64,000 nt of DNA from Ensifer adhaerens. GTDB taxonomy: Bacteria; Pseudomonadota; Alphaproteobacteria; Rhizobiales; Rhizobiaceae. Shown here one piece after another: positions 1-64,000 of this stretch (within the stretch, counting starts at the first letter, position 1; each line of letters begins with the position of its first letter). A program made the translations under genes and the position numbers. The stretch lies in assembly GCF_000697965.2 (NCBI RefSeq), contig NZ_CP015880.1:1612001-1676000 (forward strand), given 5' to 3'. The notes below the pieces were generated by a model that was given only the letters and a program-made list of their open reading frames with translations, did no database searches and was not told where the DNA came from.

Positions 1-99
1 AGAATCTGGCGGTCACAATATAAAGTTGAATGTCGTACTTTTGCGAGAAGGCACGGACGCCCATATGCGATTTGGTCGAAGCGATTTGCCGGGGCAGGA

Positions 100-285
100 A
101 TGCAGCACCACGAAACAGCGCAGCAGATGGAACTGAACAATCTCGATCGCCGTATGCGCGATGCTTACAAGGACACGCAACGGGTCGCCTCGAAAGACGA
201 CGCCGAACGCGCCAGCCGCATGCGCTTTCGCGCCGCCTGCGTGCTAGCTGTTCTGATCGGCCTGTTGCTGGCGATCTTCTTTTAA
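100..285 (+). CDS. small single-pass membrane protein, function unknown
   Basis: This is a 61-residue protein. Its N-terminal 45 residues are charged and polar, and a single hydrophobic helix (about residues 44-60, ending LLLAIFF) closes the C terminus, so it should be a tail-anchored inner-membrane protein. A purine-rich ribosome site (GGGGCAGGA) ends just before the ATG, which favours this start over the in-frame ATG at 127. It lies on the strand opposite murI and converges on it. I do not recognise a family. Its reality rests on the ribosome site and the coherent polar-then-hydrophobic layout. Confidence 0.5.
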   Translation: MQHHETAQQMELNNLDRRMRDAYKDTQRVASKDDAERASRMRFRAACVLAVLIGLLLAIFF

Positions 286-322
286 AGCACCGTGCCGGCC
301 ATAGGAACGCATGAACGGGGCA

Positions 323-1168
323 CTACCCGATCGCTTCGGCATGCCCTGCTCGCTTTTCCCCGATGGCATCAAGTGCCACCGTCAGGCCAAAGCCCTGCAT
401 CAGCCGCCGCGTGGCGAAATCCGGTTTGCCGGAGGTGAAGATCGCCGGGTCCTGGCCGTTGAGCGGTTCGAAGCCGTTCGGTTGCGGCACGAGCGAACGC
501 GCCCGTCTGGCAATCGCTTCGGCCGGATCCAGCCAGTCGACCGGCCAGGGTGCCAGCCTGCGGAAGACGTTCGCCATGAAGGGATAGTGGGTGCAGGCAA
601 GCACGACGATATCGGTCTTCCTGCCGTCCATCTCGACGAAACACGGTGCGATCTCGGCTAGTACCGTTTCGTCGTCCAGTTTCTCGCCGCGGATATAGGC
701 CTCCGCCATCTTGGCGAGGTTTTCGGAGCCGACGAGCCGCACATGGCATTGGCTGGCGAAGGACTGGATGAGATCGCGCGTATAGGCCCGCTTGACGGTA
801 CCCGGGGTCGCCAGCACCGAAACGAGGCCGGAGCGTGTGCGCTCTGCCGCCGGCTTGATCGCGGGCACCGTGCCGACAAAGGTCATCTGAGGAAAGGCCG
901 CGCGCAGATCGGCGCCGACCAGCGTGAAGGCGGTGTTGCAGGCGATCACGCAAATTTCCGGATCATGCTCGGAAAGCAGCCGGCCGAAGAGCGCGATCAC
1001 GCGCTCTTTCAGCGCCGCCTCTTCCCAGCCGCCATAGGGAAAGCCGGCATCGTCGGCGACATAGATGAAATGCCGCTCGGGCATCAGCACCCTCGCCTCT
1101 CGCAGCACGGTCAAGCCACCGATGCCGCTGTCGAAGACGAGGATGGGTTTCAGTTCACTCGCTGTCAC
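323..1168 (-). CDS. murI: glutamate racemase
   Basis: MurI interconverts L- and D-glutamate in the cytoplasm, supplying D-Glu for peptidoglycan. The 281-residue protein has the family's N-terminal DSGIGGLTV motif (residues 13-21). The two catalytic cysteines are visible, C77 in CNTA and C192 in ACTHYPF, about 115 residues apart as in characterised racemases. Length is normal for the family. The start overlaps the end of the upstream RNA methyltransferase gene by 14 bp, which suggests co-transcription and translational coupling. The Asp/Glu racemase family also contains aspartate racemases, but the motif set fits MurI. Confidence 0.95.
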
Positions 1169-1985
1169 CTTTGTCTCGCGCTTTCCTGCTGTGTTCGCCC
1201 GGAGCGCCGGAGCCGCGCGGGTTTTCCCGCGTGAACCGGTCGAGCGAAGAAATGACGCCGCGCAGCACCTGGATTTCGGATTCGGTAAAGGACGGCCTGG
1301 TCAGAACCGCGCGCAGGTTCTCGACCAATTTCGGCTTTTTGTCGGCGGAACGGAAGTAGTTGCGCGCCTCAAGCGCTTCCTCGACATGCTCGAACAGACC
1401 CTGCAGGTGTTCCTTGGTCGCCGGCCGCTGCGAGATCGCCTGGAACGAGGTCTGGTCCTCAGACTCCATGCCGGTCTTCAGCCATTCATAGGACATCAGA
1501 AGCACCGCCTGGGCGAGATTGAGCGAGGCGAAAGCGGGATTGACCGGAAAGGTCACGATCTCGTCGGCCAGAGCCACCTCTTCGTTGGTGAGGCCCGTGC
1601 GCTCGCGGCCGAACAGGATGCCGGTTTTCTCTCCGGTCTGGAAGCGCTGGCGGAGCGTGCGCGCCGCGACGATCGGCGAACGCACCGGCTTGTAGCCATC
1701 GCGGTCGCGGGCGGTCGTGGCATAGACGAAGTTGAGATCGGCGATCGCCTCTTCGACCGAACCATAGAGCTTGGCAGCGTCGATCACGTGGTCGGCACGG
1801 CTTGCGGCTGATCGTGCCTTTTCGCTCGGCCAGCCGTCGCGCGGATTGACGAGCCGAAGCTCCGCCAGGCCGAAATTCGCCATCGCGCGGGCGACCATAC
1901 CGATGTTTTCGCCGAGCTGCGGATAGGCGAGAATGATCGCCGGTCCTTCCGCCAGAAGTTCGCGCTCGCTGTTCGTTCCTGCCAT
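1155..1985 (-). CDS. TrmJ/TrmH-family (SPOUT) RNA 2'-O-methyltransferase
   Basis: This is a SPOUT-class SAM-dependent RNA ribose methyltransferase of the TrmJ-like group, which in bacteria modifies position 32 of tRNA. The sequence shows the N-terminal [14 protein letters not shown] segment (family motif 1), [15 protein letters not shown] in the middle (motif 2) and [13 protein letters not shown] (motif 3, the knot that binds SAM). The C-terminal 90 residues form a helical extension. I chose the ATG at 1985, giving 276 residues, because the longer reading starts with TTG and adds a low-complexity basic stretch. It overlaps murI by 14 bp and lies downstream of the FUSC gene. The target nucleotide cannot be told from sequence. 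Confidence 0.88.
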
Positions 1986-2049
1986 TTCCTTAGCCTTCGC
2001 CTTTCGTTCGGCGTTTCCCTTGCACAAATGCGGGCGAAATTAAAGTCCA

Positions 2050-4026
2050 CTACAAATGAAGCCGGTTGAGAGACACCCCGATCATTTCCAGACCAAGCTC
2101 CGCATCGTCCTTCGAAATCGGAAGGTGGCGATCGACCGGCGCACCGATCCGGCCGACCTGGTAGAAATAGGCCGAGGCCTTGTCGCGCACCGTCTGGACG
2201 AGCGCGAGATTGGCGTCGATGTCCGCCTTGAAATCGGTTCCTTCCAGCGCCGCATCCGTGCCGACACGCCGCGCGAAAACCCGTGCCCAGTAGGTGCAGG
2301 CCATGAAGATCGCCAGCGCCTGGCGCACATGACCGGGACGCGTCACCAACTGCCAGGGAAGCCCGAGCGGCTTTGCGGCGGCGGCCAGGTCACGATAGGC
2401 GCGGTCGAGCGCCTGCGAGCGGGTAATGAGCACCAGACCCGATGCCCCGTCCCGCGCCGCCTGCAGCAGGCCCTTGAGTTCGTCGCACCAGGTTGCGACG
2501 GCGGCATCGAGCGTCGTGCGGGTGCGCGTCGGAAACACGACGAAGGCGACCGCCGCACCGGCGATCGAGCCGATCATGGTTTCCTCCAGGCGCAGTTGCA
2601 GCAGATGCGGGCTCAGCACGCCCATCAGGCTATAGACCAGCGACAGAACGACGGAGATGAAGAAGGTCATCGTCGCATAGGAGACGGCGAGGAAATAGAA
2701 GGCGAGAAAGACGCAAAGTGCGCTGAGCGGCAGCACCAGGTAGATATTGCCGGCTACCAGCGTGCCGACGATGATGCCGACAACAATGCCAAACAGGGTG
2801 CCGGCCGAGCGCTGCAGCGCCTTGACCGCCGTATCGCCGCGCGAGCGCGTGTTGGTGAAGACGAGAAACGCCGCAAGCACCGCCCAGAACCAACGTTCCC
2901 GCGACAGCATCAACCCGAACACCATGGCGATACCCGAAGCGAGCGTGATCTGGATCGCCGCCTTCAAGGCGGGATCGTTCAGCGACGGCCTCCAGCGGGC
3001 GGCAACGCCGCTCAAGTGCAGTGGCGGCTCTTCCAGATCGGCCGGCGTCAGCTTTGCAAGGCTTCGGGCGAGCCTTTGCCGGACGTTGCGCAGCCACAGC
3101 AGCGCCTTCACCGTTTCTTCGCGGCGCGGAGCGGCATCGCCGAGCCGCGCGATCTCCGCGTCGATCCGTTCGCCGTCGCGCGCCACCATCGCCTCCACCA
3201 GTGCCGGCGGCGGCATCGATTGGAAGCTGACGACCATCACGCTTTCGGCCGCAAGATGCAGGTCGAAGAGGTTGATGACGAGGTCGGAGGTCGTAAGGCC
3301 GGGCTGCGGTTCCGGCCGCCGGTTTTCCGTCGGAATGAAGCTTTCCGCCATCAGCACCGCTTCCTTCAGCCGCTCTTCGGCCGCATGCAGCTGACGACGA
3401 TCGGCCGGTGACAGAACGGGCTTGCGGGCGATCTCCGCCAGTTGCAGCAGCATCTGGTCTACGCGACGCTGCACGCTTGCGGTGGCGCGCAGGAGGTCGC
3501 GATAGCGATCATCCGGCAACAGCCGCGTGCGGACGAGATGCGCGACGGTGGCCGAGACTGCCGCCCCGAAGAACAGGGCCGGCAACTGGTCGAGCGTTGG
3601 CCTCAGATAGGCGCCGGTGAAATAGGACATGAAGGCGAACATGCCGACGGCAAAACCTCGGGGGCCGAAGGAGCGGCCATAGACCGCGAGAAAGATGATC
3701 AGCAGGAAGACGACGTCGGAAACGTAGCGGTGATTCTCGAGAACCGACGCAAGCCCGACCATCGAAACGCCGACGAGGACCGCGATGATGCGGGTGAGCC
3801 GCTGGCCGGCAATGGTGCGATCGCGCACCGCCAGTCCCCCTTCGATCGACAGCGACGCCGCAAGCCCGAAGGCGGCCGGCGGCAGCGGTGCGACGAGGTA
3901 ATGAAACGCCATCAGCAGCAGGATGGAAACGACGATGGTCGCGGTGATGCGCGAGGCCTGCCGCAGGCGGGAAAAGGCCGGATCGTTGGCAAGAAGCCAA
4001 TCGCGCATACGGGAACGAAGTGCCAT
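2050..4026 (-). CDS. FUSC-family (aromatic acid/fusaric acid resistance type) inner-membrane protein
   Basis: This is a large integral membrane protein of the FUSC family, related to YccS and AaeB, which are linked to efflux of aromatic acids. It has the typical two-half layout: an N-terminal membrane block (about residues 20-170), a long soluble helical region, a second membrane block (about residues 370-500) and a soluble C-terminal tail. The start at 4026 has an AAGG-type ribosome site; a longer reading to 4092 adds 22 basic residues and has none. The gene runs in the same direction as the methyltransferase and murI. The substrate is unknown. No membrane-fusion partner gene is next to it, so an efflux-pump role is inference only. 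Confidence 0.85.
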   Translation of the reverse strand: MALRSRMRDWLLANDPAFSRLRQASRITATIVVSILLLMAFHYLVAPLPPAAFGLAASLSIEGGLAVRDRTIAGQRLTRIIAVLVGVSMVGLASVLENHRYVSDVVFLLIIFLAVYGRSFGPRGFAVGMFAFMSYFTGAYLRPTLDQLPALFFGAAVSATVAHLVRTRLLPDDRYRDLLRATASVQRRVDQMLLQLAEIARKPVLSPADRRQLHAAEERLKEAVLMAESFIPTENRRPEPQPGLTTSDLVINLFDLHLAAESVMVVSFQSMPPPALVEAMVARDGERIDAEIARLGDAAPRREETVKALLWLRNVRQRLARSLAKLTPADLEEPPLHLSGVAARWRPSLNDPALKAAIQITLASGIAMVFGLMLSRERWFWAVLAAFLVFTNTRSRGDTAVKALQRSAGTLFGIVVGIIVGTLVAGNIYLVLPLSALCVFLAFYFLAVSYATMTFFISVVLSLVYSLMGVLSPHLLQLRLEETMIGSIAGAAVAFVVFPTRTRTTLDAAVATWCDELKGLLQAARDGASGLVLITRSQALDRAYRDLAAAAKPLGLPWQLVTRPGHVRQALAIFMACTYWARVFARRVGTDAALEGTDFKADIDANLALVQTVRDKASAYFYQVGRIGAPVDRHLPISKDDAELGLEMIGVSLNRLHL

Positions 4027-4209
4027 CGGAAGCCTTTGCCTGTCCCGCGGCCGCCTGTGGACGCGCGCCGCCTTCGCCGGTTCTTCCTGCATAGCGGCAG
4101 ATGCGATCTTTGCAAGGCCGGCGCGACGAAAGCAGGCGTCGAAAAGCGGTGGCGAAGAGCCGTCCGAGGTCCGTCTCCACCTCCATCCAAAGTTTCAGCC
4201 AAGCATGCT

Positions 4210-4237
4210 TTGCCTTGTCGGTTCTGAGTGCTATAGG
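4210..4237 (+). promoter_or_regulatory. candidate sigma70-type promoter of icd
   Basis: TTGCCT and TATAGG are separated by 16 bp and lie about 70 bp upstream of the icd start, in the divergent gap between the FUSC gene and icd. The match is read by eye. No transcript start is known. Confidence 0.4.
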
Positions 4238-4304
4238 GCACAGGATTTTTCAGAGAGGAAGGGACATCGCTCCCGCTGTCCCGCATAAGCTACGAGGCAT
4301 ATTC

Positions 4305-5519
4305 ATGGCAAAGATCAAGGTCGCCAATCCGGTCGTCGAACTCGACGGCGATGAGATGACCCGCATCATCTGGCAGTTCATCAAGGACAAGCTGATCCAT
4401 CCCTACCTCGACGTCGATCTGGAATATTACGACCTCAGCGTCGAAAACCGCGATGCTACTGAAGACCAGGTAACGATCGACGCCGCCAACGCGATCAAGA
4501 AGCACGGCGTCGGCGTCAAGTGCGCCACGATCACGCCGGATGAAGCCCGCGTCGAGGAGTTCAAGCTGAAGAAGATGTGGAAGTCGCCGAACGGCACGAT
4601 CCGCAACATCCTCGGCGGCGTCATCTTCCGCGAGCCGATCATCTGCAAGAACGTTCCGCGCCTGGTTCCGGGCTGGACCAAGCCGATCATCGTCGGCCGT
4701 CACGCCTTCGGCGACCAGTACCGCGCCACCGACTTCAAGTTCCCGGGCAAGGGCAAGCTGACGATGAAGTTCGTCGGTGAAGACGGCAAGGAAATCGAAT
4801 ACGACGTTTTCGACGCACCGTCGGCCGGCGTTGCCATGGGTATGTACAACCTGGACGATTCGATCACCGAATTCGCGCGCGCGTCGTTCAACTACGGTAT
4901 CCAGCGCAAGGTTCCGGTGTACCTGTCGACCAAGAACACCATCCTCAAGGTCTATGACGGTCGCTTCAAGGACATCTTCCAGCAGGTGTTCGACGCCGAA
5001 TTCGCCGAGAAGTTCAAGGAACTGAAGATCTGGTACGAACACCGCCTGATCGACGACATGGTCGCTTCGGCCCTGAAGTGGTCCGGCGGCTACGTCTGGG
5101 CGTGCAAGAACTACGACGGCGACGTGCAGTCGGACATCGTCGCCCAGGGCTTCGGCTCGCTCGGCCTGATGACTTCGGTTCTGATGACGCCGGATGGCAA
5201 GACGGTCGAAGCCGAAGCCGCGCACGGCACGGTTACCCGCCACTACCGCCAGCACCAGAAGGGCGAAGAAACCTCGACCAACTCGATCGCCTCGATCTTT
5301 GCCTGGACCCGTGGTCTCGCTCATCGCGCCAAGCTCGACGGCAACGCCGAACTCGCAAAGTTCTCCGAAACGCTTGAGAAGGTCTGCGTCGACACCGTCG
5401 AAGCCGGCTTCATGACCAAGGACCTGGCGCTCCTCATCGGTCCCGATCAGCCGTGGCTCTCGACCACCGGCTTCCTCGACAAGATCGACGAGAACCTGCA
5501 GAAGGCCATGGCTGCCTGA
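4305..5519 (+). CDS. icd: isocitrate dehydrogenase, NADP-dependent (homodimeric, eukaryote-like type)
   Basis: Icd oxidatively decarboxylates isocitrate to 2-oxoglutarate in the TCA cycle, making NADPH. The 404-residue protein begins [20 protein letters not shown], typical of the dimeric type II enzymes shared by alphaproteobacteria and eukaryotes. It carries the substrate-binding stretch [12 protein letters not shown] and the C-terminal [12 protein letters not shown] cofactor region. The ATG at 4305 is preceded by GAGG; longer in-frame readings upstream lack family similarity. The reading frame shows very regular, highly expressed-type codon use. The gene is monocistronic: the upstream gene is divergent and a strong terminator follows. 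Confidence 0.97.
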
Positions 5520-5542
5520 TAGGCTCCAGTCGAAGAGACAAC

Positions 5543-5573
5543 GAAACCCGGCCTCGCGCCGGGTTTCTTTTTT
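5543..5573 (+). terminator. intrinsic terminator of icd
   Basis: A perfect 10-bp inverted repeat (GAAACCCGGC / GCCGGGTTTC) with a 5-nt loop is followed by six T residues, 24 bp after the icd stop codon. Confidence 0.92.
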
Positions 5574-5670
5574 GGACCGATCAAAATTCCGGAACGCGGA
5601 TCGGCGCCGGACTGCAGCCGGTACTCGCACGACTTCAAGGCGAGCGCGGCCATGCTACCGGCAGCGACTG

Positions 5671-6666
5671 CTAGAACATGTCGCGGCTGCTGCTGCGCGG
5701 ATCGTCGCTGACGATATGTGGGTCGTAGATCCCGCCTCTCGCGCTCCGGCGCCATGGCCGGGCCGGATCGACGGGGTCCCTGCCGATATCCGCCACGACG
5801 ATCGATGGTCCATCCCCGCTGCATCGGACCGCCCATTGCCCGTCGGGCGAAACAATCCCTGAAGGAGCCGTCAGGCCGGGCTGCGCGAGAACCGCAAAAC
5901 TCGCCCAATAGCGATTGATCGAAGCATGCCCCTGCACCTCGGCGGCAAAGGCAATGTCGTTCGCCAGAGCGCCGCCGGAGGTCGAAAACAGCACGCAATC
6001 GACGTTCAGCTGTTCGTATTCGCCGAAAATCTCGGGAAAGTGGCACTCGATGCCGAGCGCGCAGCCGAAGCGGACGCCGTCGACCTCGAACGTCAAAGGG
6101 ATCGTTCCGGGCGTGTACATGAACGAGACCTTGGTGTTCGACAGCATGCGCTCATCGTAGCGTGTCGCGACCGCCCCCTTATCCGAGATCACATAGAGGC
6201 TGTTGTGCGGGCGATGCGGTTCGGTGAGCTTGTGAACGGATCCAAGGACCGTCCATAGCCCGAGGTCCCGCGCCAACGTCCGTATGGCATCAAGCTCTTT
6301 GCGCAGAACCGTCCACTCGAAACGGCGCCAATCGGACGGGCCTATTTCGCGCGGACCGATCGTCGACATGATGCGCTTGTTCGGAAAGCACGTCGCGCCC
6401 TCGGGGAAATGCAGCACCCGCGCGCCGGCCCGATGCGCCTCCCGCATCAGGTGTCGGATCCCTTCGCCGGCATGGTGAAGTGCCGCCGCATCGCGGGGAT
6501 CGTCGAAATAGCCGGATTGCGCCACGGCCAGGCGCAGCAATCTTGGTTGCGCCACCAAGTCTTCCGCCGAAGCCTGGCGAAGATGCATGAGTGCAGTTGT
6601 ATAGGATTCGCCGGTCTTGGCGGCACGGGCGCGAACACGCCGTTTGAAATTTCGGTTTTCAGTCAT
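5671..6666 (-). CDS. nitrilase-superfamily (carbon-nitrogen hydrolase) protein with altered catalytic triad
   Basis: The protein has the nitrilase fold: catalytic-glutamate motif HFPEGAT (E89), the segment RYDERML where the family lysine normally sits, and the cysteine nucleophile motif GIECHFPE (C208). At the lysine position the codon reads Glu (E172), so the classical Glu-Lys-Cys triad is incomplete unless a nearby lysine (K179) substitutes. The first 30 residues form a basic element (KTGESYTTALMHLR) outside the hydrolase domain; I recall similar elements at the N termini of unrelated enzymes. The ATG at 6666 has an AAAGG ribosome site; a GTG directly before it is possible. The substrate is unknown. 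An amidase-like or non-catalytic role are both open. Confidence 0.82.
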   Translation of the reverse strand: MTENRNFKRRVRARAAKTGESYTTALMHLRQASAEDLVAQPRLLRLAVAQSGYFDDPRDAAALHHAGEGIRHLMREAHRAGARVLHFPEGATCFPNKRIMSTIGPREIGPSDWRRFEWTVLRKELDAIRTLARDLGLWTVLGSVHKLTEPHRPHNSLYVISDKGAVATRYDERMLSNTKVSFMYTPGTIPLTFEVDGVRFGCALGIECHFPEIFGEYEQLNVDCVLFSTSGGALANDIAFAAEVQGHASINRYWASFAVLAQPGLTAPSGIVSPDGQWAVRCSGDGPSIVVADIGRDPVDPARPWRRSARGGIYDPHIVSDDPRSSSRDMF

Positions 6667-6875
6667 CACAGGGCCTTTCGCGTCTCGGGCAAGTTCCCCA
6701 GCAACCGGACCCGAAACGGTGGGACCGAGATTGCGACCCGAGACTGAAGCCCCTTTGCCTCCGTGAAAGGATCGTGCTGGGGACGATCTTTGGAGGTTCG
6801 GCGCAGGCCACGCCGAACCAAAAGGTGCCGCTCGGACACTGATTCGTCAATTGCGGGTGTGTGCTCGGGTGTCTG

Positions 6876-7733
6876 TCACTTCAAAGGCAGATAGATCTCG
6901 CTCAAGAGTTCGGTCGGCGCAACTTCGCGGGGATTGTTGAGATATTTCTCGAACATCAGGCTGTCGCGGATATCGCGGCCGGACTGCGGCAGCCATGTGC
7001 CGTAGAGCCAATGGTAGGCCTTCGGCATATCCGCGTAAGGGCCTTTGTGGCGAAGCACCGCATAGCGGCCGCCGTCGAGATGCTGCGGGGTCAACGGCGC
7101 CTCCGCCGGCATCGGTCCGCGCGCGCTGACGCAGGCAAAGGAGCGCAGTTTTTCCGCCGGCACCAGTTCCGGATCGTCGAGGTAGATGCCGATCATCTCC
7201 ATGTCCGGCCGGAACAATTGCCGTGAAAAGAGGGTGCCATAGAGCGTCTCGAACGCCTTGCCGATCTCCATATAGGAGCCGGTGTGGGCGACGCCGACGA
7301 GGTCGAAGGCTTCGACGTCCTTCAGGGTGACTTCATACATGTCTGGAATTCCTTCCGTTGAAGCGGTTTCAAAGGCGACATGGCTCCCTTCCTTGCGGTA
7401 TCGCGCCGGCGGCAGCCCATAGGCGGCCTTGAAGGTGCGGTTGAAGGATTGCAGATTGGGATAGCCAGAGCGCTGCGCGATCGTTTCGACAGGAAGATCG
7501 GTCTGGGCGAGATCGGCCGCTGCCCGCTGCAGCCGCAGCCGCTTCACCGTTCCTGCCAGCGTCTCGCGGTGAACGGCCCGGTAGATCCGGTGCCAATGGT
7601 GCGGCGACAGACAGGCAATCTCGGAAAGGCGATCAAGGTCGAGATCGCCGTCGAGATGACCGTAGATATAGTCGCTGACCCGGTGCAGACGCCGTTCATA
7701 GGTCGCCCACGCTACCCGCTCTTCCATGTCCAA
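6876..7733 (-). CDS. AraC-family regulator with GyrI-like effector-binding domain
   Basis: The 285-residue protein has an N-terminal AraC/XylS double helix-turn-helix domain (about residues 8-110), ending in the family signature around GYPNLQSFNRTFKAAYG and P-ARYR. This is followed by a GyrI-like small-molecule-binding domain (about residues 130-285). The order, DNA-binding domain first and GyrI domain second, is that of Rob-type multidrug- or stress-responsive activators. It is a single gene with no obvious partner; the hydrolase gene downstream on the same strand is a possible target but is separated by about 200 bp. The effector is unknown. Confidence 0.9.
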   Translation of the reverse strand: MDMEERVAWATYERRLHRVSDYIYGHLDGDLDLDRLSEIACLSPHHWHRIYRAVHRETLAGTVKRLRLQRAAADLAQTDLPVETIAQRSGYPNLQSFNRTFKAAYGLPPARYRKEGSHVAFETASTEGIPDMYEVTLKDVEAFDLVGVAHTGSYMEIGKAFETLYGTLFSRQLFRPDMEMIGIYLDDPELVPAEKLRSFACVSARGPMPAEAPLTPQHLDGGRYAVLRHKGPYADMPKAYHWLYGTWLPQSGRDIRDSLMFEKYLNNPREVAPTELLSEIYLPLK

Positions 7734-8005
7734 CCTTTCGCGCTTTGCTCACGGATGGGTAGACCATAGCTCAATTTGACAAATCCTGCGGAGTTGCGGG
7801 CGTGCTTCGACTGAGATTTGTACGAGCCTTCCGCGATACAGGACCCCAGAACGGTGCCTTGGCCAGCAATCACGTTTCGGTTTGACCGTCCGAGGCGCCG
7901 AGGCTCTGTTCGTGTGGGCTGGTGATCCGGCGGGGTATGACACGCACGACCGGAGGGGGCTCGCGGGACCGCGAGCGTGAAGCTACACAAGCCCTGCCCG
8001 ATGCA
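7734..8005. other. non-coding gap between the AraC/GyrI gene and alaS
   Basis: No convincing gene is seen here. The only clear structure is a hairpin with 7-bp perfect arms (GCTCGCG 7959-7965 and CGCGAGC 7970-7976) and a 4-nt loop. It has no T tract on either side, so I do not call it a terminator. Confidence 0.5.
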
Positions 8006-8040
8006 AACAAAAAGGGCGCCGCAACGGACGCCCCTTTTCC
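8006..8040 (-). terminator. intrinsic terminator of alaS
   Basis: Read on the minus strand, a GC-rich hairpin (arms around 8014-8020 and 8026-8033) is followed by TTTTTGTTT. It lies 60-95 bp beyond the alaS stop codon, just past the extra repeat copy. Confidence 0.75.
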
Positions 8041-8046
8041 TATTCT

Positions 8047-8127
8047 GCTGCGGGTACCAATCAGCCGGCGAGTGCGACGGCCACCGCTGCGGGTACCAAT
8101 CAGCCGGCGAGTGCGACGGCCACCGCT
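8047..8127. repeat. 39-bp tandem duplication across the alaS stop codon
   Basis: Positions 8047-8088 and 8086-8127 are identical, giving a 39-bp period repeated just over twice. The inner copy contains the last codons and stop of alaS. The outer copy lies after the stop and is not translated. The period is 13 codons, but because each copy contains the stop, the protein is not lengthened. Confidence 0.95.
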
Positions 8128-10763
8128 TCGATCGCTTCGGCCGCCTTGTCGCCATCCGGACCGCCGGCCTGGGCCATGTCGGGACGGCCGCCGCCGCCCT
8201 TTCCGCCGAGAGCGGCGGATGCGACGCGAACGAGGTCAACGGCGCTGAGCTTCGAGGTCAAGTCGTCGGTCACGGCAACGACCGCGCTTGCCTTGCCATC
8301 GCCGGAAACGCCGACGAAGGCAACGACGCCGGAGCCGAGGCTCTTCTTGCCGTCATCGGCCAGGCTCTTCAGATCCTTGGGCTCGACGCCCGAAACGACC
8401 TTGCCGAGGAAGCGAACGCCGGCGATTTCGCGGGCGGCATCGGCCGAACCCGCTTCGCCGCCACCACCGAGTGCCAGCTTCTTCTTGGCCTCAGTCAGCT
8501 CGCGTTCCAGCTTGCGGCGCTCGTCGAGCAGCGCCTCGACGCGGCCGAGCACGTCGCCCGGCTGAACCTTCAGCGTGTTGGCGAGCGTCTTCACGCGCTC
8601 GTCCTGCTCGTTCAGATAAGCGCGTGCCGCTTCACCGGTCAGCGCCTCGAGGCGACGAACGCCGGCGCCGACGGCGCTTTCCGAGACGACGCGCACCAGG
8701 CCGATGTCACCGGTGGCAGACACGTGCGTGCCGCCGCAGAGTTCGACGGAGTAAGCGCGGTTGGCCTTGGAGCCGTGGATGCCGCGGCCCATCGAGACGA
8801 CGCGAACCTCGTCGCCGTACTTCTCGCCGAAGAGCGCCATCGCACCTTCGGCAATCGCATCATCGACGCTCATCAGACGCGTGGTCACCGGCGTGTTCTG
8901 GACGATGATCTCGTTGGCCATCTCTTCAACGACCTTCAGCTCCTCGGCCGTCATCGGCTTCGGATGAGAAACGTCGAAGCGCAGGCGTTCCGGCGCTACC
9001 AGAGAGCCCTTCTGGGCCACGTGGGTGCCGAGCACTTCGCGAAGCGCCTCATGCAGGAGGTGCGTTGCCGAATGGTTGGCGCGCAGGCGCGAGCGGCGGG
9101 CGTGATCGACGTCGAGCTGGGCGGCGTCGCCGGTCTTGACCGTGCCTTCGGCCACGGTCGCGAAGTGGACGAAGAGCCCCTCGCCGCGCTTCTGCGTGTC
9201 GGTGACGGTGAGCTTGCCGCTTTCCGTCGTGATCGTGCCGGTATCGCCCATCTGGCCGCCCGATTCGCCGTAGAACGGCGTCTGGTTGAGCACCACCTGG
9301 ACGGTGTCGCCCTTGGCGGCGGTTGCTACGACAGCGCCATCGCGCACGATCGCCTGGATCACGCCCTCGGCGGTCTCGGTGTCATAGCCGAGGAAATCGG
9401 TCGCGCCGTGCTTTTCCTTGAGCTCGAACCAGATGGTTTCGGTCGCAGCTTCACCGGAACCGGCCCAGTTGGCGCGGGCTTCGGCCTTCTGGCGCTCCAT
9501 GGCAACCGAGAAGGCGTCGGTATCGACGGTGATGCCCTTGGCGCGCAGCGCGTCCTGGGTCAGGTCGAGCGGGAAGCCGTAGGTGTCGTAGAGCTTGAAG
9601 GCGGTTTCACCGTTGAACTGGTCGCCTTCAGACAGATCGGCAGATGCGTCGGACAGCAGATTGAGACCGCGCTCCAGCGTCTTGCGGAAACGGGTTTCCT
9701 CAAGCTTCAGCGTCTCGGAGATCAGCGCTTCGGCGCGCACCAGTTCCGGATAGGCGCGGCCCATCTGGCCGACGAGTGCCGGCAAGAGCTTCCACATCAA
9801 CGGATCCTGGGCGCCGAGCAGCTGGGCGTGACGCATCGCACGACGCATGATGCGGCGAAGCACGTAGCCGCGGCCTTCGTTCGACGGCAGCACGCCGTCG
9901 GCGATCAGGAAGGCGGACGAACGCAGGTGGTCGGCAATGACGCGATGGCTGGCGCGACGGTCGCCCTCAGCCTTGACGCCGGTCGCTTCTTCCGAAGCCG
10001 CGATCAGCGCGCGGAAGAGGTCGATGTCGTAGTTGTCGTGTTCGCCCTGGAGGACGGCTGCGAGACGCTCGAGGCCCATGCCGGTATCGATCGACGGACG
10101 CGGCAGGTTGACCCGCTCTTCCTTGGTGATCTGCTCGTACTGCATGAAGACGAGGTTCCAGATCTCGATGAAGCGGTCGCCGTCTTCGTCGGCCGAGCCC
10201 GGAGGTCCGCCCCAGATATGGTCGCCGTGGTCGTAGAAGATTTCCGAGCACGGGCCGCAGGGGCCGGTATCTCCCATGGCCCAGAAGTTGTCACTGGTCG
10301 GGATGCGGATGATGCGGTCGTCGGAGAAACCGGCGATCTTCTTCCAGAGATCGAAGGCCTCGTCGTCGGTGTGGTAAACCGTGACCAGCAGGCGCTTGGC
10401 GTCGAGGCCATACTCCTTGGTGATCAGGTTCCAGGCGAGCTCGATCGCGTTCTCCTTGAAGTAATCGCCGAAGGAGAAGTTGCCGAGCATTTCGAAGAAG
10501 GTGTGGTGACGCGCGGTGTAGCCGACATTGTCGAGGTCGTTGTGCTTGCCGCCGGCGCGAACGCACTTCTGCGCCGTAACGGCCGTCGAATAGGGACGCT
10601 GCTCCAGGCCGGTGAAGACGTTCTTGAACTGCACCATGCCGGCATTGGTGAACATCAATGTCGGGTCGTTGCGCGGCACCAACGGGCTCGACGACACGAC
10701 CTCGTGACCGTTCCTGCGGAAATAGTCGAGAAAGGTCGACCGGATTTCATTCACGCCGCTCAT
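8100..10763 (-). CDS. alaS: alanyl-tRNA synthetase
   Basis: AlaS charges tRNA-Ala and hydrolyses mischarged Ser/Gly-tRNA. The 887-residue protein shows the class II catalytic core (starting [15 protein letters not shown], then [16 protein letters not shown]), an editing domain with the zinc motifs NHSATHLLH (about residue 560) and CGGTH (about residue 675), and a C-terminal Gly-rich C-Ala domain with [16 protein letters not shown]. The ATG at 10763 has an AGGA ribosome site 6 nt upstream; longer readings only add non-family sequence. The 3' end carries a 39-bp duplication starting before the stop. It lies downstream of recA on the same strand but behind a terminator. Confidence 0.97.
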
Positions 10764-10934
10764 CTTGCGTCCTATTCTTAAGCACCGATTCCGGCCCGCG
10801 TCCGGCCCATGCCGCGCCACTAAGCCATTGTCCCTAAACCCTGCGGCCACCCGTGGTGACCGCACCCTCCAACGCGCTGGGTCGCCGGAACCAAAGGCTT
10901 TTATCGCTCACATATCCGACTGTCCAGACGCCAG

Positions 10935-10968
10935 CAAAAAACCGGCCGCCCACGGGACGACCGGTTTT
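10935..10968 (-). terminator. intrinsic terminator of recA
   Basis: On the minus strand, arms AAAACCGG and CCGGTTTT enclose a GC-rich loop and run into a tract of six T residues, about 27 bp after the recA stop. Confidence 0.88.
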
Positions 10969-10994
10969 CTGGTAACCTCAGTGGACCGAGCGGC

Positions 10995-12083
<1,089 letters not shown>

Positions 12084-12142
12084 TTGGTCCACCTTTAGGT
12101 TATTGAAGCTACCGAGGCAATGAAGCCGCCGCAGGAGTTTTT

Positions 12143-12157
12143 GTACATGTTTTGTTC
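12143..12157 (-). promoter_or_regulatory. promoter-proximal LexA (SOS) box of recA, one mismatch
   Basis: On the minus strand the site reads GAACAAAACATGTAC, GAAC-N7-GTAC against the alphaproteobacterial LexA consensus GAAC-N7-GAAC (GTTC-N7-GTTC). It lies 60-74 bp before the recA start, where a repressor would cover the promoter. Confidence 0.65.
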
Positions 12158-12210
12158 CGTATTTGCAAGAGCGCGACAACGCATTGAAAAACAATAGCTT
12201 TTCACGATAC

Positions 12211-12225
12211 GTTCGATTCTTGTTC
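12211..12225 (-). promoter_or_regulatory. perfect LexA (SOS) box upstream of recA
   Basis: The site reads GAACAAGAATCGAAC on the minus strand, an exact GAAC-N7-GAAC, the known LexA consensus of Rhizobium-type alphaproteobacteria. It is 128-142 bp upstream of recA and about 180 bp upstream of the divergent psuK-like gene, so it could affect either. Confidence 0.75.
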
Positions 12226-12402
12226 ACGGAACGAAACCAGAGTTTTCGAATGTTGGCGCCAGCCCTTCGAACCTGCCCGGCAAGGCTCGGCCGATTCGCC
12301 TGCGCATGAGACTTTGAGCAGGTCGGGCGCGTGGCGCTTTGCGACGCGGCATTGCAGGATGCCAACAGATATTCGGCCGATAGGCCAAGCAGAGGAACAT
12401 TC

Positions 12403-13350
12403 ATGACGCAAGCTGACATCGCCGTTTTCGGTGGCGCGCATATCGACAGGCGCGGCCGTATATCGGGAACGACAGCGCCCGGATCGAGCAATCCGGGAAG
12501 CTGGTTCGAAGAAGCGGGCGGCGGTGGTTTCAATGCCGCGCGCAACCTGGCGCGGCTTGGCCACAGCGTGCGCATGATCAGCACCCGCGGCGGTGATGCG
12601 GCCGGCGAGATGGTGACCGCAGCCGCGGCCGCCGCTGGCGTCATCGACAGTCCCCTCACCTTTCTTGATCGCCAGACGCCGAGCTATACGGCGATCCTCG
12701 AAAACGACGGCAATCTGGTGATTGCGCTTGCCGACATGGAGCTCTACCGGCTGTTCTCGCCACGGCAGTTGCAGCGGCGGGCGCTCCGCGAGGTCATCGC
12801 CGCGAGCAAGCTGGTGCTGACCGATGCCAACCTGCCGGAAGAAACGATCGCCGCACTTGCCCAGTCGGCTGCCGGCAACGGCCGCCTCGTCGCCGGCATC
12901 GCTGTTTCGCCGGCCAAGGTCATCCGCTATCGGCCGTGCCTCTCGCATCTCTCGTTCCTGTTCATGAACGAATCCGAGGCGCGGGCGCTGGCCGGCAAGG
13001 AGGCGGCCGAGGCGGAAGAATGGCCGGCCCTGTTGCGCGGTCTGGGCATCAACGGAGGCGTCGTGACCCGGGGCGGCCGTACGGTCGTTGCCTTCGAGGG
13101 CGACAGCGCCTGTGTCGTCGTGCCGCCGGCCCTGCCCGCCCTTGCCGACGTCACCGGCGCTGGCGACGCGCTCGCCTCCGGCTTCCTTTCCGCCCGCCTT
13201 GCCGGCCGCGATATCGCCGATTGCCTGCGGCACGGCATCGCAGCCGCCGGTTTGACGTTGCGTTCTCCCTTGGCCGCATCCGAAGAGATGTCCGCGGCCA
13301 ATCTCGAACAGGCGCTGGCCCTTGTGCCCGCGCCCCAAATGCTGTCATGA
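12403..13350 (+). CDS. psuK: PfkB-family kinase, probable pseudouridine kinase
   Basis: The 315-residue ribokinase-like (PfkB) protein has the N-terminal glycine motif [16 protein letters not shown] and the C-terminal PfkB signature [13 protein letters not shown], with the catalytic Asp in TGAGD. The sugar-kinase family is certain. Pseudouridine specificity is inferred from the next gene, psuG, 31 bp downstream on the same strand, which splits the product pseudouridine 5'-phosphate into uracil and ribose 5-phosphate. The ATG at 12403 has an AGAGGAA ribosome site; a longer reading to 12331 lacks one. It is transcribed divergently from recA. Confidence 0.87.
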
Positions 13351-13381
13351 CATTTGCCAGCAGAACTCCCAAGGAAAGACC

Positions 13382-14311
13382 ATGACCAAACCCGCTTCCC
13401 CCTTCCTGCCGATGGAATATTCCGACGAGGTCGCAGCCGCCAAGGCGCGTGGCGCGCCGATCGTGGCGCTGGAATCGACCATCATCACCCATGGCATGCC
13501 CTACCCGGGCAACCTGAACATGGCCCGCAGCGTTGAAGCGATCATCCGCGAACAGGGTGCCGTGCCGGCGACCATCGCCGTCATTCATGGCGTACTGCAT
13601 ATCGGCCTTGACGATGCCAAGCTCGAAGAACTGGCCAAGACCCAGGGCGCGATGAAGGTCTCGCGCGCCGATCTCGCCTTCGCGATCGCCGAGCGCCGCA
13701 CCGGCGCGACCACCGTCGCCGCGACGATGATCGCTGCTGCCCGCGCCGGCATCCGCGTCTTTGCGACCGGCGGCATCGGCGGCGTGCACCGTGGCGCGGA
13801 GCTCTCCTTTGACATCTCCGCCGACCTCGATGAACTCGCCCGCACCGGTGTCATCGTCGTCTGCGCCGGCGCGAAGGCGATCCTCGACATTCCGAAGACG
13901 CTCGAAGTGCTCGAGACCCGCGGCGTTCCGGTCGTCACCTATGACAGCGAAATCTTCCCGGCCTTCTGGTCACGCGACAGCGGCCTCAAGAGCCCGCTGA
14001 TGCTGAACAGCCCGGCCGCGATCGCCAACTTCCAGACCATGCGCGAGCTGCTCGGCGTCGAAGGCGGCATGCTGGTCGCCAATCCGGTTCCGGAAGCTGC
14101 CGAGATCCCGCGCGAAGAGATGGAAATCTATATCGCCCGCGCGCTCGACAATGCCGAGAACGACGAGATCACCGGCAAGGCGGTCACGCCCTATCTGCTC
14201 AGCAACCTCTTCGAAATGACCGAGGGCCGCAGCCTCGAGACCAACATCGCGCTGGTCGAGAACAATGCCCGGCTTGCCGGCGAGATCGCCGTCGCGTTGA
14301 ACGTGAAGTAA
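13382..14311 (+). CDS. psuG: pseudouridine-5'-phosphate glycosidase
   Basis: PsuG cleaves the C-C glycosidic bond of pseudouridine 5'-phosphate, the second step in salvage of pseudouridine from RNA turnover. The 309-residue protein has the family signatures ALESTIITHGMPYP near residue 30, ATGGIGGVHRGAE near residue 140 (followed by DISADL) and SPLMLNSPAA near residue 215. The ATG at 13382 follows AAGGAAAG. It is the second gene of a two-gene operon with the PfkB kinase, and an intrinsic terminator follows. Confidence 0.95.
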   Translation: MTKPASPFLPMEYSDEVAAAKARGAPIVALESTIITHGMPYPGNLNMARSVEAIIREQGAVPATIAVIHGVLHIGLDDAKLEELAKTQGAMKVSRADLAFAIAERRTGATTVAATMIAAARAGIRVFATGGIGGVHRGAELSFDISADLDELARTGVIVVCAGAKAILDIPKTLEVLETRGVPVVTYDSEIFPAFWSRDSGLKSPLMLNSPAAIANFQTMRELLGVEGGMLVANPVPEAAEIPREEMEIYIARALDNAENDEITGKAVTPYLLSNLFEMTEGRSLETNIALVENNARLAGEIAVALNVK

Positions 14312-14340
14312 TCCGGTAAGAAACGGCGAGAAATAGAGAA

Positions 14341-14367
14341 GCCCGGCCCGCAAGCGCCGGGCTTTTT
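14341..14367 (+). terminator. intrinsic terminator of the psuK-psuG operon
   Basis: Arms GCCCGGC and GCCGGGC (7 bp, 8-nt loop) are followed by five T residues, 30 bp past the psuG stop. Confidence 0.88.
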
Positions 14368-14386
14368 ACATTGGCGAAGGCTGACG

Positions 14387-14665
14387 ATGCGTTGGAAGTT
14401 TGATCAAGCACCTGATGTTGCCTGCGTTACCTGCCGCTCGGTGCTCGCGGGGCACCCGGTTCTCGTCGCAACACATCATGAAGACGATCATTCATGGGCG
14501 TTTACAGATGGCGCACCGATCGACATGGCGAAAGTGCTGGTGGTCGCGATGGCGGAGGTCGTCGAGCGCCACACCGACCTTGACGAGATAGCCGATCTTC
14601 CTCCCGGCTGGTCGGCAACGCGCGCCTCGGCCAATGGGCCTTGGTCAAGGCAGCAGAACGACTAG
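14387..14665 (+). CDS. conserved hypothetical protein
   Basis: This is a 92-residue soluble acidic protein. It has a CVTC pair near residues 13-16, a HHEDDHSWAFTDG segment and a tail with DLPPGWSATRA, a layout I recall from small rhizobial proteins of unknown function with a possible link to the DUF2185-type fold. The ATG at 14387 has a GAAGG site 6 nt upstream. It stands alone between the psuG terminator and the convergent cckA gene. No function is assigned. Confidence 0.6.
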   Translation: MRWKFDQAPDVACVTCRSVLAGHPVLVATHHEDDHSWAFTDGAPIDMAKVLVVAMAEVVERHTDLDEIADLPPGWSATRASANGPWSRQQND

Positions 14666-14726
14666 GGGCGGAAGCCTAACGTACCCAGCGCCGACCCCGG
14701 TCGATATCCTCTGGCGTTCAACGGCT

Positions 14727-17345
14727 CTAGGAATCGAGCATTTCGCGCACGGATACCGCCAGCTGCTTCAGCGAGAACGGTTTCGGCAGGAAGCCGAACT
14801 TGGCATCCGCCGGCAGGTTGCGGGCAAAGGCGTCTTCGGCATAGCCCGAGACGAAGATGAACTTCAGGTCCGGGTACTTCTTGCGCAGTTCGGTCAGGAG
14901 CGTCGGTCCGTCCATTTCCGGCATCACCACGTCGGATACGACGATATCGACGGCGCCGTTGAGCTCGTCCATGATGTCGAGCGCCTCGACGCCGGAGCCC
15001 GCTTCGTAGACGGTGTAGCCGCGCGTTTCCAGCATGCGCTTGCCGCCGCGGCGAACAGCCTCCTCGTCCTCGACGAGCAGCACGACTGCCGAATCTCCGG
15101 TGAGATCGGTCGGCTCCTCGGTCTTGACCACGGGAGCCGCTATCGTCTGCACCACCGGCGCAGCAACGGTTCCGGTGCCTGCCTGCGCGGGCTCCTCGGG
15201 CGCAACCGGCACCTCGATATGGCGCGGCAAGAGGATGCGGAAGGTCGTGCCCTTGCCCACTTCCGATTCCGGATAGATGTAGCCGCCCGACTGCTTGACG
15301 ATGCCATAGACCATCGACAGGCCGAGACCGGTGCCCTTGCCCACTTCCTTGGTCGTGAAAAACGGCTCGAAGATTTTGTCGAGGATTTCGGGCGCAATAC
15401 CTGTTCCCTGGTCGGAAACTTCCACCATCACGAAGTCTTCCTCCGGCAGCTCACGGCGTCCGAAGGCCGAAACCTCCGCCGCCGGCAGATTGCGGGTGCG
15501 AAGTGTAATGATGCCGCCTTGGGGCATGGCGTCGCGGGCGTTGACCGCGAGGTTCAAAAGCACCTGTTCGAACTGGCCGAGATCGGTCCGGACCGGCCAG
15601 AGATCGCGACCATAGTCGACCTCGACCTTGACGTTCGTTCCGGTCATGCGGTCGACCAGCATGCGCAGGTCGCCGATCACGTCGGTCATGTTGAGCACCG
15701 TCGGCCGCATCGTCTGCTTGCGCGAGAAAGCAAGCAGCTGCCGCACGAGAACAGCGGCACGGTTGGCGTTGCGCTTGATCTCCATCAGGTCGGCGAAGCT
15801 CGGATCGGCCGGCCGGGCAGACAGAAGCAGGTGGTCGGAGGACAGCAGGATCGCCGTCAGCACGTTGTTGAAGTCGTGCGCGATGCCGCCGGCAAGCGTG
15901 CCCACGGCGTTCATCTTCTGCGTCTGCGCCATCTGGTTTTCGAGCGCTTTCTGCTCGGTAATCTCCAGCGCATAGATGATCGCCGCTTCCTCCGGCGCCT
16001 GATCGGTCTGGTCGATCACGGCATTGACGTAGAAGCGGAAATGGCGCTCGCCATCGGTCGGGTGCAGCGCGTCGATCGGCGCGATGTCGCCCTGCCGGTC
16101 CTTGGCGGCCGCCAGCGCGTCGTGCAGGCGAAGCTTCTCGGTTTCGTGCACCACGGCATCGATCAGCGCGCCGCGCTCGACGTCGTCCTGCGAGACGAGA
16201 CTGGAAAACAGCTTCAGGAACGGCGCGTTGGTGCGCAGGATCCGGCCATTGCCGTCGACCGAGGCGATCGCCATCGGCGTATTGTTGAAGAAGCGGGTAA
16301 AGCGCATCGCTGCGCTCGACGCCGACTGGTCGCTGTCCTCGCCGCCCTCGCGCGACATGACGATGGTGCGGCTTTCGCCGGGCGCGCCGTCACGGGTCGA
16401 GGAGACACGGTGGATCATGCGCACCGGCAGGCTCTGGCCGTTCAACTTGCGCAGGTCGAGGTCGAGCATCTTGGTCTTCTTCAGACCCGGTTCGGCCTGC
16501 ACCGCCTGGACGAGCGTCAGCCCCTCGCCGGCCACCAGATCGCCGATACTTATCGAGCCCGGCTGGAACTTGGTGAGATCGATGCCGAGCCAGTCGGCAA
16601 GCGTGGCGTTGATATAGAAGATCTCGCCCTTGCGGCCGGCGGAGAAGAAGCCGGCGGGTGCGTGATCAAGATAATCAATCGCGTTCTGCAATTCCTTGAA
16701 GAAGCGCTCCTGGTCATCGCGTTCGGCAGTGATGTCGGCGATCTGCCAGAGATAGAGCGGATTGCGCTCGCTGTCTTCGAGCGGCAGCACGCGTGCCTTC
16801 AGCCGGAACCAATGGGCGCCGGAGCCGGTGGCCGCACCGGTCGCAAGCGGCTTCAGCAGGCGGAATTCCTCATGCCCCTGCTTGCCCTCGTGCAGGCCGT
16901 TGGTCAGCCGGTAGATTGCTTCCGTCGCCTCGCGATTGCGCGACAGGATCGTTTCGAGCGATTGGATGCCGGCAGCGTTCCTCGCGCCCGTGAGCGCGCC
17001 ATAGGCGGCGTTGGCGTAGATGATCCGGCCCTTCCGGTCCGTGACGATCGTGCCGTCCTCATGCGCATCGAGAAAGGCACGCGCCAGTTCGTCCGGGCGC
17101 GATTGCGGCATCACCTCGATGAAGCCGATGACCGAGGACACGAGAAAGAAGATGCCGACCATGGCGAGAACGCCGAGGATGCCGAGCACGATCTCATTTT
17201 CCATCTGGTTCCGGAAGATCACGAAGGCGATGGCCGAGACGGTGAGGACGATCGCGAGCAGCACGATCCGCAGCACGGTTCCGGGCCTGACGCCACGGTC
17301 AACAACCGGCATCTGGTAGTCGCCTGACTGCCGCAATTTCGTCAT
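14727..17345 (-). CDS. cckA: CckA hybrid histidine kinase of the CtrA cell-cycle phosphorelay
   Basis: CckA is the membrane kinase/phosphatase that, via ChpT, controls phosphorylation of CtrA and CpdR in alphaproteobacteria. The 872-residue protein has two N-terminal membrane helices (about residues 23-43 and 52-74), tandem PAS-type sensor domains (about 90-470), a HisKA dimerisation domain with the phospho-acceptor H490 in GGIAHDFNN, an HATPase domain ([10 protein letters not shown], then [13 protein letters not shown]) and a C-terminal receiver domain with phospho-acceptor D805 in [12 protein letters not shown]. Domain order and length fit CckA. It is divergent from a FliO-like gene. Confidence 0.95.
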
Positions 17346-17612
17346 CGGGTCCTCTTACGCGGCCGGCGCCGCGCGCGGCGCGGCCCAGCCCTTCCGGCCG
17401 GCATCCGCTCAAACCGCCGGGCAAAATCGGCCATAGCCGACACGCCCTCGATCATTCGGACAAGAATCATCTTTAACAATCAGAGATAACAGCAAAAAGC
17501 ACCTGTGCGGAAGCATTCGAGCCAATTCACAGGGAATGTCGGCGAAGTGCTTGTCCGAGCCCGAAAAAAGCCGTCAAATACTGCCACTCGAAAGGCAGAA
17601 GGAGTTCACCCT

Positions 17613-18614
17613 ATGATGGAAACGATCATCGCCGACAACGGCAGCCGGTTCGTCGTCGCCGCTGCAGCGGTCGCGATTGGACTTTTGTGCCTCGTGGCTG
17701 TGCTCTGGATCATGCGCAACCGTCCTTCCTCGCCATTCATCCGTGGCGGCAAGAACCGCCAGCCGCGCCTGGCCGTGCTCGATGCTGCCGCTGTGGACAC
17801 CCGGCGCCGTCTCGTGCTCGTGCGCCGCGACGATGTCGAGCACCTGATCATGATCGGCGGGCCGACGGATATCGTCATCGAAAGCCGGATCGTCGCCGGC
17901 GGCGACGAGCGCCCGGCCGTCAGCGAACGCTCTGCTGTCATCGAACGCAAGGTGACCGAACCAGTGGGTGAAAGCCGTCCGGCAGTCAGGGAACCCGTTC
18001 AGCAGCCCGCGCCGTCGATGCAGGCCGCACCCGTCGTCGCGACGCCAGTTCGCCCCATCACCCGGACAGAGGAACAGCCGGTCGCTCGCGTCGAGCCGGT
18101 GGCGCCCATGCGCGTTACGGCCGAACAGCGCCCGGTGGCAGCACCTGCCCTTGCTGCAGAGCAGCGCCCTCTCGCTCGCCCTGTCGCCCAGCCCGCACCC
18201 GAGAGCCCGTCTATCACCTCCGTCGCAGCACCCGCGGTCAACGTCGATGCAGCCATGAACCGCCCTGTGGCAATGGCGCAGACTGTACAGCCGCAACCCA
18301 TTCAGATGCAGCCGGCCCAGCAGCTTCAGCGCCCCGCAGCGATCATCCAGTCGCAGCCTCAGCCCCAACCGCAGCCGGCTCCTGCGACCGCCCTTTCTGA
18401 TTTCGAGCGCCTTCTCGACGCGGAGATCACCGGCGACCTGCAGCGCCTGGGTCCGGCAACATCGGTCACTCCGGAAAACCGTGCGCCGGCCCATTCCGGC
18501 CGTCAGGAGCCGACGCTTGGCGCGCCTGTCGCCGACGGCGGTCATAAGGAGCCGACAATCGAAGAAGAGATGAACCGCATGCTGGCCGACATTTCCGCCG
18601 GGCGGAAGCCCTGA
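17613..18614 (+). CDS. FliO-like flagellar biosynthesis protein
   Basis: The 333-residue protein has one N-terminal membrane helix (about residues 13-36) and then a short cytoplasmic segment WIMRNRPSSPFIRGGKNRQPRL leading into VDTRRRLVLVRRDDVEHLIMI; broken across positions 33-85 this is the FliO-type core. A long Pro/Gln/Ala-rich region follows (about 120-265), and a short conserved tail contains EEEMNRMLADI. FliO helps assemble the flagellar type III export gate. The ATG at 17613 (a second ATG follows directly) lies 8 nt after AAGGAG. The neighbours are not flagellar genes, so the assignment rests on the core alone. Confidence 0.65.
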   Translation: MMETIIADNGSRFVVAAAAVAIGLLCLVAVLWIMRNRPSSPFIRGGKNRQPRLAVLDAAAVDTRRRLVLVRRDDVEHLIMIGGPTDIVIESRIVAGGDERPAVSERSAVIERKVTEPVGESRPAVREPVQQPAPSMQAAPVVATPVRPITRTEEQPVARVEPVAPMRVTAEQRPVAAPALAAEQRPLARPVAQPAPESPSITSVAAPAVNVDAAMNRPVAMAQTVQPQPIQMQPAQQLQRPAAIIQSQPQPQPQPAPATALSDFERLLDAEITGDLQRLGPATSVTPENRAPAHSGRQEPTLGAPVADGGHKEPTIEEEMNRMLADISAGRKP

Positions 18615-18732
18615 TTGCCGCATTGGCCTGGCGGCGACGTCAGGCATCGCGACGGCAGCGAGATACTTGTCTGAGCCCAGGCATCGAAGCGAAGAGCCGC
18701 TTCGATGCTTCGGAATAAATTCGGGACAACGG

Positions 18733-18762
18733 AAAAAGGCGCGGTTTGACCCGCGCCTTTTT
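18733..18762. terminator. bidirectional intrinsic terminator between the FliO-like gene and dksA
   Basis: A perfect 12-bp stem (AAAAAGGCGCGG / CCGCGCCTTTTT) has A/T tracts on both sides, so it can end the FliO-like transcript on the plus strand and the convergent dksA transcript on the minus strand. Confidence 0.88.
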
Positions 18763-18788
18763 TCAGACTGTTACGAAAGCCCGAAAGC

Positions 18789-19208
18789 TTATTCGTCCCG
18801 GTAGACCTTTTCCCGCCGCTCGTGGCGCTCCTGCGCCTCGATCGAGAGGGTCGCGATCGGACGGGCGTCCAGTCGCTTCAGGCCGATCGGCTCGCCTGTT
18901 TCTTCGCAGTAGCCGTAGGTACCTTCGTCGAGACGCTGCAACGCCGCATCGATCTTGGAGATCAGCTTGCGCTGGCGGTCCCTGGCTCTGAGCTCGATTG
19001 CCCGATCAGTTTCGGAAGAAGCCCTGTCTGCGAGATCCGGATGATTGGCGCTCTCCTCTGCCAAGTGATCCAGTGTCTCGCGTGCCTCGCGAAGGATGTC
19101 GTTTTTCCAAGCGTTCAACTTGGCCCGGAAGTACGCCCGGTGGTTGGCATTCATGAATTCATCGTCCTCGGAAAGGACGAAGGTACTAAGATCGATCTTC
19201 TCACTCAA
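18789..19208 (-). CDS. dksA: DksA-family RNA polymerase-binding transcription factor
   Basis: DksA binds the RNA polymerase secondary channel and works with ppGpp in the stringent response. The 139-residue protein has the coiled-coil region and the C-terminal segment GYCEETGEPIGLKRL. Only one cysteine of the usual four-cysteine zinc finger remains, a state I recall for alphaproteobacterial DksA. The start is most likely the TTG at 19208, which gives MSEKIDLSTFVLSEDDEF and has CAGGAG 8 nt upstream; ATG-based longer readings run into unrelated residues. It converges with the FliO-like gene at a shared terminator. Confidence 0.92.
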   Translation of the reverse strand: MSEKIDLSTFVLSEDDEFMNANHRAYFRAKLNAWKNDILREARETLDHLAEESANHPDLADRASSETDRAIELRARDRQRKLISKIDAALQRLDEGTYGYCEETGEPIGLKRLDARPIATLSIEAQERHERREKVYRDE

Positions 19209-19611
19209 CGCGATTCTCCTGAAGAACATCTCATTGCGGCGGTGTATAGACCTATGGAAGCTGTGATTCAAGCCTCGCAACAGACACTCAACCGTATTTT
19301 AATGTTGCTAGCGCTTCAGGCTAACTGACGAATATTTCATCAAAATTACACATCGGATCTTGATTTCCAACTTGCGCCCACCGAAGCCGCCGCCTCTGCT
19401 CGCTGAAAAGTGACAATGACGTGTTTGCGCCATTTTACCGTCCATTCACGACCGCGGCAAAGCGCAGCACCGGCAGTCCCCGAAAAAATCACGGCGGCCA
19501 GCTTGATCTTTACGGTGCGTGCGGGGAAAGGTGACGGTCTGCCGGCCGACATGAAAGCCGGCAAAATTCTACCCTGTCGCTGCAACCGGCAGGCAACGCC
19601 GGAACCGATCG
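19209..19611. other. divergent intergenic region between dksA and the SixA-like gene
   Basis: This 403-bp stretch must hold the dksA promoter and the promoter of the phosphatase/YcjX group. It is more AT-rich around 19290-19350. I see no convincing gene, strong hairpin or recognised operator. Confidence 0.4.
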
Positions 19612-20115
19612 ATGCAAGACAGCGCCCCCAAGGCTCTCCGCCTCTACCTCCTGCGGCACGCCCGTTCCGGCTGGGCCCTGCCGGGCCAACGCGATTTCGA
19701 TCGGTCGCTGGACGAGGTCGGCTACATCGATGCGGAGCGGCTTGCCCAGACGGCCGCAGACCAGGGCATCCGCCCCGACCGCATCCTCTGTTCGACGGCG
19801 GTGCGCTGCCGCGAAACGGCCGAGCCGTTCTTCCGCACGGTCAGCGAAGAGCTGGATATCCGCTACATCGATGCGCTCTACTCCGGTCCGACGAGCATCT
19901 ATCTCGACCTCATCGATGCGCACCGGCATGTAAACGCGCTGATGCTCGTCGGCCACAATCCGATGATCGAACAATTGCTCTGCAACCTGGTGGGCGACGA
20001 GGCCGCCCGCGAGGCGCTTCCCGATGGATATCCGCCGGCTGGCCTGGCCATTCTGGATCTGCCGTCTGACGCCACCTCCGCCCGCCTGGTATCGCTGCTG
20101 TTGCCGACGCCATGA
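19612..20115 (+). CDS. SixA-like histidine phosphatase
   Basis: The 167-residue protein is of the histidine phosphatase (phosphoglycerate mutase-like) superfamily. It has the catalytic LLRHARSGW motif (R15-H16), the substrate-arginine region STAVRCRETAEPF and the second histidine in VGHNPM. Size and the RHA rather than RHG motif match SixA, which dephosphorylates phosphohistidine on phosphorelay or nitrogen-PTS proteins. The target here is not shown by sequence. It lies 147 bp before the YcjX/YcjF pair in the same direction. The start at 19612 has only a weak GGAACC site. Confidence 0.85.
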   Translation: MQDSAPKALRLYLLRHARSGWALPGQRDFDRSLDEVGYIDAERLAQTAADQGIRPDRILCSTAVRCRETAEPFFRTVSEELDIRYIDALYSGPTSIYLDLIDAHRHVNALMLVGHNPMIEQLLCNLVGDEAAREALPDGYPPAGLAILDLPSDATSARLVSLLLPTP

Positions 20116-20262
20116 AGGCGCACCGTAAGAAGAATTGACACGTGCGCGTTGCGGCGCCGCAATTAGTGCCTATATCGCGGAGGCAGCCCGCAGCCGATCG
20201 TCGTTCGGCGGGCTTGACGATGCGAACGACCCCGGGAAACACGCCGCAAGAAAGACCAAGAC

Positions 20263-21759
20263 TTGGCGCCTAACCTGACCAGCTTCAAAGACGACGCGCT
20301 GATCGCGCTCGACAACCTCACCGACCGCGCCTCCGGCCTCGTCAATCCCTCGATCCGGCTCGGCGTCACCGGCCTGTCCCGTTCGGGAAAGACCGTCTTC
20401 ATCTCGTCCCTGGTGCACAATCTGCTGAACGGCGGGCGCCTGCCGGTGTTCGAGGCGGTGCGTTCGGGCCGGGTCTCGAAGGTCAGGCTCGAGCCGCAGC
20501 CCGACGATGCCGTGCCGCGTTTCCAGTATGAAGATCATATCGCAGCCCTGGTGCGCGATCGCATCTGGCCAGACTCCACGCGCGCCATCTCGCAGCTGCG
20601 CATCACCCTTGAATATGAGAGCGCCAGCGGCTGGAACCGGCTGTTCTCGCCGGGCCGGCTGTCGCTCGACATCGTCGACTATCCCGGCGAATGGCTGCTC
20701 GACCTGCCCCTGCTCGCGCAGGACTTCCGCGAGTTCAGCAACAATTCGGTGGCGCGCGCCCGTGCACCTGGCCGTGCGAAGTTGTCGGCCGAATGGCTGA
20801 CGCTTGCGTCGTCGGCTGGCTCGACGGCGACCGCCGACGAAAGCAGCGCCCGCCGGCTCGCCGAGAGCTTCACCGGCTATCTCAAGGCCTGCAAGGCGGA
20901 CGAACGCTCGCCCTCGACCCTGCCGCCTGGACGTTTCCTGATGCCGGGCGACCTCGAAGGTTCGCCGGCGCTCACCTTTTCGCCGCTTCCGGACCTACCC
21001 GAGGGCCGCGCACCAAAGGGTTCGCTCTGGGCCATGATGGAGCGGCGCTACGAAGCCTATAAGAAACATGTCGTCAGCCCGTTCTTTCGCGAGCATTTCG
21101 CGCGCCTGGACCGGCAGATCGTGCTCGTCGATGCCCTGCAGGCGATCAACAACGGCCCGGAGGCGCTGCTCGATCTCGAGCAGGCGTTGGCCGACGTACT
21201 TGCCTGCTTCCGTCCGGGGACCAACAGCTGGCTCTCGTCCTTGCTGACGCGACGGATCGACAAGGTGCTGATCGCAGCAACCAAGGCGGATCACCTGCAT
21301 CACGAAAGCCACGACCGGCTGGAGCGCATCGCCGCGCGCCTCGTCGATCGCGCCGCCGAAAGCATCGGATTGAGCGGCGCCGGCCTCGAGGTCATGGCGC
21401 TCGCATCGGTCCGGGCCACCCGCGAAGCGACCGTCAACCACGACGGCCATGCGCTGCCGGTCATCGTCGGCACCCCGATCGCCGGCGAGAAGATCAACGG
21501 CGAAATCTTCGATGGAGAAAGGAAAACAGCGATATTTCCCGGTGACTTGCCGGAAGATCCTGAAGTTCTTTTCAAGACGATGGAGACCCGGTCCGGCGCG
21601 ACGACCTATCTCGAAAGCGCTCAACCGCTGCCGGAACTCAGCTTTGTTCGCTTCCGCCCGCCACATCTTGAGGAAACCGGCGGCGGCTTGAAACTGTCGG
21701 TGCCGCATATCCGCCTCGACCGGGCCATGCAATTCCTGTTCGGAGACCGGCTCGCATGA
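20263..21759 (+). CDS. YcjX-family P-loop (GTPase-like) protein
   Basis: The 498-residue protein has an N-terminal P-loop GLSRSGKT (near residue 37) in the YcjX/DUF463 context, followed by EVxRSGRVSKVRLE and DYPGEWLLDLPLL, the family's switch-like region. In enterobacteria YcjX lies in the phage-shock (psp) locus together with YcjF and its role is not settled. The reading begins with TTG at 20263 (MAPNLTSFKD); no better start with a ribosome site was found. The stop overlaps the next start by 4 bp (ATGA), so the pair is translationally coupled. Confidence 0.9.
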   Translation: MAPNLTSFKDDALIALDNLTDRASGLVNPSIRLGVTGLSRSGKTVFISSLVHNLLNGGRLPVFEAVRSGRVSKVRLEPQPDDAVPRFQYEDHIAALVRDRIWPDSTRAISQLRITLEYESASGWNRLFSPGRLSLDIVDYPGEWLLDLPLLAQDFREFSNNSVARARAPGRAKLSAEWLTLASSAGSTATADESSARRLAESFTGYLKACKADERSPSTLPPGRFLMPGDLEGSPALTFSPLPDLPEGRAPKGSLWAMMERRYEAYKKHVVSPFFREHFARLDRQIVLVDALQAINNGPEALLDLEQALADVLACFRPGTNSWLSSLLTRRIDKVLIAATKADHLHHESHDRLERIAARLVDRAAESIGLSGAGLEVMALASVRATREATVNHDGHALPVIVGTPIAGEKINGEIFDGERKTAIFPGDLPEDPEVLFKTMETRSGATTYLESAQPLPELSFVRFRPPHLEETGGGLKLSVPHIRLDRAMQFLFGDRLA

Positions 21760-22841
21760 GTGACGACAGCAACGGTCGCAGCCGCCGTCCCGGCGCCTTT
21801 TCAGTTGGCGAAGACAAGCCCGCCGAGGCCCGTCCGCAGCTGCGCGCGCGGCGCGCGCCCGCAAGTTTCGACGACAATGTGGTGCTGACACCCGATGCGG
21901 AAGACCCTTTCCGTGAGACCACGCTTGCGGTGGAGGCCCTCGCCTTGCCCGAAGCAAGTCCTCGCAAGCGCCGCCTGTCAGTTGGCAAGATCGCGACCGG
22001 CGCACTCGGCATCATCCTGTCACTGGCTGCCGGCCTCTGGGTCGACCGCCTGCTTCGCGATCTCTTCGCGCGTGCCGATTGGCTCGGTTACGCCGCACTT
22101 GCCGTCGTCGCGATCGGACTGCTGGCGCTGCTGATCGTCGTTGGCCGCGAATTTTCGGGGCTAATGCAGCTCACGGCGATCCAGAAGCTGAAAGCGGAAA
22201 CGGAAGCGGCGGCCGCTTCGGCCAGTGCGAAACCCGCGCGCGCGGCGCAGGCAAAGCTCGTCCATCTGCTGGCCAGCAATCCGCGGACGGCGCGCGGGCG
22301 CACACGGCTGAAGGAAAGCGAAGGCGAGATCATCGACGGTCCGCACGTGATCGAACTCACCGAGCGCGAGCTGCTCAGCCCACTCGACCGCGAGGCGCGG
22401 CGCCTCATTCTCGCGGCTTCCAAGCGCGTGTCGATCGTCACGGCGGTCAGCCCGCGGGCGCTCGTCGACCTCGGCTACGTCCTCTACGAATCTGCCCGCC
22501 TGATCCGCGCCATGGCCGAACTTTACGGCGGTCGCCCCGGCACGCTCGGTCTGCTGCGGCTGATGCGTGACGTCATCGCTCATCTGGCCGTCACCGGCTC
22601 GATCGCCGCCGGCGACAGCCTGATCCAGCAGGTGCTCGGCCACGGGCTGGCTTCGAAGCTCTCGGCGCGCCTGGGCGAAGGCGTCATCAATGGCCTGATG
22701 ACCGCACGCATCGGCATCGCCGCGATGGACCTTTGCCGCCCGATGCCGTTTCGCGCGCTGAAGCGTCCCGGGATCGGTGATTTTCTCGCCGACCTCAGCC
22801 CCGGCGCCGGACGCGTGATTGGCGAAAGCGGCGAGAAATAG
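21756..22841 (+). CDS. YcjF/TIGR01620-family membrane protein (DUF697)
   Basis: The 361-residue protein has a basic, disordered N terminus, two membrane helices (about residues 68-90 and 106-126) and a conserved C-terminal DUF697-type domain rich in Ala and Gly. It is the usual partner of YcjX and overlaps it by 4 bp. The family is tied by genome context to envelope stress, but its function is unknown. It converges with the molybdenum oxidoreductase gene, 13 bp away. Confidence 0.9.
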   Translation: MSDDSNGRSRRPGAFSVGEDKPAEARPQLRARRAPASFDDNVVLTPDAEDPFRETTLAVEALALPEASPRKRRLSVGKIATGALGIILSLAAGLWVDRLLRDLFARADWLGYAALAVVAIGLLALLIVVGREFSGLMQLTAIQKLKAETEAAAASASAKPARAAQAKLVHLLASNPRTARGRTRLKESEGEIIDGPHVIELTERELLSPLDREARRLILAASKRVSIVTAVSPRALVDLGYVLYESARLIRAMAELYGGRPGTLGLLRLMRDVIAHLAVTGSIAAGDSLIQQVLGHGLASKLSARLGEGVINGLMTARIGIAAMDLCRPMPFRALKRPGIGDFLADLSPGAGRVIGESGEK

Positions 22842-22854
22842 CGCGGTAGCAAAA

Positions 22855-23646
22855 CTAGATCCCCGCATACCAGTCGTAGCCGAGATCTTCCCAATAGCCG
22901 CCGCGCCCTCGACCGAAGGGCGCGAGATCGGCAACGACTTCGATCGCCTTGATGTATTTCGCCATCTTGTAACCCAGCTGGCGTTCGACCCGGACGCGCA
23001 GTGGAGCACCGTTAGCGACCGGCAAAGCCGCGCCGTTCAGGCCATAAGCGAGGATCGTTTGCGGGTGATGCGCATCGAGCATATCGATCGATTCGTAATA
23101 GGCGACCGAGCCGCCAAGGCCGAGCGGCATGCTGTCGAAGCAATGAAAGACCACGTAACGCGCCTCGGGCTTCACCCGGGCTTCATCGAGGACGCGAGTA
23201 AGGGCAACGCCGCTCCACTTGGCGATGCAGCTCCAGCCCTCGACACAGTCGTGTCGAGTGATCTGGGTGCGCGACGGCATGTTTCGCAGTTCTGCAAGCG
23301 TCAGGTGAAGCGGTCGCTCGACCAGGCCGGAAACACGAAGCCGGTATCCGGCAAAGGCGTCCTGCTTCAGCGCGAGATAGGTCGCATCACCCGGGTCGGT
23401 GGAGCCGTTCGGTCGTTGCCCCTGCCGGATCTCGCTCTCGGCAAATTCCGGCGCCAGCCGATCAGCCGGCACCAGCAGCCGCTGTGCTCGGTAAGTAATG
23501 CTGTTGGCGGATGCGAGAAAGTCGCGCACGCGACTGCCGTTGCCAACGAGGCCATCGAGCGCGTCGCACCCGGCAAGCGGCAACGACGAGGCCGTCGCCC
23601 CCGCCGCCGCCAGGAAGCGCCGGCGACTGAGGACGAACGCGCTCAT
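22855..23646 (-). CDS. Tat-exported molybdopterin-dependent oxidoreductase (sulfite-oxidase/YedY fold)
   Basis: The 263-residue protein starts with a Tat signal (SRRRFLAA) that ends in a lipobox LAGC (C27), so it may be a Tat-exported lipoprotein. The molybdenum-ligand cysteine is C134 in RHDCVEGWS, in the same setting as C102 of E. coli YedY/MsrP. The size fits the oxidoreductase molybdopterin-binding domain. Its start overlaps the stop of the cytochrome b gene by 4 bp, so the two form an electron-transfer pair: periplasmic catalytic subunit and membrane haem subunit. The substrate is unknown; MsrP-type methionine sulfoxide repair or another S/N-oxide are options. Confidence 0.88.
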   Translation of the reverse strand: MSAFVLSRRRFLAAAGATASSLPLAGCDALDGLVGNGSRVRDFLASANSITYRAQRLLVPADRLAPEFAESEIRQGQRPNGSTDPGDATYLALKQDAFAGYRLRVSGLVERPLHLTLAELRNMPSRTQITRHDCVEGWSCIAKWSGVALTRVLDEARVKPEARYVVFHCFDSMPLGLGGSVAYYESIDMLDAHHPQTILAYGLNGAALPVANGAPLRVRVERQLGYKMAKYIKAIEVVADLAPFGRGRGGYWEDLGYDWYAGI

Positions 23647-24506
23647 GTCCTTCCTCCCCGGTCCACCGAACGCCTGATGCGATAACGCCCAGTAATCATC
23701 GACCGCATCTCGTTGATTGGACCAGCGGCAAAAACCATGGCGATGTGCACAGTGAAGAAGCCGACGAGCAGCAGCATCACGACGAAATGGATCGTGCGGG
23801 CCGTCTGCCTGCCGCCAAAGAGTTGAACCAGCCAGGGCCAGCCGGCGTCCATGCCCGGCGACATCGTCAGCCCTGTCGCGATCATGAGAGGAAAAAAGAC
23901 CAGGAGAACAATGCCGTAGGAGAGTTTCTGCAAGCTGTTGTAACGCCCGTCATGTTCGAAGCGCAACCGCAGATGCGCGATGAAGGTCGCGGGCAAGGCG
24001 CGGATGTCGGCCAAAGCGGGAAGAATGTCCCGCCGCAGGTGACCGTTGATCGTGCTTGCGACCAGCCAGATGGAATAGACGACGGCAAACATCCAGGCGA
24101 AGAAGAAGTGCACGACGCGGCCGGTGGCGAGGTCCTGGTAGGACGGCAAGGTCAACCAGGCCGGAAAAGCCCGATAGGCCCGCTCCTGTTCCGGCCCGCT
24201 GACGCCCAGGACACCGGTGGTGTCAACGCTCAGCCCCAAGACTGTCGTCAGGCCGCGAACCTCGCCGCTTCGCTCGCGAACAGGTCCAATCGACAGGATG
24301 CTGTTGTCGAAGGCAAAACCCGACTGCTGCCCGACATAGAGTGCCGGGTGCGCGTTGAAGATCTGCAGGCCGCTGAGAAACAGAAAGAACAGCGCGCCGG
24401 CCCATCCCCAATGGGTAAGCCGGGTTGTCAGCCGGTGCCGCGATATCGCCAGGCTCTGCTGTGCGTTTGACGCGGTCGATTCGGAATCATGTCCTGCTAT
24501 AACCAT
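23643..24506 (-). CDS. membrane cytochrome b (b561-like) subunit
   Basis: The 287-residue integral membrane protein has about four helices with histidines placed for haem binding (RLTTRLTHWGWAG near the N terminus; VVHFFFAWMFAVVYS and TIHFVVMLLLVGFFTVHIAMV later). It should pass quinol electrons to the Tat-exported molybdenum enzyme encoded directly downstream with a 4-bp overlap. The ATG at 24506 follows GGGAG and is favoured over longer readings. The start codon lies inside an 11-bp inverted repeat, which may control translation. A long periplasmic loop lies between helices 1 and 2. Confidence 0.85.
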   Translation of the reverse strand: MVIAGHDSESTASNAQQSLAISRHRLTTRLTHWGWAGALFFLFLSGLQIFNAHPALYVGQQSGFAFDNSILSIGPVRERSGEVRGLTTVLGLSVDTTGVLGVSGPEQERAYRAFPAWLTLPSYQDLATGRVVHFFFAWMFAVVYSIWLVASTINGHLRRDILPALADIRALPATFIAHLRLRFEHDGRYNSLQKLSYGIVLLVFFPLMIATGLTMSPGMDAGWPWLVQLFGGRQTARTIHFVVMLLLVGFFTVHIAMVFAAGPINEMRSMITGRYRIRRSVDRGGRT

Positions 24507-24533
24507 GGAAATCTCCCGTTTCCCATGGTTATA
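24498..24533 (-). repeat. inverted repeat enclosing the ribosome site and start of the cytochrome b gene
   Basis: Arms TATAACCATGG (24523-24533 read on the minus strand) and CCATGGTTATA (24498-24508) are perfect 11-bp complements with a 14-nt spacer. The ribosome site GGGAG is in the loop and the gene's ATG is in the second arm. Both arms carry an ATG. It could be an mRNA hairpin or a dimeric repressor site. Confidence 0.85.
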
Positions 24534-24742
24534 CGTAGCGCGATTGGGGCAAGTTTCATGTCCCCGCACAATGCTCGCCGAAATCCGCCAACCCACTGTA
24601 TTTCCTAAGCCAAAAATGCTGTGGTCAATCCGCTTTTCGGCCACAAAGAAGCCGCGCCGCGCACCGCGCAGAAACCGTCCGTTAACCATTTGCGCGCAAA
24701 TGTGGCTTTCAGTTTCGGACGTTGACCCATCAAGGATCGTTT

Positions 24743-25294
24743 ATGTTCTCGCGCCCTTCTTTGATCGCTCGCGGCGCTGCCGCCTTCGCGCTTGCAGCCA
24801 CCGTCGGCCTTGCGACACCGGCTTTTTCCGGCGCCAAGGACAAGGTCTTTTTCGAGAAGGTCGCGGGCCAGTGGAAGGGCCCGGGCGAGATCGTCGCGGG
24901 CAAGTACAAGGGCACCAAGTTCACCTGCGATCTCTCGGGCGAACCGGTTGCTGGCGATGACACCGGCATCAAGCTCGACGGCTTCTGCCGCGTCGGCGTG
25001 TTCAAGCAGCCGATGTCGGCGCTGATCACACAGAAGGGCAACACCTATACCGGCAAGTTTCTCGACGGCGCCGAGGGCAAGGGCCTGGATATCATTTCCG
25101 GCAACGTCGCCAAGGACAAGGTCGTCGTCGGCATCAATCGCAAGAAGCTGAATGGCGCCATGATCGCCCGTCTGCAGGACGACCAGACGATGAACATCAC
25201 CATTTCGGTCAAGGTCGAAGAAACGATGGTGCCGGTCATCGGCGTCAGCCTCAACCGCCAGATCGACGCGATCGCTGTCGGCTCCATCAAGTAA
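24743..25294 (+). CDS. secreted conserved hypothetical protein
   Basis: The 183-residue protein has an N-terminal signal peptide (about residues 1-29, with hydrophobic core and AFSGA cleavage region). The mature part is rich in Gly, Lys and Asp, with a FxEKVAGQWKGPGEIVAGKYKG-type start (split here) and a pattern of short beta strands suggesting a small periplasmic barrel. Two cysteines (near residues 61 and 76) may form a disulfide. The ATG at 24743 follows AAGGAT. A terminator follows. I do not recognise a function. Confidence 0.75.
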   Translation: MFSRPSLIARGAAAFALAATVGLATPAFSGAKDKVFFEKVAGQWKGPGEIVAGKYKGTKFTCDLSGEPVAGDDTGIKLDGFCRVGVFKQPMSALITQKGNTYTGKFLDGAEGKGLDIISGNVAKDKVVVGINRKKLNGAMIARLQDDQTMNITISVKVEETMVPVIGVSLNRQIDAIAVGSIK

Positions 25295-25317
25295 CGTTCA
25301 ACACCCGATTAAACGTC

Positions 25318-25343
25318 AAAGCCCCGGCATCGACCGGGGCTTT
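25318..25343 (+). terminator. intrinsic terminator after the secreted hypothetical gene
   Basis: A perfect 10-bp stem (AAAGCCCCGG / CCGGGGCTTT) with a 6-nt loop ends in TTTG, 23 bp past the stop. The T tract is short. The A run on the other side lets it also act for the convergent folK transcript. Confidence 0.8.
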
Positions 25344-25372
25344 GTCGTCTGTGGATTACGTTGCGGTCCTGT

Positions 25373-25897
25373 TCAGGCGCCTGCGCGCCACCAGCTCACG
25401 TCACCATCCGCAACCTCGATGCCTGCGACGTCAGCCTGCTGCAGCCAGTCGCCGACCGGACGGCCGCCAACAGCCATGTCGGCGGCGAAATCGGCAAGCG
25501 GCATCAGTACGAAACCGCGCTCGGTCATCCTCGGATGCGGCAACTCCAGCCGCCCGCCCGCTTGCGCCACGCCCTCGAAGGTCAGCACATCGATGTCGAG
25601 CGTGCGCGGCCCCCAGCGCTCGTCGCGAACCCTCTTCATCGACCGTTCGATATCAAGGCAGGCGTCGAGCAGGGCTTCGGGCTCGAGCGTCGTGTCGACC
25701 TTGGCGCAGGCATTGTAGAACCAGGCCTGGTCCGTCTTGCCCCAGGGCGGCGTGCGATAAAGGCGCGAGACGGCCTTGATCACGCAGTCGTCGCGGGCAT
25801 CGAGCAGGCGAAGCGCTTCGGCCATCGCCTTGCGGGGATCGCCGAGATTGCCGCCAAGCCCGAGTGTCGCTGCCCGCCAGCTCACCTCAGACGACAT
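25373..25897 (-). CDS. folK: 2-amino-4-hydroxy-6-hydroxymethyldihydropteridine diphosphokinase
   Basis: FolK transfers pyrophosphate from ATP to hydroxymethyl-dihydropterin in folate synthesis. The 174-residue protein has GLGGNLGDP near the N terminus, the substrate-loop region SRLYRTPPWG, and the signature RWGPRTLDIDVL with the metal-binding aspartates, followed by LPHPRM and FVLMPLADF. Its start overlaps the end of folB by 11 bp. Gene order folP-folB-folK on one strand is a pterin operon. Confidence 0.95.
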   Translation of the reverse strand: MSSEVSWRAATLGLGGNLGDPRKAMAEALRLLDARDDCVIKAVSRLYRTPPWGKTDQAWFYNACAKVDTTLEPEALLDACLDIERSMKRVRDERWGPRTLDIDVLTFEGVAQAGGRLELPHPRMTERGFVLMPLADFAADMAVGGRPVGDWLQQADVAGIEVADGDVSWWRAGA

Positions 25898-26255
25898 GCT
25901 CGACCGTCACTTCGACATAATCGAGCACACCCGGAACCGGCGCATTCGGCTTACGGATCGACACCTTGGCGCGCTTGATCTGCGGGAAGCGCACGCAGAG
26001 CGTCTTGGCCACTTCCAGCGCCAGCGCCTCGATCAGATAGCGGCGGCGGCCGGTGACGATGCGCTCGATCTCCTGGAAGGCGATGCCGTAATGCACGGTG
26101 TCTTCGATCGAGTCGTCGACCAGCGCCGTTCCCTGTTCGACTTCGAGCTCGGCATCGACGAAGAAGCGCTGACCAAGAAGCTCCTCCTCGTCGAAGACGC
26201 CGTGGCGCGCGAAGAAGGCGCAGTTCTTGAGGGTGATGATATAGGTCGCGCTCAT
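25887..26255 (-). CDS. folB: dihydroneopterin aldolase
   Basis: FolB converts 7,8-dihydroneopterin to 6-hydroxymethyl-7,8-dihydropterin and glycolaldehyde. The 122-residue protein starts MSATYIITLKNCAFFARHGV, with the family's ARHGVFDEEELLGQRFFVD region near residue 20 and the conserved Lys in VSIRKPNAPVPG. A longer start at 26270 adds five residues. It overlaps folK and lies 114 bp after folP. Confidence 0.93.
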   Translation of the reverse strand: MSATYIITLKNCAFFARHGVFDEEELLGQRFFVDAELEVEQGTALVDDSIEDTVHYGIAFQEIERIVTGRRRYLIEALALEVAKTLCVRFPQIKRAKVSIRKPNAPVPGVLDYVEVTVEHVV

Positions 26256-26369
26256 GCTTCTCAGTCCCATCGGCTTTCTTGGATCGCCATGATTGCGCGG
26301 TCGAGCCGCTCAGCAGTCATGCGCGTGATTGGTAGTCACAGGTTCAGGCGGAATGCGGACGAGAAAATC

Positions 26370-27221
26370 TCACCTCGCTCTGGCGTGCAGCATAGCATCC
26401 GCCATCGCCAGTGCATCCTTGCTGTTTGCGACATCGTGTACGCGGAAAATTGAGGCGCCGGCAACGCGCAAAAGCGCCGTTGTCGCGGCCGTCGCCATGT
26501 CGCGATCGGCCGCCTCTCGGCCGCTGACCGCGCCGACGAAGCGCTTGCGCGACGTTCCGACCAGGAATGGCAGCTCGAAACGGTGCAACTCTGCGAAGCG
26601 CGCCATCAATTCCAGGTTCTCATCCGTGTCCTTGGCGAAGCCGAAGCCCGGATCGAGAATGATGCGATCCCGCTCCACGCCGGCAGCTGCCGCGATCTCG
26701 AGCGACCGGTCGAGAAAATGAAACTGATCGGCGATCACGTCTGCGAGTTTTTCACGGCCCCGGCCCGTATGCATGACGCAGATGCCAGCGCCGCTCTTGG
26801 CGGCGACAGTGGCAATGTCGGGTTCGCGCTGAAGGCCGTGCACATCGTTGACGATATGCGCGCCGGCGTCGACCGCAAGCTGGGCGGTCGAGGCTCTGTA
26901 AGTGTCGACGGAAATCAGCGCATCGGTATCACGGGCAAGCGCTGCGATGACAGGCAGGATCCGCGCCTGTTCTTCCTCGGCGCTGACGGGCGCCGCATCG
27001 GGGCGTGTGGATTCACCGCCGATATCGAGGATCAAGGCGCCCTCCTCCAGGCAGCGCATCCCTTGCGCCACCGCGGCAACGGCATCGATAAAACGGCCGC
27101 CATCGGAAAAAGAATCCGGGGTAACATTGACGATCGCCATCAAAACGCCACGCGGCCCCAGTTCGAGGCTGCGTCCATGCGCCAGCTTCCAGCTAAATTT
27201 CTGAAATGGATTGTAAGTCAT
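26370..27221 (-). CDS. folP: dihydropteroate synthase
   Basis: FolP joins p-aminobenzoate to hydroxymethyl-dihydropterin diphosphate and is the target of sulfonamides. The 283-residue protein has both family signatures: MAIVNVTPDSFSDGGRF (about residues 28-44) and LDIGGESTRPDA (about 61-72). DPGFGFAKD (near residue 176) and the C-terminal RVHDV are also conserved. The ATG at 27221 follows GAGGG. It is the first gene of folP-folB-folK and diverges from the DUF922 gene. No sign of a second, sulfonamide-resistant copy. Confidence 0.96.
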   Translation of the reverse strand: MTYNPFQKFSWKLAHGRSLELGPRGVLMAIVNVTPDSFSDGGRFIDAVAAVAQGMRCLEEGALILDIGGESTRPDAAPVSAEEEQARILPVIAALARDTDALISVDTYRASTAQLAVDAGAHIVNDVHGLQREPDIATVAAKSGAGICVMHTGRGREKLADVIADQFHFLDRSLEIAAAAGVERDRIILDPGFGFAKDTDENLELMARFAELHRFELPFLVGTSRKRFVGAVSGREAADRDMATAATTALLRVAGASIFRVHDVANSKDALAMADAMLHARAR

Positions 27222-27328
27222 TTTCCCTCACCATCCGCATACGGCCGGGAGCCATCGTTTTGCTGTTGCGCCGGCGCTGGCTATGCCCCAAGCTTGATCG
27301 AAGTTCAACCGAAGAGAACCACGCATTG

Positions 27329-27958
27329 ATGTCCCGAGTACGCGTCCCGTTCAAAGTCGCCCTTCTTGCTCTCCTGGTTGCCGCCCCGCTTGGCACGGCC
27401 TCGGGCGAAACCGTGGTGAACAAGAGCTTCTCCTATTTTTCGATCGGCGGCCGGACTGCGGAAGAACTGGACAAGGCACTCTCGGCCAGCGGCCCGATGA
27501 TGAAATCGACCGGCGCACGGCATCCGGGCGCGACCCGCATCAAGTTCGGCGGCTCGATCACCTATGTCAGCCGCAACGGACGCTGCGCCGTCGGCTCGGC
27601 CCGCGTCACTCTCAACACGCGCATCATTCTGCCCAAATGGAAGTATCGCCGCCAGGCCGGACGCGACCTCGCCCTCGTGTGGGACACACTGTCGAGCGAC
27701 ATCAAACGCCACGAGGAGCGCCACGCGGAAATCGCCCGCAATCACGCGCGGCGGATGGAGAAGATGTTCCTGGCGTTGAAGCCGCAGGACACGTGCGAAG
27801 AGATGCAGGAAAGCGTTGCCCGCGTCAGCGCAACCGCGATAGAGGCGCATGACAAGGATCAGGCTCGCTTCGACCGCACCGAAGCCGCCAACTTCGACAA
27901 GCGCATGATCCGTCTTCTGCAATACAGGCTGGAGACGCTGAAGAAAGCGCAACAGTAG
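27329..27958 (+). CDS. secreted DUF922-type (metalloprotease-like) protein
   Basis: The 209-residue protein has a signal peptide (about residues 1-25) and then a domain with RHEERHAEIARNHARR, a HExxH-like metal site (H-E-E-R-H) found in DUF922 proteins, which are predicted periplasmic Zn-dependent proteases. Two cysteines flank the domain. The ATG at 27329 is chosen over a TTG one codon earlier; both are in frame. It diverges from folP. Proteolytic activity is inferred only from the motif. Confidence 0.82.
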   Translation: MSRVRVPFKVALLALLVAAPLGTASGETVVNKSFSYFSIGGRTAEELDKALSASGPMMKSTGARHPGATRIKFGGSITYVSRNGRCAVGSARVTLNTRIILPKWKYRRQAGRDLALVWDTLSSDIKRHEERHAEIARNHARRMEKMFLALKPQDTCEEMQESVARVSATAIEAHDKDQARFDRTEAANFDKRMIRLLQYRLETLKKAQQ

Positions 27959-28234
27959 ATAGCAAAGCCGGAACCCAGAAGAAGAGCCTGACTATAGTCA
28001 CGGCTCGGGCCATTTCAGCGGCAATACCCACAGTATTTTATTGGTGAAATATAACGATGGCTGCCGGCCGGCGACTCATCTATATTCAAACCAATGAGAG
28101 AGGGGCCGGGACAAAGACTAGCCCCACAAATTGAATAGGTTATGCGCGACGCGATTGCGGCGCGAAAAGCTTAGATGTTGCCTTTACTTTGAATTGCGCA
28201 ACGTTGTTCACTTGAAAAGAAAAAGAAGAAATCG
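27959..28234. other. intergenic region upstream of the small RNA candidate
   Basis: No convincing gene lies here. The region is AT-richer than the surroundings around 28030-28060 and should hold the promoter of the small RNA candidate that ends at 28356. I could not fix a -35/-10 pair. Confidence 0.35.
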
Positions 28235-28356
28235 AACAGCGGAGCCGGAACGGGTTCTCCTGGCGTGTCTTGGTGCAGCAGATGTTCCCTCCCTCATCTG
28301 TATGCGATGCGCCCTCCTCGCCTCGCTTGTCCAACGACCGGCGAGGCGCTTTTTTT
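28235..28356 (+). ncRNA. putative trans-acting small RNA with C/U-rich loops
   Basis: A strong intrinsic terminator (arms CGCCTCGC 28319-28326 and GCGAGGCG 28341-28348, then C and seven T) stands 360 bp after the nearest upstream gene. Just before it is a perfect 6-bp hairpin (CAGATG 28279-28284, CATCTG 28295-28300) whose loop is TTCCCTCCCT, then an unpaired GCCCTCCTCG, and further 5' a GGAG/CTCC hairpin (28241-28260). C/U-rich loops complementary to Shine-Dalgarno sequences are the hallmark of rhizobial antisense-type sRNAs such as the alpha-r14 (NfeR1) group. The 5' end is estimated. Exact family not determined. Confidence 0.65.
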
Positions 28357-28394
28357 GTGCGGAGGCCTGAAGGAAGGGGCGTGGGACGCAGGCG

Positions 28395-28715
28395 TTAGGC
28401 CTGGCGCTCCGGCACGTGCACGACGAGACCGTCGAGCGCATCGCTCATCTTGATCTGACAGGAAAGCCGCGACGTCGGCCGGACGTCGTAGGCAAAGTCC
28501 AGCATGTCTTCTTCCATGGCTTCCGGAGCGCCGACGGTCTGAGCCCAGGCATCGTCGACATAGACATGACAGGTCGCACAGGCGCAGGCTCCGCCGCATT
28601 CCGCTTCGATGCCGGGAACCGAATTGCGAACGGCGTTTTCCATGACCGTCGAGCCGTTCTCGACATCAAGTTCGTGGCGCGCGCCATCAAAGGCAACGAT
28701 CGTAAGTTTTGTCAT
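28395..28715 (-). CDS. 2Fe-2S ferredoxin (adrenodoxin/putidaredoxin type)
   Basis: The 106-residue protein has the adrenodoxin-type cluster pattern: C40, C46 and C49 in CGGACACATC and C86 in RLSCQI. The N terminus [21 protein letters not shown] and the short helix [11 protein letters not shown] are family-like. Such ferredoxins serve Fe-S cluster assembly or cytochrome P450 systems; neither partner is seen here. The ATG at 28715 is preceded by a GGAAAGAG site. A longer in-frame reading to 28874 lacks similarity. Confidence 0.92.
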
Positions 28716-28962
28716 GTCTCTTTCCGGAATGAACTGGTGGATTGGCCGGGCGCAAGGCCTGTTGAGAAAAGAACCCCGCGGGCGCAAATTCAGGGAAAGT
28801 TCTTCCAACAAATCGGCCGGCCAGTCAACAACGGCCGTCATTCTGTGCGTCGCCGCAGATCGCGCCGGTAGCAATGGCTGCCGGCACGGCGCCCTCTATG
28901 CGAGGCGCGGGCATCGTGCGACAGACAGGGGTCGGTTAGGCCCCCTGTCTGCTCGGGAGCCG

Positions 28963-29331
28963 CTAGCGGCAGAGCTTCAGAATGAAGAGCTCGGCTTCGA
29001 GCACGGCCGATGCGAGCTGGTCGCAGAGCGAGGCTTCGGCCGGATTGTGTTCGATCGCGCCGGCAACGCTTGCAACGTCGACGGCACCAACAGCAAGGGC
29101 TGCGCCCTTTAGCCGGTGGGCTGCCTGGGCACGGGGCGTGCCCTCGCCTTCGGCGATTTCCTTCAAGACCTGGCGCGCCTGGCGCGCAAAGAGTTGCAGC
29201 ACTTCGATTTCGAGCGCCTTGTCACCCATCGTCTGGACGGCGAGGTGAGCAAAGTCGATCGGCTTTTTGCCTGACGCAGAAGAGTTTCCCGGACTATCCG
29301 GGGCTTCAAAGGCAATCCTGAGGGCCGCCAT
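28963..29331 (-). CDS. Hpt-domain phosphotransfer protein
   Basis: The 122-residue protein is a single histidine phosphotransfer domain with the phospho-acceptor H72 in AHRLKGAALAVGA. It has a four-helix pattern and a flexible, polar N-terminal 22 residues. Stand-alone Hpt proteins relay phosphate between hybrid kinases and response regulators. CckA in this window is a hybrid kinase, but its known partner ChpT is a different fold, so a link is not claimed. It lies alone between the ferredoxin gene and the divergent growth-ring gene. Confidence 0.85.
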   Translation of the reverse strand: MAALRIAFEAPDSPGNSSASGKKPIDFAHLAVQTMGDKALEIEVLQLFARQARQVLKEIAEGEGTPRAQAAHRLKGAALAVGAVDVASVAGAIEHNPAEASLCDQLASAVLEAELFILKLCR

Positions 29332-29868
29332 GAGCCAATTTCCCTATTGTTTGTTTGATGTTGGCCTGTTTCCGGCATCGCTTCATCGGGAGCGGTGCCG
29401 CCGCCCGCACTGTTCAGACTTCCATCTTCGGCGGGCTCCGGCACCTATTGGCTCAAATCCGGGCGCAATATAGGCAGTATTTTGGGAAAATGGTTAACGT
29501 CCGTTAAACTCTCTGATTTCCTTATCTTTTCCGGCTTTTAGACCTGCATTGCATTAAGATTTCATTAGGATTTTAATCAACCCCAAGCGCTCTTAATTGT
29601 AAGAACCCAGCTAATGTGTCACTACGATACGCTTAGGAACGGACCCGCGTACGAAAATGGCAACCGTTCCGGTGGATAAGCTCGACGCGTGGTCCCATTC
29701 GGCCACAAATGCGACTATCCGTCGAGGCAATGCAGTGGGTGATCAGTAGGGTATTGCGTAGATCCGATGCGCGTATCTTGCCGTCACCGCCCATGAGGAA
29801 GAGACCCTGCCCGCTAACGGGCCAGAGGCGCTTTCCGTTCTGGGCAAAAGGTAATGAGGCGTATCCCT
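29332..29868. other. long regulatory region upstream of the growth-ring gene
   Basis: This 537-bp stretch has no convincing gene. It is unusually AT-rich between 29480 and 29610. It holds two TTAA-type paired sites (29494-29507; 29554-29568) and an inverted repeat GGAACGG (29636-29642) / CCGTTCC (29664-29670). It must carry promoters for the Hpt gene and the giant coiled-coil gene. Confidence 0.45.
29494..29568. promoter_or_regulatory. candidate CtrA-like sites
   Basis: TTAA-N6-TTAA at 29494-29507 and TTAA-N7-TTAG at 29554-29568 resemble the CtrA consensus TTAA-N7-TTAA. The first has the wrong spacing and the second a mismatch, and the region is AT-rich, so chance matches are possible. Confidence 0.25.
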
Positions 29869-32800
29869 ATGGCGACGAAAAAGAGCAATGAGTCGATCGA
29901 CGAAAAGGCGTTCCAGGCTCTGGAAGCTGCCCTGAAGATTGATTTCGACGAGCTTGCATCGAGCCCGAATGACAAGACTTCCTTGGATGATCCGGAGGAA
30001 AATGTGTCTCAGCCCACCAATCAGGCGGCGACGCCCGATCAGAATAAGAAAGCACGGCCCCAGCCGGAACAGTCCCGCGGGGCGCGTGCTGCAGAAGCGG
30101 CCAAGACGCTCGCTCCGGAACCTGCGCCCAAGTCCCCGTCCCTTTCCGCCGCCAACGACGATGGTCGCCGTTCGCCGGCTGCGATGCTGCGTGCGCTCGA
30201 CGTGCGCTCCAATCGCGCCGCGATCCGCGTTGCTGCGCTGGTGTCCGTCATCTGGGCGGTTGCCGGCCTCGGTGTCGCCAACCTTCTTTACGGGCCGCAG
30301 ATCTGGCAGATCCGTTCGCTGAGCGACCTTGCCGCCACCCCTGGCGCCGTCGGCGTCGCGATCGGCATCGTGCTGCCGATCATGCTCTTCTTCTCCTTTG
30401 CCATCATGATCGCCCGCGCGCAGGAACTGCGCAACGCAGCGCGCTCGATGGCGGAAGTCGCCCTGCGCCTTGCCGAGCCGGAAACGGCTGCTGCCGATCG
30501 CGTCATGACGGTCGGCCAGGCCGTCCGTCGCGAAGTCTCGGCGATGAACGAAGGCATCGAACGCACGATTGCCCGCGCCACCGAACTCGAAACGCTGGTT
30601 CATTCCGAGGTCAACGCGCTCGAACGCAGCTACAGCGAAAACGAACTGCGCGTGCGCACCCTGGTGCAGGAACTCGGGCTTGAGCGCGAAGCCATCATCG
30701 GCCATTCGGAGCGTATCCGTTCGGCCATCTCCGGTGCGCATGGCAAGCTGAAGGACGACCTGGAACAGGCGAGCGAAGACATCGCTTCGCGCATTGCAAT
30801 TTCGGGCGAAGCCTTTGCCTCGCTGATCGACACCCGCGCGGCTGCCCTCAGCGAGAAATCGGACGGCGCCTTGCAGTCGATCGGCAGCATGCTGACGACC
30901 CGCACCGATGCGCTGCTTTCGGGCCTGACCGCTGCCGGCCTCGGTCTCAGCACTGAATTTGACACCCGGCTTGACCAGCTCAGCGACACGCTGACGAAGC
31001 GCGGCGAAGACCTGCTCAGCCAGTTCGAAACGCGCGCCTCCTCGCTTGACGCCAGCACCGAGAAGCTGAATGCGGCGCTCAACGAACGCGCCCGCCAGCT
31101 CAACGAAACACTGATCGCCCGCACCCGCGACCTCAACGAAAGCCTGAGCGTCGGCCAGCACGCCATCACCGGTGGCCTCGACCACGTGCTCGCCTCGCTC
31201 AACGCCACGCTCGACGAAAAGGGCGCGAGCTTCCGCCAGAGCCTGCGCTCCAGCGCCGACGACGCGATCATGGACCTCGACCTTCGCGGCGGCTTCTTTG
31301 AAGAGAAGCTGCAGACGACCGTCGGCCAGCTCGCAACCGCCTTCGACGAGCGGTTCCACGAGTTTGCCTCCGCCTTCGACAAGCGTGCGAGCCTGCTCGA
31401 CACCAAGCTCATGGAAAGCCTGCACCGCATCAACGAGACCGTCTCCGGCGGTTCGGAAGCGATCGGCGGCGCACTCGACAGCAGCATCGAGAAGATCGGC
31501 TCGGCCCTTTCCGACCAGTCGCTGACGCTTGCGACCACGCTCGGCGCGACCCAGGACTTCATCGAAGAGACGATTGCGAGCCGTACCACGGAACTCGGCA
31601 ACATGATCGGCGATGCGCACACCCGCATCGACAGCGTGCTCTCCGAAAAGACCAGCGGCCTCATGGGTGCCCTCACCCAGGCACAGGACCGCATCGAAAA
31701 CGGCTTCGGCCAGCGTGCGGACGCACTTTCGAGCGCACTGACGACGAGCGAACAGCGCCTGACCGAAGGTCTCGACAGCCGTACCGCTGCCTTCGTCGAC
31801 GGCCTGCAGGCCGCGCACGCCCGCATCGAGCAGACCCTGCACGGCTCGACCGACGAGATCACCAGCGCGATCGCTGCCAGCCAGCACCGCCTCGATAACA
31901 CCCTGTCGGAACGCACGCTCGCGCTTTCGACGATCCTCTCCATGGGCGCAGACTCGATCGACACCGCCGTCAGCGGCACGGCCGACCGGCTGGAGCGCGT
32001 TCTTTCCGAACGCGGCGAAGCGATCTCCGACGCGCTCACCAACCAGACGACGGCGCTTGACGGCGTACTCGCCGAGCGCGCCGCCGCCATCACCTCGACG
32101 ATGTCGTCGCGTGCCAACGAGATGGCCAATACGCTGAGCCGTCACGCCGAAGACGTGGCCGACAGCCTGACCTTCCGGGCAACCGCCGTCGCCGAAACCA
32201 TGACCGACCGTGTCGGTGATATCGAGCAGAAGCTCTCCGAGAGCGTCAACACGATCGCAGAAAACCTCGGCGGCCGCGTCAGCCTGATCTCCGATACGCT
32301 CACCCAGACGAGTGCCCGCATCGCCGAGGATCTGAGCGGCCGTGTCAGCAAGATCTCCGATACGCTGACCGAGACCAGCGCGCACATCGCCGATGCGCTG
32401 ACGGCGCGCACCACCGAAGCGACCGCGTCGCTTGCCGGAAAGGCAGCGGAAATCGAGGAGACGCTGAGCGGCCGCGCCGAGCACCTGCGCGATACGCTCT
32501 CGTCCACGCACGAGCAGATCCGCGTCACGCTCGACGACCGCATCAACGCCATCAACCTTGCCGTCGGCCAGGGCCGCGAGCAGCTCGAAGGCATGCTTGC
32601 CGATCAGTCGACCGCGATCGCCACGACGCTCGCCACCAGCGCCGGCATGCTGGAAATGTCGCTCGAAGAACGCCAGTCGGCACTCGCCGGCGCCATCGAC
32701 CGCAGCGGCGAAGTGCTCGACAGCCGTATGCGCTCGACCACGGGCCATATTGCCGAGCGCCTGGCCGAAACCGCCAACCAGATCAGCCTGGCGGCCGACA

Positions 32801-35800
32801 GCCTCACCAACCGCGTTGACCTGTCGATCAACGGCCTCAACGATCGCCTTGACGATACCGGCATGCGCGTTGAAACCAGCCTCGGCGCACTCGAAGAGCG
32901 CATGCGCGAGAGCGCCGGCAACATCAGCTCGATCGTCGACGAAACCGGCATGCATCTCGAGACCCGCGTTGGCGTCCTCGAAGACCGTATTCGTGGCACC
33001 GTCGGCAATGTCGGCGCCGTGGTCGACGACACCGGCGCACGGATCGAGAGCAATCTCGGTGCCCTCGAAAACCGCATTCGCGGCAGCGTCACCAATGTCG
33101 GCTCCGTCGTTGATGATGCGGCGGCCCGTGTCGAAGGTGGCCTCAGCGCGCTCGAAGACCGTATCCGTGGCAGCGTCAGCGGCGTCAACGCGATCGTCGG
33201 CGAGACCGGTGCACTGATCGAAAACAGCCTCGGCGTCCTTCAGGACCGCATCCGCGGCAGCGTCAACGACGTCAACACCCTGGTCGACGATACCGGCCTG
33301 CGCCTGGAAGTCAGCCTCAGCTCGCTGGAAGATCGGGTCCGCGACAGCGTCGGCAGCGTCAACCAGATCGTCGACGGCGCCGGACAGCGGATCGCCGACA
33401 GCCTTGGTGACCGCGCTGGCGACATCGACCGCATGAGCGAAGTTGCGGCAACCCGGATCACCGGCGCCATCGAGTCCGGTGCGGAACGCATCGCCGAACG
33501 CCTCGGCACCATGGATCGTGCCCTCAACATCGGCCTAGATAACGTCAACCGCACGATCGAGGGCAAGGCGGCCGTTCTGGTCACCAGCCTGCGCGGCGCC
33601 GTTCACGAGGCAACGCAGGATATCGACGCTGAAGCCAATCGCCTGGAAGGCAAGACGTCCGACATCGTCGCCAATCTGCGCAGCGCAGTCGGCGGCGTGG
33701 CTGAGGACTTCGATGCCGAAGCCGTGCGCCTGGAAGACAAGGCAGCCGGTCTCGCAAACACGCTCCGCAGCGCCGTTGGCGATGTCGCGCAGGAACTCGA
33801 CGCAGAAACGCTGCGCATGGAAGACAAGGCTGCCGGCCTCGTCAACACGCTTCGCAGCGCCGTTGGCGACGTCGCCCAGGAACTCGACGCAGAGGCACTG
33901 CGCATGGAAGACAAGGCCGCCGGCCTTGTGAACAGCCTGCGCGGCGCCATCAGCGGTGCAGCTCAGGAAATCGACGCGGAAGCTGTCCGCTCGGCCGGGC
34001 TGCTGTCGAAGGCAGGCGACGATTTCGCCTCCGCACTTGCCGCTCGCCAGGCAGACTTCGCCAACACGATCGACCAGACGGCAGCCGCCACCGCCGCGCG
34101 CCACGCCGAGCTTGCCAACTCGATCGAGCAGAAGGCGGCAGCGACCGCTGCACGTCATGCCGAGCTTGCCCGCTCGATCGCCGACGCGGCCGACACCGCA
34201 AGCGCACGGCTGGCCGCAACGCACAGCCAGATCGCCAACCACGCCGACAACATCCACCAGGGCCTCAGCAATACGGAGAAGGCGCTGGAAGCCCGTGGCG
34301 AAGCAATCCGCACCACGCTCGACGAGCGCACCCGCGAACTCAACTCGATGCTCGCCGGCCGCTCGATGGAGCTCTCGCGCCTGATCGACGAGCAGGCACG
34401 CCCTGTCATCGACCAGTATGCCGCCACCGGCCGCGAGGCAGCCGAGCGCATCGCTGCGGTGACACAGGAAAGCGCCGACCGCCTGCGTGCGGAAAACGCC
34501 GCCCTCGTCAACGCCATCGCCGAGCGCACGGGCGAGACGCTGAACGCGATCTCCTACCGCGCCGAAGAGACGGCAAAGGCGATGAAGATGGTCGAAAACC
34601 GTCTGCAGTCGACCGCCCTTGGCCTGATCGACCAGCTCGCCAACAACAATGCGGCCATTGCCACGGTCATCGACCAGGCGAGCAGCAACCTCGGCGAAAT
34701 GGACCAGCGTCTGGAATCGACGATCGCCCGCGTGTCGGAATCGACCCGTCAGGCCTCCGACATGCTGTCGACCTCCACCCGCCTCATCGAAGGCAAGGTC
34801 GACAAGCTCTCCGATATCTCCGCCTCGACCCTGTCGCAGATCGGCGGCATTGTCGGCCGGTTCGAAGACCACTCGCGCGTTCTCGGCCAGGCCTCCGACC
34901 TGCTCGGCGCGGCCCAGTCGAACCTCGTCAGCACGCTCGAGGAACGCCAGGATGCGCTTCGCACCCTGTCGGTCGGCCTCGTCCAGCGCTCGGAAGAGAT
35001 CGAACGCACGATGCGTGCGCTCGAAGGCTTCGTCGACGGCGCCTTCCAGCGGGCCGAAGAACGCTCGGGCCACGTTGCCGGAAACCTGCGCAGCGGCATC
35101 CAGCAGTCCTTCGCCGATGTCGGTCGCCTGCTGACGAGCGCCGAACAGCGCGCGGCGGAAGCTGCTGAATCGATGCGCAACACGCTCGCCCAGGCCGGTG
35201 ACGAAGCCGGCGCCTCGGTCGAGCAGGTCTTCAGCCGTGCCGAAGAGCGTTCGCGCCAGATCGCCAACACGCTTCGCTCGGGCGTCGAGACCTCGTTTGC
35301 CGACGTCAACAAGACGCTCTCCTCCGTCGAAGGCCGTGCGCTCGGCGCATCGGAAGCCCTTCGCCAGGCGATCGCCAAGGTCGGTGAAGATGCCGGTGCC
35401 TCGATCGAGGGTGCCTTTGCCAATGCCGAGGAGCGCTCCAAGGAAGTCGCCTCGCGTCTGCGCGGCAGCGTTGCGGCCTCGGTGTCCGACATCGAGCGCA
35501 TGCTTGCCGAAAGCGGCAAGAAGTCCGATGGCGTCGCAGACCAGCTGCGTGACGCCGTTCGCGTCGCAATCGACGAGGCGATCGGCCGCTTCAGCGGCGC
35601 GACTGACGAGATCCGTCGCTCGGCTGGCGAGATCCGCAAGGAACTCGACATGACCCGCGAAGAGCTGAAGCGCGGCGCCTTCGACCTGCCGGAAGAAGCC
35701 AAGGAAAATGCGGCCGTCATGCGCCGTGCCGTCGGCGAGCAGATCAAGGCGCTGCAGGAACTGTCCGACATCATCGGCAAGTCCTCGACGCAGCTCGAAG

Positions 35801-36525
35801 TGGCCCAGCCGCTGCGCCAGCAGCCGGCCGCCGCTCCGGTCGCCCGTCCGGTGCAGCAGCAGGCAGCCCCGCAGCCGCAACCGGTCGCACAGCCGCAGCC
35901 CCAGCCGGTGGCACAGCAGCCTGTAGCGCAGCAGCCCGTCATCGAGCAGCCGCGCCGTCAGGAACCGGCACCGGCGCTGCGCGGCAGCCTCGGTATCGAG
36001 CAGCCCGCCGTTCGCCAGCCGGCGCCGACGCAGGCTGTGAGCAACGAGGTCGCCGAAGGTGGTGGCTGGATGCGTGACCTGCTCCGTGCGGCGTCGCGCG
36101 AAGAAGCACCCTCGCCCGCGCCGCAGCGTCCGGCCGAGGCTCAGCCGACGGCACGGGCCGGCGACAGCCGCAACCCGCGCCACGTGGTTGAATCGCTGAA
36201 CTCGCTTTCGGTCGATATCGCCCGCGCCATCGATCATGATGCGTCGGTCGATCTGTGGCGCCGCTACCAGCGCGGCGAGCGCGACGTCTTTACGCGTCGC
36301 CTCTACACGCTGAAGGGCCAGCAGACCTTCGACGAGATCAAGCGCAAGTACGACCGCGAGCCGGAATTCCGCACCGCTGTCGATCGCTACATCGCAGATT
36401 TCGAGAAGCTGCTCGCAGATGTCGCCCGCAACGACCCGGACAAGCGCATCACCCAGACCTACCTGACGTCGGATACCGGCAAGGTCTATACGATGCTCGC
36501 CCACGCCGCCGGTCGCTTCAGCTAA
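29869..36525 (+). CDS. giant membrane-anchored coiled-coil protein, GPR/RgsE-type polar growth ring protein
   Basis: The 2218-residue protein has a polar N terminus, two membrane helices (about residues 120-144 and 161-182), about 1750 residues of almost pure amphipathic helix, a Pro/Gln-rich linker (about 1978-2050) and a conserved C-terminal domain of about 117 residues. This architecture and length match the apolipoprotein-like GROWTH POLE RING protein of Agrobacterium and RgsE of Sinorhizobium, which organise unipolar growth; the match is from memory. Internal tandem repeats of 29 residues (two blocks) and 62 residues are exact in period. The start at 29869 (MATKKSNE) has GAGG 9 nt upstream; an ATG at 29854 is possible. 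Older annotations of such genes read kinesin-like. Confidence 0.85.
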   Translation: MATKKSNESIDEKAFQALEAALKIDFDELASSPNDKTSLDDPEENVSQPTNQAATPDQNKKARPQPEQSRGARAAEAAKTLAPEPAPKSPSLSAANDDGRRSPAAMLRALDVRSNRAAIRVAALVSVIWAVAGLGVANLLYGPQIWQIRSLSDLAATPGAVGVAIGIVLPIMLFFSFAIMIARAQELRNAARSMAEVALRLAEPETAAADRVMTVGQAVRREVSAMNEGIERTIARATELETLVHSEVNALERSYSENELRVRTLVQELGLEREAIIGHSERIRSAISGAHGKLKDDLEQASEDIASRIAISGEAFASLIDTRAAALSEKSDGALQSIGSMLTTRTDALLSGLTAAGLGLSTEFDTRLDQLSDTLTKRGEDLLSQFETRASSLDASTEKLNAALNERARQLNETLIARTRDLNESLSVGQHAITGGLDHVLASLNATLDEKGASFRQSLRSSADDAIMDLDLRGGFFEEKLQTTVGQLATAFDERFHEFASAFDKRASLLDTKLMESLHRINETVSGGSEAIGGALDSSIEKIGSALSDQSLTLATTLGATQDFIEETIASRTTELGNMIGDAHTRIDSVLSEKTSGLMGALTQAQDRIENGFGQRADALSSALTTSEQRLTEGLDSRTAAFVDGLQAAHARIEQTLHGSTDEITSAIAASQHRLDNTLSERTLALSTILSMGADSIDTAVSGTADRLERVLSERGEAISDALTNQTTALDGVLAERAAAITSTMSSRANEMANTLSRHAEDVADSLTFRATAVAETMTDRVGDIEQKLSESVNTIAENLGGRVSLISDTLTQTSARIAEDLSGRVSKISDTLTETSAHIADALTARTTEATASLAGKAAEIEETLSGRAEHLRDTLSSTHEQIRVTLDDRINAINLAVGQGREQLEGMLADQSTAIATTLATSAGMLEMSLEERQSALAGAIDRSGEVLDSRMRSTTGHIAERLAETANQISLAADSLTNRVDLSINGLNDRLDDTGMRVETSLGALEERMRESAGNISSIVDETGMHLETRVGVLEDRIRGTVGNVGAVVDDTGARIESNLGALENRIRGSVTNVGSVVDDAAARVEGGLSALEDRIRGSVSGVNAIVGETGALIENSLGVLQDRIRGSVNDVNTLVDDTGLRLEVSLSSLEDRVRDSVGSVNQIVDGAGQRIADSLGDRAGDIDRMSEVAATRITGAIESGAERIAERLGTMDRALNIGLDNVNRTIEGKAAVLVTSLRGAVHEATQDIDAEANRLEGKTSDIVANLRSAVGGVAEDFDAEAVRLEDKAAGLANTLRSAVGDVAQELDAETLRMEDKAAGLVNTLRSAVGDVAQELDAEALRMEDKAAGLVNSLRGAISGAAQEIDAEAVRSAGLLSKAGDDFASALAARQADFANTIDQTAAATAARHAELANSIEQKAAATAARHAELARSIADAADTASARLAATHSQIANHADNIHQGLSNTEKALEARGEAIRTTLDERTRELNSMLAGRSMELSRLIDEQARPVIDQYAATGREAAERIAAVTQESADRLRAENAALVNAIAERTGETLNAISYRAEETAKAMKMVENRLQSTALGLIDQLANNNAAIATVIDQASSNLGEMDQRLESTIARVSESTRQASDMLSTSTRLIEGKVDKLSDISASTLSQIGGIVGRFEDHSRVLGQASDLLGAAQSNLVSTLEERQDALRTLSVGLVQRSEEIERTMRALEGFVDGAFQRAEERSGHVAGNLRSGIQQSFADVGRLLTSAEQRAAEAAESMRNTLAQAGDEAGASVEQVFSRAEERSRQIANTLRSGVETSFADVNKTLSSVEGRALGASEALRQAIAKVGEDAGASIEGAFANAEERSKEVASRLRGSVAASVSDIERMLAESGKKSDGVADQLRDAVRVAIDEAIGRFSGATDEIRRSAGEIRKELDMTREELKRGAFDLPEEAKENAAVMRRAVGEQIKALQELSDIIGKSSTQLEVAQPLRQQPAAAPVARPVQQQAAPQPQPVAQPQPQPVAQQPVAQQPVIEQPRRQEPAPALRGSLGIEQPAVRQPAPTQAVSNEVAEGGGWMRDLLRAASREEAPSPAPQRPAEAQPTARAGDSRNPRHVVESLNSLSVDIARAIDHDASVDLWRRYQRGERDVFTRRLYTLKGQQTFDEIKRKYDREPEFRTAVDRYIADFEKLLADVARNDPDKRITQTYLTSDTGKVYTMLAHAAGRFS
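32851..33372 (+). repeat. six tandem 87-bp (29-residue) repeats in the growth-ring gene
   Basis: Units begin at 32851, 32938, 33025, 33112, 33199 and 33286, with a partial seventh at 33373. Each starts with D-[DE]-T-G and contains LE[DE]R[IM]R followed by a Gly/Ser/Val stretch. Period is exactly 87 bp. Confidence 0.92.
33613..33960 (+). repeat. four tandem 87-bp (29-residue) repeats, second block
   Basis: Units begin at 33613, 33700, 33787 and 33874, with a partial fifth at 33961. The consensus is AQELDAExLRMEDKAAGL and then VNTLRSAVGDV. The third and fourth units are nearly identical at DNA level, suggesting recent duplication or conversion. Confidence 0.92.
35044..35601 (+). repeat. three 186-bp (62-residue) repeats near the 3' end of the growth-ring gene
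   Basis: Units begin at 35044, 35230 and 35416. Each starts F-x-x-AEERS, then LR[SG]G, SFADV and ends in GASVE or GASIE; the third unit is the most diverged. Confidence 0.85.
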
Positions 36526-36548
36526 GCGAGCCCGGATAGAAACAATCA

Positions 36549-36580
36549 AAACGGCCCCGTCTTGCGACGGGGCCGTTTTC
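36549..36580 (+). terminator. intrinsic terminator of the growth-ring gene
   Basis: A perfect 14-bp stem (AAAACGGCCCCGTC / GACGGGGCCGTTTT) has a TTGC loop and ends in a T-rich tail, 24 bp after the stop. Confidence 0.92.
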
Positions 36581-36835
36581 GTTTGCAGGGATATCAGAGA
36601 AGAAAAGCGACGGATCACTTCCGCTAAGATACTGGCGATCCCTTATGATGCAGAGCGCTCCTTAAGGCGCTCCCGGCACGCGTACGACCGGACTCTGCCC
36701 CTTGTCGCAAGTTCGAGCCACTACCCGCTAATCACGGCTGCGCGAAGGGGATTTGGGTTCGTAGGCGGGTGTCGTGAACAACGGGCTGTCGACATGCTTT
36801 AGCCGCGCCTGGCGACGCGTGCTGACTGGACCGGC

Positions 36836-36983
36836 TCAACGCAGTGGCGAACAGCCGCCGACATCGGCGGGCTTGACCCGGCCCGCCTGCAGATCCTTCA
36901 GGTAAGGCTTGTTCGGGTCCGGTCCGCCGAGCGCGCCGTCGTAGGTCGCACGGTCGATCTTGAGCATGCGGCCGCTTGCGGTG
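36836..36983 (-). pseudogene. 3' fragment of a small secreted-protein gene split by the IS21 element
   Basis: On the minus strand the frame continues as ASGRMLKIDRATYDGALGG, PDPNKPYLKDLQAGRV and KPADVGGCSPLR, then a TGA stop at 36836. The first part of the gene is at 39623-39867 on the other side of the insertion. Removing the element and one copy of the 9-bp repeat restores an uninterrupted 384-bp frame of 127 residues. The fragment has no start of its own, so it should be silent. Function of the intact protein is unknown. Confidence 0.85.
36975..36983. repeat. left copy of the target-site duplication
   Basis: CTTGCGGTG here is repeated at 39623-39631 directly after the right end of the IS. 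One terminal base may belong to the element, so the duplication is 8-9 bp. Confidence 0.8.
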
Positions 36984-36990
36984 CGCGGCG

Positions 36991-37030
36991 GCAATCAAGG
37001 TGAGATTCAGCGTCAATCAGGATGAGACTC
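36991..37030. repeat. left-end IstA-type subterminal repeats
   Basis: Two direct copies lie here: GCAATCAAGGTGAGATTC (36991-37008) and GTCAATCAGGATGAGACTC (37012-37030). Multiple terminal repeats are typical transposase-binding sites of IS21 elements. Confidence 0.8.
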
Positions 37031-37113
37031 GGCGGCGGGGGTGTGACGAAGGGAGGGCGTAGCCCGACCGGAGTTACACTCCCGCCGCGGCGCAATTTTT
37101 AGGCGTCTCATGA

Positions 37114-39572
<2,459 letters not shown>

Positions 39573-39615
39573 GAGTCTCATCCAGATTGTCGCCGCCGTC
39601 TCATCCTGATCGCCG
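39573..39615. repeat. right-end IstA-type subterminal repeats
   Basis: Inverted relatives of the left-end repeats: GAGTCTCATCCAGATTGTCG (39573-39592) and GTCTCATCCTGATCGCC (39599-39615). Confidence 0.8.
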
Positions 39616-39622
39616 CGCTATA

Positions 39623-39867
39623 CTTGCGGTGAAGCTCACCATCTCCTTCTTGTTGACATAGGCAGAAGCGACGTTCAGCCGGCAAAAGAACGTCTTCTCT
39701 CCGTTGCCGACCACCCAGCCCCAGGCGCCGGACTTGCCCCTGGAGAGCTTGCCGGTGGCGTAGCCTTGCTTGGTGAGCGTCGCGTAACTCTCGGCCTGTG
39801 CAATACCGGGAACAAAGGCAAGAGCTACCACGGCGACCACCGCCAGGCGTTTGAAAGAAATAGACAT
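39623..39867 (-). pseudogene. 5' fragment of the small secreted-protein gene split by the IS21 element
   Basis: The fragment starts at ATG 39867 after a GAGGGGTGA site and encodes a signal peptide (about residues 1-25, ending AQAES) and SYATLTKQGYATGKLSRGKS, then a Trp/Gly-rich stretch and KKEMVSFTAS. The frame runs six codons into the IS and stops at 39601, giving an 88-residue hybrid. It could still be expressed as a truncated secreted peptide. The rest of the gene is at 36836-36983. Confidence 0.85.
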
Positions 39868-40010
39868 CGAGATTCACCCCTCTGAAGAAACAATAACGCA
39901 GCCTTCTAGGCGGGCGCCAACGGTCTATGCAACCATAACATGCAGTCGTCCTTAACGGCATCCGGACGGCCAGACACTCTGCCAGCCAGACAGGTGGAAC
40001 GCAGGAATGA

Positions 40011-40616
40011 ATGTTGACATCATCACGCTCTGCATCTGAAGTTCGTCCGATGGATAGGGAGCTGCCTTGCACGACACAGCCGATTGAAATCTGCGATTGG
40101 TCCTCCGATTGGGCGGAGCGGTTTGCCACCAAGGCGAAGACGATCCGCCAGGTTTTGGGCGATCATGCCTTGCGTATCGACCATATCGGCTCCACCGCAA
40201 TCCGTGGTCTGGCTGCCAAGCCGATCATCGATGTTCAGATTTCCGTTGCCGATCTGGAGTCCCTCGACGTGCTGGCGGAAAAAATGGCGGCGATCGGCTA
40301 CCTGTGGCGGCCGCAGAATACCGATCTGGCGAAACGCTACTTTCGTGAGCGCCCTGGCGACGAACGCACGCACATCCACGTGCGCCGAGCGGGAAGCTGG
40401 CAGGAACAATGGTCGCTGCTGTTTCGCGACTACATGCGCGCCCATGCCGAGGAACACGGCCCATACGTCGAGCTGAAGCGGGCATTGGCAAGCCGACATC
40501 GCCACGACCGGGCAGCCTATACCGAGGGCAAGTCGGAACACTTGTGGCAGGTCATTCGACGCGCGGATCGGTGGGCTGCGGCAAGCGGCTGGAGACCAGG
40601 TCCTTCCGATGCGTAG
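40011..40616 (+). CDS. GrpB-family (UPF0157) nucleotidyltransferase-fold protein
   Basis: The 201-residue protein has the GrpB core: RIDHIGSTAIRGLAAKPIID (nucleotidyltransferase-like Gly-Ser and Asp pattern), then DVQISV, THIHV and a C-terminal helical part with KSEHLWQVIRRADRWA. The family is linked to the nucleotidyltransferase superfamily but its reaction is not known. The ATG at 40011 follows AGGA; a second ATG at 40050 is possible. It is a stand-alone gene between the IS target and petABC. Confidence 0.85.
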   Translation: MLTSSRSASEVRPMDRELPCTTQPIEICDWSSDWAERFATKAKTIRQVLGDHALRIDHIGSTAIRGLAAKPIIDVQISVADLESLDVLAEKMAAIGYLWRPQNTDLAKRYFRERPGDERTHIHVRRAGSWQEQWSLLFRDYMRAHAEEHGPYVELKRALASRHRHDRAAYTEGKSEHLWQVIRRADRWAAASGWRPGPSDA

Positions 40617-40840
40617 GCCGGTCTTCCGCTGCCCGGCACAGCCTTAATCCGAGATCGGTGCGGTGGCCAATGATCGGCCGAATACGGTAGCTGCTGTCTG
40701 CATCGCAAGCCTGTCCTGCGAGCGACTGGTGTTTAGCCGCCTGCCCTTCGCCAAAGGAATGCGTGAAGCATCGCGAACTTGCTGCAGGTCCGGCCAAATT
40801 CCTCGCCCAAGGTCAACGGTGTCGGGATGCACGGTGGCAA

Positions 40841-40877
40841 ACGAAAAAGGCCCCGGACGAACCGGGGCCTTTTTCGT
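40841..40877. terminator. intrinsic terminator of the petABC operon
   Basis: A perfect 16-bp stem (ACGAAAAAGGCCCCGG / CCGGGGCCTTTTTCGT) with a 5-nt loop lies 36 bp after the petC stop. T tracts exist on both strands, so it can also end the GrpB transcript. The remaining gap 40617-40840 shows nothing else. Confidence 0.9.
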
Positions 40878-40912
40878 TGGGTCTTGGTCGTACCGGCCTG
40901 AGCCGGAGCCGA

Positions 40913-41782
40913 TCAATGTTCCTTGTTGGCGTAGACCGACTTCTTGGTGAGGTACACCAGGCCGGTGAAGATCAGCAGGAACACCATGACCATGAAGCCG
41001 GTGCGCTTGCGCTCTTCGAGGTGCGGCTCGGCGGCCCACATCAGGAACGCCGAAACGTCCTTTGCGTACTGGTCGACCGTCTGCGGCGTGCCATCGTCAT
41101 AGGTGACCTGGTCGGCGGAGATCGGCTGAGCCATCGCCAGCGCGGCAGCGTTGGCGAAGTACGGGTTGTAGTGCGTGCCTTCAGCCACTTCGACGCCCTG
41201 CGGCGGATCCTGGTAGCCGGTCAGCAGCGCGTGGATGTAGTCCGGGCCGCCTTCCTGGTAGGGCCAGAACATGTCGAAGATGAACTGCGGGAAGCCGCGC
41301 TCGATGCCGCGAGCCTTGGCGATCAGCGAGAAGTCCGGTGGAGCTGCACCGTTGTTCGATGCGGCAGCCGCTTCCTTGTTCGCGTAAGGCGACGGGAAGT
41401 GGTCGGAGGCGACAGCCTTGCGGGTGAACATCTCGCCGTCGGCGTTCGGGCCGTCCTGAACTTCGTAGTTCGCCGCAAAGGCCTTTACCTGGCCTTCCGA
41501 ATAGCCCAGGCCTTCCAGCGTGCGGAAGGACACCAGGTTCATCGAGTGGCAGGCAGAACAGACTTCGGCGTAGACCTTCAGGCCGCGCTGAAGCTGACCC
41601 TTGTCGTAGTGACCGAAGGGACCGGCAAAGCTCCAGTCCTGCTGTTCCGGCTTGTGGATCGGATAGTGGGGCGTACCGCCGCCATGCTCCTCGCCGCCCT
41701 TCGCCTCTTCGGCAACAGCCGTACCGAGACCGAGACCAGCGACGACAGCGAGTGACAGAATGCCTGTAACAAGCTTTTTCAT
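40913..41782 (-). CDS. petC: cytochrome c1 of the bc1 complex
   Basis: Cytochrome c1 passes electrons from the Rieske protein to soluble or membrane cytochrome c. The 289-residue protein has a signal peptide (about residues 1-24), the haem-binding motif C75-S-A-C78-H79, a Met-ligand region, and a C-terminal membrane anchor (about residues 260-280, VMVFLLIFTGLVYLTKK). The ATG at 41782 is chosen; a long in-frame upstream extension lies in another gene's frame. It is the third gene of petABC, followed by a terminator. Confidence 0.96.
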   Translation of the reverse strand: MKKLVTGILSLAVVAGLGLGTAVAEEAKGGEEHGGGTPHYPIHKPEQQDWSFAGPFGHYDKGQLQRGLKVYAEVCSACHSMNLVSFRTLEGLGYSEGQVKAFAANYEVQDGPNADGEMFTRKAVASDHFPSPYANKEAAAASNNGAAPPDFSLIAKARGIERGFPQFIFDMFWPYQEGGPDYIHALLTGYQDPPQGVEVAEGTHYNPYFANAAALAMAQPISADQVTYDDGTPQTVDQYAKDVSAFLMWAAEPHLEERKRTGFMVMVFLLIFTGLVYLTKKSVYANKEH

Positions 41783-41814
41783 TGTTGTGGGTTCCTTATC
41801 AATCGCTGTTCTGA

Positions 41815-43095
41815 TCAGGCGCGCGCGGCAGCCGGCTGCGCCTTGGCATTCTGCTTTTCCAGCACCGCTTCGGTGATGGAGTTCGGAATGCGCTTCGGCG
41901 TCTCGATCAGACCGAGGACCGGCAAGATGACGAGGAAGAAGCCGAAGTAGTACAGCGTGCCGATCTGCGACATCACGACGTACAGGCCTTCCGCCGGACG
42001 CGAGCCGAGCCAGCCGAGCAGGATGGCGTTGGCCACGAAGACCCAGAAGAACAGCTTGTACCACGGACGGTAGACGGCCGAGCGGACCTTGGACGTGTCG
42101 AGCCAGGGCAGGAAGAACAGGATGATGATCGAGCCGAACATCACCAGAACGCCGCCGAGCTTGGAGTCGATCGGGCCGACATTGAAGGTGATGGCGCGCA
42201 GCATCGCGTAGAACGGCAGGTAGTACCATTCCGGAACGATGTGAGCGGGCGTCTTCAGCGCGTCAGCCGGAATGTAGTTGTCCGGGTGGCCGAGGAAGTT
42301 CGGCTGGTAGAAGACGAACCAGGCATAGATGATCAGGAAGACGGAAACGCCGAGCGCATCCTTCAGCGTCGCATAGGGCGTGAAGGGCACGGTGTCGGTC
42401 TTGGACTTGACTTCAACGCCGGTCGGGTTGGTCTGACCCGTTACGTGCAGCGCCCAGATGTGCAGGACGACGACGCCGGCGATCATGAAGGGCAGCAGGT
42501 AGTGCAGCGAGAAGAAGCGGTTCAGCGTCGGCTGATCAACGGCGAAGCCGCCGAGCAGGAACTGCTGGATCCACTCACCCACCAGCGGGAAGGCGGTGAA
42601 GAAGCCGGTGATAACGGTCGCGCCCCAGAAGGACATCTGACCCCAGGGCAGAACGTAGCCCATGAAGCCGGTCGCCATCATCAGGAGGTAGATGACCACG
42701 CCGAGGATCCAGAGGATTTCGCGCGGAGCCTTGTACGAGCCGTAGTAGAGACCACGGGCGATGTGCAGGTAGACGGCGATGAAGAAGAAGGATGCGCCGT
42801 TGGCGTGCATGTAGCGCAGCAGCCATCCGTGATTGACGTCGCGCATGATCTTCTCGACCGAGTTAAAGGCGACGGTCGTTTCAGCGGCGTAGTGCATGGC
42901 CAGCACGATACCGGTCAGGATCTGTACGATCAGCATGACCGAGAGCATGGCACCGAAGGTGTAGGCGTAGTTCAGGTTCCGGGGAACCGGGTAGCTGATG
43001 AAGCTATCGTGAACGAGACGCGGCAACGGCAGACGGGAATCAACCCATTTCTCAATGCCAGTCGTCGGCGTGTAGGTTGAATGTTCAGCACTCAT
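41815..43095 (-). CDS. petB: cytochrome b of the bc1 complex
   Basis: Cytochrome b forms the quinol oxidation and reduction sites of complex III. The 426-residue protein has about eight to nine membrane helices, paired haem histidines ([10 protein letters not shown] region; [25 protein letters not shown]), and the Qo-site PEWYYLPFY motif. It begins [10 protein letters not shown] after a GAGGGGAC site. It lies 14 bp after petA and 32 bp before petC on the same strand. Confidence 0.97.
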
Positions 43096-43109
43096 TATCA
43101 GTAGTCCCC

Positions 43110-43688
43110 TCAACCGATCTTGATAACTGTGTCGGATACGAACGAGAAGGTCGGCACGTGAAGGTTCTCCGGCGCCGGACCCTTACGGATGCGGCCGGCC
43201 GTATCGTAGTGCGAACCGTGGCAGGGACAGAACCAGCCACCGAAATCACCGGCCTGGCCAAGCGGCACGCAACCGAGATGGGTGCAGGAACCGATCATGA
43301 CGATCCAGTTTTCCTTGCCTTCGCCGGCGGAACGATCGAGGTCGCTCGCGGAAGCGTCGGCCGGAAGGTTGGCGTTGCGCGCAACCTGGTCCTTAAGCTC
43401 GTCCAGCTTGACGGCCTTTGCCTCCTCGACTTCCTTCTCCGTACGGTTGCGGATGAAGATCGGCTTGCCGCGCCATTTCGCCGTCAGCGACATACCGGGC
43501 TGAAGGCTCGATACGTCAACCTCGATCGAGGCGAGCGCGAGCGTCGATGCGTCCGGACGCATCTGGTCGATGAACGGCCAGGCGACGGCACCAGCGCCGA
43601 CGACGCCTGCCATACCGGTAGCCAGATAAAGGAAGTCGCGGCGAGTGGGCTCGCCCAAGGCCTCGCTTGAAGTGTCGTGTTCGCTCAC
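43110..43688 (-). CDS. petA: Rieske iron-sulfur protein of the bc1 complex
   Basis: The 192-residue protein has a twin-arginine-type N terminus ([10 protein letters not shown]) that doubles as a membrane anchor, and the Rieske cluster motifs C135-T-H137-L-G-C140 and C154-P-C156-H157-G-S. The start is GTG at 43688 with GAGGATGG upstream. It is the first gene of petABC; an FnrL/FixK-type palindrome lies 73 bp upstream of its start. Confidence 0.97.
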
Positions 43689-44055
43689 GGCTAAACCATC
43701 CTCTCACGCAATATTGCGGAAACCGCATCCGCCCCCGGCGAAATTCCTGCCCCTTGCGGTTTGATCCAGGTCAAGGAACCACGCCCTATTCATAGTGCTG
43801 TCGCCCCATCGCCTTGCGGTTGCAAATGCGACATCGGCACAGAATCCGAAAAGAATCGGCGCGCGCACAGCACGCAGAATCCCCGTCAATCCGGCGCGTT
43901 CTATGCTTGATCGCAAATTATGTCCAGCCTTGACAAGGGCATGTGGGCAGATTGTCGCGGGGAAAAGCGCGGCCAATTGGCACAAGGACTTGACGGCCAT
44001 CAGTTGGGCGGAATTTACGCCCGCCGGATGGGCTTGAAGGCGTCCGTAAAGCGCC
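43689..44055. other. intergenic region upstream of petABC
   Basis: This 367-bp stretch holds the petABC promoter region and the FnrL/FixK-type box. I see no gene in it. The end of the convergently placed ABC-transporter gene is at 44056, and no strong terminator is visible for it. Confidence 0.5.
43761..43774. promoter_or_regulatory. FnrL/FixK-type box upstream of petA
   Basis: TTGATCCAGGTCAA is a TTGA-N6-TCAA palindrome, the core of the FNR/FixK binding site (TTGAT-N4-ATCAA, one outer mismatch). It is centred about 79 bp before the petA start. Confidence 0.6.
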
Positions 44056-45921
44056 CTACTCCGCCGCCTCTTCCCGGGCGAGAAATCCGCCGGACTGGCG
44101 TGACCAGAGCCCGGCGTAAAGCCCGCCGCGGGCGACAAGTTCGGCGTGCGTTCCCTGTTCGACGATCCGCCCCTTGTCCATCACCACCAGCCGGTCGAGC
44201 GCGGCGATCGTCGACAGCCGATGCGCGATCGCGAGCACCGTCTTGCCCTGCATCAGGCGGTCGAGATTGGACTGGATCGCCGCTTCGACTTCGGAATCGA
44301 GCGCCGAGGTCGCCTCGTCGAGCACGAGGATCGGCGCATCCTTCAGCATCACCCGGGCGATCGCGATGCGCTGCCGCTGTCCGCCCGAAAGCTTGACGCC
44401 GCGCTCGCCCACATGGGCGTCGAGCCCCTTGTGGCCGCGCTGGTCCTGAAGGTCGGCGATGAAGTCGTAGGCTTCGGCTTTCCGCGCCGCAGCGATCAGT
44501 TGCTCCTCGTTCGCGTCGGGACGGCCGAAGAGGATGTTGTCGCGGATCGAGCGATGCAGAAGTGAAGTATCCTGGCTGACCATGCCGACCTGGGCGCGCA
44601 GCGACTCTTGCCTGACGGACGCGATATCCTGGCCGTCGATCAGGATGCGCCCGCTTTCAAGATCGTAGAAGCGCAGCAGCAGGTTGACGAGCGTCGACTT
44701 GCCGGCGCCCGAGCGACCGACGATGCCCACCTTCTCGCCCGGGCGCACCACGAGCGAGAAATCGTCGATGACGCGGTCGCCCTTGCCGTAGTGGAAGCGG
44801 ACGTGCTCGAAGCGGATTTCCGGCTTGCTCACGGCCAGTTCCGTCGCGTCGGGCCGATCGACGAGACCGATCGGCTGAGAGACCAGTTCGGCCGAGTTCT
44901 GGATCGTGCCGATGTTGCGCATGATCGAGTTGAACTGCGTCATCATGCGGCCAAGCAGCATGTTGAGCCGGAGCACCAGTGCCAGCGTGAAGGCGACCGC
45001 GCCGGAACTGATCGAGCCTGCGAGCCAGAGATGGATGGCGTAGACCGCGATCGCCGTGATCATCAGGCCGGAAAGCAGTGCCAGCGAGGCGCGCACGGCC
45101 GTCAAGAGCCGCGTGAACGGGATGACCGCGCGCTGGAACCGGTCGAAGCCGCCGCGGATATAGCGGTCGTTCTCCTCGTCGCGCCCGAAGAGCTTCAATG
45201 TCTGGATGTTGGAATAGGCATCGACCATGCGGCCGTTCAGCATCGACGCCATTTCGGCGGTATCGCGGGCGTGCTTGCGGATGCGTGGAACGAAAAAGCG
45301 CGCCAGCACCAGGAAGACGACGATCCAGAAGCCGACCATCGCGGCCAGACGCCAGTCGAGCTGCGCCACCAGCGCCATGGTGGACGCCGTGTAGATGACG
45401 ATGAACCAGACGACCTGCAGCAGCGAGACGAGCAGGTCGCTCGTTGCTTGAGCGCCGGCCCAGACCTTGGTGACGATGCGGCCGGAAAAGTCGTTCTGAA
45501 AGAAGGTCAGCGACTGCCTGGCGACGTGCACGTAGGATTGCCAACGCACCAGGTTCAAAAAGCCTGTCGTGATCGCCTGTTCTTCGACGAGCGCCGCCAA
45601 CGACACCGCGATGAAACGGAAGACCATGACTGTCAGGAGCATGAACAGAAGCTCCGGGCCATTGGCGGCGATCAACCCGCTCCAGCCAGCTTCCGGCTTC
45701 ACGGTGTCGAGCAGATCGACGAGCCGCCCGACGAAGTAGAATAGACCCGCCTCCAGCATGGCGACGAGGCCGCCCAAGACGGCCATAGCGATGAACGGTC
45801 CCTTGGCCTGTCTGGCGTAGAACCAGGCAAACCCCCAGAGCGATTTCGGCGGCTGCAGGCGCTCGCGCGGTGCGAAGGGCTTGATCCAGTTCTCGAAGAG
45901 GCTGACGATGGCGCTGAGCAT
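44056..45921 (-). CDS. ABC exporter half-transporter (fused permease and ATPase)
   Basis: The 621-residue protein has an N-terminal six-helix ABC exporter membrane domain (about residues 40-350) and a C-terminal ATPase domain with Walker A GRSGAGKST (near 400), signature LSGGQRQRIAIARV, Walker B ILVLDEATSALD and the H-loop AHRLSTI. It is a close paralogue of the next gene upstream, and the two likely form a heterodimer. Family members export lipids, peptides or drugs; the substrate is unknown. A hairpin lies between the two genes. Confidence 0.92.
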   Translation of the reverse strand: MLSAIVSLFENWIKPFAPRERLQPPKSLWGFAWFYARQAKGPFIAMAVLGGLVAMLEAGLFYFVGRLVDLLDTVKPEAGWSGLIAANGPELLFMLLTVMVFRFIAVSLAALVEEQAITTGFLNLVRWQSYVHVARQSLTFFQNDFSGRIVTKVWAGAQATSDLLVSLLQVVWFIVIYTASTMALVAQLDWRLAAMVGFWIVVFLVLARFFVPRIRKHARDTAEMASMLNGRMVDAYSNIQTLKLFGRDEENDRYIRGGFDRFQRAVIPFTRLLTAVRASLALLSGLMITAIAVYAIHLWLAGSISSGAVAFTLALVLRLNMLLGRMMTQFNSIMRNIGTIQNSAELVSQPIGLVDRPDATELAVSKPEIRFEHVRFHYGKGDRVIDDFSLVVRPGEKVGIVGRSGAGKSTLVNLLLRFYDLESGRILIDGQDIASVRQESLRAQVGMVSQDTSLLHRSIRDNILFGRPDANEEQLIAAARKAEAYDFIADLQDQRGHKGLDAHVGERGVKLSGGQRQRIAIARVMLKDAPILVLDEATSALDSEVEAAIQSNLDRLMQGKTVLAIAHRLSTIAALDRLVVMDKGRIVEQGTHAELVARGGLYAGLWSRQSGGFLAREEAAE

Positions 45922-46002
45922 GGTTCCGATATAGGCGGTTCGGCAGGAACAGCAATCGGTTTCGACACAATTGCAGATTACAAATGCGTAACGTCTAACA
46001 AA

Positions 46003-46034
46003 GAGGCCCGCCGCTCTTTCGAACGGCGGGCCTC
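46003..46034 (-). terminator. hairpin between the two ABC exporter genes
   Basis: Arms GAGGCCCGCCG and CGGCGGGCCTC (11 bp) lie 8 bp after the first ABC gene's stop. The T tract that follows on the minus strand is short (CTTTGTTA), so it may be a partial terminator that lowers expression of the second gene. Confidence 0.6.
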
Positions 46035-46041
46035 AGGTTGC

Positions 46042-47895
46042 TTACTCTGCGGCCTCTTCCTTCTCGACGTCGTCGGCGATGAAGCCGCCCGACTGGCGAG
46101 ACCAGAGGTCAGCGTAGAGACCGCCATGGGCAACGAGCTCGGCATGCGAGCCGGTCTCGACGATGCGGCCGGCCTCGAGGATCACCAGCCGGTCCATCTC
46201 CGTCAGCGTCGACAGGCGGTGGGCGATCGCGATCACCGTCTTGCCGGCCATCAGCGCGAACAGGTTCTCCTGGATCGCCTGTTCGACTTCGGAATCGAGC
46301 GCCGAGGTCGCCTCGTCGAGGATCAGGATCGGCGCGTCCTTCAAGAACACGCGCGCGATCGCGATACGCTGGCGCTGGCCGCCGGAGAGCTTGACGCCGC
46401 GTTCCCCGACCTGCGCGTCCAGGCCCTTGCGGCCCTGGTTATCCTCGAGCCCCTGGACGAAGTCCCAGGCGTTCGCCTTCTTGGCCGCCGCAATGATCGC
46501 CTCGTCGTCCGCTTCCGGATGGCCATAGGCGATGTTGTCGCGAATGGAGCGGTGCAAGAGCGAGGTGTCTTGCGTCACGACGCCGATCTGCGAGCGCAGG
46601 CTGTCCTGCGTGACGGTGGAGATATCCTTGCCGTCGATCCGGATCGCACCGTCCTCCAGGTCGTAGAAGCGCAACAGCAGGTTCATCAGCGTCGTCTTGC
46701 CCGCACCCGAGCGACCGACGAGGCCGATCTTCTCACCCGGCTTGATATCGAGCGACAGGTGATCGATGACACCCTTGGCCTTGCCGTAGTGGAAGCGGAT
46801 GTTGTCGAAGGCAATCGCCCCCTTGTCCGCTGTCAGCGTCTTGGCGTCCGGCTCGTCGACGATGTCGTGCGCCTTGGTCATCATGCCGATGCCGTCATAG
46901 ACCGTGCCGATATTCTCGAACAGCGCCGAGACTTCCCACATGATCCACTGCGACATGCCGTTGATGCGCATCGCAAGGCCGACGGCGATCGCGATCGCGC
47001 CGACGGAGATCGCACTCGTCAGCCACAGATGGATGCCAAGCGCTGCGATCGCAAAGAGCGCGATACTGTTGTTGGCATAGACCAGCACGTGGAACAGCGT
47101 CACCTTGCGCATCTGGCGATGCACGGTGTCGAGGAAGCCGTCCATGCCGTCGCGCGCATAGCCTTCCTCGCGGCCGGCATGCGAGAACAGCTTGACCGTA
47201 CCGATATTGGTGTAGCTGTCGACGATCCGGCCGGTCATCATCGAGCGCGCGTCCGCCTGCTCCTTGGAGATCTTCTGCAGCCGCGGCACAAAATAGCTGA
47301 CGATGCAGATGTAGATCGCCAGCCAGATGCCGAGCGGGATCACCAGCCGCCAGTCGGCGGTGGCGACGACGGCGAGCATCGTGACGAAGTAGCTGACGAC
47401 ATAGACGAAGACGTCGAGGATCTTCATCACGGTTTCGCGCACGGCTAGTGACGTCTGCATGACTTTCGTTGCCACGCGTCCGGCGAACTCGTTGGCAAAG
47501 AAGGTCATGCTCTGGCGCAGCAGGTAGCGGTGCATCTGCCAGCGGGCGATCATCGGATAGTTGCCGAGCAGCACCTGATGCATGATCAGCGAATCGATCG
47601 CCACGAGGCCCGGCAGGCCGATGAGGACGAGCGCACCCATCCAGAACAGCCGTCCGCTTTCGGCGGCGAGGAAGCTCTCGCGGTCGGCGCTCGACAGCCA
47701 GTCCACCATGTTGCCGAGGAACTGGAACAGCGCCACTTCGCCAATGGCGATCAGCGCCGTACAGACGGACATGATGATGAGCCACGGCGCAGCCGGCTTG
47801 GAGTAGTGCCAGCAGAAGCCGAACAGAGTCTTCGGCGGAACCGTCGGCTCCTCCGGCGGATAGGGATTGAGGCGGGATTCAAACCAGCCAAACAT
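46042..47895 (-). CDS. ABC exporter half-transporter (fused permease and ATPase), leader-controlled
   Basis: The 617-residue protein has the same layout as its downstream paralogue: six-helix exporter domain (about residues 35-340), then Walker A GRSGAGKTT, LSGGQRQRIAIARV, ILILDEATSALD and AHRLSTL. Stretches such as QDTSLLHRSIRDNI are shared by both. The ATG at 47895 follows a strong AAGGAG site that lies within a short hairpin. Upstream is a leader with a small ORF and alternative hairpins, so this is the first gene of the pair and its expression is probably conditional. Substrate unknown. Confidence 0.92.
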   Translation of the reverse strand: MFGWFESRLNPYPPEEPTVPPKTLFGFCWHYSKPAAPWLIIMSVCTALIAIGEVALFQFLGNMVDWLSSADRESFLAAESGRLFWMGALVLIGLPGLVAIDSLIMHQVLLGNYPMIARWQMHRYLLRQSMTFFANEFAGRVATKVMQTSLAVRETVMKILDVFVYVVSYFVTMLAVVATADWRLVIPLGIWLAIYICIVSYFVPRLQKISKEQADARSMMTGRIVDSYTNIGTVKLFSHAGREEGYARDGMDGFLDTVHRQMRKVTLFHVLVYANNSIALFAIAALGIHLWLTSAISVGAIAIAVGLAMRINGMSQWIMWEVSALFENIGTVYDGIGMMTKAHDIVDEPDAKTLTADKGAIAFDNIRFHYGKAKGVIDHLSLDIKPGEKIGLVGRSGAGKTTLMNLLLRFYDLEDGAIRIDGKDISTVTQDSLRSQIGVVTQDTSLLHRSIRDNIAYGHPEADDEAIIAAAKKANAWDFVQGLEDNQGRKGLDAQVGERGVKLSGGQRQRIAIARVFLKDAPILILDEATSALDSEVEQAIQENLFALMAGKTVIAIAHRLSTLTEMDRLVILEAGRIVETGSHAELVAHGGLYADLWSRQSGGFIADDVEKEEAAE

Positions 47896-47956
47896 AACAT
47901 TGCTCCTTCAGAGTATTTTGAAGGAAAGCGGGATTTCGCCCCGCATTCTTATGATG
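47896..47956 (-). promoter_or_regulatory. hairpins over the ribosome site of the first ABC exporter gene
   Basis: Read on the minus strand, CCTTCA and TGAAGG (47919-47924 and 47905-47910) pair over an 8-nt loop and bury most of the AAGGAG ribosome site. A second small hairpin GCGGG/CCCGC spans 47928-47944. Confidence 0.55.
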
Positions 47957-48014
47957 AAAAAGTCAGTCCGGAAATGCAGCCCGCAAAGGGCTTCGTCTTC
48001 CGGAGTCCCGGAAG
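47957..48014 (-). promoter_or_regulatory. candidate attenuator: mutually exclusive hairpins and T tract
   Basis: Three arms occur in order on the minus strand: CTTCCGG (48008-48014), CCGGAAG (47997-48003) and TTTCCGGA (47967-47974). Arm 1 pairs with arm 2 (7 bp), or arm 2 with arm 3 (TCCGGAA/TTCCGGA, 7 bp, with an inner AGCCC/GGGCT stem). Arm 3 is followed after 5 nt by five T residues, so the 2:3 form is terminator-like and the 1:2 form would be its antiterminator. Confidence 0.6.
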
Positions 48015-48052
48015 CGCGTCGATCTCGGTTAAAAGATAGGTCGCGGAACCGG

Positions 48053-48109
48053 TCAGGCCAAACGGTGGCCCACTACTCCAGGAAGGCGTGTCAACATCAA
48101 TACATTCAT
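48053..48109 (-). CDS. putative 18-residue leader peptide of the ABC exporter operon
   Basis: An ATG with a perfect GGAGG ribosome site 5 nt upstream opens an 18-codon frame (MNVLMLTRLPGVVGHRLA) and ends in TGA 38 nt before the first attenuator arm. The position and the strong ribosome site suggest a regulatory leader peptide whose translation sets the RNA fold downstream. No run of a single amino-acid codon is seen, so arrest by a drug or by tRNA shortage cannot be told apart. Confidence 0.5.
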   Translation of the reverse strand: MNVLMLTRLPGVVGHRLA

Positions 48110-48307
48110 GTTTGCCTCCGTCGGTTCGCGTTGAAGAGGTCCGATCTCTACCCTTATTCGCGCTCGCATGCCAGATTGTCGCAGGCACTTTCTTGCCCAA
48201 TTTTTCATCGCTCCGACCGCTGTTGCCGTTTCGGCACAGATTAGCGCAGGCAATATGAGCGACCTCAAAAGCAAGCAGCGCCGGACGTTTCGCGGCGGAG
48301 AACAAGG

Positions 48308-48880
48308 ATGATCGCTTCATCGGACACGCCTCCTGACCTTCAAAGTGTCGGCTTTCTCCTGCGGCGCCCCCGCGAGGGTGACGCAGACGTGCGCCTGAGG
48401 CTCGGCCGCCATCCGGATATCTACCGGATGTTCGGTGCGGGCAGGTCGTTTCCCGGCCTCTTCGGCCACGGTGAAGCGGACGCCTGGGTAACGCGCATCG
48501 CCGAACATCCGGCCGCCTGGATCATCGATCAGGACGGCCTCGTCGGCGAAGTGCGGCTCGACAACATCAACCGCGCCGATCGCCGCGCGAACTTCGCCAT
48601 CGGCATTTTCGATCCGGATCGCCTTGGCAAGGGTCTTGGCACGGCGGTCATCAAGCGGGTATTGGCCTATGCCTTCGACGAACTTGCCCTTCATCGGGTC
48701 TCGCTGAGGGTCCTCGCCTTCAACGAGCGGGCGATTGCGGCCTATCTCAAGTCCGGTTTCTCGATCGAGGGCCGCGAACGCGAATCGGCGCTGATCGACG
48801 GTGAGTGGCACGACGACATCATGATGGGCATCCTGGCTGCGGATTTCGATACGCGGCGCAACGCCCCCGGAAACGAGTAA
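48308..48880 (+). CDS. GNAT-family N-acetyltransferase (RimJ/RimL type)
   Basis: The 190-residue protein has the GNAT fold: an N-terminal strand VGFLLRRPREGD, an acetyl-CoA binding loop DPDRLGKGLGTAVIKRV (near 105-121), and the C-terminal FNERAIAAYLKSGFSIEGRERE typical of RimJ/RimL-like enzymes. The acceptor is unknown: ribosomal protein, drug or metabolite. The ATG at 48308 follows AAGG. It lies 6 bp before trmL and is divergent from the ABC leader. Confidence 0.88.
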   Translation: MIASSDTPPDLQSVGFLLRRPREGDADVRLRLGRHPDIYRMFGAGRSFPGLFGHGEADAWVTRIAEHPAAWIIDQDGLVGEVRLDNINRADRRANFAIGIFDPDRLGKGLGTAVIKRVLAYAFDELALHRVSLRVLAFNERAIAAYLKSGFSIEGRERESALIDGEWHDDIMMGILAADFDTRRNAPGNE

Positions 48881-48886
48881 CCTGAC

Positions 48887-49348
48887 GTGAGCAATCTGCG
48901 CATCGCCCTCTACCAGCCCGATATTCCCGGCAATACCGGCACGATCCTGCGCATGGCCGCCTGTCTCGGGCTTTCGGTCGATGTGATCGAGCCGGCCGGC
49001 TTCGACCTCTCCGACCGAAACCTGAAGCGCGCCGGCATGGACTACATCGCGTCGGTGGCGCTCACTCGTCACGTCAACTGGGAGCGCTTCGAAGAGTGGC
49101 GCTCGGCGAGCGGACGTCGGCTGGTGCTCGCCTCCACCAAGGCTGCCCTGCCCTATACGCGCTATGATTTCCGCCCAGACGACATCCTGCTTTTCGGGCG
49201 GGAAAGCGCCGGCGTGCCCGATCACGTGCACGAGCGCGCCGATGGCCGCATCCTCATTCCGATGGCCGACGGCCAGCGCTCGCTGAACATCGCGATCTCC
49301 GCCGCGATGATTGCGGGCGAAGCGATCCGGCAGGTTTCGCCGATTTGA
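48887..49348 (+). CDS. trmL: tRNA (cytidine(34)-2'-O)-methyltransferase
   Basis: TrmL methylates the ribose of the wobble base in tRNA-Leu isoacceptors. The 153-residue SPOUT protein has PDIPGNTGTILRMAACLG near the N terminus, DILLFGRESAGVP in the middle and IPMADGQRSLNIAISAAMIAGEAIR at the C terminus in broken form, matching TrmL in length and motifs. The start is GTG at 48887. It probably forms an operon with the acetyltransferase gene 6 bp upstream. A second SPOUT enzyme of the TrmJ type is encoded near the window start. Confidence 0.94.
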   Translation: MSNLRIALYQPDIPGNTGTILRMAACLGLSVDVIEPAGFDLSDRNLKRAGMDYIASVALTRHVNWERFEEWRSASGRRLVLASTKAALPYTRYDFRPDDILLFGRESAGVPDHVHERADGRILIPMADGQRSLNIAISAAMIAGEAIRQVSPI

Positions 49349-49424
49349 TACCGTCTCCATAGCCGTCTCCTTGGCGGCAGGCCGAGCTCTTTGAGAGCCC
49401 GGCCGAGAGCCCTCGTTTCCAACG

Positions 49425-50000
49425 TTACGCCGCGACTTCGTTGTAAGGTTTGCTCTTGCGCGCCTGCTTCAGCACCCGCGCCCACCAGGTCAGGCGATCC
49501 ATCATCAAAAACAGCGGCGCGCGGAGCTCCTCCGGTTTATAGAGGTTGCCGGCAGCATCGAACTTCGACCACGCCTTCGGGAAGGCCACGCCGTCGCGCA
49601 GTGTCACCGTGTGCAACTCTCCAAACACCTGGCGCAATTGCTCGACCGCGCGAATGCCGCCCGAGGCGCCGCCGTAAGAGACGAAGGCGACCGGCTTTGC
49701 GTGCCAGGGCTCGTAGACAGAGTCGATCAGTTCCTTCAGCGCCGCCGGGTAGCCGTGGTTGTATTCGGGTGTAACGACGATGAAGGCATCCGCCTCGGCG
49801 ATCTTGCGCTCCAGCCATTCGCCCGGATTGACCGCCGCGCCAAGGCCGCGCGACGTTCTGAGCCGCGCCGGGTCGATGATCGTCAGGGAGAAGGTGTCGG
49901 AAGCCGATAGTTCCCGGATCAGCCAATTGGCGACTGTGTCGCAGAAGCGACCCTGCCGCGCGCTGCCATAGATCACGGCGAGGGTCATTTTCTCAGTCAT
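49425..50000 (-). CDS. NAD(P)H-dependent FMN reductase-like oxidoreductase, SoxR target
   Basis: The 191-residue flavodoxin-fold protein has the FMN phosphate loop VIYGSARQGRFCDTVAN, the segment VVTPEYNHGYPAALKELID (with a Tyr-Asn pair common to this family) and FVSYGGASGGIRAVEQLR. Such enzymes reduce FMN, quinones or azo compounds. The gene diverges from soxR, and its promoter holds a perfect SoxR box, so it should be switched on by redox-cycling compounds. The ATG at 50000 is chosen; a TTG at 50009 is in frame. Confidence 0.9.
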   Translation of the reverse strand: MTEKMTLAVIYGSARQGRFCDTVANWLIRELSASDTFSLTIIDPARLRTSRGLGAAVNPGEWLERKIAEADAFIVVTPEYNHGYPAALKELIDSVYEPWHAKPVAFVSYGGASGGIRAVEQLRQVFGELHTVTLRDGVAFPKAWSKFDAAGNLYKPEELRAPLFLMMDRLTWWARVLKQARKSKPYNEVAA

Positions 50001-50038
50001 GGGGATCAAGCTCCTGTTGTCTCAGTCATGGAGCCAAT

Positions 50039-50069
50039 GCTATAAAACCTCAAGATTAGTTGAGGTCAA
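50039..50069 (-). promoter_or_regulatory. SoxR-controlled promoter with SoxR box
   Basis: The minus strand has TTGACC (-35, 50064-50069) and TATAGC (-10, 50039-50044) separated by 19 bp, the overlong spacing of MerR-family promoters. Inside lies the 18-bp palindrome CCTCAAGATTAGTTGAGG (50048-50065), matching the SoxR consensus CCTCAA-N6-TTGAGG. It faces the FMN reductase gene. Confidence 0.88.
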
Positions 50070-50077
50070 TAGCCGTT

Positions 50078-50548
50078 ATGACGATTGTGAAACAAAGCGA
50101 ATTGCGCCGCGAACTGACCGTGGGCGAAGTGGCGGAGCGCAGCGGCGTCGCCGTCTCCACCCTGCATTTCTACGAGGCCAAGGGGCTGATCCGCAGCAAC
50201 CGCACCCGCGGCAACCAGCGCCGCTATCCGCGCGGCGTGCTCAGGCGCGTCGCCGTCATCAAGGTGGCGCAGCGCACCGGCATTCCATTGTCGGAAATCC
50301 AGGACGCTTTGTCGGTTTTGCCGGACGATCGTCCGCTGACGGTCGAGGATTGGGGCAGATTGTCCGAAAACTGGCGCGAACAGCTGAACGAACGCATCGC
50401 CAGCCTGATGGCGTTGCGCGACCATCTGACGAGCTGCATCGGCTGCGGCTGCCTGTCGCTGCGCGAATGTCCTCTGCGCAATCCGCACGACGTGCTGTCG
50501 ATGGAAGGCGCCGGCCCAAGGCTCATGGATGAAGACAGCCACCCTTGA
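50078..50548 (+). CDS. soxR: redox-sensitive transcriptional activator SoxR
   Basis: SoxR is a MerR-family dimer whose [2Fe-2S] cluster senses redox-active compounds. The 156-residue protein has the N-terminal winged-helix (LTVGEVAERSGVAVSTLHFY), a dimerisation helix and the cluster ligands C120, C123, C125 and C131 in CIGCGCLSLRECP. The spacing equals that of E. coli SoxR. The ATG at 50078 is chosen; a TTG at 50060 inside the operator is unlikely. Its own start lies 12 bp after the SoxR box, so autoregulation is probable. No soxS-like gene is present. Confidence 0.95.
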   Translation: MTIVKQSELRRELTVGEVAERSGVAVSTLHFYEAKGLIRSNRTRGNQRRYPRGVLRRVAVIKVAQRTGIPLSEIQDALSVLPDDRPLTVEDWGRLSENWREQLNERIASLMALRDHLTSCIGCGCLSLRECPLRNPHDVLSMEGAGPRLMDEDSHP

Positions 50549-50600
50549 GCGGCCGCCACGACCAAAGGTGCCTACGCATGGTCATTGTGCGGAAAAGAAG

Positions 50601-50840
50601 ATGAAGTCAGAACTAAGAGGCCGAGTTGCGATAGTCCTTCCTCTTCTCGCTCTCATCCTGTTCTCATGGTTCTATTATCTTGACGATCGCGCATGCGCCG
50701 CAGGGGATCAGCAATGCGCCGTCAATACATTCCTGGCGCTTGCCCTGGGGACCGTGATACTCGGGCTGGTAGCCATCATTAATCTATTGATTCTTCTCGG
50801 AAAAACTCTGATTTATATTCAGGATCGAAATCGAGGTTGA
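50601..50840 (+). CDS. small two-helix membrane protein
   Basis: The 79-residue protein has two membrane helices (about residues 9-27 and 44-69), separated by a short loop DDRACAAGDQQCAVN with two cysteines that could form a disulfide on the periplasmic side. The ATG at 50601 follows GGAAAAGAAG. It lies 52 bp after soxR in the same direction and might be co-transcribed. Family not recognised. Confidence 0.6.
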   Translation: MKSELRGRVAIVLPLLALILFSWFYYLDDRACAAGDQQCAVNTFLALALGTVILGLVAIINLLILLGKTLIYIQDRNRG

Positions 50841-50925
50841 GCGCTGTGCTACCTTGGCTCGCAGGGAATCTGGCGCGTTTGTTGACGTGACCGGTGATCT
50901 CAGAAAAAGCGGCAGGGGCGATGGA

Positions 50926-51186
50926 TCAATCCGCGGTCGGCAGGCGGCGCATCGTAAACTCGATCTCGTCGCCCTCGAGCTGGCGCCAGCTTTCCACCTC
51001 GGTCCAGTAGGCGGCCTTCGGCCAGGTGTCGAACCATTCCCGCGCTTTTGCACGGGCAGCACTGCGGTCGAGCCGAAAGGTTTCCCGCACGAAAAGGCCG
51101 TCGCCTCGTGTCGGATTTTCCCGGCGATGCCGGGCGATCTGCCGCCGCAATCCATCGAGCGGCGGGCCTGCAGGTATTCTTGCCAT
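50926..51186 (-). CDS. conserved hypothetical protein, 86 residues
   Basis: A soluble, basic-to-neutral protein with an N terminus MARIPAGPPLDGLRRQIARH, a middle part FRLDRSAARAKAREWFD and an acidic, Trp-containing end (WTEVESWRQLEGDEIEFTMR). The ATG at 51186 follows AGAGG. It is isolated on the minus strand between the small membrane protein and hemF. I do not recognise a family; coherent composition and a usable ribosome site support it. Confidence 0.55.
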   Translation of the reverse strand: MARIPAGPPLDGLRRQIARHRRENPTRGDGLFVRETFRLDRSAARAKAREWFDTWPKAAYWTEVESWRQLEGDEIEFTMRRLPTAD

Positions 51187-51397
51187 GGGCTATACCTCTG
51201 GATTGTAAGATAGTGAGGCAAGCCTGCCTTTGCCAGAGCTTTGTGTAGGCGGGTTTCGCCGGGGCCAAGGACACGCCGCGACCGAGTGGCCGAAGCGCTG
51301 GACCGCCGTTGCCATCAGCGCCAAAGTGTGAACTGTGGCGACTTCAATCGAATCGGCGGCATCTCATCGGGAAATCCCGCCAACAGGACGTAATTTC

Positions 51398-52309
51398 ATG
51401 GAACGACCGCAGCTACCCCAGGGGCTCCCCGCAGACATCGAAGATAAGAAGGCGGAGGCGCGTGCATGGTTCGAAGGGCTGCGCGACACCATCTGCGCCG
51501 CCTTCGAGGCGGTGGAGGATGAGCTGACCGGGCCGCTATCTGACCGCGCCCCCGGCCGCTTCGTTGCCAAGGACTGGAGCCGTGAGGATGGCAAGGGCGG
51601 CGGTGGCCGCATGTCGATGATGGAAGGCCGCGTCTTCGAAAAGGTCGGCGCGCACACCTCGACCGTCTACGGCGAGTTCTCGCCCGAATTCCGCAGCCAG
51701 ATCCCGGGTGCAGCCGAAGATCCCCGTTTCTGGGCTTCGGGCATTTCGCTGATCGCCCATCCGGTCAATCCCAACGTGCCGGCCGTTCACATGAACACCC
51801 GCATGGTGGTGACGACCAGCAACTGGTTCGGCGGCGGCGCCGACCTCACTCCGGTGCTCGATCGCCGTCGCGTCATGACGGATCCCGACACGCAGCTCTT
51901 CCACCGCGCGATGGAGATCACTTGCGGGCGCCATGCGGTCGCCGACCATGCCAAGTTCAAGAAGTGGTGTGACGACTACTTCTTCCTGCCCCATCGCAAC
52001 GAGGCGCGCGGAACCGGTGGCATCTTCTACGACTGGCTGCATTCCTCGGAAGAGCAAGGCGGCTGGGACGCCGATTTCGCCTTCACCCGTGATGTCGGCA
52101 AGGCGTTCGCCATCGTCTATCCGAAGATCGTGCGCACCAATTTCAATGCGCCCTGGACCGAAAACGACCGCGACGAACAGCTGGTGCGCCGCGGCCGCTA
52201 TGTCGAGTTCAACCTGCTCTACGATCGCGGCACCATCTTCGGCCTGAAGACCGGCGGCAATGTCGAGTCGATCCTGTCGTCCCTGCCCCCGGTCGTGCGC
52301 TGGCCGTAA
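51398..52309 (+). CDS. hemF: oxygen-dependent coproporphyrinogen III oxidase
   Basis: HemF converts coproporphyrinogen III to protoporphyrinogen IX in haem synthesis, using oxygen. The 303-residue protein has the conserved [18 protein letters not shown] segment, [19 protein letters not shown] and [10 protein letters not shown], with the C-terminal [14 protein letters not shown] and a [10 protein letters not shown] end. The ATG at 51398 follows AGGACG; longer readings are not conserved. It is a stand-alone gene. Confidence 0.96.
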
Positions 52310-52449
52310 ACTCAGCAGCTTAGACAGGCAGAGAGAAGCGCTCGCACCGCGCAGATGCGCTTCTTCTCCGGGACCGCGTCATAGCGCGATCGAGCCGATG
52401 AATGGCCCGCTGACCAATGCCGTCGCGGGCCGCTTCGGAATTCCTGACG

Positions 52450-52626
52450 TCACTTGCAGATCCGCACCTTCTTCCAGAAGACCTTACCGTCGGCGCCATA
52501 AGCCCGTTCGGTTTTGACGACGCAGCTCGGTTTGCAGCCGTATCTATAGTTCGCGGCCTTCGCCGGCATGGCCAAGGCAAGTGCCATCGTCGTCGCCAGA
52601 GCCATGGCGAAGCAAGAACTGCGCAT
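52450..52626 (-). CDS. small secreted cysteine-containing protein
   Basis: The 58-residue protein has a signal peptide (about residues 1-24, ending MPAKA-A) and a 34-residue basic mature part with three cysteines (near residues 31, 35 and 57). It is small enough to be missed by gene finders. The start at 52626 (MRSSCFAMAL) is chosen since longer readings only add Arg-rich sequence before the signal peptide. Function unknown. Confidence 0.55.
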   Translation of the reverse strand: MRSSCFAMALATTMALALAMPAKAANYRYGCKPSCVVKTERAYGADGKVFWKKVRICK

Positions 52627-52779
52627 TTTGTATATCCCCGTGTAATCCGACCGCGACGGAGCCGCCCGTCGCCTGAAACGAGCCATCGCACGGATCAGTC
52701 CCACCCCGCTGTTTCGAATGAAACAGGCGAACAAAGCCCGCTATCAGGCGTTTCACCTTCGTCGAGCGAGGTGAAAACA

Positions 52780-53052
52780 ATGATCTTCAAGAAACGGACA
52801 TTTTACGGCGATGAACCGGAGCGGCAGGTGGCCGATCACCCGGCCGAACTGGAGCGCCGCGTCGCCCATCTCCTGGCTGTCACGCCCGGCCTCGATGCAG
52901 CCGATGTCACTGTTACCGCCAAAGGCAACACCATTGTGCTTGCCGGTTTCGTGGCGACCGAAGGCGAGGTTTTCCGCGCCGAAGAGGCGGCAAAACAGGT
53001 GCAAGGCGTCGCGGAAGTGATCAACCGGATCGAGACGGTCGCCGCAAGATAG
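52780..53052 (+). CDS. BON-domain protein
   Basis: The 90-residue protein has a single BON domain (about residues 25-88): VTVTAKGNTIVLAGFVATEGE, split at its middle, then AEEAAKQVQGVAEVINRIE. BON domains bind phospholipids and occur in envelope proteins such as OsmY, but here no signal peptide is present, so the protein should be cytoplasmic or use another route. The ATG at 52780 has GAGG 8 nt upstream. It converges with the lipid-transport operon. Confidence 0.8.
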   Translation: MIFKKRTFYGDEPERQVADHPAELERRVAHLLAVTPGLDAADVTVTAKGNTIVLAGFVATEGEVFRAEEAAKQVQGVAEVINRIETVAAR

Positions 53053-53068
53053 AAGCGTTCTCGGTTCC

Positions 53069-53683
53069 TCAGATGGAGCCGAGCGTCCAGCTGACGATTT
53101 CTGCCGAAACATTGGCGAAGGCCTGATCCATGGCCTTGATGAAGGCCGTGTTGCCCGTGCCCCTGACCGCGGCCGTGGCGCGAAACGCCTTTTGCGCCAG
53201 CACCGTGCCGTTGCGATCGTTGAGGATCTTGGCGAAGATTTCGACATTGGCCGTGTCGGCGCCCTCGGTCGAAATCTCGAAGGCGCGGATTTCGGTGATG
53301 ACCTGGTAGTCGATCGCCAGGCCCTGGCCGGGCTTGCCGACGCCGCCGATCTTGCCTGTGTCCTCGAAGGCCTGCACGAGCTTCGCCTGTACCAGCTTCG
53401 GCAGGCGGTCGCTCCACTGAGCCTTGGCGAGATATTGCAGTTCCGCGCCGGAGAGGCGGATGACGACCTGATCGCTGTCGAGTGCCTTCAGAGCCGTCGG
53501 CTCCGGCACGAGGATCTGCTTGCCGGTCGATGCGCGACCTTCGACGGCCGGCCTTGCCGAAAGACTGTAGGTGTCGTTGACCGCTTTGGTACCGCAGCCA
53601 GCAAGTCCTGCTGCCAGCATGATCATCAGGGCGGAGCGCCACGCTCCCGCTACTCGCACGCCCACCAGCCCTGGAAAACTCAT
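53069..53683 (-). CDS. ABC-type transport auxiliary lipoprotein of the Mla-like system
   Basis: The 204-residue protein has a lipoprotein signal with lipobox LAGC (near residue 30) and a periplasmic domain of the PqiC/ABC-transport-auxiliary type: DSDQVVIRLSGAELQYLAKAQWSDRLPKLVQ in broken form, ending in a Trp-containing tail. It is the last gene of a four-gene operon (permease, ATPase, MlaD, lipoprotein) and would carry lipid across the periplasm or to the outer membrane. Start at 53683 (MSFPGLVG) has an AAGG site. Confidence 0.85.
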   Translation of the reverse strand: MSFPGLVGVRVAGAWRSALMIMLAAGLAGCGTKAVNDTYSLSARPAVEGRASTGKQILVPEPTALKALDSDQVVIRLSGAELQYLAKAQWSDRLPKLVQAKLVQAFEDTGKIGGVGKPGQGLAIDYQVITEIRAFEISTEGADTANVEIFAKILNDRNGTVLAQKAFRATAAVRGTGNTAFIKAMDQAFANVSAEIVSWTLGSI

Positions 53684-53769
53684 ACTGCCGTTACCTTTGT
53701 CCCACACAACTTCGGCGCATTCCCGATCGAAACACACCACCCGGCCCCACGCCGGCTGTGCCCACCGAC

Positions 53770-55140
53770 TCAGCGTCGGGTGCGGCCATCATATTGCTTT
53801 ACCGTCTCGCCGCCAAAGAGAAGGCGTTGCGGATCCTTGTCGAACGTCGAGATCGTGTTCTCGAGGCTCTGCACCGTGCGGCGCGTATCTGTGACGAGCG
53901 CCTCGACGTCGCGCAGCCCCGAATTCGAGAAGCGCTTGAGGTTCTCCGCAATCGGGCCGATCTGGGCGTTCAGGTTGTCCGCCATCTTGCGGAACGAGGC
54001 GAGCGTCGCGCGGGCGTCAGCCGAAAGCGACGGCGCGTCCGCATCGCCGAGGAAACCGTCGACCTTGACGAGAATGCTGTCGACCCGGTTGGCCGAAGCG
54101 TTCAACTTGCTTGCCAGCTGCGTGACGTCGGTGATCGTGCGGTCGATGTCCTGCTGGCGCGCCGTGATCTTGTCGGCGAACTGCGAGATGTTGGCCACCG
54201 TCTTGCGGGCGTCCGCCGTCGCCGCTGTGATGTCGTTGACGACGAGCTCCACCTTCTGCTTGTCGACCGAGGCGACCAGCGTATCGACCCGCTCCAGCGT
54301 CTTCTGGGCGTTCTTGCCGAATTGCTCGTAGGTTTCGACCGTGCGCCGGAAGGCAGCGATGGTTTCGGAAACGCCGCCCGACGCAGCCTTCAGGTCGGTG
54401 CTGATCTGCTCGACGTTCGAGACGATCTGATCGATCTTCTTCGGATCCACCGATTTCACCAGAGTTTCGGCAGATTCCAGAGTCGAATCGAGCTTCTTGG
54501 ACGCAGCACTCACCGAACCGGAGAGTTCCGTCACGCTCTTCAGGAAGTCATCGATCGCGCCGGAATTGTTCGCGAGCGCATTCGAAAACGTCTCGGCATT
54601 GCCGATCGTCTTGGTCAGCGGACCGCGCACGTCAGTGACGAAGCCCTGGATGTCGGTGATGGCGCTGTTGGCGCGGTCCATAATCTGGTCGGCCGTCGCG
54701 AGCAGGCTGGTGACGCTCGACTGGTCCGCAAGGATACGCGCCTGCGTACCCTTCTCGATCGCAGTCTTCAGGATGTTTTCGTCGCCCTTGTGGCCACCGC
54801 TGAGTTCGATATAGGCCGCACCGGTCAGGCCTTGCACTTCCAGCGTCGCCTTGGTCGACTTGAGCACCGGCGCGTCGACCGAAACCTCGGTCAGCGCGAT
54901 CGAATAACGCGGATCGTTGGCATCGATCGCGAGGTTGCGAACCGTGCCGACGGGAATGCCGTTGAAGCGCACCGGAGAGCCGACCGAAAGGCCGTTGGCC
55001 GACCCCGGAATGTTGACCACCAGCTCGATCATCTCGCCGCTACGGCCATACTGCGACATCCAGTAGACGAAGCCGAATGCGGCTGCGACCACGAACACCG
55101 TGAAGAAACCGACAATGGCGTAGTTCGCTTTCGTTTCCAT
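53770..55140 (-). CDS. MlaD-family substrate-binding protein
   Basis: The 456-residue protein has an N-terminal membrane anchor (about residues 8-28), an MCE/MlaD domain (about 38-115, with GLSVGSPVRFNGIPVGTV and GAAYIELSGG) and a long C-terminal helical part of about 300 residues, much longer than E. coli MlaD. It should form a hexameric lipid-binding ring docked on the permease; the helical tail may span the periplasm as in YebT/PqiB-like proteins. It lies between the ATPase and lipoprotein genes. Confidence 0.92.
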   Translation of the reverse strand: METKANYAIVGFFTVFVVAAAFGFVYWMSQYGRSGEMIELVVNIPGSANGLSVGSPVRFNGIPVGTVRNLAIDANDPRYSIALTEVSVDAPVLKSTKATLEVQGLTGAAYIELSGGHKGDENILKTAIEKGTQARILADQSSVTSLLATADQIMDRANSAITDIQGFVTDVRGPLTKTIGNAETFSNALANNSGAIDDFLKSVTELSGSVSAASKKLDSTLESAETLVKSVDPKKIDQIVSNVEQISTDLKAASGGVSETIAAFRRTVETYEQFGKNAQKTLERVDTLVASVDKQKVELVVNDITAATADARKTVANISQFADKITARQQDIDRTITDVTQLASKLNASANRVDSILVKVDGFLGDADAPSLSADARATLASFRKMADNLNAQIGPIAENLKRFSNSGLRDVEALVTDTRRTVQSLENTISTFDKDPQRLLFGGETVKQYDGRTRR

Positions 55141-55222
55141 TCGTACCGACTACCTTCGTGGCCGCTTCACCGGCTCTACCTCCGATCTCGACGCCTGGGC
55201 ATCAAAATCGGCTTCTCAAGAT

Positions 55223-56041
55223 TCATTGATCGTTCCGCACGATCGATCGTGCCCGCTTGCCACGGAAATAGGACTGCACCCACGAATCGTCGCAGGCCAG
55301 CATGTCTTCCACCGTGCCTTCGACCAGGACCTTCTTCTTGCCGAGAACCGCGATGCGGTCGCAGACCGAAAAGAGGCTGTCGAGGTCGTGAGTCACCATA
55401 TACACGGTCAATCCCAGCGTGTCGCGCAGCTTGGCGATCAACTCGTCGAACTCCGCCGCCCCGATCGGATCGAGCCCCGAGGTCGGCTCGTCGAGGAAGA
55501 CCAGGTCCGGATCGAGCGCCAGCGCGCGCGCAAGTGCGGCGCGCTTGATCATGCCGCCCGAAAGCTCCGACGGGTACTTTTCCGCCGCCTCCGGCGCAAG
55601 GCCGACCAGCTCGATCTTCACCCGCGCCAGCTCGTCCATGAGGCTCTGCGGCAGGTCGAGATATTCGCGCATGGGCACCTGGATGTTCTCGCGCACCGTC
55701 AGCGCCGAAAACAGCGCTCCGTGCTGGAAGAGAACGCCAAGACGCATGTCGAGCGCGATGCGTTCGCCCTCGGTGATGTTGTCGTAGTCCGCGCCGAGGA
55801 TTTCGATCTTGCCGGACCGCTTCGCAAGCAACCTCAGAACCGTGCGCATCAGCACCGACTTGCCGGTGCCGGACGCTCCGACGAAGCCGAGGATTTCGCC
55901 GCGGTAGATCTCGAGGTTCAGCTTGTCGAGCACGATGTTGGAGCCGAAACCGACCGTCAGGTCGCGAACGGAAAGCACGGCCTCGCGCCCGTTCGCCTCG
56001 GTCGGCTGGTACCCCTCGTGACTCTTTTCGATTGGGTTCAC
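55223..56041 (-). CDS. MlaF-family ABC ATPase
   Basis: The 272-residue ATPase has Walker A GASGTGKSV, signature LSGGMIKRAALARA, Walker B LVFLDEPTSGLDPIGA and the H-loop VTHDLDSL, all in MlaF-type form. It powers the lipid transporter with the permease encoded directly upstream. I favour the GTG at 56041, which has GGAG 6 nt upstream, over a TTG at 56065 that overlaps the permease gene. Operon order is permease, ATPase, MlaD, lipoprotein. Confidence 0.93.
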   Translation of the reverse strand: MNPIEKSHEGYQPTEANGREAVLSVRDLTVGFGSNIVLDKLNLEIYRGEILGFVGASGTGKSVLMRTVLRLLAKRSGKIEILGADYDNITEGERIALDMRLGVLFQHGALFSALTVRENIQVPMREYLDLPQSLMDELARVKIELVGLAPEAAEKYPSELSGGMIKRAALARALALDPDLVFLDEPTSGLDPIGAAEFDELIAKLRDTLGLTVYMVTHDLDSLFSVCDRIAVLGKKKVLVEGTVEDMLACDDSWVQSYFRGKRARSIVRNDQ

Positions 56042-56054
56042 GCTGTTCTCCGCA

Positions 56055-57203
56055 TCAGAAATCAATGGCCGCGTAGAACATGGCGAAGAGCCCGTCGATC
56101 AGGATCACGACGAAGATCGACTTGACCACCGAAGACGTCACGTGGCGGCCGAGCGACTCCGCGCTGCCGCCAACCTTCAAGCCCTCGACGGCTGCCACGA
56201 CCCCGATGATGAGCGCCATGAAAGGCGCCTTGATCATGCCGGCGGCGATCGACGAAAAATCGATGGCTTCCTGCAATCGGGCGAGGAAGGTTGGGATCGT
56301 GATGCCGGAATAGCCCCAGGCAACGAGCGCCGCACCGACGAGCGCCGCGAAGTTTGCGATGATCGTCAAGAGCGGCAGCGCGACGGTCAGCGCCACGAGG
56401 CGCGGAAATACGAGTACGCCGACCGGGCTCAGCCCCATCACCTTCAGCGCATCCACCTCTTCACGCATCTTCATCGAGCCGATTTCGGCGGTGATCGCGC
56501 TGCCGGAGCGGCCAGCGATCATGATCGCGGTCAGCAGCACCCCGATTTCACGGAGCTGCAGGATGCCGACGAGATCGACGACGAAGACCTCGGCGCCGAA
56601 ATAGCGCAGCTGGAACGCGCCCTGCTGGGCGATGATGGCGCCGATCAGGAACGACATCAGCGTGATGATCGGTACGGCTTTCACGCCCATGCGGTCGATC
56701 TGGTGGACAATCGCCGCCGGCGAGACGCCGCTGTGCCGTCCAAGCTTAAGCTGGGCGCCGCGCACCGCGGACCCCAGGATGTACATCGCAGCGACGATAT
56801 CTTCCCACGTCGCCGCCATGACCTCGCCGACCGGGGCGAAGATGCGCTGAAACAGCGGCAGCCGTTCGCCGTTCTTTTCCGGCGAACGCAGTTCAGCCGG
56901 CAGGGCGTCGATCAGCTCGACATAGCGCTGTCCGCCTTCGGCGAAATGAACGTTGTCGCGCGACGGGCCGACGACACGGGTCATGAAGCGGCGGATGATC
57001 CAGGCGCCTGCGGTATCCATCGCCGTCACGCCGGACAGATCGAACTGCGCGGCCCCGTCGCCCTTGCGCGCAAGGCCGTCGAGCTTTGCCGCCATCGCTT
57101 CGGCCGTCTCGTGCCGCCAGGTGCCGGTAAAGACATAGCTTCGCCCGCCGCCACTCTCGGACAGCGCGACATCGGCGGTCATCTTGCGGGCGGCTTGCGA
57201 CAC
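56055..57203 (-). CDS. MlaE-family permease fused to an N-terminal STAS domain
   Basis: The 382-residue protein has an N-terminal STAS-like domain (about residues 20-105, with FDLSGVTAMDTAGAWIIRR) and a C-terminal MlaE permease (about 130-380, with SAITAEIGSMKMREEVDAL, the family signature). In E. coli the STAS protein MlaB is separate, so this is a natural MlaB-MlaE fusion. The reading starts with GTG at 57203; an ATG at 57182 is possible. First gene of the operon, divergent from dgcA. Confidence 0.92.
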   Translation of the reverse strand: MSQAARKMTADVALSESGGGRSYVFTGTWRHETAEAMAAKLDGLARKGDGAAQFDLSGVTAMDTAGAWIIRRFMTRVVGPSRDNVHFAEGGQRYVELIDALPAELRSPEKNGERLPLFQRIFAPVGEVMAATWEDIVAAMYILGSAVRGAQLKLGRHSGVSPAAIVHQIDRMGVKAVPIITLMSFLIGAIIAQQGAFQLRYFGAEVFVVDLVGILQLREIGVLLTAIMIAGRSGSAITAEIGSMKMREEVDALKVMGLSPVGVLVFPRLVALTVALPLLTIIANFAALVGAALVAWGYSGITIPTFLARLQEAIDFSSIAAGMIKAPFMALIIGVVAAVEGLKVGGSAESLGRHVTSSVVKSIFVVILIDGLFAMFYAAIDF

Positions 57204-57442
57204 GTGTCTTCTGTTATCCCGATTTGCCTCTGCAAAACTCGTCCAATCTCGATAGATTTGAGGACAAGATTGTGCAGCAGACCTAAAGTGTTACCACGTC
57301 TGTTGCGCGTCCGACCGGAGGCAACGACTGTGTAAAGATTCGTAAATCCTTCCACCGTCATAACGGCTCGCACCTTTGCTGTCACCCGAACGTTGCGGCG
57401 CTATGACGCCGGGCCAACAGATTACCTGCCGGAGACGCTTTC

Positions 57443-58426
57443 ATGTCACTTTCCCTCGATGCCACCGTGGAACATTTCCCGATTGCGGGCACGTTTACGA
57501 TCTCGCGCGGCTCCAAGACGACGGCAAGCGTCGTCACTTGCCGCATCGGAGACGGTGTCCATACGGGCTCCGGCGAATGCGTTCCCTACGGCCGCTACGG
57601 CGAGACGATCGACACGGTGCTCGCCGAAATCGCCGCCATCCGCCACCACATCGAGGCCGGGCTCAGCCGCGCCGATCTGCAGCGCGCGATGAAGCCGGGT
57701 GCTGCCCGCAACGCCGTCGATTGCGCGCTGTGGGATCTGGAAGCAAAGCAGAAAAACAAGTCGGCCCATGTTCTTGCCGGCATTTCTTCACCGGAAGCAT
57801 TGACCACGGCCTATACGCTTTCGCTTGCCGAGCCCGACGCGATGCGCGAGCAGGCCGCCAAATATGCCCACCGCGCGCTCCTCAAGGTCAAGGTCGGCAC
57901 GTCGGATGATGCTGCCCGCATCCGTGCGGTGCGCGCCGGCGCACCGGAAAGCCGCATCATCCTCGACGCCAACGAGGGCTGGACGCCCGAAACGCTTGCC
58001 TATCACTTTGCGATCTGCGCCGAGGAACGGATCGACCTGATCGAGCAGCCGCTTCCCGCCGGCCGCGACGAGGCGTTGGCAACGATCGCCCGTCCCGTTC
58101 CGATCTGCGCTGATGAAAGCGTGCACGCGACCGGCGACCTCGCTGCTCTCGTCGGGCGTTACGACGCCGTCAACATCAAGCTCGACAAGACCGGCGGCCT
58201 GACCGAGGCACTGCGCATGCGCGATGAGGCGGTCTCGCTCGGGCTCAAGGTCATGGTCGGCTGCATGGTCGGCAGTTCGCTCGCGATGGCGCCGGCGATC
58301 CTGGTGGCGCAAGGCGCGGATTTCGTCGATCTCGACGGGCCGCTGCTGCTGGCGCAGGATCGCGAGCCCGGCCTGCGCTACGAGGCCTCGCTTGTCTTCC
58401 CGCCGGAGCCGCGCCTCTGGGGTTGA
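57443..58426 (+). CDS. dgcA: enolase-superfamily dipeptide epimerase / N-acetyl-D-Glu racemase
   Basis: The 327-residue enolase-superfamily enzyme has the base pair K148/K150 (LKVKVG), metal ligands D175, E201 and D224 (LDANEGW, LIEQPL, CADES) and the second lysine in NIKLDKTGG. This is the L-Ala-D/L-Glu epimerase group; in Hyphomicrobiales the orthologue DgcA acts with DgcN in D-glutamate use, but no dgcN is adjacent here. Substrate assignment is by family. Its 3' end overlaps the convergent MFS gene by 49 bp. Confidence 0.85.
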   Translation: MSLSLDATVEHFPIAGTFTISRGSKTTASVVTCRIGDGVHTGSGECVPYGRYGETIDTVLAEIAAIRHHIEAGLSRADLQRAMKPGAARNAVDCALWDLEAKQKNKSAHVLAGISSPEALTTAYTLSLAEPDAMREQAAKYAHRALLKVKVGTSDDAARIRAVRAGAPESRIILDANEGWTPETLAYHFAICAEERIDLIEQPLPAGRDEALATIARPVPICADESVHATGDLAALVGRYDAVNIKLDKTGGLTEALRMRDEAVSLGLKVMVGCMVGSSLAMAPAILVAQGADFVDLDGPLLLAQDREPGLRYEASLVFPPEPRLWG

Positions 58427-59598
58427 AGATACCAGGCGGTGACGGCAAAGCAGCAGCCGGCAAAGGCGACGACCGACATTGAATAGAAGCCGTTCACCCC
58501 GTACCAGGCGTAGAAATAGCCGGACAGGAACGTGAAGATCGCGGTGAAGATACCGGTATAGAAGAAGTAGAGCCCCTGCGCCGACGCTTCCTGTGATTCC
58601 ACCACCCGCTCGACCAGCTTGTGCTGCATGCCGGTGTGCATGATCGCATAGGTGAAAGCGTGGAAGCACTGCAGGATGAAATAGCCGCTGAAGCCGATAT
58701 CCATCGGGAAGATGATCCAGCGCACCACGGCGAGAAAGCAGCCGGACAGGATCATCACCCAGACGCTGAAACGGCGGCTGATCGCCTTGGCGAAGATGAA
58801 CATCGTCACTTCCGCCGCGACGCCCGCGCTCCAGAGCAGGCCGATCTCGGTGCCGCTGTAGCCGATGTGCTGCCAATAGATCGCCGAGAAGGCAAAGAGC
58901 ATCGCGTGGCTGGCGTTGACCAGCGTCACCCCGATCAGCAGCAACTGCAGGTCGAGCTGCCGCAGCGACTTCGGCGGCGGCTCCGTCAATGCCGTGATCG
59001 GTGACGGCCGCCGCGGCTTGCCGACTCGTGGCGCGGCATAGGCCATGATGATCGTCAGGCCGAAGCCGATCGCCATCGCCGGCAGCACCATGTCGCTGCC
59101 GAAGATGCCCACCATCCAGCCGCCGAGCATCGTCGCGCCGATGAAGGCGACCGAGCCCCAGAGCCGCATATGGGCGTAGTCGAAGCCCCAGCGCCGCACG
59201 CCTGAAAGCGCGATCGCCTCAACGATCGGCACATAGGGAGAATAGACGGCCGACTGCAGCGTATAGATCACGAGCACCGGCCAGAATTCGCGGAAATAGA
59301 ACAGAACCACGGCCGTTGCGAGCGACAGGAAACCGGACCAGATCAGGACGATCGCCCGCTCGCCGAGCCTATCGGCAATGACGCCGGCGATCGGCGCCGT
59401 GATGACGCGCACGAACATCGGCAACGCCAGAACGACGCCGATCTCGAAGTCGCTCATCGACAGCGTGCTCAGCCACATCGGGAAATATGGCATCGCGAAG
59501 CCGTTGACGATCAGCGGCGCACAGAAGAGCAAAGCAATGCGAAGCGCAAAATGGCGCGGCGGAGGGCCCACATAGGCGGGCGCTTGGAAGGGAATCAT
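58378..59598 (-). CDS. MFS transporter, HcaT/LacY-like
   Basis: The 406-residue protein has 12 predicted membrane helices, an ADRLGERAI loop between helices 2 and 3, and the family's 3-phenylpropionate/nucleoside symporter-like layout (LIVNGFAMPYFPMWLS near the N terminus). Its 3' end overlaps dgcA by 49 bp on the other strand. Aromatic acids, amino-acid derivatives or peptides are possible substrates; none is shown by sequence. Confidence 0.85.
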   Translation of the reverse strand: MIPFQAPAYVGPPPRHFALRIALLFCAPLIVNGFAMPYFPMWLSTLSMSDFEIGVVLALPMFVRVITAPIAGVIADRLGERAIVLIWSGFLSLATAVVLFYFREFWPVLVIYTLQSAVYSPYVPIVEAIALSGVRRWGFDYAHMRLWGSVAFIGATMLGGWMVGIFGSDMVLPAMAIGFGLTIIMAYAAPRVGKPRRPSPITALTEPPPKSLRQLDLQLLLIGVTLVNASHAMLFAFSAIYWQHIGYSGTEIGLLWSAGVAAEVTMFIFAKAISRRFSVWVMILSGCFLAVVRWIIFPMDIGFSGYFILQCFHAFTYAIMHTGMQHKLVERVVESQEASAQGLYFFYTGIFTAIFTFLSGYFYAWYGVNGFYSMSVVAFAGCCFAVTAWYLQPQRRGSGGKTSEAS

Positions 59599-59695
59599 CG
59601 TCTGACCTGATGGCTGTGCCCAATCTCTAGCACGAGCCGGGCGCCCCTCGCCATAACCTAGTTTTCGCGACAGGAATATCGCTGCGCCGCGAAGG

Positions 59696-60535
59696 TCAGG
59701 CCGCGCGCTGGGTCAGCAGTTGGGCGAGCAGTTTGTCCGCTTCGCCAGAGGCTTCGCCTTCGCTGGCGCCACCGCGCATCTGGTGCCAGGTGATCAGTTC
59801 CATCGTGCCGTCGTGGTGCTCGGCAATCGCCGTGCAGCTTTCCACCCAGTCGCCGGTGTTGATGTAGCGGATGTCGCCGATCTCCTCGATGACAGCATGG
59901 TGGATATGACCACAGATCACGCCCTGCGCATCGTGACGGCGCGCCTCCTCGGCGACCACCTTCTGGAACTCGCCGATGAAGTTGACGGCGTGCTTGACCT
60001 GGAGCTTCGCCCAGGACGAGAACGACCAATAGGGCATGCCGAGACGTCGGCGGACCGCAGCAAGCCCGATATTGATGGCGATCGCCGTGTCGTAGGCCCA
60101 ATCGCCGAGATAGGCGAGCACGCGGGCGTTGCGCACGACGACGTCGAATTCGTCGCCGTGCAGCACGAGATATTTACGGCCGTCGGCCCCCTCGTGCATG
60201 TAGCGTTGCGCCACCTCGATGCCGCCGAAATGCACGCCCGGAAAGTCGCGCAGGAATTCATCGTGATTGCCGGGGATGTAAACGATGCGGGCGCCCTTGC
60301 GCGCCTTGCGCAGGAGCTTTTGCACCACGTCGTTGCAGTTCTGCGGCCAGTACCAGCTGCGCTTCAGCCGCCAGCCGTCGACGATGTCGCCGACCAGAAC
60401 GATCGTCTCCGCTTCATGATGCCGCAGGAAGTCGAGCAGGTAGTCGGTCTTGGCGGCCTTCGAGCCGAGATGGACGTCCGAGATGAACAACGTCCTGAGC
60501 TTTCGTACGGAGTTGTCTTGCTGCGCCGCCATCAT
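59696..60535 (-). CDS. metallophosphoesterase, UDP-2,3-diacylglucosamine diphosphatase-like
   Basis: The 279-residue calcineurin-fold phosphoesterase has the metal motifs SDVHLGS, VGDIVDGW, PGNHDEF, LHGDEFD and GHIHHA. It belongs with the LpxH-like group annotated as UDP-2,3-diacylglucosamine hydrolase in lipid A synthesis, but many alphaproteobacteria use LpxI for that step, so the true substrate is open. Two adjacent ATGs (60535, 60532) can start it. It is divergent from the malic enzyme gene. Confidence 0.85.
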   Translation of the reverse strand: MMAAQQDNSVRKLRTLFISDVHLGSKAAKTDYLLDFLRHHEAETIVLVGDIVDGWRLKRSWYWPQNCNDVVQKLLRKARKGARIVYIPGNHDEFLRDFPGVHFGGIEVAQRYMHEGADGRKYLVLHGDEFDVVVRNARVLAYLGDWAYDTAIAINIGLAAVRRRLGMPYWSFSSWAKLQVKHAVNFIGEFQKVVAEEARRHDAQGVICGHIHHAVIEEIGDIRYINTGDWVESCTAIAEHHDGTMELITWHQMRGGASEGEASGEADKLLAQLLTQRAA

Positions 60536-60708
60536 GCGAGCCTCGTCTTCAGGTTATGCTTTCTGCCTTCGTGAAACCAGACTCGTGTTTCAGGAAGATG
60601 ACATCAACATTGCGTCACCGGTCCCCCCGCTGAAATCAGCACTGCAAAACTGTACCTCGCTTCGAATTCATGCCAAAAGGCACGACCACGAATGAGGAAT
60701 GTGAGAGC

Positions 60709-63021
60709 ATGAATACGGGCGACAAGACGAAATCCCATACCGGTCCGGCCAGCGGCGACATCGACCAGCAGGCCCTTTTCTTCCACCGTTACCCACGCCC
60801 GGGAAAGCTCGAAATCCAGCCCACCAAGCCGCTCGGCAACCAGCGCGACCTGGCGCTTGCCTATTCGCCAGGGGTTGCAGCCCCCTGCATCGCCATTCGT
60901 GACAATCCGGAAACAGCCGCCGATTACACAGCGCGCGCCAACCTGGTCGCGGTCATCTCCAACGGCACGGCCGTCCTCGGTCTCGGCAATATCGGTCCGC
61001 TGGCTTCCAAGCCCGTCATGGAGGGCAAGGCCGTCCTCTTCAAGAAATTTGCCGGCATCGACGTCTTCGACATCGAAATCGACGCGTCGAGCATCGAGCG
61101 CATGGTCGACGTAATCTCGGCGCTCGAGCCGACCTTCGGCGGCATCAACCTTGAAGACATCAAGGCGCCCGAATGTTTCGAGGTGGAGCGGCGCCTGCGT
61201 GAAAAGATGCAGATCCCGGTCTTCCACGACGACCAGCACGGAACTGCGATCATCGTCGCCGCCGCCATCCTCAACGGCCTCGAACTCGCCGGCAAGGACA
61301 TCGCGACCGCCAAGATCGTCACCTCGGGCGCAGGTGCCGCCGCACTCGCCTGTCTCAACCTTCTCGTGACGCTCGGCGCCAAGCGCGAAAACATCTGGGT
61401 CCATGACCTCGAAGGCCTCGTCTACAAGGGCCGCGAGGTACTGATGGACGAATGGAAGTCCGTCTACGAGCAGGATAGCAGCAACCGCGTGCTTGCCGAC
61501 AGCATCGGCGGCGCTGACGTCTTCCTCGGCCTTTCCGCCGCCGGCGTCCTGAAGCCGGAACTGCTGGCGCAGATGGCCGAAAAGCCGCTGATCATGGCGC
61601 TCGCCAATCCGACGCCGGAAATCATGCCGGAAGCCGCCCGCCAAGCCCGTCCGGACGCGATGATCTGCACCGGCCGCTCGGACTTCCCGAACCAGGTCAA
61701 CAACGTTCTCTGCTTCCCGCATATCTTCCGCGGCGCGCTCGACTGCGGCGCAAGCACGATCAACGAAGAAATGAAGATGGCGGCCGTACGCGCCATCGCC
61801 GGTCTTGCCCGCGAAGAGCCTTCCGATGTTGCCGCCCGCGCCTATTCCGGCGAGACCCCGGTCTTCGGCCCGGACTACCTGATCCCCTCGCCGTTCGATC
61901 AGCGCCTTATCCTGCGTATCGCGCCGGCGGTTGCGAAGGCAGCCGAGGAAAGCGGCGTCGCCACCCGTCCGATCCAGGACTATGACGCCTATCTCGACAA
62001 GCTGAACCGCTTCGTCTTCCGCTCGGGCTTCATCATGAAGCCCGTCTTTGCCGCCGCCAAGAACGCCCAGAAGAACCGGGTTATCTTTGCCGAAGGCGAA
62101 GACGAACGCGTGCTGCGCGCCGCCCAGGTGTTGCTCGAAGAAGGCACGGCCCGCCCGATCCTGATCGGCCGTCCGCAGATCATCGAGACGCGCCTGCGTC
62201 GCTATGGCCTGCGCATCCGTCCGGATGTCGATTTCGAGGTGGTCAACCCCGAAGGCGATCCGCGCTACCGCGACTATGTCGAGGACTATTTTGCCCTCGT
62301 CGGCCGTCTCGGCGTCATCCCGGAAGCCGCCCGCACGATCGTGCGCACCAACACGACCGTCATCGGCGCGCTCTCGGTCAAGCGCGGCGAAGCCGATGCG
62401 TTGATCTGCGGCGTCGAAGGGCGCTACAGCAAGCACCTGCGCGACGTATCGCAGATCATCGGCAAGCGCGACGGCGTGCTCGATTTCTCGGCCTTGAGCC
62501 TGCTGATCTCGCAGCGCGGCGCAACTTTCTTCACCGACACCTATGTGAGCTACTGCCCGAGCGCCGAAGAGATCGCCCAGACGACGGTCATGGCGGCACA
62601 GGAAATCCGCCGCTTCGGCATCACCCCGCGCGCCGCCCTCGTCTCGCATTCGAACTTCGGTTCGCGTGATTCGGAGAGCGCCACCAAGATGCGCACGGCG
62701 CTGCAGCTCGTGCGGGAACTCGCGCCCGATCTCGAGGTCGACGGCGAAATGCACGGCGATGCGGCGATCTCGGAAGCGTTGCGCCAGCGCGTCATGCCGG
62801 ACAGCAGCCTGTCGAGCGAAGCCAACCTGCTGGTCTTCCCCAATCTCGATGCCGCCAACATCACGCTCGGTGTCGTCAAGACCATGACCGACAGCCTGCA
62901 TGTCGGCCCGATCCTGCTCGGCTCGGCGCTTCCCGCCCATATCCTGTCGCCGTCCGTCACCTCACGCGGCGTCGTCAACATGGCGGCTCTGGCGGTGGTC
63001 GAAGCCAGCCATCCGGGTTGA
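60709..63021 (+). CDS. dme: malic enzyme with phosphotransacetylase-like C-terminal domain
   Basis: The 770-residue fusion has an N-terminal malic enzyme (about residues 20-420, with [17 protein letters not shown] and [13 protein letters not shown]) and a C-terminal phosphotransacetylase-like domain (about 435-770) that is thought to be regulatory. It decarboxylates malate to pyruvate, which in rhizobia feeds acetyl-CoA during dicarboxylate growth and in bacteroids. NAD- (dme) versus NADP-dependent (tme) forms are not separable by eye. I prefer dme from the length and from the neighbouring SinR-like gene. Start at 60709 has AGGA-type purines; an upstream ATG at 60670 does not. Confidence 0.9.
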
Positions 63022-63100
63022 GATGGCAACGCGGAGATCGCCACCGGTCTTCGCTGCATTCGGGCGCCATGCCGGCGCCGGCAAAACCGTATCCGGATGT

Positions 63101-63217
63101 CGCGCCTGCTTCAGGCGCGGCATCGCTGGTTTTGCAGATCACCCGCGAATCAGCCCCTGTCACGCGGCCGATCGACGACTACAATCAAGGCGTGCACAAT
63201 TGGTATTACACACCAAT
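63101..63217. repeat. paired inverted repeats between dme and the LuxR gene
   Basis: A hairpin with 8-bp arms CGCGCCTG (63101-63108) and CAGGCGCG (63112-63119) has no T tract. It is nested in GCAAAACC (63081-63088) / GGTTTTGC (63128-63135). A separate palindrome ATTGGT-N7-ACCAAT spans 63199-63217, 75-92 bp before the LuxR start, and is a candidate operator. Confidence 0.55.
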
Positions 63218-63291
63218 CGGGAAAGTTTGCGCTGGACAAAAGGTGAACCTCTAACCATGCTGGGGCCTCGGACGAGATTCGGTGTTGTGGC

Positions 63292-64000
63292 ATGACTGAG
63301 CAGCAGGCTGTCCTCGACATGCTGGAAATCCTGGAATGTGGCGGCTGTGTCGAGCCCGCTCATTTCTTCACATTGATGCGTCGAACCTTCCGCATTGCCC
63401 ATCTTCTCTATCTCGAAGCGGAGCCCTATGCGGACGAGCTCAAGGTTTGCCGGCTGCATCACACCTTCGGCGCCTACGCTGCCGAGATCTACCATGCCCG
63501 CAGCCTTCACCGGATCGATCCGATCCTGAAGCTGGCGCTTGGCGGCGTGCGGCCGGTGGAATGGACGATGGCACGGCATCGCTTCCCGGAATGCGAACCG
63601 TTGTTCCAGGCAGCCCAGGAAATCGGCATATCCACTGAGGGCGTCGCCTTGCCATTGCCCTCGCCCGCCGGGCGCATGGCGTTGCTCGCAATCAACGTCA
63701 ACATGACAGCCGGCGAATGGACGACCTATCGCCGCCATCACCTGCGCGATTTCCAGCTGGCCGCCAATCTCTTCCATGCCGCCATGCTGGAGCACGGCGC
63801 CATGGCCGGCAGCATTTCGACCCGAGAGATGCGGTTGACCGGCCGCGAGACCGAGGTCCTGACCTGGGCCGCCGCCGGCAAGAGCTATTGGGAAATCGCC
63901 ACGATCCTCGGCATTTCCGAGCGCACCGTGCGCTTCTTCATGACCAATGCGCGACGCAAGCTGAATGTCGTTTCCAACACTCAGGCTGTGGCACAGGCCG
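63292..64000 (+). CDS. LuxR-family quorum-sensing regulator, SinR-like, 3' truncated by window edge
   Basis: At least 236 residues are present. The N-terminal part (MTEQQAVLDMLEILECGGC onward) fits an autoinducer-binding domain and the C-terminal part is a LuxR helix-turn-helix (LTGRETEVLTWAAAGKSYWE then IATILGISERTVRFFMTNAR). The reading frame is open to the window edge. In Sinorhizobium the LuxR gene beside dme is sinR, followed by the AHL synthase sinI; I recall this order but cannot verify it. The next gene past the edge may therefore be an autoinducer synthase. The ribosome site is weak. Confidence 0.85.
   Translation, partial: MTEQQAVLDMLEILECGGCVEPAHFFTLMRRTFRIAHLLYLEAEPYADELKVCRLHHTFGAYAAEIYHARSLHRIDPILKLALGGVRPVEWTMARHRFPECEPLFQAAQEIGISTEGVALPLPSPAGRMALLAINVNMTAGEWTTYRRHHLRDFQLAANLFHAAMLEHGAMAGSISTREMRLTGRETEVLTWAAAGKSYWEIATILGISERTVRFFMTNARRKLNVVSNTQAVAQA

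Follow-up and report, generated by a model that had tools for sequence, protein, structure and literature searches.

The window analysed here, 64,000 nucleotides of the Ensifer adhaerens genome (contig NZ_CP015880.1, positions 1,612,001 to 1,676,000), carries on its minus strand two adjacent genes encoding ABC half-exporters, with a leader of about 240 nt ahead of the pair. The first gene (46042..47895, with its ATG at 47895 as read from the sequence) encodes a half-transporter of 617 amino acids with PF00664 and PF00005 domains, for which the 25 top-ranking NCBIfam models listed all fell short of their cut-offs, and the second (44056..45921) encodes a half-transporter of 621 amino acids recognised by domain and NCBIfam searches. 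Among the best 80 of 563 loci, the nearest named relatives of the exporter are those of Ensifer sp. LC11 (97%) and Ensifer sesbaniae (95%), and a wider draw of family genomes yielded the exporter in 97 of 101. The pair is flanked by trmL and petA in S. meliloti Ak57; the window has an additional GNAT acetyltransferase gene (48308-48880, plus strand) between trmL and the leader, a place where that strain has none. Upstream of the promoter region of the leader lies an inverted repeat, CTGTGCCG-AAAC-GGCAACAG (48220-48239), which is preserved, by eye, in Ensifer, Sinorhizobium and Pararhizobium and is a possible operator for some regulator. A match to the Rhizobiales small RNA Atu_C7 (RF02501) was also seen at 28202-28352 on the plus strand (53.7 bits).

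The leader is read from the minus strand. A candidate -10 region, GGGTAGAGA (48145..48153), was picked out by eye, as was a TA-rich, -10-like block at the corresponding place in relatives; an E. coli-type sigma-70 scan of the leader region returned no promoter, and the candidate is therefore graded weak. Strand A, CGCGAACCG (48122..48130), is the 5' arm of a helix, P1, that seals a short upstream open reading frame (uORF), and it is followed by the Shine-Dalgarno sequence of that frame, GGAGGC (48114..48119), which forms the 5' arm of a second helix, P2. The uORF itself, MNVLMLTRLPGVVGHRLA, consists of 18 codons and a TGA (48053..48109); read directly, its ATG begins at 48109, its stop occupies 48055-48053 and GGAGG lies at 48119-48115, so that the 18-codon frame with a perfect GGAGG named in the preliminary description is present where it had been placed. 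Codons 8-10, GCCTTC(C) (48082..48087), are conserved as a nucleotide motif and provide both the 3' arm of P2, an anti-Shine-Dalgarno sequence, and a C-rich element. In several groups RNAalifold predicts that the 3' half of the frame folds into a hairpin, at a place that shifts between groups; in the window it is P3, a GGCC hairpin at 48056..48070. Strand B, CGGTTCCGCG (48042..48051), directly follows the stop codon and is the 3' arm of P1. Farther downstream are three arms, recognised from the sequence and from counts of pairing in aligned rows (arm 1, CTTCCGG, 48014-48008; arm 2, CCGGAAG, 48003-47997, common to both pairings; arm 3, TTTCCGG, 47974-47968), a TTTTT run (47961-47957), a GC hairpin, GCGGG/CCCGC, followed by TTTCCTTC (47928..47944), and a hairpin, CCTTCA/TGAAGG (47924-47919/47910-47905), that overlaps the exporter ribosome site, AAGGAG (47908-47903). 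The folding of the leader is by itself modestly unusual (z -1.91; 6 of 200 shuffles as good). No Rfam covariance model reached its gathering threshold within the leader, and the six matches found in 47700-48500 at E<=10 were all under cut-off and none was relevant.

Leader DNA was found in 16 of 16 genomes of the genus and in one further genome of the family, and these, with the best 80 of 563 named orthologous loci, make up the 97 leaders (92 distinct) compared here. All 97 contain an ATG frame of 16-23 codons, 18 codons long in 59 of them, whose stop lies 130-260 nt upstream of the exporter; the frame is preceded in 97 of 97 loci by a strong Shine-Dalgarno sequence, presumably near the 5' end of the transcript. 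A frame finder that demands a strong Shine-Dalgarno sequence succeeded in 34 of 34 representatives, as against 0.8% of dinucleotide shuffles, and in none of 272 stretches inside the exporter gene. The wider draw gave 93 upstream regions, scanned to about 600 nt (less at contig ends) or, for 40 distant ones, to 1250 nt. By eye, the frame is clear in 20 of the 27 closer regions (L115-L141), possible in two and absent in five. Among 66 more distant regions, 28 have an equal arrangement (one of them twice), 292-1170 nt upstream, and a covariance model described below also matches L142, L168, L170 and L178; no alignable uORF leader was detected in the other distant family members scanned. The preliminary description had proposed conservation of the short frame in relatives as a check; the frame is kept in every one of the leaders examined, and on this comparison of sequences the leader frame is real and old.

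Several loci depart from the common arrangement. In L175 / L236 the leader occurs in two tandem copies, 1170 and 582 nt ahead of the exporter, with a separate small frame after each copy, and in L164 and L166 the uORF reads through its usual stop into strand B, making these two natural exceptions. Small-protein frames between leader and exporter were noticed by eye in several of 15 distant leaders; such small genes precede the exporter in L176, L166, L155, L173 and L169, some with an RPHRGxLPD-like motif, and searches with three of these proteins from distant genera gave no Pfam match and one insignificant NCBIfam match. Seven plasmid copies among the 20 listed were inspected. A plasmid copy in R. 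rhizogenes (L268) has kept the uORF leader with an earlier stop, and four relocated exporter paralogues on plasmids of the R. leguminosarum group (L269-L272) have neither an annotated trmL neighbour (0 of 4) nor a uORF (0 of 4).

Consensus folding, carried out group by group, pairs strand A, just 5' of the Shine-Dalgarno sequence, with strand B, which lies at the stop or immediately behind it. It also pairs the Shine-Dalgarno sequence with codons 8-10 (GGAGGC:GCCUUC), which in an 18-codon frame lie mid-frame, outside the first third; this second pairing emerges from the swap tests as well. In these tests the duplex energy of a leader's own partners was compared with that of partners swapped between species over 2000 permutations, a procedure that preserves composition but not phylogeny, using samples from the 97 loci of 77 and 76 distinct or 34 representative leaders. 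Duplex energies computed over long flanks were discarded as a pairing test (own -16.8, cross -15.3, shuffled -16.5), and because they failed to discriminate, short windows with swapped partners were adopted. For A:B in the 34 representative loci, own partners averaged -9.83 kcal/mol and swapped partners -7.87, with 0 of 2000 permutations as good; windows neighbouring the uORF stop gave 0/2000 and 14/2000, and strand A against 15 windows starting past the stop gave z values from -1.55 to +1.54. The 77 distinct loci again gave 0/2000 for A:B. Swaps of the P2 partners were as good in 1/2000 permutations for 76 loci, 49/2000 for 25 distant loci and, at best, 11/2000 for the 34 representatives, in which a further Shine-Dalgarno window (offset 51) reached 49/2000. 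Within 29 rows from Ensifer, Sinorhizobium and Pararhizobium, P1 is paired in 98.9% of cells and is nearly invariant, and it is therefore silent on covariation in the window's own clade. As judged from these sequence comparisons, the conserved core of the leader is the seal around the frame, upstream of arms 1-3, rather than those arms.

The same seal recurs in distant genera, where it is part of a longer chain of helices. From 34 distant leader candidates (33 genomes), an alignment, A1, was built without L142, L170, L178, L184 and L188; the 28-leader swap run also leaves out L180, and the 27-leader run L164 and L166. In most of 28 distant genomes the stop codon adjoins strand B, which has two possible partners, A and a strand farther downstream, C; strand C can pair in addition with strand D, just ahead of the next gene. 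Swaps as good as the native pairing numbered 0, 2 and 2 of 2000 for A:B, B:C and C:D in the 28 leaders, as against 83, 1290 and 227 for the control pairs A:C, A:D and B:D, and with other windows in 27 leaders they numbered 0 for A:B, 5 for B:C and 980 for A:C. Counts by alignment column in the distant genera showed a modest excess of pairing for A:B2 (80.5% versus 77.7% in shuffles, 4/500) and no excess for B:C (89.2% versus 88.5%, 87/500).

A covariance model, R1, was made from the leaders of distant genera alone (29 sequences, none from Ensifer). Its top match in the 7.27-Mb genome is the leader in the window (47986-48133, 51 bits, E 1.4e-14). When R1 was run on the 97 closer loci, 42 leaders outscored its highest off-site match (17.3 bits); at E<=0.01 there were 46 leaders matched and 51 of the 97 loci without a leader match. 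Because R1 ranks the window leader first and matches closer leaders, the window and distant leaders are homologous. R1 also matches three of the leaders left out of A1 (L142 at 42.5, L178 at 25.4 and L170 at 22.6 bits), as well as L168 (102 bits), which the frame finder had missed. The second match in the genome (20.7 bits, E 2.3e-4) falls on the Shine-Dalgarno sequence and start of a gene for a substrate-binding protein and was judged to be due to chance. Over 150 genomes of the order, R1 returned four matches of 51-113 bits, all within the family and including the window's own genome, and five of 21.8-24.4 bits outside the family, which were taken as chance.

What is constrained within the frame appears to be RNA. 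Codons 8-10 are mostly CGC CTY CNN, and this motif is kept at the nucleotide level in 84 of the 97 frames (13 are unmatched), in the main phase in 73 of those 84. The encoded residues are R, S, C or G, then mostly L, then P, R, Q, L or H, which is largely what GCCUCC permits; RLP (40) and RLR (9) are the commonest triplets in the 84 matched frames. The 97 loci encode 77 distinct peptides, whose 3' half is unconserved, and no residue-level arrest motif of the erm type is conserved among the 97 frames. It looks, on these alignments, as though codon bases rather than residues are conserved. In 93 of 97 loci the 60 nt that follow the stop contain more C than G, whereas the opening 300 nt of the exporter gene do so in 59 of 97; in the window, the 45 nt after the uORF are 36% C and 24% G.

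The elements downstream of the seal are conserved over a narrower range. The preliminary description had proposed two mutually exclusive 7-bp hairpins with five T residues after the terminator form. Arms 1 and 2 do form seven Watson-Crick pairs and arm 2 is shared, but arms 2:3 form six pairs and one G-U; the TTTTT is present but starts 6 nt after arm 3. Because of that distance, arms 2:3 with the T run make a poor intrinsic terminator, and a canonical terminator, as originally envisaged, is not supported; among relatives, both the length of the T run and its distance vary. An alignment of 29 rows, A2, took in five of the seven Pararhizobium-group rows. In it, arms 1:2 are paired in 89.7% of cells versus 86.0% in shuffles (0/500), one position having changed on both sides in 7 sequences, and arms 2:3 in 96.6% versus 95.5% (16/500), with one position doubly changed in 3 sequences. 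By row, the 1:2 pairing is complete in 22 of 29, retains 5 of 6 pairs in L043, 4 of 6 in L018 and 3 of 6 in each of the five rows from Pararhizobium; the 2:3 pairing has 7 of 7 pairs in 22 rows and 6 of 7 in the other 7. Compensatory change, suggested earlier as a check on the arms, thus exists at one position in each pairing, but the pairing of arm 1 fails in Pararhizobium, and in other Rhizobiaceae groups arms 1-3 were unrecognised by eye in that part of the fold output inspected. The GC hairpin at 47928..47944 is the only terminator-like site on the minus strand in a scan of 47850-48350 and is conserved in 29 sequences; the scan found no intrinsic terminator within the frame (48109-48053).

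The hairpin burying the exporter AAGGAG, also named in the preliminary description, is present as described. In the 29 rows it is paired in 98.9% of cells and, being nearly invariant, offers no covariation. Accessibility was predicted with the RNA blocked by a ribosome at initiation, at codon 9 or at the stop. Across 27 leaders the predicted access of the exporter ribosome site showed no consistent change with ribosome position, and for this reason masking of the site, which had been put forward as a switch, is not taken as a general one. For the window and its close relatives, the ribosome site is predicted to become more accessible when a ribosome is initiating on the uORF (in the window from 0.18 to 0.32, and for the AUG from 0.26 to 0.57), and masking may play a part in Ensifer according to these predictions.

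A leader of the same anatomy was published in 2025. According to the part of that paper available (PMC12218461), S. meliloti duf1127_1 is under transcription attenuation by way of a 29-residue uORF whose translation is required for attenuation, and tetracycline and chloramphenicol induce the gene. Synonymous changes in the C-rich codons 3, 5, 9 and 10 de-repress it, the uORF ribosome site can pair with C-rich codons, and RNA rather than peptide matters; a single terminator candidate tested in the leader was not a terminator, and Rho was proposed as the agent, the mechanism having been dissected at this one locus (PMC12218461). From the published description we located the duf1127_1 leader in S. 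meliloti 4H41 (MNSNLVFVRLCGGTAIVPSMRRASGFSRY); AGGAGGCG precedes its start, and codons 9-10 contain CGCCUC, pairable with the Shine-Dalgarno sequence. The candidate fits the paper in length, residues 11 and 15, four C-rich codons and 249 nt from uORF start to gene start; residue 17 is V where the paper gives T, and the quoted 18-base motif has three mismatches, differences that are perhaps those of strain. The window's own genome has a duf1127_1 orthologue (G000:C1:1960747-1961142, L342) with a 31-codon uORF that shows both an A:B seal and Shine-Dalgarno:codon pairing.

Both leaders have a short uORF, near the 5' end in duf1127_1, where an AGGAGGC Shine-Dalgarno sequence pairs with CGCCUC at codons 9-10 (codons 8-10 in the exporter leader), and both have a C-rich, G-poor stretch after the stop, the second duf1127_1 element being 38% C and 18% G in 45 nt (PMC12218461). 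An A:B seal of 6-10 pairs is present in nine Ensifer duf1127_1 orthologues; the S. meliloti leader has a weak one, -6.5 kcal/mol at best, and swapping A:B partners among ten duf1127_1 leaders hardly changes the energy (own -13.3, swapped -12.7). The two differ in that duf1127_1 has a uORF of 29-31 codons ahead of a gene for a DUF1127 protein, whereas the exporter leader has 18 codons ahead of an ABC operon, and in that induction and termination are experimentally established for duf1127_1 (PMC12218461), whereas the exporter leader is known from sequence alone. Alignment and swap tests establish for the exporter leader the frame, the two helices and their conservation, homology with the distant leaders, and the anatomy that it shares with duf1127_1. 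R1 found no match at E<=0.01 in the duf1127_1 loci L292 and L296; since anatomy is shared and R1 fails across the two, we claim the same kind of mechanism and not common descent. A pattern of Shine-Dalgarno sequence, ATG and CGCCTY has 32 matches in the window's own genome, of which one belongs to the exporter leader and one to the duf1127-type leader.

The closest known exporter attenuator is that of B. subtilis BmrB-BmrCD, in which, in the account available (PMC4191407), a leader frame stands before genes for a two-subunit multidrug ABC exporter and the rate of its translation sets read-through; the two adjacent half-exporters of the window may form a comparable pair. Its intrinsic terminator lies inside the leader coding region (PMC4191407), where our scan found none in the exporter leader, and it differs further in that the uORF described here is sealed by flanking strands. 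The exporter leader also resembles E. coli tnaC in likewise having a uORF with a candidate Rho-type stretch after its stop. The tnaC residues are conserved for tryptophan-dependent stalling, whereas those of the exporter uORF vary. In the discussion of PMC12218461, tnaC is described as having a Rho site right after the uORF stop and as stalling at Pro24 when tryptophan is high. The same paper, in the part available, places S. meliloti SM2011_RS23660 among the top 30 tetracycline-induced genes and gives no mechanism there for its induction; the gene is the first large one in an operon for ABC-type multidrug transport, and sORF3 and sORF55 stand before it (PMC12218461); this operon may be the exporter locus studied here. 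In the accessible text of PMC10117765, sORF1-55 are named as Ribo-seq frames, and SEP3 is a candidate of under 30 amino acids that is absent from the listed novel proteins confirmed by Western blot. In S. meliloti 4H41 the start of the exporter-leader frame reads ATGCATGAC (L043, 2261 onward), and another ATG, 4 nt farther upstream, begins a frame of 55 codons that overlaps it and crosses the leader; judged by sequence, these overlapping frames might be the sORF pair of PMC12218461. Literature searches, supplements aside, found no published description of the exporter leader, in agreement with the earlier remark that no leader with this peptide had been described, although duf1127_1, with the same anatomy, has been (PMC12218461).

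The best reading of these data is a known kind of leader at a new place, before an ABC exporter operon. By analogy with duf1127_1, the exporter leader would be a translation-status sensor acting by transcription attenuation, a reading to which we assign a probability of roughly 0.6, and it would probably switch the pump on when protein synthesis falters. Translation of the uORF, premature termination, the involvement of Rho, the inducers and the output would all follow that precedent. In such a scheme strands A and B would seal the uORF, and within the seal the Shine-Dalgarno sequence would pair with C-rich codons 8-10. Normal ribosome loading and translation would successively expose the C-rich codons and, beyond the stop, the stretch rich in C and poor in G, and the exposed RNA would bring about an early stop of transcription, probably via Rho. 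If tetracycline-like drugs or a shortage of ribosomes hindered initiation or early elongation, the codons would remain under a stalled ribosome or within the Shine-Dalgarno:codon helix, and transcription would continue into the exporter genes. The layout of ribosome-mediated attenuation drawn from the sequence at the outset is supported in its conserved frame, its alternative pairing and the probability of attenuation; an arrest peptide, a ribosome-site switch and a canonical terminator are not supported.

Translation of the uORF might be sensed in just this way while the stop is made by an intrinsic terminator, either arms 2:3 with the T run or GCGGG/CCCGC with TTTCC, arms 1:2 acting as antiterminator. 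Such a terminator would agree with the retention of both arm pairings in Ensifer and Sinorhizobium, each with one doubly changed position, with the conservation of the GC hairpin, with the chain A:B, B:C and C:D that swap tests support in distant genera (0, 2 and 2 of 2000) and with the bmrB precedent (PMC4191407, as available), but we consider it unlikely: the T run is variable and stands 6 nt from the stem, the arm 1 pairing is lost in Pararhizobium and the arms go unrecognised in other groups, and the one duf1127_1 hairpin candidate put to experiment was not a terminator (PMC12218461, as available).

Two further readings give the peptide or the RNA another role. The full model of the preliminary description, a drug-specific, erm-type arrest of the nascent peptide that opens the exporter ribosome site, could draw on the prevalence of R-L-P/R at codons 8-10 and on the greater predicted access of the ribosome site and AUG in the window under an initiating ribosome. 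R-L-P/R triplets recall macrolide arrest motifs. The triplet is, against this, what GCCUCC encodes; S-L-Q, C-L-P, G-L-P, N-L-P and others also occur, codons 8-10 vary mostly as the RNA constraint allows, and the peptide shows no conservation in its 3' half; placing the ribosome at codon 9 or over the stop causes no consistent change in access in 27 leaders. We regard arrest of this type as improbable. Slightly less probable still is a peptide that is itself functional, or a leader that acts in trans as a small RNA, without attenuation in cis, even though S. meliloti trpL, in the account available, yields both a trans-acting peptide and a trans-acting RNA. The peptide is weakly conserved (77 distinct in 97 loci), the leader keeps its place ahead of the exporter, and the frame is enclosed by the A:B seal; moreover, all four relocated plasmid paralogues without an annotated trmL neighbour are without the uORF.

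Attenuation that senses the state of translation may reach beyond these two genes. It is conceivable, though we hold the idea only tentatively and at somewhat less than even odds, that a class of sealed uORFs is widespread in Rhizobiaceae, with flanking strands closing over a frame of 15-30 codons, a start tied to codons 8-10 and a covarying chain of helices, serving as a general translation-status switch before the exporter, duf1127_1 and the small genes that precede the exporter in distant genera. In the published dissection of duf1127_1, as available (PMC12218461), we found no test of the A:B seal or of helices such as B:C and C:D of distant genera. Antibiotic-sensing attenuators are little known in Gram-negative bacteria, and the duf1127_1 mechanism has so far, in the part of the source available, concerned a single gene of unknown function (PMC12218461). 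If our reading is true, that mechanism would be a conserved regulatory kind, and in many Rhizobiaceae, bacteria of soil and plants, a chromosomal ABC exporter would be coupled to the inhibition of translation.
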